This document shows, in pieces, positions 1 through 33,365 of a DNA stretch of 33,365 nt. Within the stretch, counting starts at the first letter, position 1. Each line of letters begins with the position of its first letter. Source of the stretch: Vulcanimicrobiota bacterium (GTDB taxonomy: Bacteria > Vulcanimicrobiota > Vulcanimicrobiia > Vulcanimicrobiales > Vulcanimicrobiaceae); assembly GCA_030041115.1 (NCBI GenBank), contig JASHOM010000220.1, positions 1 to 33,365 on the forward strand, written 5' to 3'. The notes beneath the pieces are model-generated. The model searched no databases and was not told the origin of the DNA. It was given only the letters and a program-made list of their open reading frames with translations. The position numbers and the translations under genes are program-made.

Positions 1-753
1 CTCTACAGCGTCGTCTCGCGCGAGATGCCGCCCACGTGGCCCTCCGCGGCGCTCGAAGCACAGGCGATCTGCGCCCGCACCTACGTACTCCAGCGCAGCG
101 ACCCGCGGCGGAACTACGATCTCGTGCCCTCCGAGCTGGATCAGGTTTACGACGGCGTTTCGGGCGAGACGGCGCAAGGAAACGCCGCCGTCGACGCGAG
201 TGCGCGGCAAGTCCTTTCGTTCGCGGGCGGCTTTGCGCAGATCGCTTACTCGTCGTGCTGCGGCGGCCACACTGAATCGTCGGCGGACGCCTGGGGGAGC
301 TCGACGCTGCCCTATCTCGGAGGCGTCGTCTGCGCGTGGTGCACCGACTCCCCCAACTATCGCTGGAGCCGCACGCTCGCCTTCGACGACATCGCGTCGC
401 GCCTTTCGAGCGCGCTTGCGCCCCCGGCAAGGCTCGACGATCTGCGCGTGCTTTCGCGAGACGGCAGCGGAAGAGTCAACCAGTTCGAGCTCGTGACCGA
501 TCGAGGGGGAACCGCCGTTGCGGGAACGCTCTTCCGGCGCGACATCGGTGCGCGCGTGCTGCCAAGCTTGCTCGTAACCAACGTTACTCGTACGGTCGAC
601 GGTTCGGGCGTGCTCGTCGACGGCGCCGGCCTCGGACATGGCGTCGGGCTTTGCCAATGGGGCGCGCGCGGAATGGCGCTCGACGCGCAGAGCGCCCAAG
701 CGATCGTGGCATTTTACTTTCCCGGGACGAGCGTCGAAAATCTTTGGACGTGA
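1..753 (+). CDS. SpoIID/LytB domain protein, 5'-truncated by window edge
   Basis: The reading frame is open from base 1 and continues off the left edge; the visible product is about 250 residues. It begins inside the conserved SpoIID core, where LYSVVSREMPPTWP leads into EAQAICARTYVLQ. Later family motifs are VYDGVSGET, the cysteine-containing CCGGHTESSADAWG, a second cysteine pair (CAWC) and the C-terminal GHGVGLCQWGARGMA. The family comprises SpoIID, a lytic transglycosylase acting on peptidoglycan during sporulation, and LytB amidase enhancers; members also occur in non-sporulating bacteria, so sporulation is not implied. The stop overlaps the proposed GTG start of queA (GTGA), suggesting translational coupling. 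The family is clear; the exact substrate is not. Confidence 0.9.
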   Translation, partial: LYSVVSREMPPTWPSAALEAQAICARTYVLQRSDPRRNYDLVPSELDQVYDGVSGETAQGNAAVDASARQVLSFAGGFAQIAYSSCCGGHTESSADAWGSSTLPYLGGVVCAWCTDSPNYRWSRTLAFDDIASRLSSALAPPARLDDLRVLSRDGSGRVNQFELVTDRGGTAVAGTLFRRDIGARVLPSLLVTNVTRTVDGSGVLVDGAGLGHGVGLCQWGARGMALDAQSAQAIVAFYFPGTSVENLWT

Positions 754-1826
754 GGCCGGCCCCCGGCCGCGCCGCGCTTGCGGTTTCGGCGTTCGATTTC
801 GACTTGCCCGGAGAGTTGATTGCGCAAGCCCCCGCGCCCGATCGCGACGCAAGCCGGCTCTTGGTGATCGACGGCGAGGCGACCGCGCATCGAAGTTTTC
901 GCGAGCTCCCCAGCCTGCTGCATCCGGGCGATCTGCTCGTCCTCAACGAAACGCGCGTCATCGCCGCGCGGCTGGCCGGTAACCGCGCCGGCGGAGGAAC
1001 GGCCGAGCTGCTCTTGCTCCACCCGGCCGGCTCGCTGCGCTACGACGCAAACGCCTCGCGCTGGGTCGCACTCGCGCGCCCTGCCCGCCGTCTTCGCTGC
1101 GGCGCTCGCATCGAGTTTGGGACGTTCGGCTCGGTAACCGTGCGCGTCGAGCTTGCCGAAGGGCTGCGAGAAGTCGAGTTCGACCTCGCGGTCGGGTTCG
1201 AGGAGTTTCTCGAGCGAGTCGGGCGCATGCCGCTGCCCCCCTACATTCATAACGACTCGCCGCACGCGGCGGCGCGATATCAAACGGTCTTCGCGCGCCT
1301 CCCGGGAAGCGTTGCCGCGCCGACGGCGTCGCTGCACTTCACGCCCGGCCTCCTGGCCGAGATCGAGGCGCGCGGCGTCGAGATCGCCCGGCTCTCGCTC
1401 AATATCGGCCTGGGAACGTTCCGTCCCGTCGGCACCGAGTTGGTTCGCGAGCATGTCATGCACGCCGAGACGTACGCAATCGGAACGGATGCGGCGACGA
1501 CAATCGAGCGCGCTCGCGCGCAGGGGCGCCGGATCGTTGCCGCGGGAACGACGGTCGTGCGCGCGCTCGAAGGAAACTTCGCATCGTTCGGACGGATCGA
1601 GGCGGGCGAGCACGTCACGGACTGCTTTATCGCTCCGGAGTTTCAGTTCCACGTCATCGGCGCAATGCTCACCAACTTCCATCTGCCGCGTTCGACGCTG
1701 CTGATGCTGGTGAGCGCATTCGCCGGGCGCCGGCGCATTTTGCGAGCCTACGCCGACGCGATCGCGCAGCGGTATCGCTTTTACTCCTTCGGCGACGCCA
1801 TGTTCATCGCCAAACCGGGAGCGTAA
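750..1826 (+). CDS. queA: S-adenosylmethionine:tRNA ribosyltransferase-isomerase QueA
   Basis: QueA transfers and rearranges the ribosyl moiety of SAM onto 7-aminomethyl-7-deazaguanine in tRNA, forming epoxyqueuosine at the wobble position. The product shows the N-terminal pattern FDFDLPGELIAQAP, then SRLLVIDG, YQTVFARLPGSVAAPTASLHF, LNIGLGTFRPV, the conserved MHAETYAI, and the C-terminal IGAMLTNFHLPRSTLLMLVSAF. The frame is open much further upstream, but homology begins just after the GTG at 750, which overlaps the upstream stop by four bases. From that start the protein has 358 residues, close to the 356 of E. coli QueA. Other queuosine genes are not in the window. Confidence 0.95.
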   Translation: MRPAPGRAALAVSAFDFDLPGELIAQAPAPDRDASRLLVIDGEATAHRSFRELPSLLHPGDLLVLNETRVIAARLAGNRAGGGTAELLLLHPAGSLRYDANASRWVALARPARRLRCGARIEFGTFGSVTVRVELAEGLREVEFDLAVGFEEFLERVGRMPLPPYIHNDSPHAAARYQTVFARLPGSVAAPTASLHFTPGLLAEIEARGVEIARLSLNIGLGTFRPVGTELVREHVMHAETYAIGTDAATTIERARAQGRRIVAAGTTVVRALEGNFASFGRIEAGEHVTDCFIAPEFQFHVIGAMLTNFHLPRSTLLMLVSAFAGRRRILRAYADAIAQRYRFYSFGDAMFIAKPGA

Positions 1827-1827
1827 G

Positions 1828-1962
1828 ATGCGCTACGTAGCGGTCGGCTCGCCGGGTGGCCCCGAGGTGCTGCACGTTGCCGAAACCGACGCGCACGCGC
1901 GCATGGAGTCGAGCGCGCACGTCGGCAAAATCCTGCTCGTGCCCGATCCGGCCGGCGGCACG
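1828..1962 (+). pseudogene. Collapsed NAD(P)H:quinone oxidoreductase remnant
   Basis: An ATG one base after the queA stop opens a frame starting MRYVAVGSPGGPEVLHVAET, the typical N-terminus of zinc-free quinone oxidoreductases (PIG3-like, MDR superfamily). It jumps directly to DAHARMESSAHVGKILLVP, which matches the C-terminal end of the same family. Normal members have about 320-330 residues, so roughly 285 residues, including the whole NAD(P)-binding Rossmann domain, are missing in frame. The frame then runs on without a stop antisense to the next gene and loses family resemblance. It cannot be a working oxidoreductase. It could be a decayed gene or an assembly join. Confidence 0.7.
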
Positions 1963-2484
1963 CTAGTGGTAGAGGAAGGTCTGACTTATCGACGAGGGGC
2001 CGGTGGACATGAAGAAGATCATCGGAATCGAGAGCATCGTGTTCGCTCGCGAAGCCAGGAACGCAACGCGCCGAGCCTTTGCTTTCTCCTGATCGGTGGC
2101 GGGGACCAAACCGAGCACTTTCTTTTGATTGGGCCAGATGACTCCCCAGACGTTCAAGAGCATGAGCGTCCCGAGCCAGGCGCCAAAACCGATCGGCGCC
2201 ATCGCACCCTGCAGCGTGAACGCGGCAACGAAACCGTTCGCACCATCGGGTCCGCGGAAGTTGGCCAGGAGCGCCGCACCGAAAATCCACGTCACGATCG
2301 CGCCCCAGCGGAACCAAAAGAGCGCGCGCGGGAGGACGTATTTGGAAATTGGGGCGGCCTCGCCCGCGGCGGTCGCCTCTTTGACCGCGGCGGCGTTGAC
2401 GAAGTTGAAGAAATACAGCAGGCCGATCCACATGATCCCGGCCAGGATATGAAACCAGCGAAAGATCCAGTCCGAACTTGCCAT
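1963..2484 (-). CDS. Membrane protein of the urate oxidase N-terminal (PuuD) family
   Basis: This 173-residue protein opens with WIFRWFHILAGIMWIGLLYF, the hallmark of the Urate_ox_N / PuuD membrane domain. Several hydrophobic segments follow (about residues 7-27, 55-75, 90-115 and a C-terminal one near 145-165). In bacterial urate hydroxylase PuuD this domain precedes a cytochrome c domain; here no CXXCH motif is present, so it is a stand-alone membrane domain, possibly heme-binding through the N-terminal histidine. The ATG at 2484 follows one base after the stop of a 38-codon gene, so the two are probably co-transcribed. No purine-catabolism gene is nearby, so a role in urate oxidation is not supported by context. 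Confidence 0.75.
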   Translation of the reverse strand: MASSDWIFRWFHILAGIMWIGLLYFFNFVNAAAVKEATAAGEAAPISKYVLPRALFWFRWGAIVTWIFGAALLANFRGPDGANGFVAAFTLQGAMAPIGFGAWLGTLMLLNVWGVIWPNQKKVLGLVPATDQEKAKARRVAFLASRANTMLSIPMIFFMSTGPSSISQTFLYH

Positions 2485-2485
2485 G

Positions 2486-2602
2486 TTACGCTCCCGCTCC
2501 CATCGCGCTCGATACGATCCACCGCGCGATGGCCCACAGGATCACGGTTAAGACGAAGCCGCTGATGACGGTGCCCCAGAGCGAATCCAAGGGATTTTTC
2601 AC
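2486..2602 (-). CDS. Small single-pass membrane peptide upstream of the PuuD-like gene
   Basis: A 38-residue frame reads VKNPLDSLWGTVISGFVL followed by TVILWAIARWIVSSAMGAGA. Residues 10-31 form one hydrophobic helix ending with basic residues. It starts with GTG at 2602, five bases after a GGAGGT Shine-Dalgarno (2608-2613), the best ribosome site in this neighbourhood. Its stop lies one base from the start of the PuuD-family gene, indicating an operon. Small single-helix proteins of this kind often accompany multi-subunit membrane redox complexes, so it may be a companion subunit, but I do not recognise a family. Confidence 0.65.
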   Translation of the reverse strand: MKNPLDSLWGTVISGFVLTVILWAIARWIVSSAMGAGA

Positions 2603-2719
2603 GGACAACCTCCTTCGGTTCTGACTTGCTTGGAAGCAAATGTTGCGCGCGGCAAGGGAGGGTCCTCCTCGTTGCCTAAGCGTTTTGTCCGGCTTTCAGC
2701 CGGGTATCGAACACGTGAG

Positions 2720-3325
2720 ATGAAAGTATATTCACCGGTGAAAACATACGCGCCAAAAAAATGGGCCCTTTCAGGTTTGCACGGCATCTCCGATGCCACG
2801 CTCGAGATGCATTTCGGCCTCTACGAGGGCTACGTCAAGAACACCAACCTTCTCAACGAACGTCTGGGCGAGATTCGGTCGGCGGGTAAGGCCGCGGGCA
2901 GCGACCCCGCCTATGCCGAGCTCGTGCGCCGGCTGGGGTTCGAGTATAACGGCATGCGTCTCCACGAGTACTACTTCGACAACCTGCGCTCGGACCCCGA
3001 TGAGATCCGTAACGGCCGGCTGTACGACGCGCTCGGTGAAGCGTACGGCGGCTTCGAAGAATGGAAGAAGGACTTCATGGCGGTCGGCGGGATGCGCGGC
3101 ATCGGCTGGGTGATCGCTTACTACGACGTGACGAATGCGCAGATCACCAACCACTGGATCAACGACCACGAGAACGGCAACCTCGCCGGTTTTCTACCGA
3201 TCGTCGTGATGGACGTCTGGGAGCACGCCTTCATCAAGGATTACAAGCCGGCGGAGAAGAGCAAATACATCGAGGCGTTTTTTGCCAACCTCGATTGGCG
3301 GACGTGCGAATCGCGGCTGCCGTAG
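2720..3325 (+). CDS. Fe/Mn superoxide dismutase
   Basis: The enzyme dismutates superoxide to hydrogen peroxide and oxygen. From the ATG at 2720 the product has 201 residues, normal for the family. All four metal ligands are visible: His31 in LEMHFGLYEGYVKNTN, His82 in MRLHEYYFDNL, and Asp165 and His169 in MDVWEHAFIKDY. The frame is open upstream to a TTG at 2630, but that extension is basic and non-homologous, so the internal ATG is preferred. There is no signal peptide from this start, implying a cytoplasmic enzyme. It lies divergent to the PuuD-family operon and convergent with the NFACT gene. Metal preference (Fe, Mn or cambialistic) cannot be read with confidence, so no symbol is assigned. 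Confidence 0.93.
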   Translation: MKVYSPVKTYAPKKWALSGLHGISDATLEMHFGLYEGYVKNTNLLNERLGEIRSAGKAAGSDPAYAELVRRLGFEYNGMRLHEYYFDNLRSDPDEIRNGRLYDALGEAYGGFEEWKKDFMAVGGMRGIGWVIAYYDVTNAQITNHWINDHENGNLAGFLPIVVMDVWEHAFIKDYKPAEKSKYIEAFFANLDWRTCESRLP

Positions 3326-3332
3326 CGCTCGG

Positions 3333-4817
3333 CTAACTCACCGAATCGAGCGATTTGGGCTCGGCGAGAATCGTCTTGGCATCCGTGTACCATACGAGCC
3401 CCGGGGGTGCCGCGCGCCGCTTGCGGACGTGCTTGCGCAGGGTGTAGTCGACCGGCACCGCCGTCGAGCCCTTTGCGCGCGAATAAAAAGCGGCGAGCGA
3501 CGCGGCGAGCTCGAGATCTTCCCCGGGCGCCGGCGCGCGATCGTCGCGCGCAAGAATGACGTGCGCGCCCGGAATGCCCCGGGTGTGAAACCACAAATCG
3601 TTGGGACGCGCGACGCGGAACGTGAGGTCGGCGTTTTCCAGCGGCGATCGTCCAACGAGGATCCTCGATCCGCTGCGCGTGCGCAGCTCGAGCGGAGCAC
3701 GTTTTCGCTTGGGCGCCCGCTCGGGCTTGCGCTCGGCGCGCTGCGGTCCGAGCTGAGCGACTGCCGCCTCGACGGCGTCGAGGTCGTCGTCGTTTGCGCG
3801 TTCGCTCTCCCAGCGCAGCGTCTCGACCGCCTCCAGACCGGCAGCGATCGCGCGCTCGCGCGTCTCGACGTGCGGTAAACTCTTGCCCCGTTTCTTGTAT
3901 TCGCTAAACAGCTTCGCCGCGCGCTCCTTCGCGGCGTCGCGCGCCCCTTCAGCGAGCAAATGGAGGGTCGCGAAGATTTGCTCGCCTTCGCTGCGCAGCC
4001 CTTCGCGCTGCTGCGCGCGCACGCGCTTGTCAGCCAATGCCGCGACCTCGGCCCGAAGCTTCCGCTCCCGTTCGTCAAGGCGCTTGAACAACGCGCGGCG
4101 CCGCGCGGCGGCGCGTTGGTTTCCGGCGCGCGCCGTTTCTTGCCCGCGCACCTCGGCGAAGAGCGCGAGGAGCGAGGCTTCGCGGGTCAACTGCGCATCG
4201 TCGAATCCTTCCATCGGCACGACGTAGGCTTGCAGCAGCTCCCCGCTGCGCCGGTAGACGAAGAGCGGATCGGCAGCGGCGTCGGTGCCCGCCGCGGGCG
4301 GGGCAAGGGTTCGGGCGCGCGGCGGCAGCGGCGGAAGAACGTAGCGTGCGCCGGAGTGCACCGGCCGGCGGGGATTCTCGCCGGGGGTGAACTCTTTGCG
4401 CGCCGCTACGACGACGCCGTCTTTCACGAGCACGGCATTGCCGAAGCGGGGAACGAGCTCGAGGTAGAGATCGAGCCGTTCGCCGACGCCGAACCGCGAG
4501 CGGGCGGCGAAGGTCAGACGGAGCAGCCGATCCTCGCCGGGGGACGTCACGTCCGCCAGCGTCATGCCTTGGAGCGAGCGCGCGAGCACGCGGACGAAAC
4601 CAGGCTCGATCCCGATGCCGAGCTCACCCTCTTCGACCGTCACCAAGGGCGAGGCGGCGAAAAGATCGATCGCCAAAAGCGGCCGCGCGCCGCGCCGCCG
4701 CAACGTGAGCGCGATGCGTCCGTCCGCGAGCAGGCCCGCATCCTCGACGCGCGCTCCGCGCAGCCGCTCCTGCAACTCCGCACCGAGCCGGCGGATGAGG
4801 ACCCAATCGGTGAGCAT
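3333..4817 (-). CDS. rqcH: NFACT-family ribosome quality control protein (RqcH/Rqc2/FbpA-like)
   Basis: Bacterial RqcH binds stalled 50S subunits carrying peptidyl-tRNA and recruits tRNA-Ala to add C-terminal alanine tails. The 494-residue product has an NFACT-N domain (about 1-170), an Arg/Glu/Ala-rich coiled coil (about 210-350) and a C-terminal NFACT-R (DUF814) domain with LVGRSPLENADLTFR, NDLWFHTRGIPGAHVIL and VDYTLRKHVRKRR. An Asp96-Arg97 pair sits where the RqcH DR motif, needed for tail synthesis, is found. It is shorter than Firmicutes RqcH (about 570), mainly through a reduced middle region. The ATG at 4817 has an AAGAAGG Shine-Dalgarno; the TTG just before it is too close to that site. 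Divergent from a lipoprotein gene only 14 bases away. Confidence 0.88.
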   Translation of the reverse strand: MLTDWVLIRRLGAELQERLRGARVEDAGLLADGRIALTLRRRGARPLLAIDLFAASPLVTVEEGELGIGIEPGFVRVLARSLQGMTLADVTSPGEDRLLRLTFAARSRFGVGERLDLYLELVPRFGNAVLVKDGVVVAARKEFTPGENPRRPVHSGARYVLPPLPPRARTLAPPAAGTDAAADPLFVYRRSGELLQAYVVPMEGFDDAQLTREASLLALFAEVRGQETARAGNQRAAARRRALFKRLDERERKLRAEVAALADKRVRAQQREGLRSEGEQIFATLHLLAEGARDAAKERAAKLFSEYKKRGKSLPHVETRERAIAAGLEAVETLRWESERANDDDLDAVEAAVAQLGPQRAERKPERAPKRKRAPLELRTRSGSRILVGRSPLENADLTFRVARPNDLWFHTRGIPGAHVILARDDRAPAPGEDLELAASLAAFYSRAKGSTAVPVDYTLRKHVRKRRAAPPGLVWYTDAKTILAEPKSLDSVS

Positions 4818-4831
4818 CAAACCTTCTTAGT

Positions 4832-5269
4832 GTGAGAAATGCAATAGCCTGGGCCGCCGCGCTCCTCGGGCTGCTCGTCGCTTGCAGCGGTGCCTCGCCG
4901 GCGCCGAAAGGCTGGCAGCCGATACCCGGTGCGAGCGCTGCCTGGTCGAGCGGGAGCGGAAGATCGGCCCAAGAGTACTCCTACGCCAAGCGCAAGTTCG
5001 GCGGAGCTCTACAGGATCTCGCTTCTCAAGTAACGATCGACGCGTTGATGCGTCATCAGGGCGCCAAATACGGCGGCAGCGTTCCATTTGCGCCCTGTCC
5101 GGGTGCGGCCGGAGTGGCGACTTTCCAACTGCGCGATCGCACCACGCTGCAAGAGGGCTTTGCGGTCGAAGACGGCTACTCGATCCGCACGACGTACGTT
5201 CGCCCCGCCGGAACCCCGATCGATCCGAACGTGACCCAAGCGATGCAAAACCTGCTCTGCAGCGTCTAG
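4832..5269 (+). CDS. Small secreted lipoprotein, unknown function
   Basis: A 145-residue protein starts with GTG at 4832 and carries a lipoprotein signal, AIAWAAALLGLLVACSG, with the modified cysteine at residue 18. The mature part is rich in Gly, Ala and Ser and contains two further cysteines (in FAPCPGAAG and at the C-terminal NLLCSV) that could form a disulfide. I recognise no family. No Shine-Dalgarno is visible before the GTG, and only 14 bases separate it from the divergent NFACT start, so promoters for both genes must overlap coding sequence. Confidence 0.7.
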   Translation: MRNAIAWAAALLGLLVACSGASPAPKGWQPIPGASAAWSSGSGRSAQEYSYAKRKFGGALQDLASQVTIDALMRHQGAKYGGSVPFAPCPGAAGVATFQLRDRTTLQEGFAVEDGYSIRTTYVRPAGTPIDPNVTQAMQNLLCSV

Positions 5270-5286
5270 GAGCCTTACAGGCTCCT
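5268..5286 (+). terminator. Hairpin after the lipoprotein gene
   Basis: AGGAGCC (5268-5274) and GGCTCCT (5280-5286) form a perfect 7-bp stem with a 5-nt loop, beginning within the lipoprotein stop codon. No T-run follows, so it is not a canonical intrinsic terminator; it may stabilise the 3' end or act only weakly. Confidence 0.4.
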
Positions 5287-5296
5287 CGTGTGCTGA

Positions 5297-5511
5297 ACCG
5301 CCGCACGCCAAATGATCGCGCAAGGATGCGGCGGCTGGATCGTCAACATCTCGTCGATCCGTGAGGAGCTTTTGAACGAGATTCCGCCGTACCGCCGGGG
5401 AAAGCCCGAAGAGATTGCGCGTTCGGTCGCGTGGCTTCGCAGCGAAGCCTCTTCCAGCCTGACCCCACGACGACGTTCGCCGGCGGCGGCATGATGCGCC
5501 GATCCGGCAGC
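5297..5511 (+). pseudogene. Decayed short-chain dehydrogenase/reductase fragment
   Basis: After an in-frame TGA at 5294 the translation reads TAARQMIAQGCGGWIVNISSI, the end of the SDR Rossmann core up to the catalytic-serine strand. It continues directly with REELLNEIPPYRRGKPEEI and ARSVAWLRSEASS, which is the SDR C-terminal region. About 75 residues between them, including the YxxxK active site, are absent, as are about 110 N-terminal residues. Near 5463 the frame must shift by one base to resume the typical SDR end (a GGGMM stretch in place of DGGM). No catalytic function is possible. Confidence 0.7.
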
Positions 5512-5522
5512 CTACAGTTGCG

Positions 5523-7985
5523 ATGACTCGCTACGAGCTATTGCCGGTCTCCACCGACCTCGCGCATCACTCGGTTGCCGACCCGCGCTTCGCCTACGTG
5601 CTGCCCGACACCGAAATGGCGCAAGGCAGTACCATCGGAGCGCCGCGCTGCTGCCTCGTGCTCAAGCCGACGGGCGCGATTCAAAAGATCTACTCACCCG
5701 ACGCGGGCTACGATTTCTTGGGAGCCGTCGAAGTGCACTACTGGAATCGTCGCAGCAAGATCCGGCTTGGCCGGCGCCAAGGCGAGTTTCACATTCATCC
5801 CGAGCGGCAAGATCACATCTTCACGCTCGACAACGGCGTCACCGTGCACGAGCAGATCTTTCCGTACAATTCCGACTGGACGACCACGCAAACGATTCCG
5901 CCCCCGGCGGTCTACTATCGCATTCATTTCAAGAATACGAGCCAGTCCGAGGTCGCGTTCGACAGCTACGCTTTTTGCGAGCTGCGCGGCAACACGGCTC
6001 ACGACGTCGTGGCGGAGTATGACGGCGCGCTCGGCGGAATCGTCGCCTGGAATCGCTCGAGCCCGTCGCAACTCCGTCTCTTCGCGATGCTCGGCGGCAC
6101 ACCCGACGGCTGGGAGATCAACGCCGACCCCGCGATGCCCGTTTCGCACTTCGCCCCGCGCAAACTCGCCGATGCGGCCACGCCGGCGGGCGACAACCCC
6201 ATCGGGGTACTCCATGCGGCCCTCGAGCTGCAGCCGGGCGACGAACGGTGGCTCGAGTTTCTCTGCCTGCTTTCCCCGACCTCGCGCGAGGACTTGACCG
6301 CGAGCCGCCCGCGTTGTCCCTCCGGCTCGGAAGCGAGTCGCAGCACGACGCAATACTATTGGAACTTTCTGCGCCGCGCGGTGCTCCGCACGCCCAACGT
6401 CGACGTGAATCACGGCGTCCTATGGGCGAAGGCCAACATGCTGCGCGTCCAGACCTATGCGCCTACCGGCTGGTGCTTTACCAACGATCCGACTCGCAGC
6501 AACAACAGCGTCGGGCGCGACACCGCCTGGATGTCCTTCGGGGCCGATTATTTGAATCCCGATTTTGCGCGCGAGTCCTTGGGCGCGTATTTTCGGCTGG
6601 CCGAGCCGCAGGGAAAGATCGTCGAGTATTACGACGTTCGCAACGACAAATGGGAGGACTACGGCCTCAACGTCAACGACAACACCCCGCTCGTCGTCCT
6701 GGCGCTCTGGCACCACTTCTCGGTCACGGCGGACGCGGATTTCCTGCGCGCGAGTTACCCGCGCGCGGCGCGAGCGATGGAGTACATGCTCTCGCAGCGC
6801 AATGCCGACGGTCTGATCTGGTGCACCGCGACGGGCGAGGCCGACTGGGGAATCGTCGGCTGGCGCAACGTGATCCAAAACTACCGGATCAGCGGCGCGT
6901 CCACGGAGGTGAACTCCGAGTGTTACGCGGCGATGCGGGCATTGGGGAGAATTGCCGGGGCATTGGGCGACGCGGAGAAGGCCCGCGAATACGCCGCGCA
7001 CGCCGACGCATTGCGCGAGGCAATCAACAAGCATTTGGTCAACCCGGAGAACGATCTGTATTTCCTGACGATCGACGTCGACGGTTCGAAGCGCACCGAG
7101 ATCACCGCGGACTTGATCTTTCCCGTGCTCTTCGGCGTCGCCCCGCCCAAACGCGCGGCGCGAATCATCACCGTGCTGAGCGACGCCGGGTTTTGGACCG
7201 ACGCGGGCATCCGCACGATCCCGCGTGACGCGTTGGCCTACGGCCCCGTCAAGGGCTTTGGGCTGCTCGGCGGCGTCTGGCTGGCCGTATCCTACTGGTT
7301 CGCGTTCGCGGCCGCCAAGTATCAGCCCAGCGCCATGGCGACGGCTCTCGCCTGCAGCTTTCGCCACTTTTCGATCGATCCGCGGCGCAACAACACGGTG
7401 CCGGGGCAGTTCGCGGAATGGCTGCACGGCGAGATCCTGTCGAATCAAGGCATGATGCTCTCGCCGTGGGATGCGCCCCGCTATCTCTGGGCCGCCATCG
7501 AGGGGGCCGGCGGTCTCGAGATCGGCGAAGACGCGGTCGCCATCAACCCGGCTCTCGCGGATGACTGGCGCTGGCTGACCGCGATCGACGTCCCATTTCG
7601 CGGTGGGTCGCTTGCCTGGATCGCCTGCCGCATGCCCGACGGTCTGCACGTGCACGCGACCGCCGATCTGCCGTCGCGCGCGAAGCGCACGATCTACGCC
7701 CGCGACGTCACCGCCGCCGTCCGGCTCGCGGATCCGTCGGCGACGGTCGTGGCGCTCGCCAACGACGACCGGACGCTGGTCTTCATCGGCAACTCGAGCC
7801 CCCGCACCATAGCGACCGCGGCGGCGCTGGACGATGCCAAGAACCCGCACTATCGCGTACGCCTGTTCTCGACCGTCTGGAATGAGTGGGAGGAGAAGAG
7901 CCGCGTTGCCCGGGATGTCATCGTCGAAGGGATTCCGGTCGTGGTCGACGCCGGCGGCTTCGCGATGGTCGAAATTCTCGCGTAA
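5523..7985 (+). CDS. Six-hairpin glycosidase, amylo-alpha-1,6-glucosidase-like
   Basis: The 820-residue product has an N-terminal beta-sandwich region (about 30-260) and an (alpha/alpha)6-type catalytic region (about 290-690), then a short beta-rich tail. Segments such as SNNSVGRDTAWMSFGADYL, NDNTPLVVLALWHHF, EADWGIVGWRNVIQNY, SGASTEVNSECYAAM and GQFAEWLHGE resemble glycogen debranching enzymes and related GH63/GH37-type glycosidases. Acidic residues in GRDTAW and FAEWLHGE are candidate catalytic groups by position only. There is no signal peptide, so it should act in the cytoplasm on an oligosaccharide or storage glucan. The ATG at 5523 lacks a good Shine-Dalgarno. Exact family and substrate are uncertain. 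Confidence 0.75.
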   Translation: MTRYELLPVSTDLAHHSVADPRFAYVLPDTEMAQGSTIGAPRCCLVLKPTGAIQKIYSPDAGYDFLGAVEVHYWNRRSKIRLGRRQGEFHIHPERQDHIFTLDNGVTVHEQIFPYNSDWTTTQTIPPPAVYYRIHFKNTSQSEVAFDSYAFCELRGNTAHDVVAEYDGALGGIVAWNRSSPSQLRLFAMLGGTPDGWEINADPAMPVSHFAPRKLADAATPAGDNPIGVLHAALELQPGDERWLEFLCLLSPTSREDLTASRPRCPSGSEASRSTTQYYWNFLRRAVLRTPNVDVNHGVLWAKANMLRVQTYAPTGWCFTNDPTRSNNSVGRDTAWMSFGADYLNPDFARESLGAYFRLAEPQGKIVEYYDVRNDKWEDYGLNVNDNTPLVVLALWHHFSVTADADFLRASYPRAARAMEYMLSQRNADGLIWCTATGEADWGIVGWRNVIQNYRISGASTEVNSECYAAMRALGRIAGALGDAEKAREYAAHADALREAINKHLVNPENDLYFLTIDVDGSKRTEITADLIFPVLFGVAPPKRAARIITVLSDAGFWTDAGIRTIPRDALAYGPVKGFGLLGGVWLAVSYWFAFAAAKYQPSAMATALACSFRHFSIDPRRNNTVPGQFAEWLHGEILSNQGMMLSPWDAPRYLWAAIEGAGGLEIGEDAVAINPALADDWRWLTAIDVPFRGGSLAWIACRMPDGLHVHATADLPSRAKRTIYARDVTAAVRLADPSATVVALANDDRTLVFIGNSSPRTIATAAALDDAKNPHYRVRLFSTVWNEWEEKSRVARDVIVEGIPVVVDAGGFAMVEILA

Positions 7986-8042
7986 GCGCGACTCCGGCAT
8001 GGCGGCCTCTTGCTTCCTTCCGAGGTCAAGCGGTCTCGCAGC

Positions 8043-8678
8043 GTGAACGAAGCAGGGTTGATCACGGGTCCGGGTCTGCTGTTCGTCGTATCGGGCCCCT
8101 CGGGAGCCGGCAAAGATACGCTGGTCGAGGCGCTCCGGGAGCACCGCCCCGGCCTGCGCTACTCGGTTTCGGCGACGACCCGCGCGCGGCGGCCCGAGGA
8201 GCGAAACGAAACCCATTATCTGTTCGTTTCCGGTGCCGAGTTCCGGCGAATGCTCGACGAGGACGCGCTCTTGGAGTGGCGCGAGTACGGCGGCAACCTT
8301 TACGGAACCCCGCGCGATTACATCGAGCAGAGCCTCAGCGAAGGTTACGACGTAATCATGAAGCCCGAGGTCAACGGTGCGCTCGCCGTCAAGGCGGCCT
8401 ATCCCGACGCGGTGCTGATCTTTCTGGTGCCGGACCGATTCTCGAACCTGCGCGAGCGTCTGCTGGCCCGTCGCACCGAAACGAACGAGGAAATCGCGCG
8501 ACGGCTCGAGATCGCGCAACAGGAGATGAAGTTCATCCGCAGGTTCGATTACATCGTGGTGAACGCGCAGGACCGCCCGCAGGAGGCCGTGCGCGACCTC
8601 GACGCAATCCTGCAGGCGGAGCGCTTTCGCATCCACCGCTACCCCGACGCCTCCATCCACGCGGTGGAGTCGTCCTAA
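8043..8678 (+). CDS. gmk: Guanylate kinase
   Basis: Gmk phosphorylates GMP to GDP using ATP. The product of about 211 residues shows the P-loop GPSGAGKDT (residues 18-26), the GMP-binding YSVSATTRARRPEE, HYLFVSGAEF, EWREYGGNLYGTPR, and a lid region with RLLARRTETNEEIARRL. Homology begins near GPGLLFVVSGPSG; GTG at 8043 is the likeliest start, while a TTG at 8010 would add eleven residues. The neighbour rpoZ follows 42 bases downstream, the common gmk-rpoZ arrangement. Confidence 0.93.
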   Translation: MNEAGLITGPGLLFVVSGPSGAGKDTLVEALREHRPGLRYSVSATTRARRPEERNETHYLFVSGAEFRRMLDEDALLEWREYGGNLYGTPRDYIEQSLSEGYDVIMKPEVNGALAVKAAYPDAVLIFLVPDRFSNLRERLLARRTETNEEIARRLEIAQQEMKFIRRFDYIVVNAQDRPQEAVRDLDAILQAERFRIHRYPDASIHAVESS

Positions 8679-8720
8679 AGAACGAACGACGCTAGCTGAT
8701 AAGGAATCATTCGATATTTC

Positions 8721-8993
8721 ATGAGTAAGTCCGTATTCGGAGATCTCGACGCGCTCCTCGAGCACGCCGACTCCAAGTTCAGTCTCGTTAACATCGTCAC
8801 GAAACGCGCCCGCCAGCTGAACAACTGGATTCGCGTCCAGCAACTGCCGGCGCCGGATCGCCGCGAGTACTTCGCCAGCGAACCGCTCGTCGACAAGGAG
8901 AACATCAACCCCAACAAACCGGTCTCGATCGCCCTCGACGAGATTGCCGACGGCAAGATCGACTACCGGCGGACCCGCGAAGGAATCAAGTAG
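8721..8993 (+). CDS. rpoZ: DNA-directed RNA polymerase omega subunit
   Basis: Omega assists assembly of the beta' subunit of RNA polymerase. The 90-residue product contains SKFSLVNIVTKRARQL, the conserved omega motif that contacts beta', and a later segment (KPVSIALDEIADGKIDYR) that matches the usual ALDEI...GKI pattern. The length is normal. Placement after gmk supports the call. The ATG at 8721 is preceded by AAGGA at about 15 bases, a loose ribosome site. Confidence 0.9.
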   Translation: MSKSVFGDLDALLEHADSKFSLVNIVTKRARQLNNWIRVQQLPAPDRREYFASEPLVDKENINPNKPVSIALDEIADGKIDYRRTREGIK

Positions 8994-8999
8994 CGCCTC

Positions 9000-10841
9000 A
9001 TGTGCGGCATCGTCGGGTACATTGGAACCCGCGACAGCGTCCCGATCATTCTCGACGCGCTCCGGCGCTTGGAGTATCGCGGGTACGACAGCGCCGGCAT
9101 CGCCGTCATCGACTCGACCGGAGCGCTCGCAGGCTCCAAGGCCGAGGGCAAGCTCTCGCGGCTGGCCGAGCGCCTGCGAAACGGCGAGACCATCTCGGGC
9201 GCCGCCGGCATCGGCCACACCCGTTGGGCGACGCACGGAGTTCCTTCCGACGCCAACGCGCACCCGCATCTCGACTGCCGCGGGCGCATCGCGGTGGTCC
9301 ATAACGGCATCATCGAGAACTACGCCGCCTTACGCGCGCGCCTGCTGCAGCTGGGGCACGTCTTCACCAGCGAGACCGACAGCGAAGTGCTCGCGCACCT
9401 CATCGAGCTGCACTACGACGGGAATCTGGAAGAAGCGGTCCGGCACACGCTCCACGAGGTCCGCGGCGCCTACGCGCTCGGCGTGATCGCGAGCGACGAG
9501 CCTGAGCACCTCGTCTTTGCGCGTAACGGCGCGAGCCCGCTCGTGCTCGGCATCGGCGAGGGCGAGATGTTCGTCGCCTCCGACACGCCGGCGATCCTGC
9601 CCTACACGCGGCGCGAAATCATCTTGCAGGAAGGCGAGATCGCCGTCGTCGCACGCGACGGATTCCATCTCAGCGATTACGAGGGCGACCCCATCGAGCG
9701 CGAGGTCACGACGATCACGTGGGATGCCGGCTCGGCTGAGAAGACCGGCTACAAGCACTTCATGCTCAAGGAGATTTTCGAGCAGCCCCAGGCGATCAAG
9801 GAGACGCTGCGCGGCCGCATCGACGAGCACGGGCGCGTCCATCTGGGCAACGAGCTGGGCGAGATCAGCGATGCGCGGCTGCGCGAGGTGAGCAAAATCG
9901 CGATCACCGGCTGCGGAACCGCGTACTATGCCGGAATGGTCGGCATGTATCTGCTCCGTTCGCTCGTGCATCTGCCGGTCGAGATGGAGCTGGCCAGCGA
10001 GTTTCGCTACGGGGAGCCGGTGATCGATCCCACGGCCTTGGTGATCGCCATGTCGCAATCGGGTGAGACGGCCGACACGATCGAAGCCGTGCGCATAGCC
10101 CGCGGCTCGGGAGCGGGCGTGCTGGGCATTTGCAACGTCCTGGGCTCGCATCTGACGCGTCTCTCGGACGGGATGCTTTTCACCCGGAGCGGCCCCGAGA
10201 TCGGCGTCGCCGCGACCAAGACGTATGTCGCGCAGGTCACGGCGATGACCCTCTTCGCTCTCTATTTGGCGCAGCTTCGCGCGACGACGGAGGACCGCCG
10301 GCTCCGCGAGGTCGCCGACGGAACGAAGCTGCTTCCCGCCGCGGTGGACGTCGTGCTCAATACCTCCGGCGAGATTCGCAAGGTCGCGCGCGAGTTGCGC
10401 AAAGCGCAAAGCGTGCTTTTCATCGGCCGCTACGTGAACTTCCCCACGGCGCTGGAGGGCGCGCTGAAGCTCAAGGAAATCTCTTACATTCACGCCGAGG
10501 GCTATCCCGCGGGCGAGATGAAGCACGGACCGATCGCGTTGCTCGAACCGAGCGTGCCGGTCGTCGGCATCGCCACCGAGGACCGCGTGCGGGAGAAGAT
10601 GATCTCGAACTTGATGGAGTCGAAGGCGCGCGAAGCTCCCGTGATCGCCGTGGCGAATCGCGGCGACCAAGAGGTTCAAAGCGTCAGCGATCACGTCTTC
10701 TGGGTGCCGAAGGTGGACGAGCTGCTCTCGCCGATCGTCAACGTGATTCCGCTCCAGCTACTCGCCTACCATATTGCCGACATCGAAGGCAAGGACGTCG
10801 ATCAGCCGCGCAACCTCGCCAAGACCGTTACCGTCGAGTAA
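9000..10841 (+). CDS. glmS: Glutamine--fructose-6-phosphate aminotransferase (isomerizing)
   Basis: GlmS converts fructose-6-phosphate and glutamine into glucosamine-6-phosphate, the first step to UDP-GlcNAc. The 613-residue protein begins [12 protein letters not shown] with the Cys2 nucleophile of the class II amidotransferase domain, followed by HTRWATHG and HNGIIENY. Two SIS sugar-isomerase domains follow, with [32 protein letters not shown] and [13 protein letters not shown]. The C-terminus NLAKTVTVE is the typical family end. It lies 6 bases after rpoZ and overlaps rph by one base. GlmM, which uses the product, is encoded on the minus strand about 16 kb away. The leader is too short for a glmS ribozyme. 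Confidence 0.97.
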
Positions 10842-11581
10842 TGGTTCGCAGCGACGGACGCCGCCCCGACGAGCTGCGGCCGGTAACGATTCAACCGGGC
10901 TTTCTGAAGTATGCCGAGGGCAGCGCCCTCGTCAGCGTCGGTAACACGCGGGTGATTTGCGCCGCCTCTCTCGAGGAGCGCGTGCCCGCCTGGATGAAGG
11001 GTCGCGGCCTCGGCTGGGTCACCGCCGAGTACGCGATGCTCCCGCGCGCGACGCAGGAGCGCACGGCGCGCGAAGCCGCAAAGGGCCGCGTCGGCGGACG
11101 CACGCAAGAGATCCAGCGCATCATCGGCCGCGCCCTGCGGGCGGTGACCGACATGGCGAAGCTCGGCGAGCGGACGGTCTGGCTCGATTGCGACGTCATC
11201 GACGCGGACGGCGGAACGCGCACGGCAGCGGTTACCGGCGCGTTCGTCGCGCTCGCGCTCGCCTTGAAAACGCGCTTCGATCCCGCGGATCGCGCACGCT
11301 GGCCGCTCGACGCCATGGTCGCCGCAACCAGCGTCGGCATCGTCGGCGGTCAGCCGCTGCTCGACCTCGCCTACGACGAAGATAGTCAAGCCTTCGTCGA
11401 CATGAACGTCTTCATGACCGATGCCGGCCGTTTCGTCGAGCTGCAGGGGACGGCCGAGGCCTCCCCGTTCGATCGCCGCGAGCTCGATACGCTGCTCGCG
11501 CTTGCCGAGAATGGAATTCGCCGGCTCTTCGAGCTGCAACATGCGGCGCTCGGCACGCCGGCGCACGTGCATGCGCGTTGA
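10841..11581 (+). CDS. rph: Ribonuclease PH
   Basis: RNase PH is a phosphate-dependent 3'-5' exoribonuclease that trims tRNA precursors. The 246-residue product starts [15 protein letters not shown], and shows [28 protein letters not shown], the phosphate-site region [33 protein letters not shown] and the acidic [15 protein letters not shown]. The ATG overlaps the glmS stop by one base (TAATG), implying coupled translation. Length is close to the usual 240. Confidence 0.96.
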
Positions 11582-11912
11582 CCGGCCCTTGGTCGAGCTC
11601 GTAGCGCGCGTCGGCGCCTTCCATATCACGCAGCGCCGCATGCGCGATGCCCAACGGCGGATGGAGGCGGCAGCCGACGGCGGCGAGGTCACCGAGGCGA
11701 TGCGCGCCGACTATCTGGCGGAGGTTCGGCGCTATTTCGAGTCGTTCGACGCCGAGGCGCGGGCGCAGCTGCGCGACGTCGATCGCCGCTTGGGACGCGC
11801 GAATCAAATCCAGTTCAATCTCACGGCCGAACGCGGCGTTGCGGTCAAACGAATCGAAGGCACCGCCGGCGTGCTGGAGGCTCTGCGCGCGCTCGAGTCC
11901 CGCGCCTCGTGA
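11571..11912 (+). CDS. Hypothetical helical protein between rph and mlaE
   Basis: A 113-residue protein, [19 protein letters not shown] onward, starts inside the 3' end of rph (11-bp overlap) and ends with a 4-bp overlap with mlaE. It is Arg/Ala/Glu-rich and largely helical, with charged heptad-like stretches (about residues 18-85), and has no signal or membrane segment. I do not recognise a family. Tight coupling on both sides suggests a real, translated gene. Its place before the lipid-transport permease may be functional or incidental. Confidence 0.6.
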
Positions 11913-12679
11913 GGGTTCTCGACCGGTTCGGTCGCGCGACGATCGGTTTCTTCGAATACGCCGGCGGATTGACGCTTCTTTCCGTCGAGTCGCTCGGCTT
12001 CATGGCACGCCTGCGCGTTCGCGTCGCCGAGACGCTCTCGCAGTGCGCGCTGCTGGGCGTGCATTCGGTCGTGATCGTCATGCTGACGTCGCTCTTTACC
12101 GGCATGGTGATCTCGCTCGAGTCGGCGCAACAGGCCGTCGCGTACGGCTTTGCAAACATCGTCGGCGGCGCGGTCGCATACACGGTGACGCGCGAGCTCG
12201 GGCCCATGTTGACGGCCGTCGTCGTCGCGGGACGCGTCGGCTCGGCGATCGCCGCCGAGCTGGGCTCGATGGTGGTCACCGAGCAGATCGAGGCGTTGCG
12301 CTCGATGGGTCTCGAACCCGCGCGCTTCCTGGTCGTGCCGCGCTTTGCCGGACTGCTGCTCATGTTGCCGTTGCTGACGGTCTTTGCCGACGTGATCTCG
12401 ATTGTGGGCGGGATGTGGGTGGCCCAGGCCTACGCCCACATTCCCTACGATCAATACATTGCGTCGGTGCGTCAGTCGATCGACTTCACCGACGTGATCA
12501 AGGGTTTGCTCAAGTCCTTCGTCTTCGCGGCGATCATCGCAATGGTCGGTGCCTATCAGGGCCTCTCGACGCGCGGTGGAGCGGCGGGAGTCGGCCGAGC
12601 GACGACCGGCGCCGTCGTCTTGGCGATCATCTTGATCTTCATCTCGAACTTCGTACTCTCGTTTCTGCTTTTTAGTTGA
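11909..12679 (+). CDS. mlaE: MlaE-family lipid ABC transporter permease
   Basis: MlaE permeases form the inner-membrane channel of MCE lipid transport systems. The 256-residue product has the expected five to six hydrophobic segments and the core sequence YTVTRELGPMLTAVVVAGRVGSA with IAAELGSMVVTEQIEALRSM, the diagnostic MlaE region. Later segments PRFAGLLLMLPLLTVFADV and GAYQGLSTRGGAAGVGRAT are also typical. It starts with GTG at 11909 overlapping the preceding stop, and its own stop overlaps the ATG of mlaF. Partners mlaF and mlaD are nearby. Confidence 0.94.
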   Translation: MRVLDRFGRATIGFFEYAGGLTLLSVESLGFMARLRVRVAETLSQCALLGVHSVVIVMLTSLFTGMVISLESAQQAVAYGFANIVGGAVAYTVTRELGPMLTAVVVAGRVGSAIAAELGSMVVTEQIEALRSMGLEPARFLVVPRFAGLLLMLPLLTVFADVISIVGGMWVAQAYAHIPYDQYIASVRQSIDFTDVIKGLLKSFVFAAIIAMVGAYQGLSTRGGAAGVGRATTGAVVLAIILIFISNFVLSFLLFS

Positions 12680-13449
12680 TGCAAACGTCCGAGGTTTCCA
12701 AACCGATCGCGCGCATCGACGACGTCGCGCTCTCGTTCGGCGATCGAGTCGTGTTGAAAAACTGCAACCTCGACATCGTCGAAGGCGCCATCACCTGCAT
12801 CATCGGATTGACGGGGGCTGGAAAGTCGACGATCCTACGCCTCCTCGACGGGCTCTTGCTACCCGACTCCGGGCATGTCTACGTGCGCGGCCAGGACATC
12901 TGCCACATGTCCGAAGAGCAGCTCAACGTCGTTCGCAAGAAGATCAGCCTCTCGTTTCAGTTTTCGGCCTTGCTGGACAGCCTGACGGTGGGCGAGAACG
13001 TCGCGCTTCCGCTGCGCGAGCACACCCGGCTCTCCGAGGCCGAGATCAGACGCGCCGTCGCCGACGCGCTCGAAAGCGTCGGGCTCACGAGCGCCTACGA
13101 CAACCTTCCGGCGGAGCTCTCGGGCGGCATGCTCAAGCGCGCCGGATTCGCCCGGGCGATCGTGACCGGGCCCGAGCTCGTGCTTTACGATGAGCCGACG
13201 ACCGGCTTGGACCCGATCGTCACCAACCTGATCACCGATACGATTCTGCGGCTGCGCGAGAAGCTCAAAGGAACGGCGGTCGTGATCTCGCACGATCTGC
13301 CCTCGATCTTCGCCATGGCCGACTACGTCGCCATGCTCTTCGAAGGAGCGATCATTGCCTACGATACCGCCGAACGAATCCGCCAGTCGACCAATCCCAT
13401 CGTCGTTCAGTTTCTAGAAGGCGCCGAAGTCGGCCCGATTCCGATCTAG
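12679..13449 (+). CDS. mlaF: MlaF-family lipid ABC transporter ATPase
   Basis: This is the ATPase subunit energising the MlaE permease. From ATG 12679 it has 256 residues with Walker A GLTGAGKST (43-51), Q-loop SFQFSALLDSLTVGENV, signature LSGGMLKRAGFARAI, Walker B and D-loop LVLYDEPTTGLDP, and switch His in VVISHDLPS. The C-terminal region after the H-loop matches MlaF-type proteins. A TTG three bases upstream is an alternative start; the ATG gives TGATG coupling with mlaE. The operon is interrupted downstream by an opposite-strand gene before mlaD. Confidence 0.95.
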   Translation: MQTSEVSKPIARIDDVALSFGDRVVLKNCNLDIVEGAITCIIGLTGAGKSTILRLLDGLLLPDSGHVYVRGQDICHMSEEQLNVVRKKISLSFQFSALLDSLTVGENVALPLREHTRLSEAEIRRAVADALESVGLTSAYDNLPAELSGGMLKRAGFARAIVTGPELVLYDEPTTGLDPIVTNLITDTILRLREKLKGTAVVISHDLPSIFAMADYVAMLFEGAIIAYDTAERIRQSTNPIVVQFLEGAEVGPIPI

Positions 13450-13482
13450 TGTGCTGAACCATAAATGGCACGCTAGCTCCGA

Positions 13483-13743
13483 TCAGCCGTGCCGGCGTCG
13501 AAGACACGCCCCGTGCTCGTTGAGGAACGCCCCGAGCGCGGACGGCGCAACGTGCCGGAGGAGCTGCCGGAGCGCGATTTCGACGATGGAGCTTTCGCTG
13601 ACGTTACATCGCACGGCGTCGCGACGCAACTGCTCGGCAATCTCCGCGGAAAGATTCACCGTAATCCGTCGCGCGCCGTGCGGACCGCCTACTCGTGCGG
13701 AGAGGCCGGTTCCCGCTCGCGACGCGCGGCTTCCTCGCATCAT
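13483..13743 (-). CDS. Ribbon-helix-helix (CopG-like) DNA-binding protein
   Basis: The 86-residue frame carries ARRITVNLSAEIAEQLRRDA followed by VRCNVSESSIVEIALRQLL: a beta-strand (RITVNL) and two helices separated by a turn, as in RHH/CopG repressors. The N-terminus is basic. Start at ATG 13743 or the adjacent ATG at 13740 after GGAG. It lies convergent to mlaF (33 bp gap) and divergent from mlaD, whose start is 105 bp away, so the shared intergenic region is a natural operator site. No toxin partner is visible. The function as regulator of mlaD is inferred from position. Confidence 0.62.
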   Translation of the reverse strand: MMRGSRASRAGTGLSARVGGPHGARRITVNLSAEIAEQLRRDAVRCNVSESSIVEIALRQLLRHVAPSALGAFLNEHGACLRRRHG

Positions 13744-13848
13744 CGCTCCATCCTTACCCAAAAGTCCGGCCGCGCGCCACGCGAAGCAAGCTCGGGCCGC
13801 CTGCCCGCCTGCGAGGCTCTTCACCCTCACGCGAATAATAGGGAGGCC

Positions 13849-15417
13849 ATGACCAGGCAAGCACAAGTCGGCGCGTTCGCGATCGTCGCACTGCTCTTGC
13901 TTTTCGGCATTTTCTACATCATCACCGACTTCGGGACGCGCCACACCGGCTATCGCATCGGCGTGCACTTCGATACCGCGGCGGGCGTCACGGCGGGCGG
14001 CCTGGTCTACTTCAGCGGAGTCTCGGTCGGCTCGGTCGATTCGATCGAGCTGCTGCCGGATAACTCGGTCGACGTCATCCTGGCGATCAAGAACGACATC
14101 GACATCCCGGCGGCGTCGCGTTTCATCATCCAAGCGCCGCTCACCGGCTCGCCTGCGGTGATCATCCTCCCGCCCAGGCAGAAGCCGCCGGTGCCGTTGC
14201 TGCCGCGTCAAGTCCTGCCGATTGCCGAACAGCCCCGCGGGAGCAACGGCGTCTCCGTCGCGGACCTGCTGCAGCAAGGACAGGGTGAACTGCGGCGTTT
14301 CGACAGCGTCATGCGGCTGGTCGAGCAGCGAACGCCCAAGCTTCTCAACACGCTTCAGACGACGCTCAACAACGCCAATGACCTAACGCTCTCCACGAAA
14401 GCTTCGCTCACGCGACTCTCCGACGAGCTGCTCGCGCTGGGTTCCAACCTTCAAGGGAGTTTGAGCGCGGCGAGCGCGAACGTCGTGCAGCTTTCCTCGA
14501 CGCTCAACACTTCGGCGACGATCGACTCGAGAAAGATCGGCGTGTTGCTCGATCAGTTTCAATCGACCGCGACCGCGCTCAATCGCTCGATGAATGCGCT
14601 GCAAGACCTGGCTACCGACCCCCGGCTGAAGGCCAACATTCTCGCAACGACCCAGAGCATCGCCGAAACGACGGCAACGATCGCCGCGATGACCAGGGAT
14701 CTACGCACGGTGACCGGCGATCCGCAAACGCAGGCTCAGTTGCGCAACACGATTGCAAACCTCGACGCGGTGATGCAGCGGGCCAACTCGCTCCTGGGAG
14801 AGCTCGGCGGCAAGAGCAGCGTCTACGGCGTCGACGCCGGCGCGACGCCGTCCCCGCCGACGGTGCCCAGCAGTTCGCCCTATCCCGGCGCCCCCGCGCC
14901 CGCAGGCAGCGCGTCGCCCGCTCCGGGCGGCGTCTCGCCGCAGTTGCGCGCGCAGCTGCAGAGCAAGCTGGCCACGCTCGCGCGCAACCTCGTCGACGTT
15001 CAGCTCCGGCTGAGCGGCCTTTCGCCTCAGCACGTTGCGGGACTCAATCCGGTTCTCACCAGCAGCCAAGGGCCGCTGGGAGATCTCAATCTCGTCATTC
15101 TGCCGCACGGCAGCACCAGCGTCGTGGTCGGCGCCAACGCGATCGGCGACAATACGACCTGGAACGCGTTGCTGGAGAAAAACGCCAACGATTTTCACGT
15201 CGCCGCGGGCGTTTTGTACTCGCAGATCGGCGTGCTGGGCCAATACGCGCCCTTACACGGTCTGGGCTTTGAAACGCGCGTCTACGACCTAACGTATCCG
15301 ATGATCGACCTCTACGCGAACCTGCACGTCGCTCCCGGCGCCGAGCTCTTCTTTGGTCAGCGCGACGTCACCCACGCTTCCCGGCGCAACACGTTCGGCT
15401 TCCAATACCAATTCTGA
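13849..15417 (+). CDS. mlaD: MCE-domain lipid transport protein (MlaD-like) with extended C-terminal domain
   Basis: MlaD proteins bind lipid in the periplasm for the MlaEF transporter. The 522-residue product has an N-terminal membrane anchor (about 6-27), an MCE domain (about 36-118) starting YRIGVHFDTAAGVTAGG with LVYFSGVSVGSVDSIEL, a long helical region rich in Asn/Ser/Thr/Leu (about 130-325), a Pro/Ser/Ala linker (about 330-360) and a final beta-rich region (about 400-522) ending FGFQYQF. E. coli MlaD has only 183 residues, so the tail is a large addition. The ATG at 13849 follows GGGAGG closely; the longer open frame upstream is antisense to the RHH gene. It overlaps panE (TGATG). Confidence 0.88.
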   Translation: MTRQAQVGAFAIVALLLLFGIFYIITDFGTRHTGYRIGVHFDTAAGVTAGGLVYFSGVSVGSVDSIELLPDNSVDVILAIKNDIDIPAASRFIIQAPLTGSPAVIILPPRQKPPVPLLPRQVLPIAEQPRGSNGVSVADLLQQGQGELRRFDSVMRLVEQRTPKLLNTLQTTLNNANDLTLSTKASLTRLSDELLALGSNLQGSLSAASANVVQLSSTLNTSATIDSRKIGVLLDQFQSTATALNRSMNALQDLATDPRLKANILATTQSIAETTATIAAMTRDLRTVTGDPQTQAQLRNTIANLDAVMQRANSLLGELGGKSSVYGVDAGATPSPPTVPSSSPYPGAPAPAGSASPAPGGVSPQLRAQLQSKLATLARNLVDVQLRLSGLSPQHVAGLNPVLTSSQGPLGDLNLVILPHGSTSVVVGANAIGDNTTWNALLEKNANDFHVAAGVLYSQIGVLGQYAPLHGLGFETRVYDLTYPMIDLYANLHVAPGAELFFGQRDVTHASRRNTFGFQYQF

Positions 15418-16361
15418 TGGCTCGATCGGCGGAACGGCCGCGCATCGGGATCGTCGGTGCCGGCGCGATGGGAACGCTCTTCGGCTTCCACTTGGCGGCG
15501 CACTGCGACGTGACGATGCTCGACGACAATGTGCAGCTCGCGCGCACGGTCGAGCGCCAGGGGTTGCAAGTCAACCAGGAGCCTCCGCGCAAGGTAGCCG
15601 TTGCGCGCAACGCTCGCGATCTCTACGGATCCCACGTGCTCTTTTTGTTCGTCAAAGCGGTCGACACGCTGCGCGCCCTACGGGCCTTCGCCGGCGAGCT
15701 CGACCCCGCCGCGCCCGTGGTCTCCTTGCAGAACGGCATCGGTAACGAGGGGGCGATCAAGACCGCGCTCGGCGGCGCGGTGCCGGTGATCCTCGGCATT
15801 ACGACCGAGTCGTCACAGACCGTCGGCCCCGGGCACGTGCGCAGCTCGGAGCAGGGTAACACGATCGTCGGCTCCGCGACGGCCTCGCCGACGACGGCGC
15901 GCACGGTGACGGAGCTGCTGACGCACAGCGGCCTGCGCGCATCGGTCGTTCACGACATCCGGCCGCACCTGTGGGGGAAGCTGGTCGCCAACGCCGCGGT
16001 AAACGCGCTCTCGGCCCTGCTCGATTGCGAAGCCGGAGCGATACCGCGCGATCCCAATGCCGCGCGACTCGCCGAGGCGCTCGCCGAGGAAACGGCAAAT
16101 GTCGCGGCCGCCCTAAAAATCAGTCTGCCGTTCGTCAATCCGTGGCAGTACGTCACCGAAGTGGTCGCGCTGGGAGCCGACGCAAAGAGCTCGATGGCGT
16201 ACGACGTGGAGTCGGGGCATCCCAGCGAGATCGATCACATCAACGGCGCGGTCGTAGCCTTCGGACGCCGAACCGGTACGCCCACGCCCTACAACGAGGC
16301 GATGGTGCGGCTCGTCAAGGCGCGGGAGGCGTTGCTCGCCCGCTCACGGCTGCGGCTGTAA
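15417..16361 (+). CDS. panE: 2-dehydropantoate 2-reductase (ketopantoate reductase family)
   Basis: The enzyme reduces ketopantoate to pantoate with NADPH in pantothenate synthesis. The 314-residue protein has the Rossmann motif GIVGAGAMGTLFGFHL near the N-terminus, FVKAVDTLRAL, SLQNGIGNEGAI, the catalytic lysine in HLWGKLVANAAVNALSAL, and SSMAYDVESGHPSEIDHINGA, the conserved C-domain motif with Glu and Asn. It starts with ATG overlapping the mlaD stop. PanE-family proteins are sometimes misassigned, so a related 2-ketoacid reductase role is possible. Confidence 0.88.
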   Translation: MARSAERPRIGIVGAGAMGTLFGFHLAAHCDVTMLDDNVQLARTVERQGLQVNQEPPRKVAVARNARDLYGSHVLFLFVKAVDTLRALRAFAGELDPAAPVVSLQNGIGNEGAIKTALGGAVPVILGITTESSQTVGPGHVRSSEQGNTIVGSATASPTTARTVTELLTHSGLRASVVHDIRPHLWGKLVANAAVNALSALLDCEAGAIPRDPNAARLAEALAEETANVAAALKISLPFVNPWQYVTEVVALGADAKSSMAYDVESGHPSEIDHINGAVVAFGRRTGTPTPYNEAMVRLVKAREALLARSRLRL

Positions 16362-17057
16362 GCGCAAGAGCCGAATCGACCCGGCCGACGTTTCGATGTC
16401 GACGCGTTGCGCCGCGCCGCCGTTGACGTTGCCTTCGATCGTTTCGGAGCTTCCTTTTGACGTGCCGCGCAGGCCGAAATCGGTGAACAGCACGCCGTTG
16501 CCGGTATGCAGGCGCACGGCGAAAGCCGCCTTGGCGCTGATCCAAACCTGGATGTCACCGTGACGCGTGGAGAAGTTCAACGTGCCCGGCCACTGCGTCG
16601 CACCCATCATCACGGAGAGGTTTCCGGCGCCGACGGCCGCCTGCGCGTAGCCCGGAAACTGGAGCGTGACGTTGCCGCGGGCGGCAACGACGCGAGCATT
16701 CCCGGTGATGTCGGTCACGTTGACGTCCCCCCGCTGCGACTGCACGACCAGATTCACGCCGTCGGGAACGCGCACCAGAATCGAAGCGTAGGCCGCCGGC
16801 GCTTTGACGACCACGCCGAGCGGCGCTGCGACGAGCCGCGGCGCAGGCGGAGGCGTTCCTTTCGGCAACGCGGTCGCCGCAACCGTGAAGAGATCGCGGC
16901 GTTGGCCGGCCTCCGGCTGATACACGTTCAAGGTGCCCGCGCCGATTCTCACGGCGATCGACGTTCCCGGCTTCAGGATTCCGATCGTCGTAACGTAGGG
17001 TGACGGATTGCTGCATGCCGTCAGGGCCGCGAGGAGAAGAAGCAGGCCGAATCTCAC
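16344..17057 (-). CDS. Lipoprotein with DUF4097-like beta-helical repeats
   Basis: From GTG 17057 (GAAGG seven bases upstream) the product has 237 residues. It starts with a lipoprotein signal, LLLLLAALTACSN, with Cys at about residue 15. The mature part is beta-rich with repeated short turns such as QSQRGDVNVTDITGNARVV, ARGNVTLQF, STRHGDIQVWI and ETSAGSIRLL. Alternating G-[DNS]-[IV] strands of this kind typify the DUF4097 putative adhesin family. Its last 18 bases overlap the 3' end of panE, tail to tail. Function is unknown; an envelope-associated role is likely. Confidence 0.7.
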   Translation of the reverse strand: MRFGLLLLLAALTACSNPSPYVTTIGILKPGTSIAVRIGAGTLNVYQPEAGQRRDLFTVAATALPKGTPPPAPRLVAAPLGVVVKAPAAYASILVRVPDGVNLVVQSQRGDVNVTDITGNARVVAARGNVTLQFPGYAQAAVGAGNLSVMMGATQWPGTLNFSTRHGDIQVWISAKAAFAVRLHTGNGVLFTDFGLRGTSKGSSETIEGNVNGGAAQRVDIETSAGSIRLLRLQPQP

Positions 17058-17193
17058 GTTGCTGCCTTCGCCACCCAATCGTCATGCACCACCGTTCAAT
17101 CGCAGGAGCCTGGAGACGTCCGGCGGCGCGTCGAAGCTCACGGTCGACGCGGTCCGCCGCGCCGAACGCCGGGGGAGGAACAAGAAGAAGAAA

Positions 17194-18036
17194 ATGAAGA
17201 AGCAGATCTCGTCGGGCCTGCTCGCGCTACTCGTTTCCGCGTGCACGGCGCCCGGCATCGGTCCCGCGCCGGCCGGCCTCAATTCGTTTCAAGGCGTGCC
17301 GCCGCATCCGCAGAGCCGTTGGATCCCCACGGCCGGGGAATCGTTTCAAATCCAGTACGATGGGAAGCTCGACCTCTCGTATCCGGCCGAGATCTTCGAT
17401 CTCGATATGTTTCAGACGCGAGCGGCCGTGGTCGCTAAGCTCCACAAGATGGGTCGTCGCGTCATGTGCTACATCGACGTCGGCACATGGGAGAAGTGGC
17501 GGCCCGACGCCGGTAAGTTTCCCAAGAGCGTCTTAGGACGCAAAGACGGGCGCTGGGCCGGAGAACGCTGGCTCGACATTCGGCAAACGTCGATACTCGA
17601 GCCGATCATGGGCGCGCGCTACGACCTGTGCAAGCAGAAGGGCTTCGACGGAGTCGACCCCGATAACATCGATGGGTATCAGAACAAGACCGGCTTCCCG
17701 CTTACCGCGCAAGAGCAACTGACCTACGACACCTGGGTGGCGCAAGCCGCCCACGCCCGCGGCCTCGCCGTCGACCAAAAGAACGATAACAACCAGCTCA
17801 AGGAACTCTCCTCGCTCTTCGATTTCGGCGTCGACGAGCAATGTTACGTTCAGGGCTGGTGCCGCCAACTCACGGTCTATACCGATCGCAATCGTCTCGT
17901 CGTCGACGTCGAGTACGGCACCGGCCACGAGACGCGCTTCTTGAACCGAACCTGTCCCAGCGATGCGAAATACGATCTCACGGCGATCCTCAAGAGACTC
18001 GAACTTACCGCGTGGATCGTTACGTGTAAGAGCTGA
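17194..18036 (+). CDS. Lipoprotein, endo-alpha-1,4-polygalactosaminidase-like (GH114 type)
   Basis: The 280-residue product has the signal MKKQISSGLLALLVSACTAP with lipidated Cys17. The remainder matches the TIM-barrel GH114 pattern: WIPTAGESFQIQYDGKLD, AEIFDLDMF, GRRVMCYIDVGTWEKWRPD, ERWLDIR, GFDGVDPDNIDGYQN and a C-terminal domain with paired cysteines. The family cleaves galactosamine-containing polysaccharides, although many members are uncharacterised. The acidic DGVDPDNID cluster is the probable active site. ATG 17194 is preceded by a GGGGGAGGAA purine tract (17171-17180). It probably acts outside the cytoplasm on an exopolysaccharide or biofilm polymer. Confidence 0.78.
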   Translation: MKKQISSGLLALLVSACTAPGIGPAPAGLNSFQGVPPHPQSRWIPTAGESFQIQYDGKLDLSYPAEIFDLDMFQTRAAVVAKLHKMGRRVMCYIDVGTWEKWRPDAGKFPKSVLGRKDGRWAGERWLDIRQTSILEPIMGARYDLCKQKGFDGVDPDNIDGYQNKTGFPLTAQEQLTYDTWVAQAAHARGLAVDQKNDNNQLKELSSLFDFGVDEQCYVQGWCRQLTVYTDRNRLVVDVEYGTGHETRFLNRTCPSDAKYDLTAILKRLELTAWIVTCKS

Positions 18037-18098
18037 TAAAGCTTTGTGACGGAACGCCCAACGCTGCGTTTGATTATCTCATGAGGCCATTCAACGTT

Positions 18099-18482
18099 TT
18101 AGGGCTGCGTTCCGACAGCAACAAACCCAAAGGAATGGTCGGCAGGGTTTCCGTTGAGGTCGTGAATGCGTACGTCAAACGAAAGCACCGAGCCTGAGCA
18201 ATTCGGGTCAACATGGCTCAGAATCAACGAATGAACGCCTTCCACAACTAACTCAGCGCAGCTACTCGTTCCGAAATAGCTCTGCTCGAACGTAAGTATA
18301 TATTCGCCGCGCTGGGGATGGGCCACCGTGAAATCCTTCCCCGCGACGATGCTGCCGCTGCGGCTGATCAGCCCCGAAGCCGACACGACATAATATCCGG
18401 AGGCGCCATGGATACCGGCGGCTGTCGCATAGCCGCCAACACCAAGAAGCAACCCGAAGACAAGGAACGCGAACCTCTGCAT
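18099..18482 (-). CDS. Small secreted protein, unknown function
   Basis: The 127-residue product starts MQRFAFLVFGLLLGVGGYAT with a clear Sec signal peptide and likely cleavage near ATA-AG. The mature 105 residues are beta-rich, with two cysteines (SSCAEL and DPNCSG) that may pair. I recognise no family. ATG 18482 has GAGGTG five to seven bases upstream; the ATG at 18494 would add MRCL but lies inside the octamer repeats and has no ribosome site. Confidence 0.6.
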   Translation of the reverse strand: MQRFAFLVFGLLLGVGGYATAAGIHGASGYYVVSASGLISRSGSIVAGKDFTVAHPQRGEYILTFEQSYFGTSSCAELVVEGVHSLILSHVDPNCSGSVLSFDVRIHDLNGNPADHSFGFVAVGTQP

Positions 18483-18490
18483 TAGACACC

Positions 18491-18545
18491 TCATCCTGTC
18501 ATCTTGTCATCCTGTCATCTTGTCATCCTGTCATTTGTCATCCTG
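18491..18545. repeat. Tandem octamer repeats TCATCCTG/TCATCTTG
   Basis: Seven near-identical 7-8 bp units occur in a row: TCATCCTG at 18491, 18507, 18523 and 18538 alternate with TCATCTTG at 18499 and 18515, and a shortened TCATTTG at 18531. The array lies directly upstream of the small secreted protein. It grades into TCATCCTGAGCTTGTCGAAG, which resembles an interspersed repeat seen in many high-GC genomes. Confidence 0.85.
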
Positions 18546-18553
18546 AGCTTGTC

Positions 18554-18578
18554 GAAGGGCTGTCGAAGGACGCCCTTC
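18554..18578. repeat. Hairpin within the repeat region
   Basis: GAAGGGC (18554-18560) and GCCCTTC (18572-18578) form a perfect 7-bp stem with an 11-nt loop containing a second copy of TGTCGAAGG. It could end transcription of the doubtful minus-strand frame at 18622-18927 or be part of an interspersed palindromic repeat. No T-run is present on either side. Confidence 0.45.
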
Positions 18579-18621
18579 ATCAAAATCAAACGCCCGCTAA
18601 GTTAACCGGAGATTCCCGCGC

Positions 18622-18927
18622 TCAATGCTCCGGCGCGCTCACTGCGATGCCTCGCGGAACGTCGACGTCGTCCAGAATCGATTTCTTCGGGGCGCCGCCG
18701 AACGGATAGAACCGGTAGGTCACGTAGCCTGTGTGCCGGCTACCGACCGGAGCTCCCCGATCTTTTGTCGCATTCGAGCGCCGGGCCGGGCGAGGCTTCG
18801 GCGCTTCCCGATCTTTTGTCGCATTCGAGGACCGGGCCCGGCGAGGCTTCGGCGCTCCCCGATCTTTTGTCGCATTCGAGCGCCTGGCTGACCGAGGACT
18901 TCTGCTCGCCACGCTCGAATGCGACAA
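18622..18927 (-). CDS. Doubtful repeat-containing small ORF
   Basis: A 101-residue minus-strand frame contains three 17-residue repeats built on SNATKDRGAPKPRRA, encoded by the 51-bp DNA repeats, then a non-repetitive tail (GYVTYRFYPFGGAPKK, SILDDVDVPRGIAV). The tail looks more protein-like than the repeats. The first codon is TTG with no ribosome site. Because the repeat period is a multiple of three and lacks stops, open frames occur on both strands, so coding is uncertain. Confidence 0.25.
   Translation of the reverse strand: MSHSSVASRSPRSARRSNATKDRGAPKPRRARSSNATKDREAPKPRPARRSNATKDRGAPVGSRHTGYVTYRFYPFGGAPKKSILDDVDVPRGIAVSAPEH
18759..18911. repeat. Three tandem 51-bp repeats upstream of the tyrosine recombinase
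   Basis: The 20-mer GATCTTTTGTCGCATTCGAG occurs at 18759-18778, 18810-18829 and 18861-18880, exactly 51 bp apart. The first two units also share most of the remaining 31 bp (GGCGAGGCTTCGGCGCT and the flanking CCGGGC run); the third diverges after its first 24 bases. Perfect 20-mer conservation against a drifting spacer suggests the 20-mer is the functional or mobile part. Confidence 0.92.
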
Positions 18928-18948
18928 AAGATTTATTATGTCGCATTC
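18914..18948. repeat. Inverted repeat copies over the recombinase start codon
   Basis: Bases 18914-18932 are an exact reverse complement of 19 bases of the 20-mer (18862-18880), giving a potential 19-bp stem with a 33-nt loop. A further 10-bp part, TGTCGCATTC at 18939-18948, in direct orientation, forms a perfect inverted repeat with GAATGCGACA (18917-18926) around a 12-nt spacer. The second arm covers the last two bases of the recombinase ATG and its next codons. Confidence 0.85.
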
Positions 18949-19876
18949 AGGCTCGAAGAAGGCCTTGGAAAGGCCGGACCCGCTCGTTGCGGATTTGCGG
19001 GGCTATTTGCTGACCGAGCGAAAGCGCAGCCCGCTGACGGTGGCGGCCTACGAGCGCGATCTGGTCGAGTTCGGCCGGTTCTTGCAGGAGGCGCCGGGCG
19101 CGCAGACGCCGCTTTCGCGGGTGCAATCGTCGCAGATCCGCCGGTACATCGCGTACATGTTCGACGAACGCGGCTGGGACAGCCGGACCGTCTGCCGGAA
19201 GCTCTCGTCGATCCGCGCGCTCTACCGCTTTCTGAAGATCACCGGCGTGCTCGAGAACGATCCGGCGGCGGCCATCCCGGGCCCCTCGACGGCCAAACGG
19301 CGCCCGGCCCCGTTGAAGGTCGACGAGGTGATGAAACTGCTGCGGACGTCGCTGGCCGGGCGCAACGATACGATCCGCGCGCGCGACGCGGCGATCATGG
19401 AGCTGTTCTACGCCAGCGGCATGCGCCGCGCCGAGCTCGCCGGAGTCCGGCTCTGCGACGTCGATCTCGCCGAGCGGACGATCCGCGTTACCGGAAAAGG
19501 CAACAAGGAGCGGGTGGTCGTCATCAACCGGGCCGCGGCCGGGGCCATCGAAGCCTACCTGCGGCTGCGTCCGCGCAGCCCCGATCCGGCGCTGTTTTTG
19601 GGACGCAGCGGTAGGGCGCTCACTCCGAAACACGTCTGGCGCATCTTTCGCGCAATTTATCGGATCAGCGGCATCGAAAAGCACGCGACTCCGCACACGC
19701 TGCGGCACTCCTTTGCAACGCACCTGGTCGAGAACGGCGTCGATCTCGAGACCGTCCGCGAGCTGCTCGGGCATGAAAGCCTCGCGACGACCGGCGTCTA
19801 CTTGCAGCTCGCGATGGGTCACAAGCGTCGCGCCTACGACGAGGCCCATCCGCGCGATCGCATGGCGAATCGCTGA
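18938..19876 (+). CDS. Xer-type tyrosine recombinase
   Basis: The 312-residue protein has the length and two-domain layout of XerC/XerD: an N-terminal SAM-like core-binding domain (about 15-105) with SPLTVAAYERDLVEFGRFL, and a catalytic domain (about 125-305). All catalytic residues are present: Arg163 in SGMRRAEL, Lys187 in TGKGNKER, His253 and Arg256 in HTLRHSFATHL, His279 in LGHESLATTGVY and the nucleophile Tyr288. The frame extends upstream through the 51-bp repeats to 18731, but homology starts after ATG 18938, where no Shine-Dalgarno is seen. It may be the chromosome dimer resolvase; XerC versus XerD cannot be decided. The permease gene follows immediately. Confidence 0.88.
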   Translation: MSHSGSKKALERPDPLVADLRGYLLTERKRSPLTVAAYERDLVEFGRFLQEAPGAQTPLSRVQSSQIRRYIAYMFDERGWDSRTVCRKLSSIRALYRFLKITGVLENDPAAAIPGPSTAKRRPAPLKVDEVMKLLRTSLAGRNDTIRARDAAIMELFYASGMRRAELAGVRLCDVDLAERTIRVTGKGNKERVVVINRAAAGAIEAYLRLRPRSPDPALFLGRSGRALTPKHVWRIFRAIYRISGIEKHATPHTLRHSFATHLVENGVDLETVRELLGHESLATTGVYLQLAMGHKRRAYDEAHPRDRMANR

Positions 19877-19883
19877 CCGGCTC

Positions 19884-21098
19884 TTGGCGATCGCGATTGC
19901 CGCGGCTGCCATCATCCTGCTCGCCGTCCGGCCGCGGCCCGTACCGGGGTGGGTCTGGCCGGTCGCGGGAGCGCTGCTCGTCGTGCTGCTCGGATATGAA
20001 CCTCCGCTCGGCGCCGCGGACGCCCTCGTGCGGCAGTGGAACGTCTTGCTCTTCATTTTCGGACTCATGGGCGTTTCGGCCGCGGCGCAGGAAAGCGGCG
20101 CCTTTCGCTGGATCGCGGATTTCGTCGTCGATCGTGCTTGCGGGTCTCGGCGCCGGCTCTTCGTGCTGCTCTTTTTGGCTTGTGCGGCCGTCACGCTTCT
20201 GCTTTCCAACGATGCAACCGCGATCGCGTTGACCCCGATCGTTTACGAAGCGGTTTCGACGCGCGCTCCGGGCGAGATCAGGCCGTTCCTGCTTGCCTGC
20301 GTCTTCACGGCGAACACGGCGTCATTCGGATTGCCGTTTTCGAACCCGGCAAATGTCCTGATCTTGCCGCACCCGCAGCTCGTTGCGTACGTCTGGCACC
20401 TCGGACCCCCCGAACTCGCCGCGATCGCGATCAACTTGGCCATCTTCCTCTCCTTCTTCCGCAACCGCCTCGACGGCGAATTCCCGCGCCACCGGGCGAA
20501 CGCGCCCTCCCCGGCGGCGCTGCGCACCCTCATTGCCTTGTGCGTTCTAGGCATCGCCTACTTCCTCGCGCTCGTGCTGCGCTGGCCGCTCGGCCCCGTC
20601 GCGCTCGCAGGCGCGATGCTCTCGCTCGCGGTCGCCGGTACGGCACCGCGGCGCGCGGCGGAGCACATCTCGTGGCGGACGCTGGTGCTGCTTTGCGGCT
20701 TGTTCGTCCTCTTCGATGCGGTCACGCGCGCCGGTTTCGTGACGTGGATGCTCGCCGGATTGCATGCCGCTCTTGGCTACGGGAGCCTCGTCGTCACGGC
20801 CGCTGCCGCCGGGGGCGCGGCTCTGCTTTCGAACGCGTTCAACAATCTGCCGGTGGCGGTCGCGGCGTCGTACGTTGCGCGAGCGACGTCCGAGCACGTC
20901 GCCTATCCGCTCATCGTGGGCGTCGACGTCGGGCCCAATCTGCTCACGACCGGCTCGGTCGCGACGATCCTGTGGATCGCGATCGTGCGCAGTTACGGCA
21001 TTCGGATCAGCGTCGGTGAGTTCGCGCGACTCGGAGCGCTCGTCGTCCCGGCGTCGCTTGCGGTGAGCATCGCGTGGCTCCGGCTGCTGTCGCCGTAG
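19884..21098 (+). CDS. ArsB/CitT-type ion permease
   Basis: The protein of about 404 residues is highly hydrophobic with roughly ten to twelve membrane segments. Two re-entrant-like motifs mark the ArsB/NhaD (ion transporter) superfamily: SNDATAIALTPIV with ANTASFGLPFSNPANVLIL in the first half, and SNAFNNLPVAVAASYV with GVDVGPNLLTTGSVATILW in the second, closest to ArsB arsenite efflux permeases. No arsR, arsC or arsA lies in the window, so arsenite as substrate is only suggested. The open frame begins earlier inside the recombinase gene; TTG 19884, eight bases after that gene's stop, is a provisional start. Confidence 0.75.
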   Translation: MAIAIAAAAIILLAVRPRPVPGWVWPVAGALLVVLLGYEPPLGAADALVRQWNVLLFIFGLMGVSAAAQESGAFRWIADFVVDRACGSRRRLFVLLFLACAAVTLLLSNDATAIALTPIVYEAVSTRAPGEIRPFLLACVFTANTASFGLPFSNPANVLILPHPQLVAYVWHLGPPELAAIAINLAIFLSFFRNRLDGEFPRHRANAPSPAALRTLIALCVLGIAYFLALVLRWPLGPVALAGAMLSLAVAGTAPRRAAEHISWRTLVLLCGLFVLFDAVTRAGFVTWMLAGLHAALGYGSLVVTAAAAGGAALLSNAFNNLPVAVAASYVARATSEHVAYPLIVGVDVGPNLLTTGSVATILWIAIVRSYGIRISVGEFARLGALVVPASLAVSIAWLRLLSP

Positions 21099-21108
21099 CG
21101 CGGCGTTT

Positions 21109-21981
21109 TCAATCGTCGACCCAGTCGCGCGTGAGGTAGAGCCAAAAGGCAAGGCCCGCATACTTTCCGTACCGGACGAAGGCTCGCTGAATCGTTCGAT
21201 CGGCGGCCTGTTTTTTGCCGGCAAGGCGGCGGTATTTCGGGCGCGTCCAGGAGTCGAGCACCAGCCGGCGGTGGCGTCCGAGCAACTGCATGACGTGCGC
21301 CGCTCCGTAGGGACCGATTCCCGGTAACGCCAGCAACTGCCGCTCGACTTCGTCGTCGCCGTACCGCTCGCCGTCCAGAAGCGCTTCCAGATCCAGCTCT
21401 CCGCGAGCGACCGCACGCGCGATCGTCCGGACGTACGGTCCGCGGTAGCCCATGCGCGCCGCGTCGCGATACCAGGGCGCCTTCGTGGCGGCCAAGAGTT
21501 CGGCGCTTGGAAACGCGCCGTCGCCGAGATCCGCCAGCGCGCGCGTCATCCGAATCGTGGCCGACCATGCGCAGTTGGTCGTGCAGATCGTCTTGACCAC
21601 GTCTTCGAAGACGCTCGGGCTCGCCAGAATTCGTCCGGCGCCGCGAGCCGCCCAAGCGAGCGCGGCATCGCCGGCGATCTGCGCGTAAAACGGCGAGAGA
21701 TCGTCTCGAACGCGAAACATTCGCGCGACCGACGACTCGATGGCACTGCGTTCGCGAGGTCGTAGCGACGACGCGCTCTCGACGACGAGCAGCCCGTCGT
21801 TTTCGCGCATCACGATCTCGACCACGCGACCGGCGAGGCGAAATCGCCGCCGGTAGCGCAAGGGGTCCGTTTCGACCGTCGCCGGCGCCAGGCGCGCGCA
21901 TCCGTGCGAGTGGATCGTGCGCGCAAACGAGATCGGCTCGCCGCCGGCGCCTCGCAGCGGCAACTCGCAGAGCGTGCGCAC
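21109..21981 (-). CDS. HhH-GPD family DNA glycosylase (AlkA/OGG-like)
   Basis: The 290-residue product has the SPSVFEDVVKTICTTNCAW motif (121-139) typical of AlkA/OGG-like base-excision glycosylases, the helix-hairpin-helix LPGIGPYGAAHVMQLLG (219-235) and the catalytic aspartate in VLDSW (Asp243). The lysine used by bifunctional OGG1 in the hairpin is replaced by Tyr (GIGPYG), so a monofunctional alkyl-base glycosylase is more likely. It starts with GTG at 21981, 18 bp after the upstream gene on the same strand, and tail-to-tail with the ArsB-like gene. Confidence 0.82.
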   Translation of the reverse strand: MRTLCELPLRGAGGEPISFARTIHSHGCARLAPATVETDPLRYRRRFRLAGRVVEIVMRENDGLLVVESASSLRPRERSAIESSVARMFRVRDDLSPFYAQIAGDAALAWAARGAGRILASPSVFEDVVKTICTTNCAWSATIRMTRALADLGDGAFPSAELLAATKAPWYRDAARMGYRGPYVRTIARAVARGELDLEALLDGERYGDDEVERQLLALPGIGPYGAAHVMQLLGRHRRLVLDSWTRPKYRRLAGKKQAADRTIQRAFVRYGKYAGLAFWLYLTRDWVDD

Positions 21982-21999
21982 CGTGGGTGCCCTACGACC

Positions 22000-22464
22000 C
22001 TAGGCTACGTAAGAAACGTTGACCGCGACGCCCGCGGCTGCCGCTCGCATCAGCACGCCATAGACTTCGTCGAGCTCCTGCTCGATCGCCGTAATCTCAC
22101 GAGCGCTGACGCGAAAGCGTGCGGCATGCGTCCAGAGCAGGCTTCGTGCCCGTTCCAACGCGCTGCGAAGCCGTTCCGGCGTCGCCTCCAAGACCGGCCA
22201 GTCCAAATCACCCTGGGCCGGAACGACGCGCCAGCCGGGACCGGAGACGAACGCCACTTCCTCGCCGGGGCCCAACGCATGCGGCACGGCGGCCAGCACG
22301 TCGACCGCTTCCTGGTCGGCCAATGACAAGGGCAGCCCGAGTTCACCGAGCCGCAGGATATAGCGAAAGAACGACGCGTTTCCGACCGTGTAAGCCCCCG
22401 CCGCGGAGGCGACGCTGACGTGGACGAGGTCGATTTCCGGAGGCTCGTCGAGGGGACCGCTCAT
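22000..22464 (-). CDS. Hypothetical protein downstream of mdh
   Basis: A 154-residue acidic protein begins MSGPLDEPPEIDLVHVSVAS with ATG 22464, five bases after the mdh stop. It has no signal peptide or membrane segment. Features are a predicted N-terminal alpha/beta region with AGAYTVGNASFFRYIL and a long C-terminal helix (REITAIEQELDEVYGVLMRA). I recognise no family. Spacing suggests co-transcription with mdh and the glycosylase gene. Confidence 0.65.
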   Translation of the reverse strand: MSGPLDEPPEIDLVHVSVASAAGAYTVGNASFFRYILRLGELGLPLSLADQEAVDVLAAVPHALGPGEEVAFVSGPGWRVVPAQGDLDWPVLEATPERLRSALERARSLLWTHAARFRVSAREITAIEQELDEVYGVLMRAAAAGVAVNVSYVA

Positions 22465-22469
22465 GCCGC

Positions 22470-23465
22470 CTAGTTCGCGGGTATGAGCCCGAGTTCTTTG
22501 ACCGCGTCGCGCTCCTTGCGCAGCTCATCGAGCGTCGACGCCAGCCTTGCGCGGGCGAAGTCGCCGTGCTCGACGCCGCCGACGATCTGCGAAACGCCGT
22601 TTTCGGTCCGCGACGGAAACGAGAAAATCAAGCCCGGATCGACGCCGTACTCGCCGTGCGAGCATCGCCCGACGGAGTACCATTCGCCCGGCGGCGTTTC
22701 GTGGGTGAGATTGTAGACGCCGACGATCGCCGCGTTGGCCGCCGAAGCCGCCGAGGACGCGCCTCGAGTCTTGATGACCTCGGCCCCGCGGTTCTGCACC
22801 GTCGTCACGAAGTCGTTCTCGAGCCAGTCGCGGTCGGCGATCGCTTCATGCGCGGCGCGGCCGCGGATGCGCGCGTGCGCGAAGTCAGGATACTGCGTGG
22901 TCGAATGATTCCCCCAGACGACGACCTGCGCGACCTCGGTGACGTCCGCGCCGCTCTTGCGAGCCAACTGCGCGCGCGCGCGCAACTCGTCGAGCGTCGT
23001 CATTGCGAAAAATCGCTCTTTGGAGACTCGCGGCGCGTTGTTCATCGCGATGAGGCAATTCGTGTTCGCGGGATTGCCCACGACGAAGACGGCGGCGTCT
23101 TCGGCCGCGTGCGCGTTGATCGCGCGCCCCTGCTCGGTGAAAATCGCGCCGTTGACGCGCAACAAGTCGGAACGCTCCATCCCCGCTTTGCGGGGAACGG
23201 CGCCAACGAGAACCGCCCAGTTGACGCCGCGCATCGCCTCGTTGACGTCCGAGCCGTAGCGCACGCTCTTGAGCAGCGGGAAGGCGCAGTCTTCCAGCTC
23301 CATGACCACGCCGCCGAGCGCTCCGAGCGCCGGTTCCAACTCGAGCAACTGCAGCTCGAGCTCGGTCTCCGGTCCGAACATTTGACCCGAGGCCATTCGG
23401 AAGATCAATGCGTATCCGATCTGGCCGGCCGCGCCCGTTACGGCTACTTTTATCCGTTTCTTCAC
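22470..23465 (-). CDS. mdh: Malate dehydrogenase
   Basis: Mdh oxidises malate to oxaloacetate with NAD in the TCA cycle. From GTG 23465 the product has 331 residues, normal for the cytosolic-type bacterial enzyme. It shows the NAD motif [14 protein letters not shown] (9-22), substrate-binding Arg in [29 protein letters not shown], the catalytic His187 in [12 protein letters not shown], and [12 protein letters not shown]. An in-frame ATG at 23525 would add a 20-residue non-homologous leader overlapping the glcF start, so the GTG is preferred although no strong Shine-Dalgarno precedes it. Confidence 0.94.
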
Positions 23466-23523
23466 GCTAACTCGTTTCTCGTAGGAGAAGTGACGCTCAT
23501 GCAAGGCGAAGGCACGCACGTTC

Positions 23524-24831
23524 ATGACCGAGGATGCGCCAGCCCGTCCTGACGGAGCCGAGCGAGTCGACGCAAGCTTTTCCGGAGCCGATCGGCCTTC
23601 CGCGACGATCTACGACACCTGCATCCGCTGCGGACTCTGTCTGCCCTCGTGCCCTACCTATCTCGAAACTATGACAGAAACGTCGGGGCCGCGCGGCCGG
23701 ATTAGTCTCATAAAGGCGGTCGGCGAGTCGCGTCTCGATCTGCGCAGCGCCGGCTTTGCCGAGCAAATGTGGCAGTGCTTGGACTGCCGGGCCTGCGAAG
23801 CCGTCTGCCCTTCGGGCGTTCGCTACGGTCAGCTCGTGGAAACCGCCCGCACGCAGATTCGCCGTGCCGTCGCGTCCGGTGAACCGCCGCGCAAGCGCGC
23901 GATCCGGCGGCTTCTTCTGCACACGCTTTTTCTGCGGCCGCGCCTCATGCGCACCGTCGCGAACCTGCTCCGCTTCGCGCAGCGCACCCACCTGATCGCA
24001 CTGGCCGGCCTCGCGGGCCTCGCGAGGGCGGCGAAGCTGGCTCCGCGGGTCTCGCGCTCGTTCTTCGTCGCAGCCGATCAATGCTTCGAGGCACCCACGC
24101 CGCAAGGCGTGGCGTTCCTGCACGCCGGATGCATCATGCCGTATGCCTTTGCGCAAGTCCATCGGGCAACCGTGCGCATGTTGCAGCGCGGCGGCCTTTC
24201 GGTCCGCGTCCCGCGTGCCCAGGGCTGCTGCGGAGCGATCGCGGTCCACGCCGGCGACATGGACTTCGCGCGCCGGCTGGCCAAACGCAATATCGAAGCC
24301 TTCGAAGCCAGCGGCGCCGACGTCTACGTCGTCAACGCGGCCGGTTGCGGAAGCGCGCTCAAAGAGTATCGCGAGCTCTTTGCGGATGACGAAAGCTGGG
24401 CCGATCGCGCCGCGACGTTCTCCAAGCGCGTCCGCGACGTCACCGAAGTCCTCGACGCGCTCGAGCTTCCCGAGCCTTCACGATCGATCGATGCGACCGT
24501 GACCTATCAAGCGCCCTGCCACCTCGTTCACGCTCAGCGCATTGCCAACGCGCCGCGCCGATTGCTCCGGCGCATTCCGGGGCTGCGTCTGGTCGAGATG
24601 AGCGAAAGCGCGCTCTGTTGCGGCAGCGCAGGCATTTACAACCTAACCGAGCCGGAGATGGCGGATCGCCTCCAGCGCCGCAAGGTCGACGCGATCCGTG
24701 CGACCCATGCAACGATCGTCGCGACCGCGAACCCCGGATGCGCCGCGCAGGTCGCGGCGGGGCTACGCGCAGCCGGCACGGTTGCGACCGTCAAACACGT
24801 GGTGGAGCTGCTCGACGAAGCCTACGGCTAG
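23524..24831 (+). CDS. glcF: Glycolate oxidase iron-sulfur subunit (GlcF/LutA-type)
   Basis: The 435-residue protein has two 4Fe-4S ferredoxin motifs, [14 protein letters not shown] (Cys33, 36, 39, 43) and [14 protein letters not shown] (Cys85, 88, 91, 95). Two cysteine-rich CCG domains follow, marked by [16 protein letters not shown] with [13 protein letters not shown], and by [12 protein letters not shown] with [14 protein letters not shown]. This matches GlcF, which passes electrons from the FAD subunits GlcD/GlcE of glycolate dehydrogenase. Those subunits are not in the window, so a lactate or other 2-hydroxyacid role is possible. It is divergent from mdh and overlaps the STAS gene by four bases tail to tail. 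Confidence 0.88.
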
Positions 24832-25199
24832 ATCGTTGCGCTGACGCGATCGCGCTCGCTGCGGGCGTCTTCGATCGAGTGGTAGACGCAAAAGACCGCG
24901 ATGAGTCCGGTAATGTTGAGCAGCCGCGAGATCGGACCGTCGTTGACGATCAAACGGAAGGCGCCGCCTCGCTCGGCGGCGCGCCGATGGGCACCGATCA
25001 AAACGCCGAGCCCGGTCGAATCCAGGAACTCGATCTGGGTCAGGTCGACGATCAAATCGTTGCTGCCTTTTTCCGTCGCCTCGCTCAGCGCCGCGCGCAC
25101 CGTCGGCGCGGTCGCAAGGTCGAGGCTTCCGCGCAGCTTGAAAACGAGCGCCCCGCCATCCTCGGTTTTCAGCTCGATGCCGAGCTCGTCGTGGGACAT
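24828..25199 (-). CDS. STAS-domain anti-sigma factor antagonist
   Basis: The 123-residue protein is a single STAS domain like SpoIIAA/RsbV. The phosphorylatable serine is Ser61 in DLTQIEFLDSTGLGVLIGA. Such proteins release a sigma factor by binding an anti-sigma kinase when dephosphorylated. The C-terminal 25 residues are slightly longer than usual. No kinase or sigma factor gene adjoins it. It lies 20 bp downstream of the DUF1835 gene on the same strand. Confidence 0.88.
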   Translation of the reverse strand: MSHDELGIELKTEDGGALVFKLRGSLDLATAPTVRAALSEATEKGSNDLIVDLTQIEFLDSTGLGVLIGAHRRAAERGGAFRLIVNDGPISRLLNITGLIAVFCVYHSIEDARSERDRVSATI

Positions 25200-25219
25200 G
25201 TCAGCAGCGGCCTTTCGGG

Positions 25220-26194
25220 CTATGAATGCTTTTCGCCTTGAGGTGCCCGCAGTCGCGGCGCAGCGAAATGCTCCGCATCGTCATCCCAGCGCGTGAGATT
25301 TTCGCCGGCGAGATGCACGCCGCCGATCCAGCGATCGACGGCGTGCTCGTCGAGCCAATCGGCATCGCCCGCGAGCACGCGCCGGCCGAGGGCGGTGGGA
25401 ACGAGGCGGCCCTCTTCTTCTTCTTCGACGAGCGCTCCCTCGCCGGTCGCTAGCTCGTCCAGGATTTTCTCGAAAAGACGCTCGCCCAGAAAGTATGCTT
25501 CTTCGTGCGCTTGAGCTCGCGCGAAGAGCTCCTCGCGCCGGGCCGGCCCTTGCGCGACGGCATGGAGAGCCTGACGCTGCGATCTCGAGAGCCCGTCGCG
25601 TTTCCACGGGTACTCCTCGCAAAGACGCCGCAGCGCGGCCCGCAAGAACGGCAAGCCGATTGCATCCTCTCGCGAGCCCTGGTAGAGATTCGCGGGCGAT
25701 TCCGACGTGAACCGCTCCCAGGCGCGAAGGGCCGATTTGAAAATCGCGGGCGTGGCGGTGCGCCGCTTGGGAAAGAGCGCCGACACTTCGTCGACCGTCA
25801 TGGCCGAAAGATAGTGATCGCTCTGCAGGACCGAAACCCGCCCCGGTTCGAGATCGAGCTCCGACAACGCGGTCAGCGCTTGGAGCAGCTGCAGTTGATC
25901 GTAGAGATCGTGCTCGAACCACAGGACGATCTCGTCGAAATCCGCCGCGCGGCGAAGCTGCGCGTCGCGCCGCTCGAACTCGTGCATCAGTTTGATCGGC
26001 TTGCCGTATCCGCGCGCGGACAAGTACGTCGCGCGCAGCGTGCTGGTCTCTTCGAGCGAAAGGCCGGCCGGCACGGGGCCCTCGTTGAGCGCGTCGCGCC
26101 ATGCGACGTGCGTGCCCAAGATCCCCGCCCTTTTGAGCAAATAGAGCGCGCCGTCGCCATTGGTGACATGGAGCATCGCGGCCGGCCGGCTCAC
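25220..26194 (-). CDS. DUF1835 domain-containing protein
   Basis: The 324-residue product has the DUF1835 start MLHVTNGDGALYLLKRAGI and the family motif IVLWFEHDLYDQLQLLQAL. The C-terminal half resembles the companion DUF3658-like helical region, ending in a section with DDLTRW-like acidic patches. Function is unknown; no membrane segment or signal. GTG 26194 gives 324 residues, while an ATG at 26176 coincides with the usual family N-terminus. Neither has a clear ribosome site. Confidence 0.75.
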   Translation of the reverse strand: MSRPAAMLHVTNGDGALYLLKRAGILGTHVAWRDALNEGPVPAGLSLEETSTLRATYLSARGYGKPIKLMHEFERRDAQLRRAADFDEIVLWFEHDLYDQLQLLQALTALSELDLEPGRVSVLQSDHYLSAMTVDEVSALFPKRRTATPAIFKSALRAWERFTSESPANLYQGSREDAIGLPFLRAALRRLCEEYPWKRDGLSRSQRQALHAVAQGPARREELFARAQAHEEAYFLGERLFEKILDELATGEGALVEEEEEGRLVPTALGRRVLAGDADWLDEHAVDRWIGGVHLAGENLTRWDDDAEHFAAPRLRAPQGEKHS

Positions 26195-26243
26195 GTGTGA
26201 CGTGCCATCGTCACCCCTCGTCCGCTTCGGCGGCGCCTGCGCT

Positions 26244-26271
26244 GCGGTAAGGCAGCTGCCTTCGACTCCGC
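26244..26271 (+). pseudogene. Inverted partial tRNA-Gln copy
   Basis: GCGGTAAGGCAGC (26244-26256) and ACTCCGC (26265-26271) are identical to the D-arm and anticodon 3' stem of the tRNA-Gln encoded on the opposite strand (26307-26334). The 8-nt stretch between them is the same length and matches at 5 of 8 positions, so 25 of 28 positions agree without gaps. The changes break the anticodon stem. It lies in opposite orientation 35 bp from the matching part of the intact gene. Confidence 0.7.
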
Positions 26272-26276
26272 GAAAG

Positions 26277-26348
26277 CTGGGGTGGCTGGATTCGAACCAA
26301 CGAATGGCGGAGTCAAAGTCCGCTGCCTTACCGCTTGGCTACACCCCA
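26277..26348 (-). tRNA. tRNA-Gln (anticodon TTG)
   Basis: On the minus strand the 72-nt sequence folds as a complete tRNA: acceptor TGGGGTG/CACCCCA, a D-arm containing AGCCAAGCGGTAAGGC, anticodon stem GCGGA/TCCGC with loop CTTTGAC giving anticodon TTG, and a T-loop with GGTTCGAATCC. The 5' U-A first pair, with a G discriminator, is typical of bacterial tRNA-Gln. The CCA end is not encoded. It lies between the DUF1835 and NlpC/P60 genes. Confidence 0.96.
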
Positions 26349-26452
26349 TCGCGCTCGCTTTCGCTCCGATAGCTTCCCTCATGTCGCCGCAAAGAGCAAG
26401 CGCCGCCGTTGCGGGCGACGCTCGCCGATTATTTCCCGACTCAGGGCGGTCG

Positions 26453-27058
26453 TTAGCGCGTGGCGATGAGCCGCTTGGCCCCGACGTAGCGGGCCGCCCA
26501 ATAGGATTCCGAAAGGCGGCTTACCTCGACGCCGTGGCTCGAGCTGGCGTGCACGAACTGGCCGTGGCCGAGGTAGATGCCGACGTGCGAGACGCCGCCG
26601 TAGGTGTCGAAAAAGACGAGATCTCCGGGCCGAGGTCCGCCGACTGCCGGTCTTCCGGCGTCGTATTGCGCGTCGGCGGTACGCGGAAGTCCGATCCCGA
26701 GCATCGCGAAGACGTGCTGAACGAAGCCCGAGCAGTCGAACCCCGAAGCCGTGGTCCCTCCAAAGACGTAGGGTACGCCCAGGAAACGAAGGGCGCTGCG
26801 GGTGAGCTCCTGGGCAATCTTCGAGGTCCGGGCGAGGACCGCGCCCGCGAACCGGTCGAGGCCGCCGCGATGGCGGGGACGGGTGTCGACGATGAGCCGT
26901 GACGTCCACTCCGCTACGTCGGGACTAAGCGCTTGGGCATTGACCCCACGCGACGCGCCGGTGAAGTCGAGTTGGGGTGTGGTCGTACCGGCCCGGGCCA
27001 TAAGGCCGGTGCCGGCGATCAGCAGGACAAATGCCCCAACAGCTAACGCATGACGCAA
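26453..27058 (-). CDS. NlpC/P60 cell-wall endopeptidase
   Basis: The 201-residue protein has an N-terminal signal or membrane segment (about 4-22), a linker, and a C-terminal NlpC/P60 domain (about 85-200). The catalytic triad is visible: Cys109 in FDCSGFVQHVF, His158 in GGVSHVGIYLG and His170 in FVHASSSHG. Such enzymes cut D-Glu-meso-DAP peptide bonds in peptidoglycan. The start is a TTG at 27058 supported by AGAGGAG (27066-27072) seven bases upstream. A ydaO-type c-di-AMP riboswitch lies directly in front, so expression is probably tied to c-di-AMP made by CdaA encoded upstream. Confidence 0.9.
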   Translation of the reverse strand: MRHALAVGAFVLLIAGTGLMARAGTTTPQLDFTGASRGVNAQALSPDVAEWTSRLIVDTRPRHRGGLDRFAGAVLARTSKIAQELTRSALRFLGVPYVFGGTTASGFDCSGFVQHVFAMLGIGLPRTADAQYDAGRPAVGGPRPGDLVFFDTYGGVSHVGIYLGHGQFVHASSSHGVEVSRLSESYWAARYVGAKRLIATR

Positions 27059-27065
27059 GAAACCG

Positions 27066-27072
27066 CTCCTCT
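27066..27072 (-). promoter_or_regulatory. Shine-Dalgarno of the NlpC/P60 gene
   Basis: AGAGGAG on the minus strand, seven bases before the TTG at 27058, decides the start. Together with the bases before it, it can pair with TTCTTTCAC inside the riboswitch (27110-27118), which would mask it. Confidence 0.75.
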
Positions 27073-27074
27073 TT

Positions 27075-27196
27075 CACGACACTTGCGGGGTTAGTTGACG
27101 GATTCGGACGTGAAAGAAGCGCCCTAGGGCCGACCGGCCCATTCACCCCTACCGAAGATGTCCCCCGCTCGGGACCACCGTCCCGACTCAGTGACC
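27075..27196 (-). ncRNA. c-di-AMP riboswitch (ydaO-yuaA type)
   Basis: Read on the minus strand, the leader of the NlpC/P60 gene contains the conserved ydaO elements in order: a P1 strand with CACTGAGTC, GGGGACA, GGTAGGGGTGAAT, and the diagnostic CCGAATCCGTCAACTAACC followed by CCGCAAGTG, which closes P1 by pairing with CACT. The well-known consensus is CCGAAUCCGUCAGCUAACCUCGUAAGCG, and the match is close throughout. This class binds two c-di-AMP molecules and often precedes cell-wall hydrolase genes. The 3' end is only a few bases from the Shine-Dalgarno, and no terminator T-run is present, so translational control is suggested. Confidence 0.88.
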
Positions 27197-27214
27197 TTTT
27201 CAGGCAATGGTGGC

Positions 27215-27241
27215 GGCGCTTCGGCATAATGCCGGAGCGCC
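27215..27241 (-). terminator. Strong hairpin between glmM and the riboswitch
   Basis: GGCGCT and CGGCA pair with TGCCG and AGCGCC around a three-base loop, interrupted by one C/A mismatch, giving an 11-bp stem. It lies 30 bases after the glmM stop and before the riboswitch, so it may separate the glmM operon from the NlpC/P60 transcript. No T-run follows. Confidence 0.5.
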
Positions 27242-27271
27242 CTCCCCTTTACCGGATATTTGATTTTCGGT

Positions 27272-28621
27272 TCAATTTAAGCGCCCGGCCTCCTGCTCGA
27301 TTCGCCGGGCGACCCGACCGGTGAGCTCCTCGACCAGGGCCCGGTCCTCACCTTCGGCCATCACTCTAATGAGCGGCTCGGTCCCCGACGGGCGAACCAG
27401 CAAACGTCCCGATTCCCCCAGCGCCGCTTGCGCCGCGGCGATCTCTTCGCGAACGGCCGGAGCGTCGAGCACCTCACGATCGCGGCTCGGCACGTTGACG
27501 AGCACCTGCGGCGCGTAGACGACTTCGCGCACCAGCTCGTGCAGCGTCGCTTTCTGCGACGCCACGATGCCCAGCAGGGTAACGGCGGTCCGGGGCCCGT
27601 CGCCCGTCGTGTTGCGCCGGAAATCGATGATATGCCCCGACTGTTCGCCGCCCAACATGTAGCCGCCGGCGCGCATTCGCTCGAGCACGTACCGGTCGCC
27701 GACCGAGGTGCGAATCAAGTCGATTCCTCGCGTCCGCAGCGCGCGCTCGAAACCGATGTTGCTCATCACGGTCGCGACCACGGCTGCGTGCGTGAGCTCG
27801 CCGCGCGCGTGCATCGCGCACGCCAATGCGAAGAGCACGTGGTCTCCGGTCACGATCGTGCCCGTCTCGTCCACGAACAGCGCCCGGTCGGCGTCACCGT
27901 CGAATGCAATGCCGACGGCACGCTCGCCGCCGGCGATTTTCGAGCGAATCGCGGACTGGAGCCCGCGCAGGTTCGTCGCGCCGGAGTTCACGTTGATGCG
28001 CGTTCCGTCGTCTTCGCAGTTGATCTCCGTAACGCTCGCCCCGAGCTTGCGCAGCGCATAGGGAGCGATAGCATATGCCGCGCCAAACGCCGCGTCGACC
28101 ACGACCTGTAGACCGCTCAAGTCCGCGGCGTCTTCATAGAGCTCGCGGTAGTAATGGCGGCCGAGATTCTGCGCGACGCGTGCGATGCCGACTCCCGTCC
28201 CCGTCGGCCGCGGAAGGTCCGGCGAATCCACGAGCGCCTCGATCCGCTCCTCGAGCGCATCCGAAAGCTTGAAACCATCGGCGCCAAAGAACTTGATGCC
28301 GTTATCGGCGATGGGATTGTGGGAAGCGCTGATCATGACTCCGGCGGCGGCAGCGGTCGCGCGCGTGACGCACGCGACGCCCGGAGTCGGAATGATTCCC
28401 AGCGACGTGGCGTCACGTCCCGCCGAGGTTATCCCGGCAATCAGCGCCGCCTCGAGCATCGTCCCCGACAATCGCGTGTCGCGTCCCACGAGGATCGGCC
28501 GATCGGCTTGGCCGTGTTCGGCTACCAAGGTGGCGGCGGCGCGGCCGATGCGTAACGCGAGCTCCGGCGTCAACTCGGCGTTTGCTATCCCCCGGACGCC
28601 GTCCGTGCCGAACAGGCTCAC
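27272..28621 (-). CDS. glmM: Phosphoglucosamine mutase
   Basis: GlmM converts glucosamine-6-phosphate to glucosamine-1-phosphate for UDP-GlcNAc synthesis. The 449-residue product starts FGTDGVRGIAN, has the phosphoserine loop MISASHNPIADNGIKFFG (Ser100), the metal loop FDGDADRALFVD, the sugar-specificity loop LGGEQSGHIIDF, and the phosphate-binding RPSGTEPLIRVMAEG. It starts with GTG at 28621 overlapping the ybbR stop by four bases. The order cdaA-ybbR-glmM is the conserved c-di-AMP operon of Gram-positive bacteria, where GlmM can inhibit CdaA. Confidence 0.97.
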   Translation of the reverse strand: MSLFGTDGVRGIANAELTPELALRIGRAAATLVAEHGQADRPILVGRDTRLSGTMLEAALIAGITSAGRDATSLGIIPTPGVACVTRATAAAAGVMISASHNPIADNGIKFFGADGFKLSDALEERIEALVDSPDLPRPTGTGVGIARVAQNLGRHYYRELYEDAADLSGLQVVVDAAFGAAYAIAPYALRKLGASVTEINCEDDGTRINVNSGATNLRGLQSAIRSKIAGGERAVGIAFDGDADRALFVDETGTIVTGDHVLFALACAMHARGELTHAAVVATVMSNIGFERALRTRGIDLIRTSVGDRYVLERMRAGGYMLGGEQSGHIIDFRRNTTGDGPRTAVTLLGIVASQKATLHELVREVVYAPQVLVNVPSRDREVLDAPAVREEIAAAQAALGESGRLLVRPSGTEPLIRVMAEGEDRALVEELTGRVARRIEQEAGRLN

Positions 28622-29286
28622 TTCGACGCCGCGCTTCCGGCCACGAAGCGTCCTTGAACGCGAACCAGGTTCGGGGTCACCGTAAGACCGGTCACCTCGA
28701 TTCCCGACGCGTCGACCGGGATTGGACGAACCATTTCGTCGAGGGCCTTCGGTTCGTTGGGCATGGCGATGGCGGCGTTGACGGCGGCAATGCGCGACAG
28801 CAGCGAATTTGGCGCGCGAACGATCGCGGCTCTCGGGAAAATCCGCATCGTCCCGGCCACGACGCCGCCGGAGGGCGCGCCCACGTAATACGCGGTAATC
28901 GGGAAAGCGCGCTGCTCGATCTTTTCCACCGTGAGCGTCACCGATGCGGGATTCAAGCTTTGCACGACGAGGTCCGGCGCGACCAACTGCACCGGGACGT
29001 TGAAGACACCGGCTCCTTTGTTCGCAAGATCGAGCACGGCTTTGATGTTTTCGGGTTGGATCGCCGGATCGCCGCGCTTGCCGGCGACGGTAACCACCGC
29101 CTGATTATCGGCAAATCGGGTCACGTAGCCGAACGGCAGATTTACGACCGAGATCGGCACCGTGAGCTGCTGAAACTGCGGCGTGGCCAAGAGCGGATTG
29201 CCCGCGAAGCGCAGGTACGCCCAGCCGACGACGGCCAGCGTCAGCGCGAGTGCCTTCAGGCCGAAGTTCTTGCGAACGATCTGCAA
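28618..29286 (-). CDS. YbbR/CdaR-family regulator of diadenylate cyclase
   Basis: The 222-residue protein has one N-terminal membrane helix (about 10-28, LKALALTLAVVGWAYLRFAG) and an extracytoplasmic beta-rich region with about two YbbR-like repeats (VPISVVNLPFGY and VPVQLVAPDLVV mark their starts). CdaR modulates CdaA. It is shorter than Firmicutes CdaR, which has four repeats. The TTG at 29286 follows GAGGG by about eight bases. It lies between cdaA and glmM. Confidence 0.82.
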   Translation of the reverse strand: MQIVRKNFGLKALALTLAVVGWAYLRFAGNPLLATPQFQQLTVPISVVNLPFGYVTRFADNQAVVTVAGKRGDPAIQPENIKAVLDLANKGAGVFNVPVQLVAPDLVVQSLNPASVTLTVEKIEQRAFPITAYYVGAPSGGVVAGTMRIFPRAAIVRAPNSLLSRIAAVNAAIAMPNEPKALDEMVRPIPVDASGIEVTGLTVTPNLVRVQGRFVAGSAASK

Positions 29287-29296
29287 CGGCGTTCCC

Positions 29297-30154
29297 TCAC
29301 GAAACCCGCGCCGCGGCTTGGTCGCGCCGGGTTCGCAGACGCGAACGCAGTTGCGCGATGAAGTCGCCGCGACGCCGCTGCCGCGGCGGCCGGGTAATGG
29401 CCAGCAGCATTTTGACGAGTCGCTGCTCGTCCTCGACCGGCCGCGTGAGCAGGCCCGCCCGGGCTATGGTAATTGCGCCCGTCTGCTCCGAGATGACGAC
29501 GATGACGGCGTCGGTCTGCTCGCTCAGTCCGAGCGCCGCGCGATGCCGCGTTCCGAGGCGGGTGTGGATCCGCGATTGCTCCGAGAGCGGAAGAAAACAC
29601 GCGGCGGCTTCGATGCGCCCCTCACGAACGATCACCGCGCCGTCGTGCAGCGGCGAGGAGGACGCAAAGAGCGTCAGCAGCAGCTCTTCGGAAATGTCGG
29701 CGCGCAGCGTCGTCCCGCTTTCGCAGTAGTCCTTCAACCCGCTCTGCTGCTCGATGACGATCAACGCGCCGCGCCGGTCTCGCTTGAGCAGAAACGCGGT
29801 GCGCGCGAGCGTCGCGATCGTCCGGTCCTCCGCCCGGCCGCGCTCCCCTCGCGCGCCGTCCATGCGAAAGAGGCCGCCGCGACCGATTTGCTCGAGCGCT
29901 CGCCGCAGCTCGGGCTGAAAGACGATCGGAATCGTGACCGCGGCACCGACGAGCGCCAGCCGCAGAATCGTACCCAGCAGATAAAGATGAAAGAGCGTCG
30001 CGACTCCGAGCAGACCCAACAACACGAGGACCCCGATGAGAATCTGCACCGCCCGAGTGCCGCGGATCAACAGCAGCACGTAATAGACGAGGATGCTCGT
30101 GGCGACGATGTCGACGATGTCGGAGATGCCGACGTACCCGATCGGGCTAGGCAC
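29297..30154 (-). CDS. cdaA: Diadenylate cyclase CdaA
   Basis: CdaA condenses two ATP molecules into c-di-AMP at the membrane. The 285-residue protein has three N-terminal membrane helices (about 11-30, 36-56, 60-80) and a DAC domain with the catalytic DGA motif (171-173, PLHDGAVIV) and RHR motif (203-205, GTRHRAALG). A basic C-terminal tail (about 255-285, rich in Arg) extends beyond the normal end. The start is GTG 30154, overlapping the preceding gene by eight bases. The adjacent riboswitch and NlpC/P60 gene form a coherent c-di-AMP circuit. Confidence 0.96.
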   Translation of the reverse strand: MPSPIGYVGISDIVDIVATSILVYYVLLLIRGTRAVQILIGVLVLLGLLGVATLFHLYLLGTILRLALVGAAVTIPIVFQPELRRALEQIGRGGLFRMDGARGERGRAEDRTIATLARTAFLLKRDRRGALIVIEQQSGLKDYCESGTTLRADISEELLLTLFASSSPLHDGAVIVREGRIEAAACFLPLSEQSRIHTRLGTRHRAALGLSEQTDAVIVVISEQTGAITIARAGLLTRPVEDEQRLVKMLLAITRPPRQRRRGDFIAQLRSRLRTRRDQAAARVS

Positions 30155-30680
30155 GGCCGATCCTGCGTTCGAGAATGCGTTCCGGCGCGACTTGCGGGGC
30201 CCCGAGCCCGCCGGCGGCGACGCTCGCTACCAGCTCCACCGGCAGCGGCGACAGGAGCTCGATCGTACGCCCGCAGCCGAACCGCGCCAGCTCCAGGTCG
30301 ATCAGCCCGACGATCACGCCGGCCTGGGTGCGACGCGGATCCCACTCGATGATGGCGCCGCCGGCAAACGCCCGGCACGCGAGAACTCCCGCCGGAGCGC
30401 CGCGACCGCCGAACGCCTCCAGGAGCGCCGGCAAGGCTTCGGGCAGCGCAGGGGAAAGTGCCAACGCGATGACGGGCCGGTCGTACAGAACTCCTCCGGG
30501 AGGTACCGCGATTGCGCTCCCATCGTATCCGTCGGGAAGCTCGAGCAAAGCGTACGAACGCCCAGCCGCCTTACCCGTGCGCCATGAGGCGCTGCCTCCG
30601 GCGCGGCGCACCGCTTCGTCCAAAGGCGCACGCTGCGCGTCGTCAAGACCGCCTTCGATGCTCACGGTGAGATAGACCAC
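30147..30680 (-). CDS. Unknown protein, first gene of the cdaA operon
   Basis: A 177-residue protein starts VVYLTVSIEGGLDDAQRAPL with GTG 30680, five bases after GGAGTG. It has no signal or membrane segment and looks like an alpha/beta protein, with VPPGGVLYDRPVIALALSP, EWDPRRTQAGVIVGLIDLEL and a single CGRTIELLSP segment near the C-terminus. It overlaps the cdaA start by eight bases, so the two are almost surely co-translated. N-acetylmuramoyl-L-alanine amidase-like features are partial at best (N-terminal VVYLTVSIEGG only), and I do not assign it. Confidence 0.65.
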   Translation of the reverse strand: MVYLTVSIEGGLDDAQRAPLDEAVRRAGGSASWRTGKAAGRSYALLELPDGYDGSAIAVPPGGVLYDRPVIALALSPALPEALPALLEAFGGRGAPAGVLACRAFAGGAIIEWDPRRTQAGVIVGLIDLELARFGCGRTIELLSPLPVELVASVAAGGLGAPQVAPERILERRIGRA

Positions 30681-30716
30681 GTTCACTCCATCGTTTGCCG
30701 TTTCAACCGTGCAATC

Positions 30717-31604
30717 TTGCGTGTGACGGCGACGCACCGTGCACTGGTCGTTTCGACGGGAAAGAACTCCGCCTGGGTCTCGGTTGAGGGTGAGAGCCGT
30801 TCGCGCCTAGCCCAGTTGCGCCGGATGCGGCGCGCGCGCTTCATGCCGGTTCCCGGTGATGTGGTCGAGGTCCGGATTCTCGAAGACGGCGGGGCCGTCG
30901 TCGATCACATCGAGCCGCGCGGCTTGACGCTCGAGCGGCGCAGCGCGGGCGGACGCGCGAAGACGATGGCGGCAAACGTCGACCTGCTCGTCACGGTTAC
31001 CGCCCTTGCCAATCCTGCGCCGCGGCTGGTCACTCTCGATCAGTTGCTGGCCTTCGCCGAGGTCGAGTCGATCGCCGTCGCGGTCGTCTTTACCAAACCC
31101 GATCTCAGCGATCGCGCGGCAGAGGAGGCGCTGGTCGAGCTGTATGCCGGGCTCGAGTATCCGACGCTGAGCGTGAACCCCAAGATGGGCCAGAACGTCA
31201 ACCGTCTGCGCGAGCTGATTCGGGGACGCCGCGCGTTGCTCGTCGGGAACTCGGGCGTCGGTAAGAGCACCATCTTTCGCGCGCTCGGAGGCGATACGCC
31301 GGTCGGCGACGTCTCGCGCCGCGGACTGGGCCGCCAGACGACGACCGCCGGCCGCCTCTACCGGATCGACGGCGGCTTTCTCATCGATAGCCCGGGCATC
31401 AACGAGTTCGGCTTGGGCGCGATCGACGCGGGTAGCCTCACGCAGGCCTTTCGCGAGATGCGCGAGCCGGCGTTAGCATGCCGGTTCACGGACTGCACGC
31501 ATCTCCAGGAGCCCGGCTGCGGCGTCCAGGCGTCCGTCGAGCGCGAGCTGATCGCTCGCAGCCGCTACGCAAGCTACCGCAAGATGCTGCTGGAGCCGGC
31601 CTGA
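30717..31604 (+). CDS. rsgA: Small ribosomal subunit biogenesis GTPase RsgA
   Basis: RsgA is a circularly permuted GTPase that releases RbfA and completes 30S maturation. The 295-residue protein has an OB-fold (about 5-75), the permuted order G4 TKPD (126-129), G1 GNSGVGKST (177-185), G3 DSPG (224-227), and a C-terminal zinc site with Cys255, Cys260, His262 and Cys268. The start is TTG 30717 or GTG 30723; no Shine-Dalgarno is visible for either. It is divergent from the cdaA operon and followed by rpsT. Confidence 0.93.
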   Translation: MRVTATHRALVVSTGKNSAWVSVEGESRSRLAQLRRMRRARFMPVPGDVVEVRILEDGGAVVDHIEPRGLTLERRSAGGRAKTMAANVDLLVTVTALANPAPRLVTLDQLLAFAEVESIAVAVVFTKPDLSDRAAEEALVELYAGLEYPTLSVNPKMGQNVNRLRELIRGRRALLVGNSGVGKSTIFRALGGDTPVGDVSRRGLGRQTTTAGRLYRIDGGFLIDSPGINEFGLGAIDAGSLTQAFREMREPALACRFTDCTHLQEPGCGVQASVERELIARSRYASYRKMLLEPA

Positions 31605-31615
31605 ACGGCCCTCCC

Positions 31616-31644
31616 TAGACACTCACCGGGGGCCTTGCTATGAT
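31616..31644 (+). promoter_or_regulatory. Sigma-70 type promoter for rpsT, leaderless mRNA
   Basis: TAGACA (31616-31621) and TATGAT (31639-31644) are spaced by 17 bp, matching the -35 and -10 consensus at 5 of 6 positions each. Transcription would begin about seven bases after the -10 box, at 31651-31652, exactly on the GTG start of rpsT. Confidence 0.7.
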
Positions 31645-31651
31645 ACTCGCC

Positions 31652-31936
31652 GTGCCGAACATCAAAGCCGCGGAAAAATGGGCCCTCCAATCCGAGAAGC
31701 GCGCCGCCCGCAATAAAAGCGTCAAGAGCCGGCTCAAAACGCTCTACAAAAACGCCCTCGATTCGAGCGACGGATCCGCCGCCGCGGTCGAGAGCGCCTA
31801 CGACAAAGCCGCGAGCAAGGGAATCATTCACCGCAACAAAGCCGCGCGTAAAAAGTCGCGTCTGGCCAAAGCGGCAGCGCGCAAGAGCACCGCGCCCGCA
31901 AAAGCCGCCAAGGGCCGTACGAGCCGCAAAAAATAA
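31652..31936 (+). CDS. rpsT: 30S ribosomal protein S20
   Basis: The GTG at 31652 begins PNIKAAEKWALQSEKRAARN, matching the usual MPNIKSA start of S20; the product has 94 residues, normal for the family, and is very rich in Lys, Ala and Arg. S20 binds 16S rRNA early in 30S assembly. An ATG at 31640 would add four residues (MILA), but it lies inside the -10 promoter box. No Shine-Dalgarno precedes the GTG, which fits a leaderless mRNA. It follows rsgA, another 30S assembly gene. Confidence 0.9.
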   Translation: MPNIKAAEKWALQSEKRAARNKSVKSRLKTLYKNALDSSDGSAAAVESAYDKAASKGIIHRNKAARKKSRLAKAAARKSTAPAKAAKGRTSRKK

Positions 31937-32204
31937 GGCGCTCGGTTAGATTGACTTTCGCCGTCGCGTCGATGCCGAGCGGAAAGTATTCTTGCGAATC
32001 GTCTCTTGAGCTGCCGCGTTAGCGATTGAGCCACCGGCAGCGGCGAGATCGTCGACGCCGTTCGCGCTCGTGCTGAGAGCCGGCCCCCCGGACCGCCGTG
32101 CGGGAGTCGAGGCAATCCTTGCAGAAGTGCAACCGAAAGGACGGTCGATAAGGCCGGCAATTTAACCGCCCAGTCTCCTCGGATGGGGCGGAGGTTCGCG
32201 GTAT
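31937..32204. other. Intergenic stretch after rpsT
   Basis: No gene is supported in these 268 bases. Open frames on the minus strand here overlap each other and have no conserved start or ribosome site. No clear terminator follows rpsT. Confidence 0.6.
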
Positions 32205-32345
32205 ATGGATCCTGGTCGTTTGAGCTCGACGGAGTTGGCCATTCTTAGAGCGCTTGCACGCGGCATGCAGAGCAAGGAGATTGCCCGTAAGCTCGACCGG
32301 TGGAATGCGGGCTGGCACTGGGCGCAAACGAATTGTGCCCACTAG
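32205..32345 (+). pseudogene. Truncated LuxR-type helix-turn-helix regulator
   Basis: ATG 32205, with GGAGG about ten bases upstream, opens a 46-residue frame reading LSSTELAILRALARGMQSKE followed by IARKLDR. This is the first half of a LuxR/GerE HTH (LT..E..VL...A.G...KEIA..L). At the point where the recognition helix should follow, the translation changes to unrelated sequence and stops. The break coincides with the start of an AT-richer tract, suggesting the gene was cut by insertion or deletion. DNA binding is not expected from this fragment. Confidence 0.6.
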
Positions 32346-32360
32346 GTTTGGGTAAGCTAA

Positions 32361-33068
32361 GTGGTAAAATCCGCTTTGAAATGGTGGTGCATTGTCATTG
32401 GTGCGTGGCTTGGCACCGTTCTAATACTGTGCGCGACCAACCCTGGCCCTGACATTGGTATTGTTTTTTCATTTATGTTGGGACTGCTATATTACATGGC
32501 AGCCCGGCGGATCCTAAGTAGCAAAAGTTCGGCGCCAAGCGGCGGCGTAACGCTGCAGAGAACGCTAGGCCTCCTGCTTTGTACCGTTGGTATCTCGTTT
32601 CTTTTCATAGCTTCAGTTCTAGTAGTCATAACCTACAAGTGGATTACTTGGGATCCAATTGGACAATCGAATGATAGTGGTTGGGGCTACCTCTGGGGCA
32701 GGTGCCATACGCGGAGCTTTCCGCCGATAATCGGCCAAAATCACATGGTTGCGGTAATCCAATTCAGTGACTGCCCAGTGGTCTACATGGATGGAGTCTT
32801 CACGTATTTTGTGTTCGTAAAGACAGCGGACGCACCGTTAACTCATAATAATCTGGTCTTCAGGTATACCGCGACGACTGAGGGGATTGGCAATCCCCCT
32901 TCGGTCCGTTGGATCAGTGGCTCAACGTTAAGAATAGCGGTTGCGCCTAAGGCGATCGTGCAGGTAACTAGGCAAGAATCAAAGGAAGGTGCGATTGAAA
33001 TCCGTTATGATCTCGCTCCAGCGATCAAATCGCCGAGCGGCGCCTTCTGGCAGAGGCCCTTCCTTTGA
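32361..33068 (+). CDS. Low-GC membrane protein, unknown function
   Basis: The 235-residue product has three N-terminal hydrophobic helices (about 8-26, 31-48 and 66-92), then a soluble C-terminal domain (about 95-235), beta-rich, with two cysteines (GRCHTRSFPP and FSDCPVVY). I recognise no family. Codon and base use differ strongly from neighbours, with many ATA, TTA, AGA and AAT codons, indicating transfer. It starts with GTG 32361 and has only a weak ribosome site. It lies between a truncated regulator and a transposase. Confidence 0.65.
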   Translation: MVKSALKWWCIVIGAWLGTVLILCATNPGPDIGIVFSFMLGLLYYMAARRILSSKSSAPSGGVTLQRTLGLLLCTVGISFLFIASVLVVITYKWITWDPIGQSNDSGWGYLWGRCHTRSFPPIIGQNHMVAVIQFSDCPVVYMDGVFTYFVFVKTADAPLTHNNLVFRYTATTEGIGNPPSVRWISGSTLRIAVAPKAIVQVTRQESKEGAIEIRYDLAPAIKSPSGAFWQRPFL

Positions 33069-33102
33069 TTCCGAAGCCAAGCGCTGAAACTAGGCCTTGT
33101 TT

Positions 33103-33365
33103 TCAAAGGAGTAGGTTCACAAAATGCATGCTGGCGGCGATGAGGATCACAGCGGCGTAGTTGGCGGCAAGCTTTTCGTATCTCGTAGCTACGCGCCTCC
33201 ACTGCTTGAGCTTATTGATGCATCGGTCGATCACGTTGCGCTCGCGGTAGCGGGCTTTGTCGAACGTTATGGTCCGTTTCCGGTTCGAACGCGAGGGAAT
33301 GACGGGCTCGATGCCGCGTCGGCGCAAGGCAGTCCGTAGGGCCGCGCTGTCGTAGCCGTTGTCGC
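33103..33365 (-). mobile_element. IS5-family transposase, C-terminal part cut by window edge
   Basis: The minus-strand frame runs in from the right edge: DNGYDSAALRTALRRRGIEP, then VIPSRSNRKR, ARYRERNVIDRCINKLKQWR and RVATRYEKLAANYAAVILIA. This is the C-terminal half of an IS5-family (IS427-like) DDE transposase, including the conserved YRERN-Id-R-In-lK-rR region with the catalytic Glu. The stop at 33103 lies just inside the expected IS end; GGCCTTGTTTTCAAA at 33093-33107, next to a CTAG (33090-33093), is a candidate terminal repeat and target. The other end is outside the window. Confidence 0.9.

Follow-up and report, generated by a model that had tools for sequence, protein, structure and literature searches.

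A probable single-recombinase dif/Xer module with supernumerary left half-sites in a Vulcanimicrobiota bacterium

Introduction

The XerS, XerH and XerA modules have been reviewed in PMC5357621 and XerL is treated in PMC9765430; statements on these systems refer to the sections of the two papers considered here. In streptococci and lactococci, a single tyrosine recombinase gene, xerS, is located directly beside its site difSL as a module (PMC5357621, in those sections), and the part of PMC6466248 considered gives GAAGAAG as the KOPS of Lactococcus lactis. A half-site array beside dif is not described in the XerS, XerH, XerA and XerL literature as far as covered by these sections of PMC5357621 and PMC9765430, and the literature searched contains no publication linking Eremiobacter* to a tyrosine recombinase or to the resolution of dimers.

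Here, we analyzed a locus from a MAG of Candidatus Eremiobacterota, a little-studied soil phylum; in this locus, a dif-like site overlaps the start of its own enzyme's gene. The window, i.e. the whole stretch of DNA that was analyzed, comprises 33,365 nucleotides (contig JASHOM010000220.1 of assembly GCA_030041115.1). A sequence-only reading had noticed repeated and inverted copies of a 20-mer in front of a Xer-type recombinase gene and had proposed that they could be a region where that enzyme binds or recombines DNA, a dispersed repeat family, or an operator array. We lean towards reading the locus as a terminus-located dif/Xer module with a single recombinase, in which extra left half-sites form an autoregulatory or occupancy array.

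Results

The features around the start of the recombinase gene are as follows.

18748 to 18900, + strand: three tandem 51-bp units with the invariant 23-nt core CCCGATCTTTTGTCGCATTCGAG and drifted GC-rich spacers
18759 to 18778, + strand: supernumerary left dif half-site 1, with TTTTGTCGCAT (18763-18773) as arm core
18810 to 18829, + strand: supernumerary left dif half-site 2
18861 to 18880, + strand: supernumerary left dif half-site 3, which forms an inverted repeat with the dif left arm
18912 to 18933, - strand: inverted copy, i.e. dif left arm plus outer flank, with 21 nt perfectly complementary to 18862-18882
18919 to 18946, + strand: 28-bp dif-like site with left arm ATGCGACAAAA, centre GATTTA and right arm TTATGTCGCAT
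18938 to 19876, + strand: xer, encoding a XerC/D/A-type tyrosine recombinase of 312 aa

The 20-mer GATCTTTTGTCGCATTCGAG is present on the + strand at 18759, 18810 and 18861 with 0 mismatches each, which confirms the three perfect copies at 51-bp spacing described before, and its inverted counterpart matching at 19 of 20 bases was recovered on the - strand at 18914-18933 (1 mismatch); the expectation from shuffling is 0. The partial copy reported at the recombinase start is also real (TTATGTCGCATTC, 18936-18948) and contains the xer start codon ATG at 18938-18940. Likewise, the spacers have drifted around a constant core: 11 of the 51 columns vary among the three units while a run of 23 nt is invariant (P = 0.005 under random placement of 11 variable columns). 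When the whole 2.6-Mb MAG was searched, GATCTTTTGTCGCATTCGAG was found only at the array locus, so that the suggested dispersed repeat family is rejected, and the 16-mer TTTTGTCGCATTCGAG occurs exactly 4 times, always at this locus, the next best match having 2 mismatches.

The inverted and the partial copy together form the 28-bp site, which consists of two 11-bp arms complementary at 10 of 11 positions and a 6-bp centre; the start codon of xer is situated inside the right arm. Each direct repeat is composed of ATC, TTTTGTCGCAT and TCGAG, corresponding to the dif left half-site in outward reading. The direct repeats are thus supernumerary left dif half-sites containing the arm, three centre bases and the outer TCGAG. 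Of the three readings proposed earlier, a region where the enzyme binds or recombines DNA is the one that gained support, and an operator array is a possible function of the extra half-sites. The right arm resembles the XerD arm of E. coli dif (TTATGT...AT). Allowing up to 2 mismatches, the site has no other occurrence in the genome, and a 24-bp pattern searched with up to 3 mismatches has one other place, at 3 mismatches. Inspection by eye of the stretch preceding the repeats revealed no left-arm partner in 11-6-11 spacing, i.e. no second complete dif in the array.

A coding function of the repeat (51 bp equal 17 codons, with an open + frame from 18731 and a - frame at 18622-18927) was considered and rejected, because the 37, 22 and 20-bp spacings in relatives break the frame; the - frame ORF 18622-18927 has no Pfam match. 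The 17-codon units are open in frame with xer over 18731-18937 (+), hence, automatic annotation may give xer a length of 381 aa, with GTG 18731 as the start. Short tandem TGTCATC(C/T) repeats at 18485-18570, which run into TGTCATCCTGAGCTTGTCGAAGG, resemble a dispersed repeat. In G010, related octamers (CTTCGACA, ACAGGCTC and AGGGTGAC) show a predominant orientation to the left of dif (58:7, 40:1 and 29:1).

The Xer protein of the window contains Phage_integrase and SAM_1 domains, and the catalytic R-K-HxxR-H-Y residues are present as read from an alignment with XerD. By the NCBIfam cutoffs it is not an XerC or XerD equivalog (281.1 vs 335.15 bits for XerC, 253.3 vs 329.6 bits for XerD), and it also scores below the cutoffs of XerS (109.8 vs 267 bits) and XerA (209.2 vs 220); it is closer to XerD than to XerH. 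The closest relatives by recombinase are Candidatus Eremiobacterota MAGs. Most genomes encode one full-length XerC/D-type protein, with exactly one match in G005, G010 and G025. Just one XerC/D-type match is seen in several genomes that are among the most complete, and the window's own genome (G000) has one full-length match plus weak partial integrase matches; some other genomes likewise have nothing further than weak integrase matches. A second full-length match was found in G041 and G014; G041 carries a tandem pair of xer genes (L161, G041:C14:4382-8196).

The position of the dif-like site is conserved. The same 11-6-11 site is found at the xer start in genus members and near relatives, and most other Eremiobacterota examined have 11-6-11 palindromes ahead of xer, at a distance of 8 to about 160 bp and in one case at 435. 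The outer arms vary between clades and stay palindromic around an invariant AAA-N6-TT core; arm complementarity is kept through these changes, with 84.5% of cells paired vs 34-53% for slid partners, a count that is inflated by the choice of the distant relatives' sites partly by palindromy. The dif type tracks the Xer tree even against taxonomy (G015/G017; G042/G051/G054). For example, G015 and G017 belong to the window's genus, and their Xer and dif resemble those of G041, G049, G026 and G021. The sequence just upstream of xer in G017 (L276) looks like the end of a glycosylase-like gene equivalent to window 21109-21981, which suggests that the module was replaced in situ. The general rule that dif adjoins xer has exceptions, since no recognisable dif exists just upstream of xer in G025, where it was searched for near xer, and in about ten other relatives, which we count against the dif module.

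Further motifs accompany the site. CTTCT/AGAAG motifs occur on both flanks of dif in many relatives, and the downstream one may be a Shine-Dalgarno sequence in some of them. In the window, a GAAGAAG at 18955, 8 bp right of dif, is directed away from it. G006, G014, G003 and G009 (L050-L053), all without extra half-sites, show a TTGACT at 17 bp from the GATAAA that follows in the left arm of dif, possibly representing a promoter that overlaps dif.

With regard to the orthologues of xer, the dif-like site is present in nearly all close ones, whereas the extra copies are more restricted, giving a mixed answer to the question of whether the array is absent upstream of orthologues. Copies of the half-site 12-mer, all on the + strand, were detected in 7 of the 13 g1-type loci (chance expectation from shuffled motifs about 0.03 per locus): upstream of xer there are three in G000 and in G005, two in G002, and one each in G011, G013 and G008, while G007 has one on contig C53 and three on a second haplotype. 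The G007 MAG (L272, L049; C27 and C53) contains two slightly different xer-dif 5' ends, probably strain haplotypes, and the haplotype with three copies has a larger duplicated unit. No extra half-sites were found upstream of xer in G010, G001, G003, G006, G009 and G014, with G006 covering only 82 bases upstream; their absence from G010, G001 and the G003/G006/G009/G014 clade indicates that they are dispensable. Copy number and spacing (51; 37; 22 and 20 bp; not in helical phase) vary between loci, and within the genus their distribution over the Xer tree is patchy. Candidates outside the g1 clade (G032, G056) were rejected, being one or two weak matches at a chance expectation of roughly one over all loci.

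GC skew proved a weak terminus marker at the high GC content of these genomes, so that the terminus was placed by gene strand and by the polarity of guide motifs. In the window, the guide motifs are placed as follows.

17035 to 17190, + strand: two AGAAGAAG motifs (17035, 17183), left of dif and reading toward it
23911 to 25424, - strand: three AGAAGAAG motifs (23911, 25414, 25417), right of dif and reading toward it

The polarity of AGAAGAAG flips across the site in three genomes with long contigs, G013 (left 11:0, right 0:11), G010 (10:1, 2:21) and G022 (18:0, 0:13), and in the window; in a fourth such genome, the single-contig G025, the flip occurs no more than about 3 kb from xer. In G013 plus G010, the highest polarity among 6-, 7- and 8-mers belongs to AGAAGA, GAAGAAG and GAAGAAGA, respectively, all reading toward the site. 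AGAAGAAG, which contains GAAGAAG, ranks second among 18,474 8-mers by polarity after GAAGAAGA of the same motif family; it was chosen from the sequence of G013 and G010 and then mapped there, therefore the independent cases are G022, G025 and the window. Gene strand has no influence on its polarity, with 42:1 in genes directed toward and 37:2 in genes directed away. The gene-strand bias itself switches or peaks within 3-6 kb of the site in G013 (Fisher 9e-8) and G010 (7e-8), and more weakly in G022 (0.05) and G025 (0.07). Collectively, the site coincides with the replication terminus or the convergence of guide motifs in G013, G010, G022, G025 and the window, the assignment being indirect for the window's own fragmented genome. 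FtsK-gamma is encoded in 53 of 60 genomes including G000.

Discussion

The conserved dif-like site at xer, the switches of motif polarity and gene strand, the presence of FtsK-gamma and the single Xer together make a single-recombinase dif/Xer module of the terminus very probable, and we infer that the 28-bp site in all likelihood functions as dif. One Xer protein would bind both arms of this dif at the replication terminus. FtsK, steered by the polarised AGAAGAAG, would bring together both copies of dif that a chromosome dimer carries, and strand exchange by Xer at the paired copies would release monomers. Because dif overlaps the xer start, dif-bound Xer should also hinder the transcription or translation of its own gene. 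Binding of Xer to the extra half-site copies is likely; each direct repeat would most likely take up an Xer monomer and contribute to a cooperative autoregulatory or occupancy array beside dif. The copies are most likely additional Xer binding sites that influence the expression of xer or the occupancy of dif, while we see about even chances that they in fact exert a regulatory effect.

The nearest half-site copy and the dif left arm form a covarying inverted repeat of 19-30 bp, and this pairing exceeds the 11-bp arm, which goes beyond what a model of protein binding alone requires. It is conceivable that this hairpin acts as RNA or cruciform switch in the leader of xer: if the left arm paired with the right arm instead, the ATG would be buried, hence, the array would control xer translation or attenuation. 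Consistent with such a switch, the seven species that carry extra copies have fold z-scores of -3.9 to -7.8, compared to 0 to -2.9 for those lacking them. In addition, 10 of 23 stem pairs have changed on both sides, among them positions of the centre and the outer flank that the Xer arm does not include, and the differences between nearest copy and left arm are by eye G-U compatible in G011, G002, G005 and G013. However, the leader has no Rfam match, a sigma-70-like promoter was not found upstream, and the distal copies of G000, G002 and G005 are not needed for the hairpin. In the clade without copies, the TTGACT-like -35 places the start near the ATG, so that an xer leader may not exist at all. 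Taken together, we regard the switch as unlikely.

Covariation is also expected from concerted copying of an inverted repeat, and the palindromic dif arms might have promoted template switching and slippage, by which functionless left-arm copies are created and homogenised. The inverted-repeat partner being matched within species past the arm, the tandem 51-bp duplication, the larger duplicated unit of G007 and the patchy distribution on the tree would fit such a neutral origin, but the core stayed constant despite drifting spacers, and copies have been kept in 7 of 13 loci, in one orientation throughout and from the left arm only; we consider it improbable that the array is merely a by-product. 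The hairpin and the neutral duplication are both retained as rivals, because the covariation of the flanks fits them as well. A palindrome at the gene start with extra half-sites would also be compatible with the plain autoregulatory operator of a Xer-like integrase, the true dif lying elsewhere. This appears very improbable, since switches of guide-motif polarity and gene strand coincide with the locus in several genomes and the genome contains no second such site at up to 2 mismatches.

The dif/Xer module with additional half-sites for Xer can be extended to a wider and rather doubtful proposal. Eremiobacterota might possess a self-contained xer-dif module, whose arms diversify together with the recombinase and are exchangeable between lineages. 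In one clade, the half-site array and competing hairpins, which would bury or free the xer start codon, could make dif an Xer-controlled regulatory element and thereby couple the capacity for dimer resolution to the Xer level. If the module is true, it would provide the chromosome-dimer-resolution site, the recombinase and the FtsK guide motif for a phylum that is mainly represented by MAGs, and terminus positions could be read from fragmented genomes. Moreover, the clade-wise change of dif arms alongside Xer represents a natural series for Xer DNA specificity, and the half-site array poses the question of Xer self-regulation through dif.

Among the known systems, XerS/difSL shares with the window the guide motif GAAGAAG, known as KOPS of L. 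lactis (PMC6466248, in the part considered). However, difSL has 31 bp with an 11-bp centre compared to 28 bp with a 6-bp centre, the window dif overlaps a start codon and has extra half-sites, and the protein scores under the XerS cutoff, which together place the locus outside XerS/difSL. XerH/difH of Helicobacter and Campylobacter is likewise based on a single Xer with dif near the gene, but XerH comprises 354-362 aa (PMC5357621, sections considered) vs 312 aa for the window Xer, which is nearer to XerD. The archaeal XerA/dif combines a single Xer with an 11-6-11 palindromic dif, sometimes in xerA/dif modules (same sections of PMC5357621); XerA is reported as FtsK-independent, whereas the clade of the window has FtsK-gamma and KOPS-like motifs. 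The XerL/dif system of Legionellales also uses a single Xer and long uninterrupted arms (PMC9765430, sections considered), although xerL of L. pneumophila is >400 kb away from dif and xer of the window adjoins it. Finally, the 28-bp 11-6-11 layout and FtsK-gamma are common to the window and XerCD/dif of E. coli, which differs by employing two recombinases instead of one, and the guide motif of the window is not GGGNAGGG.
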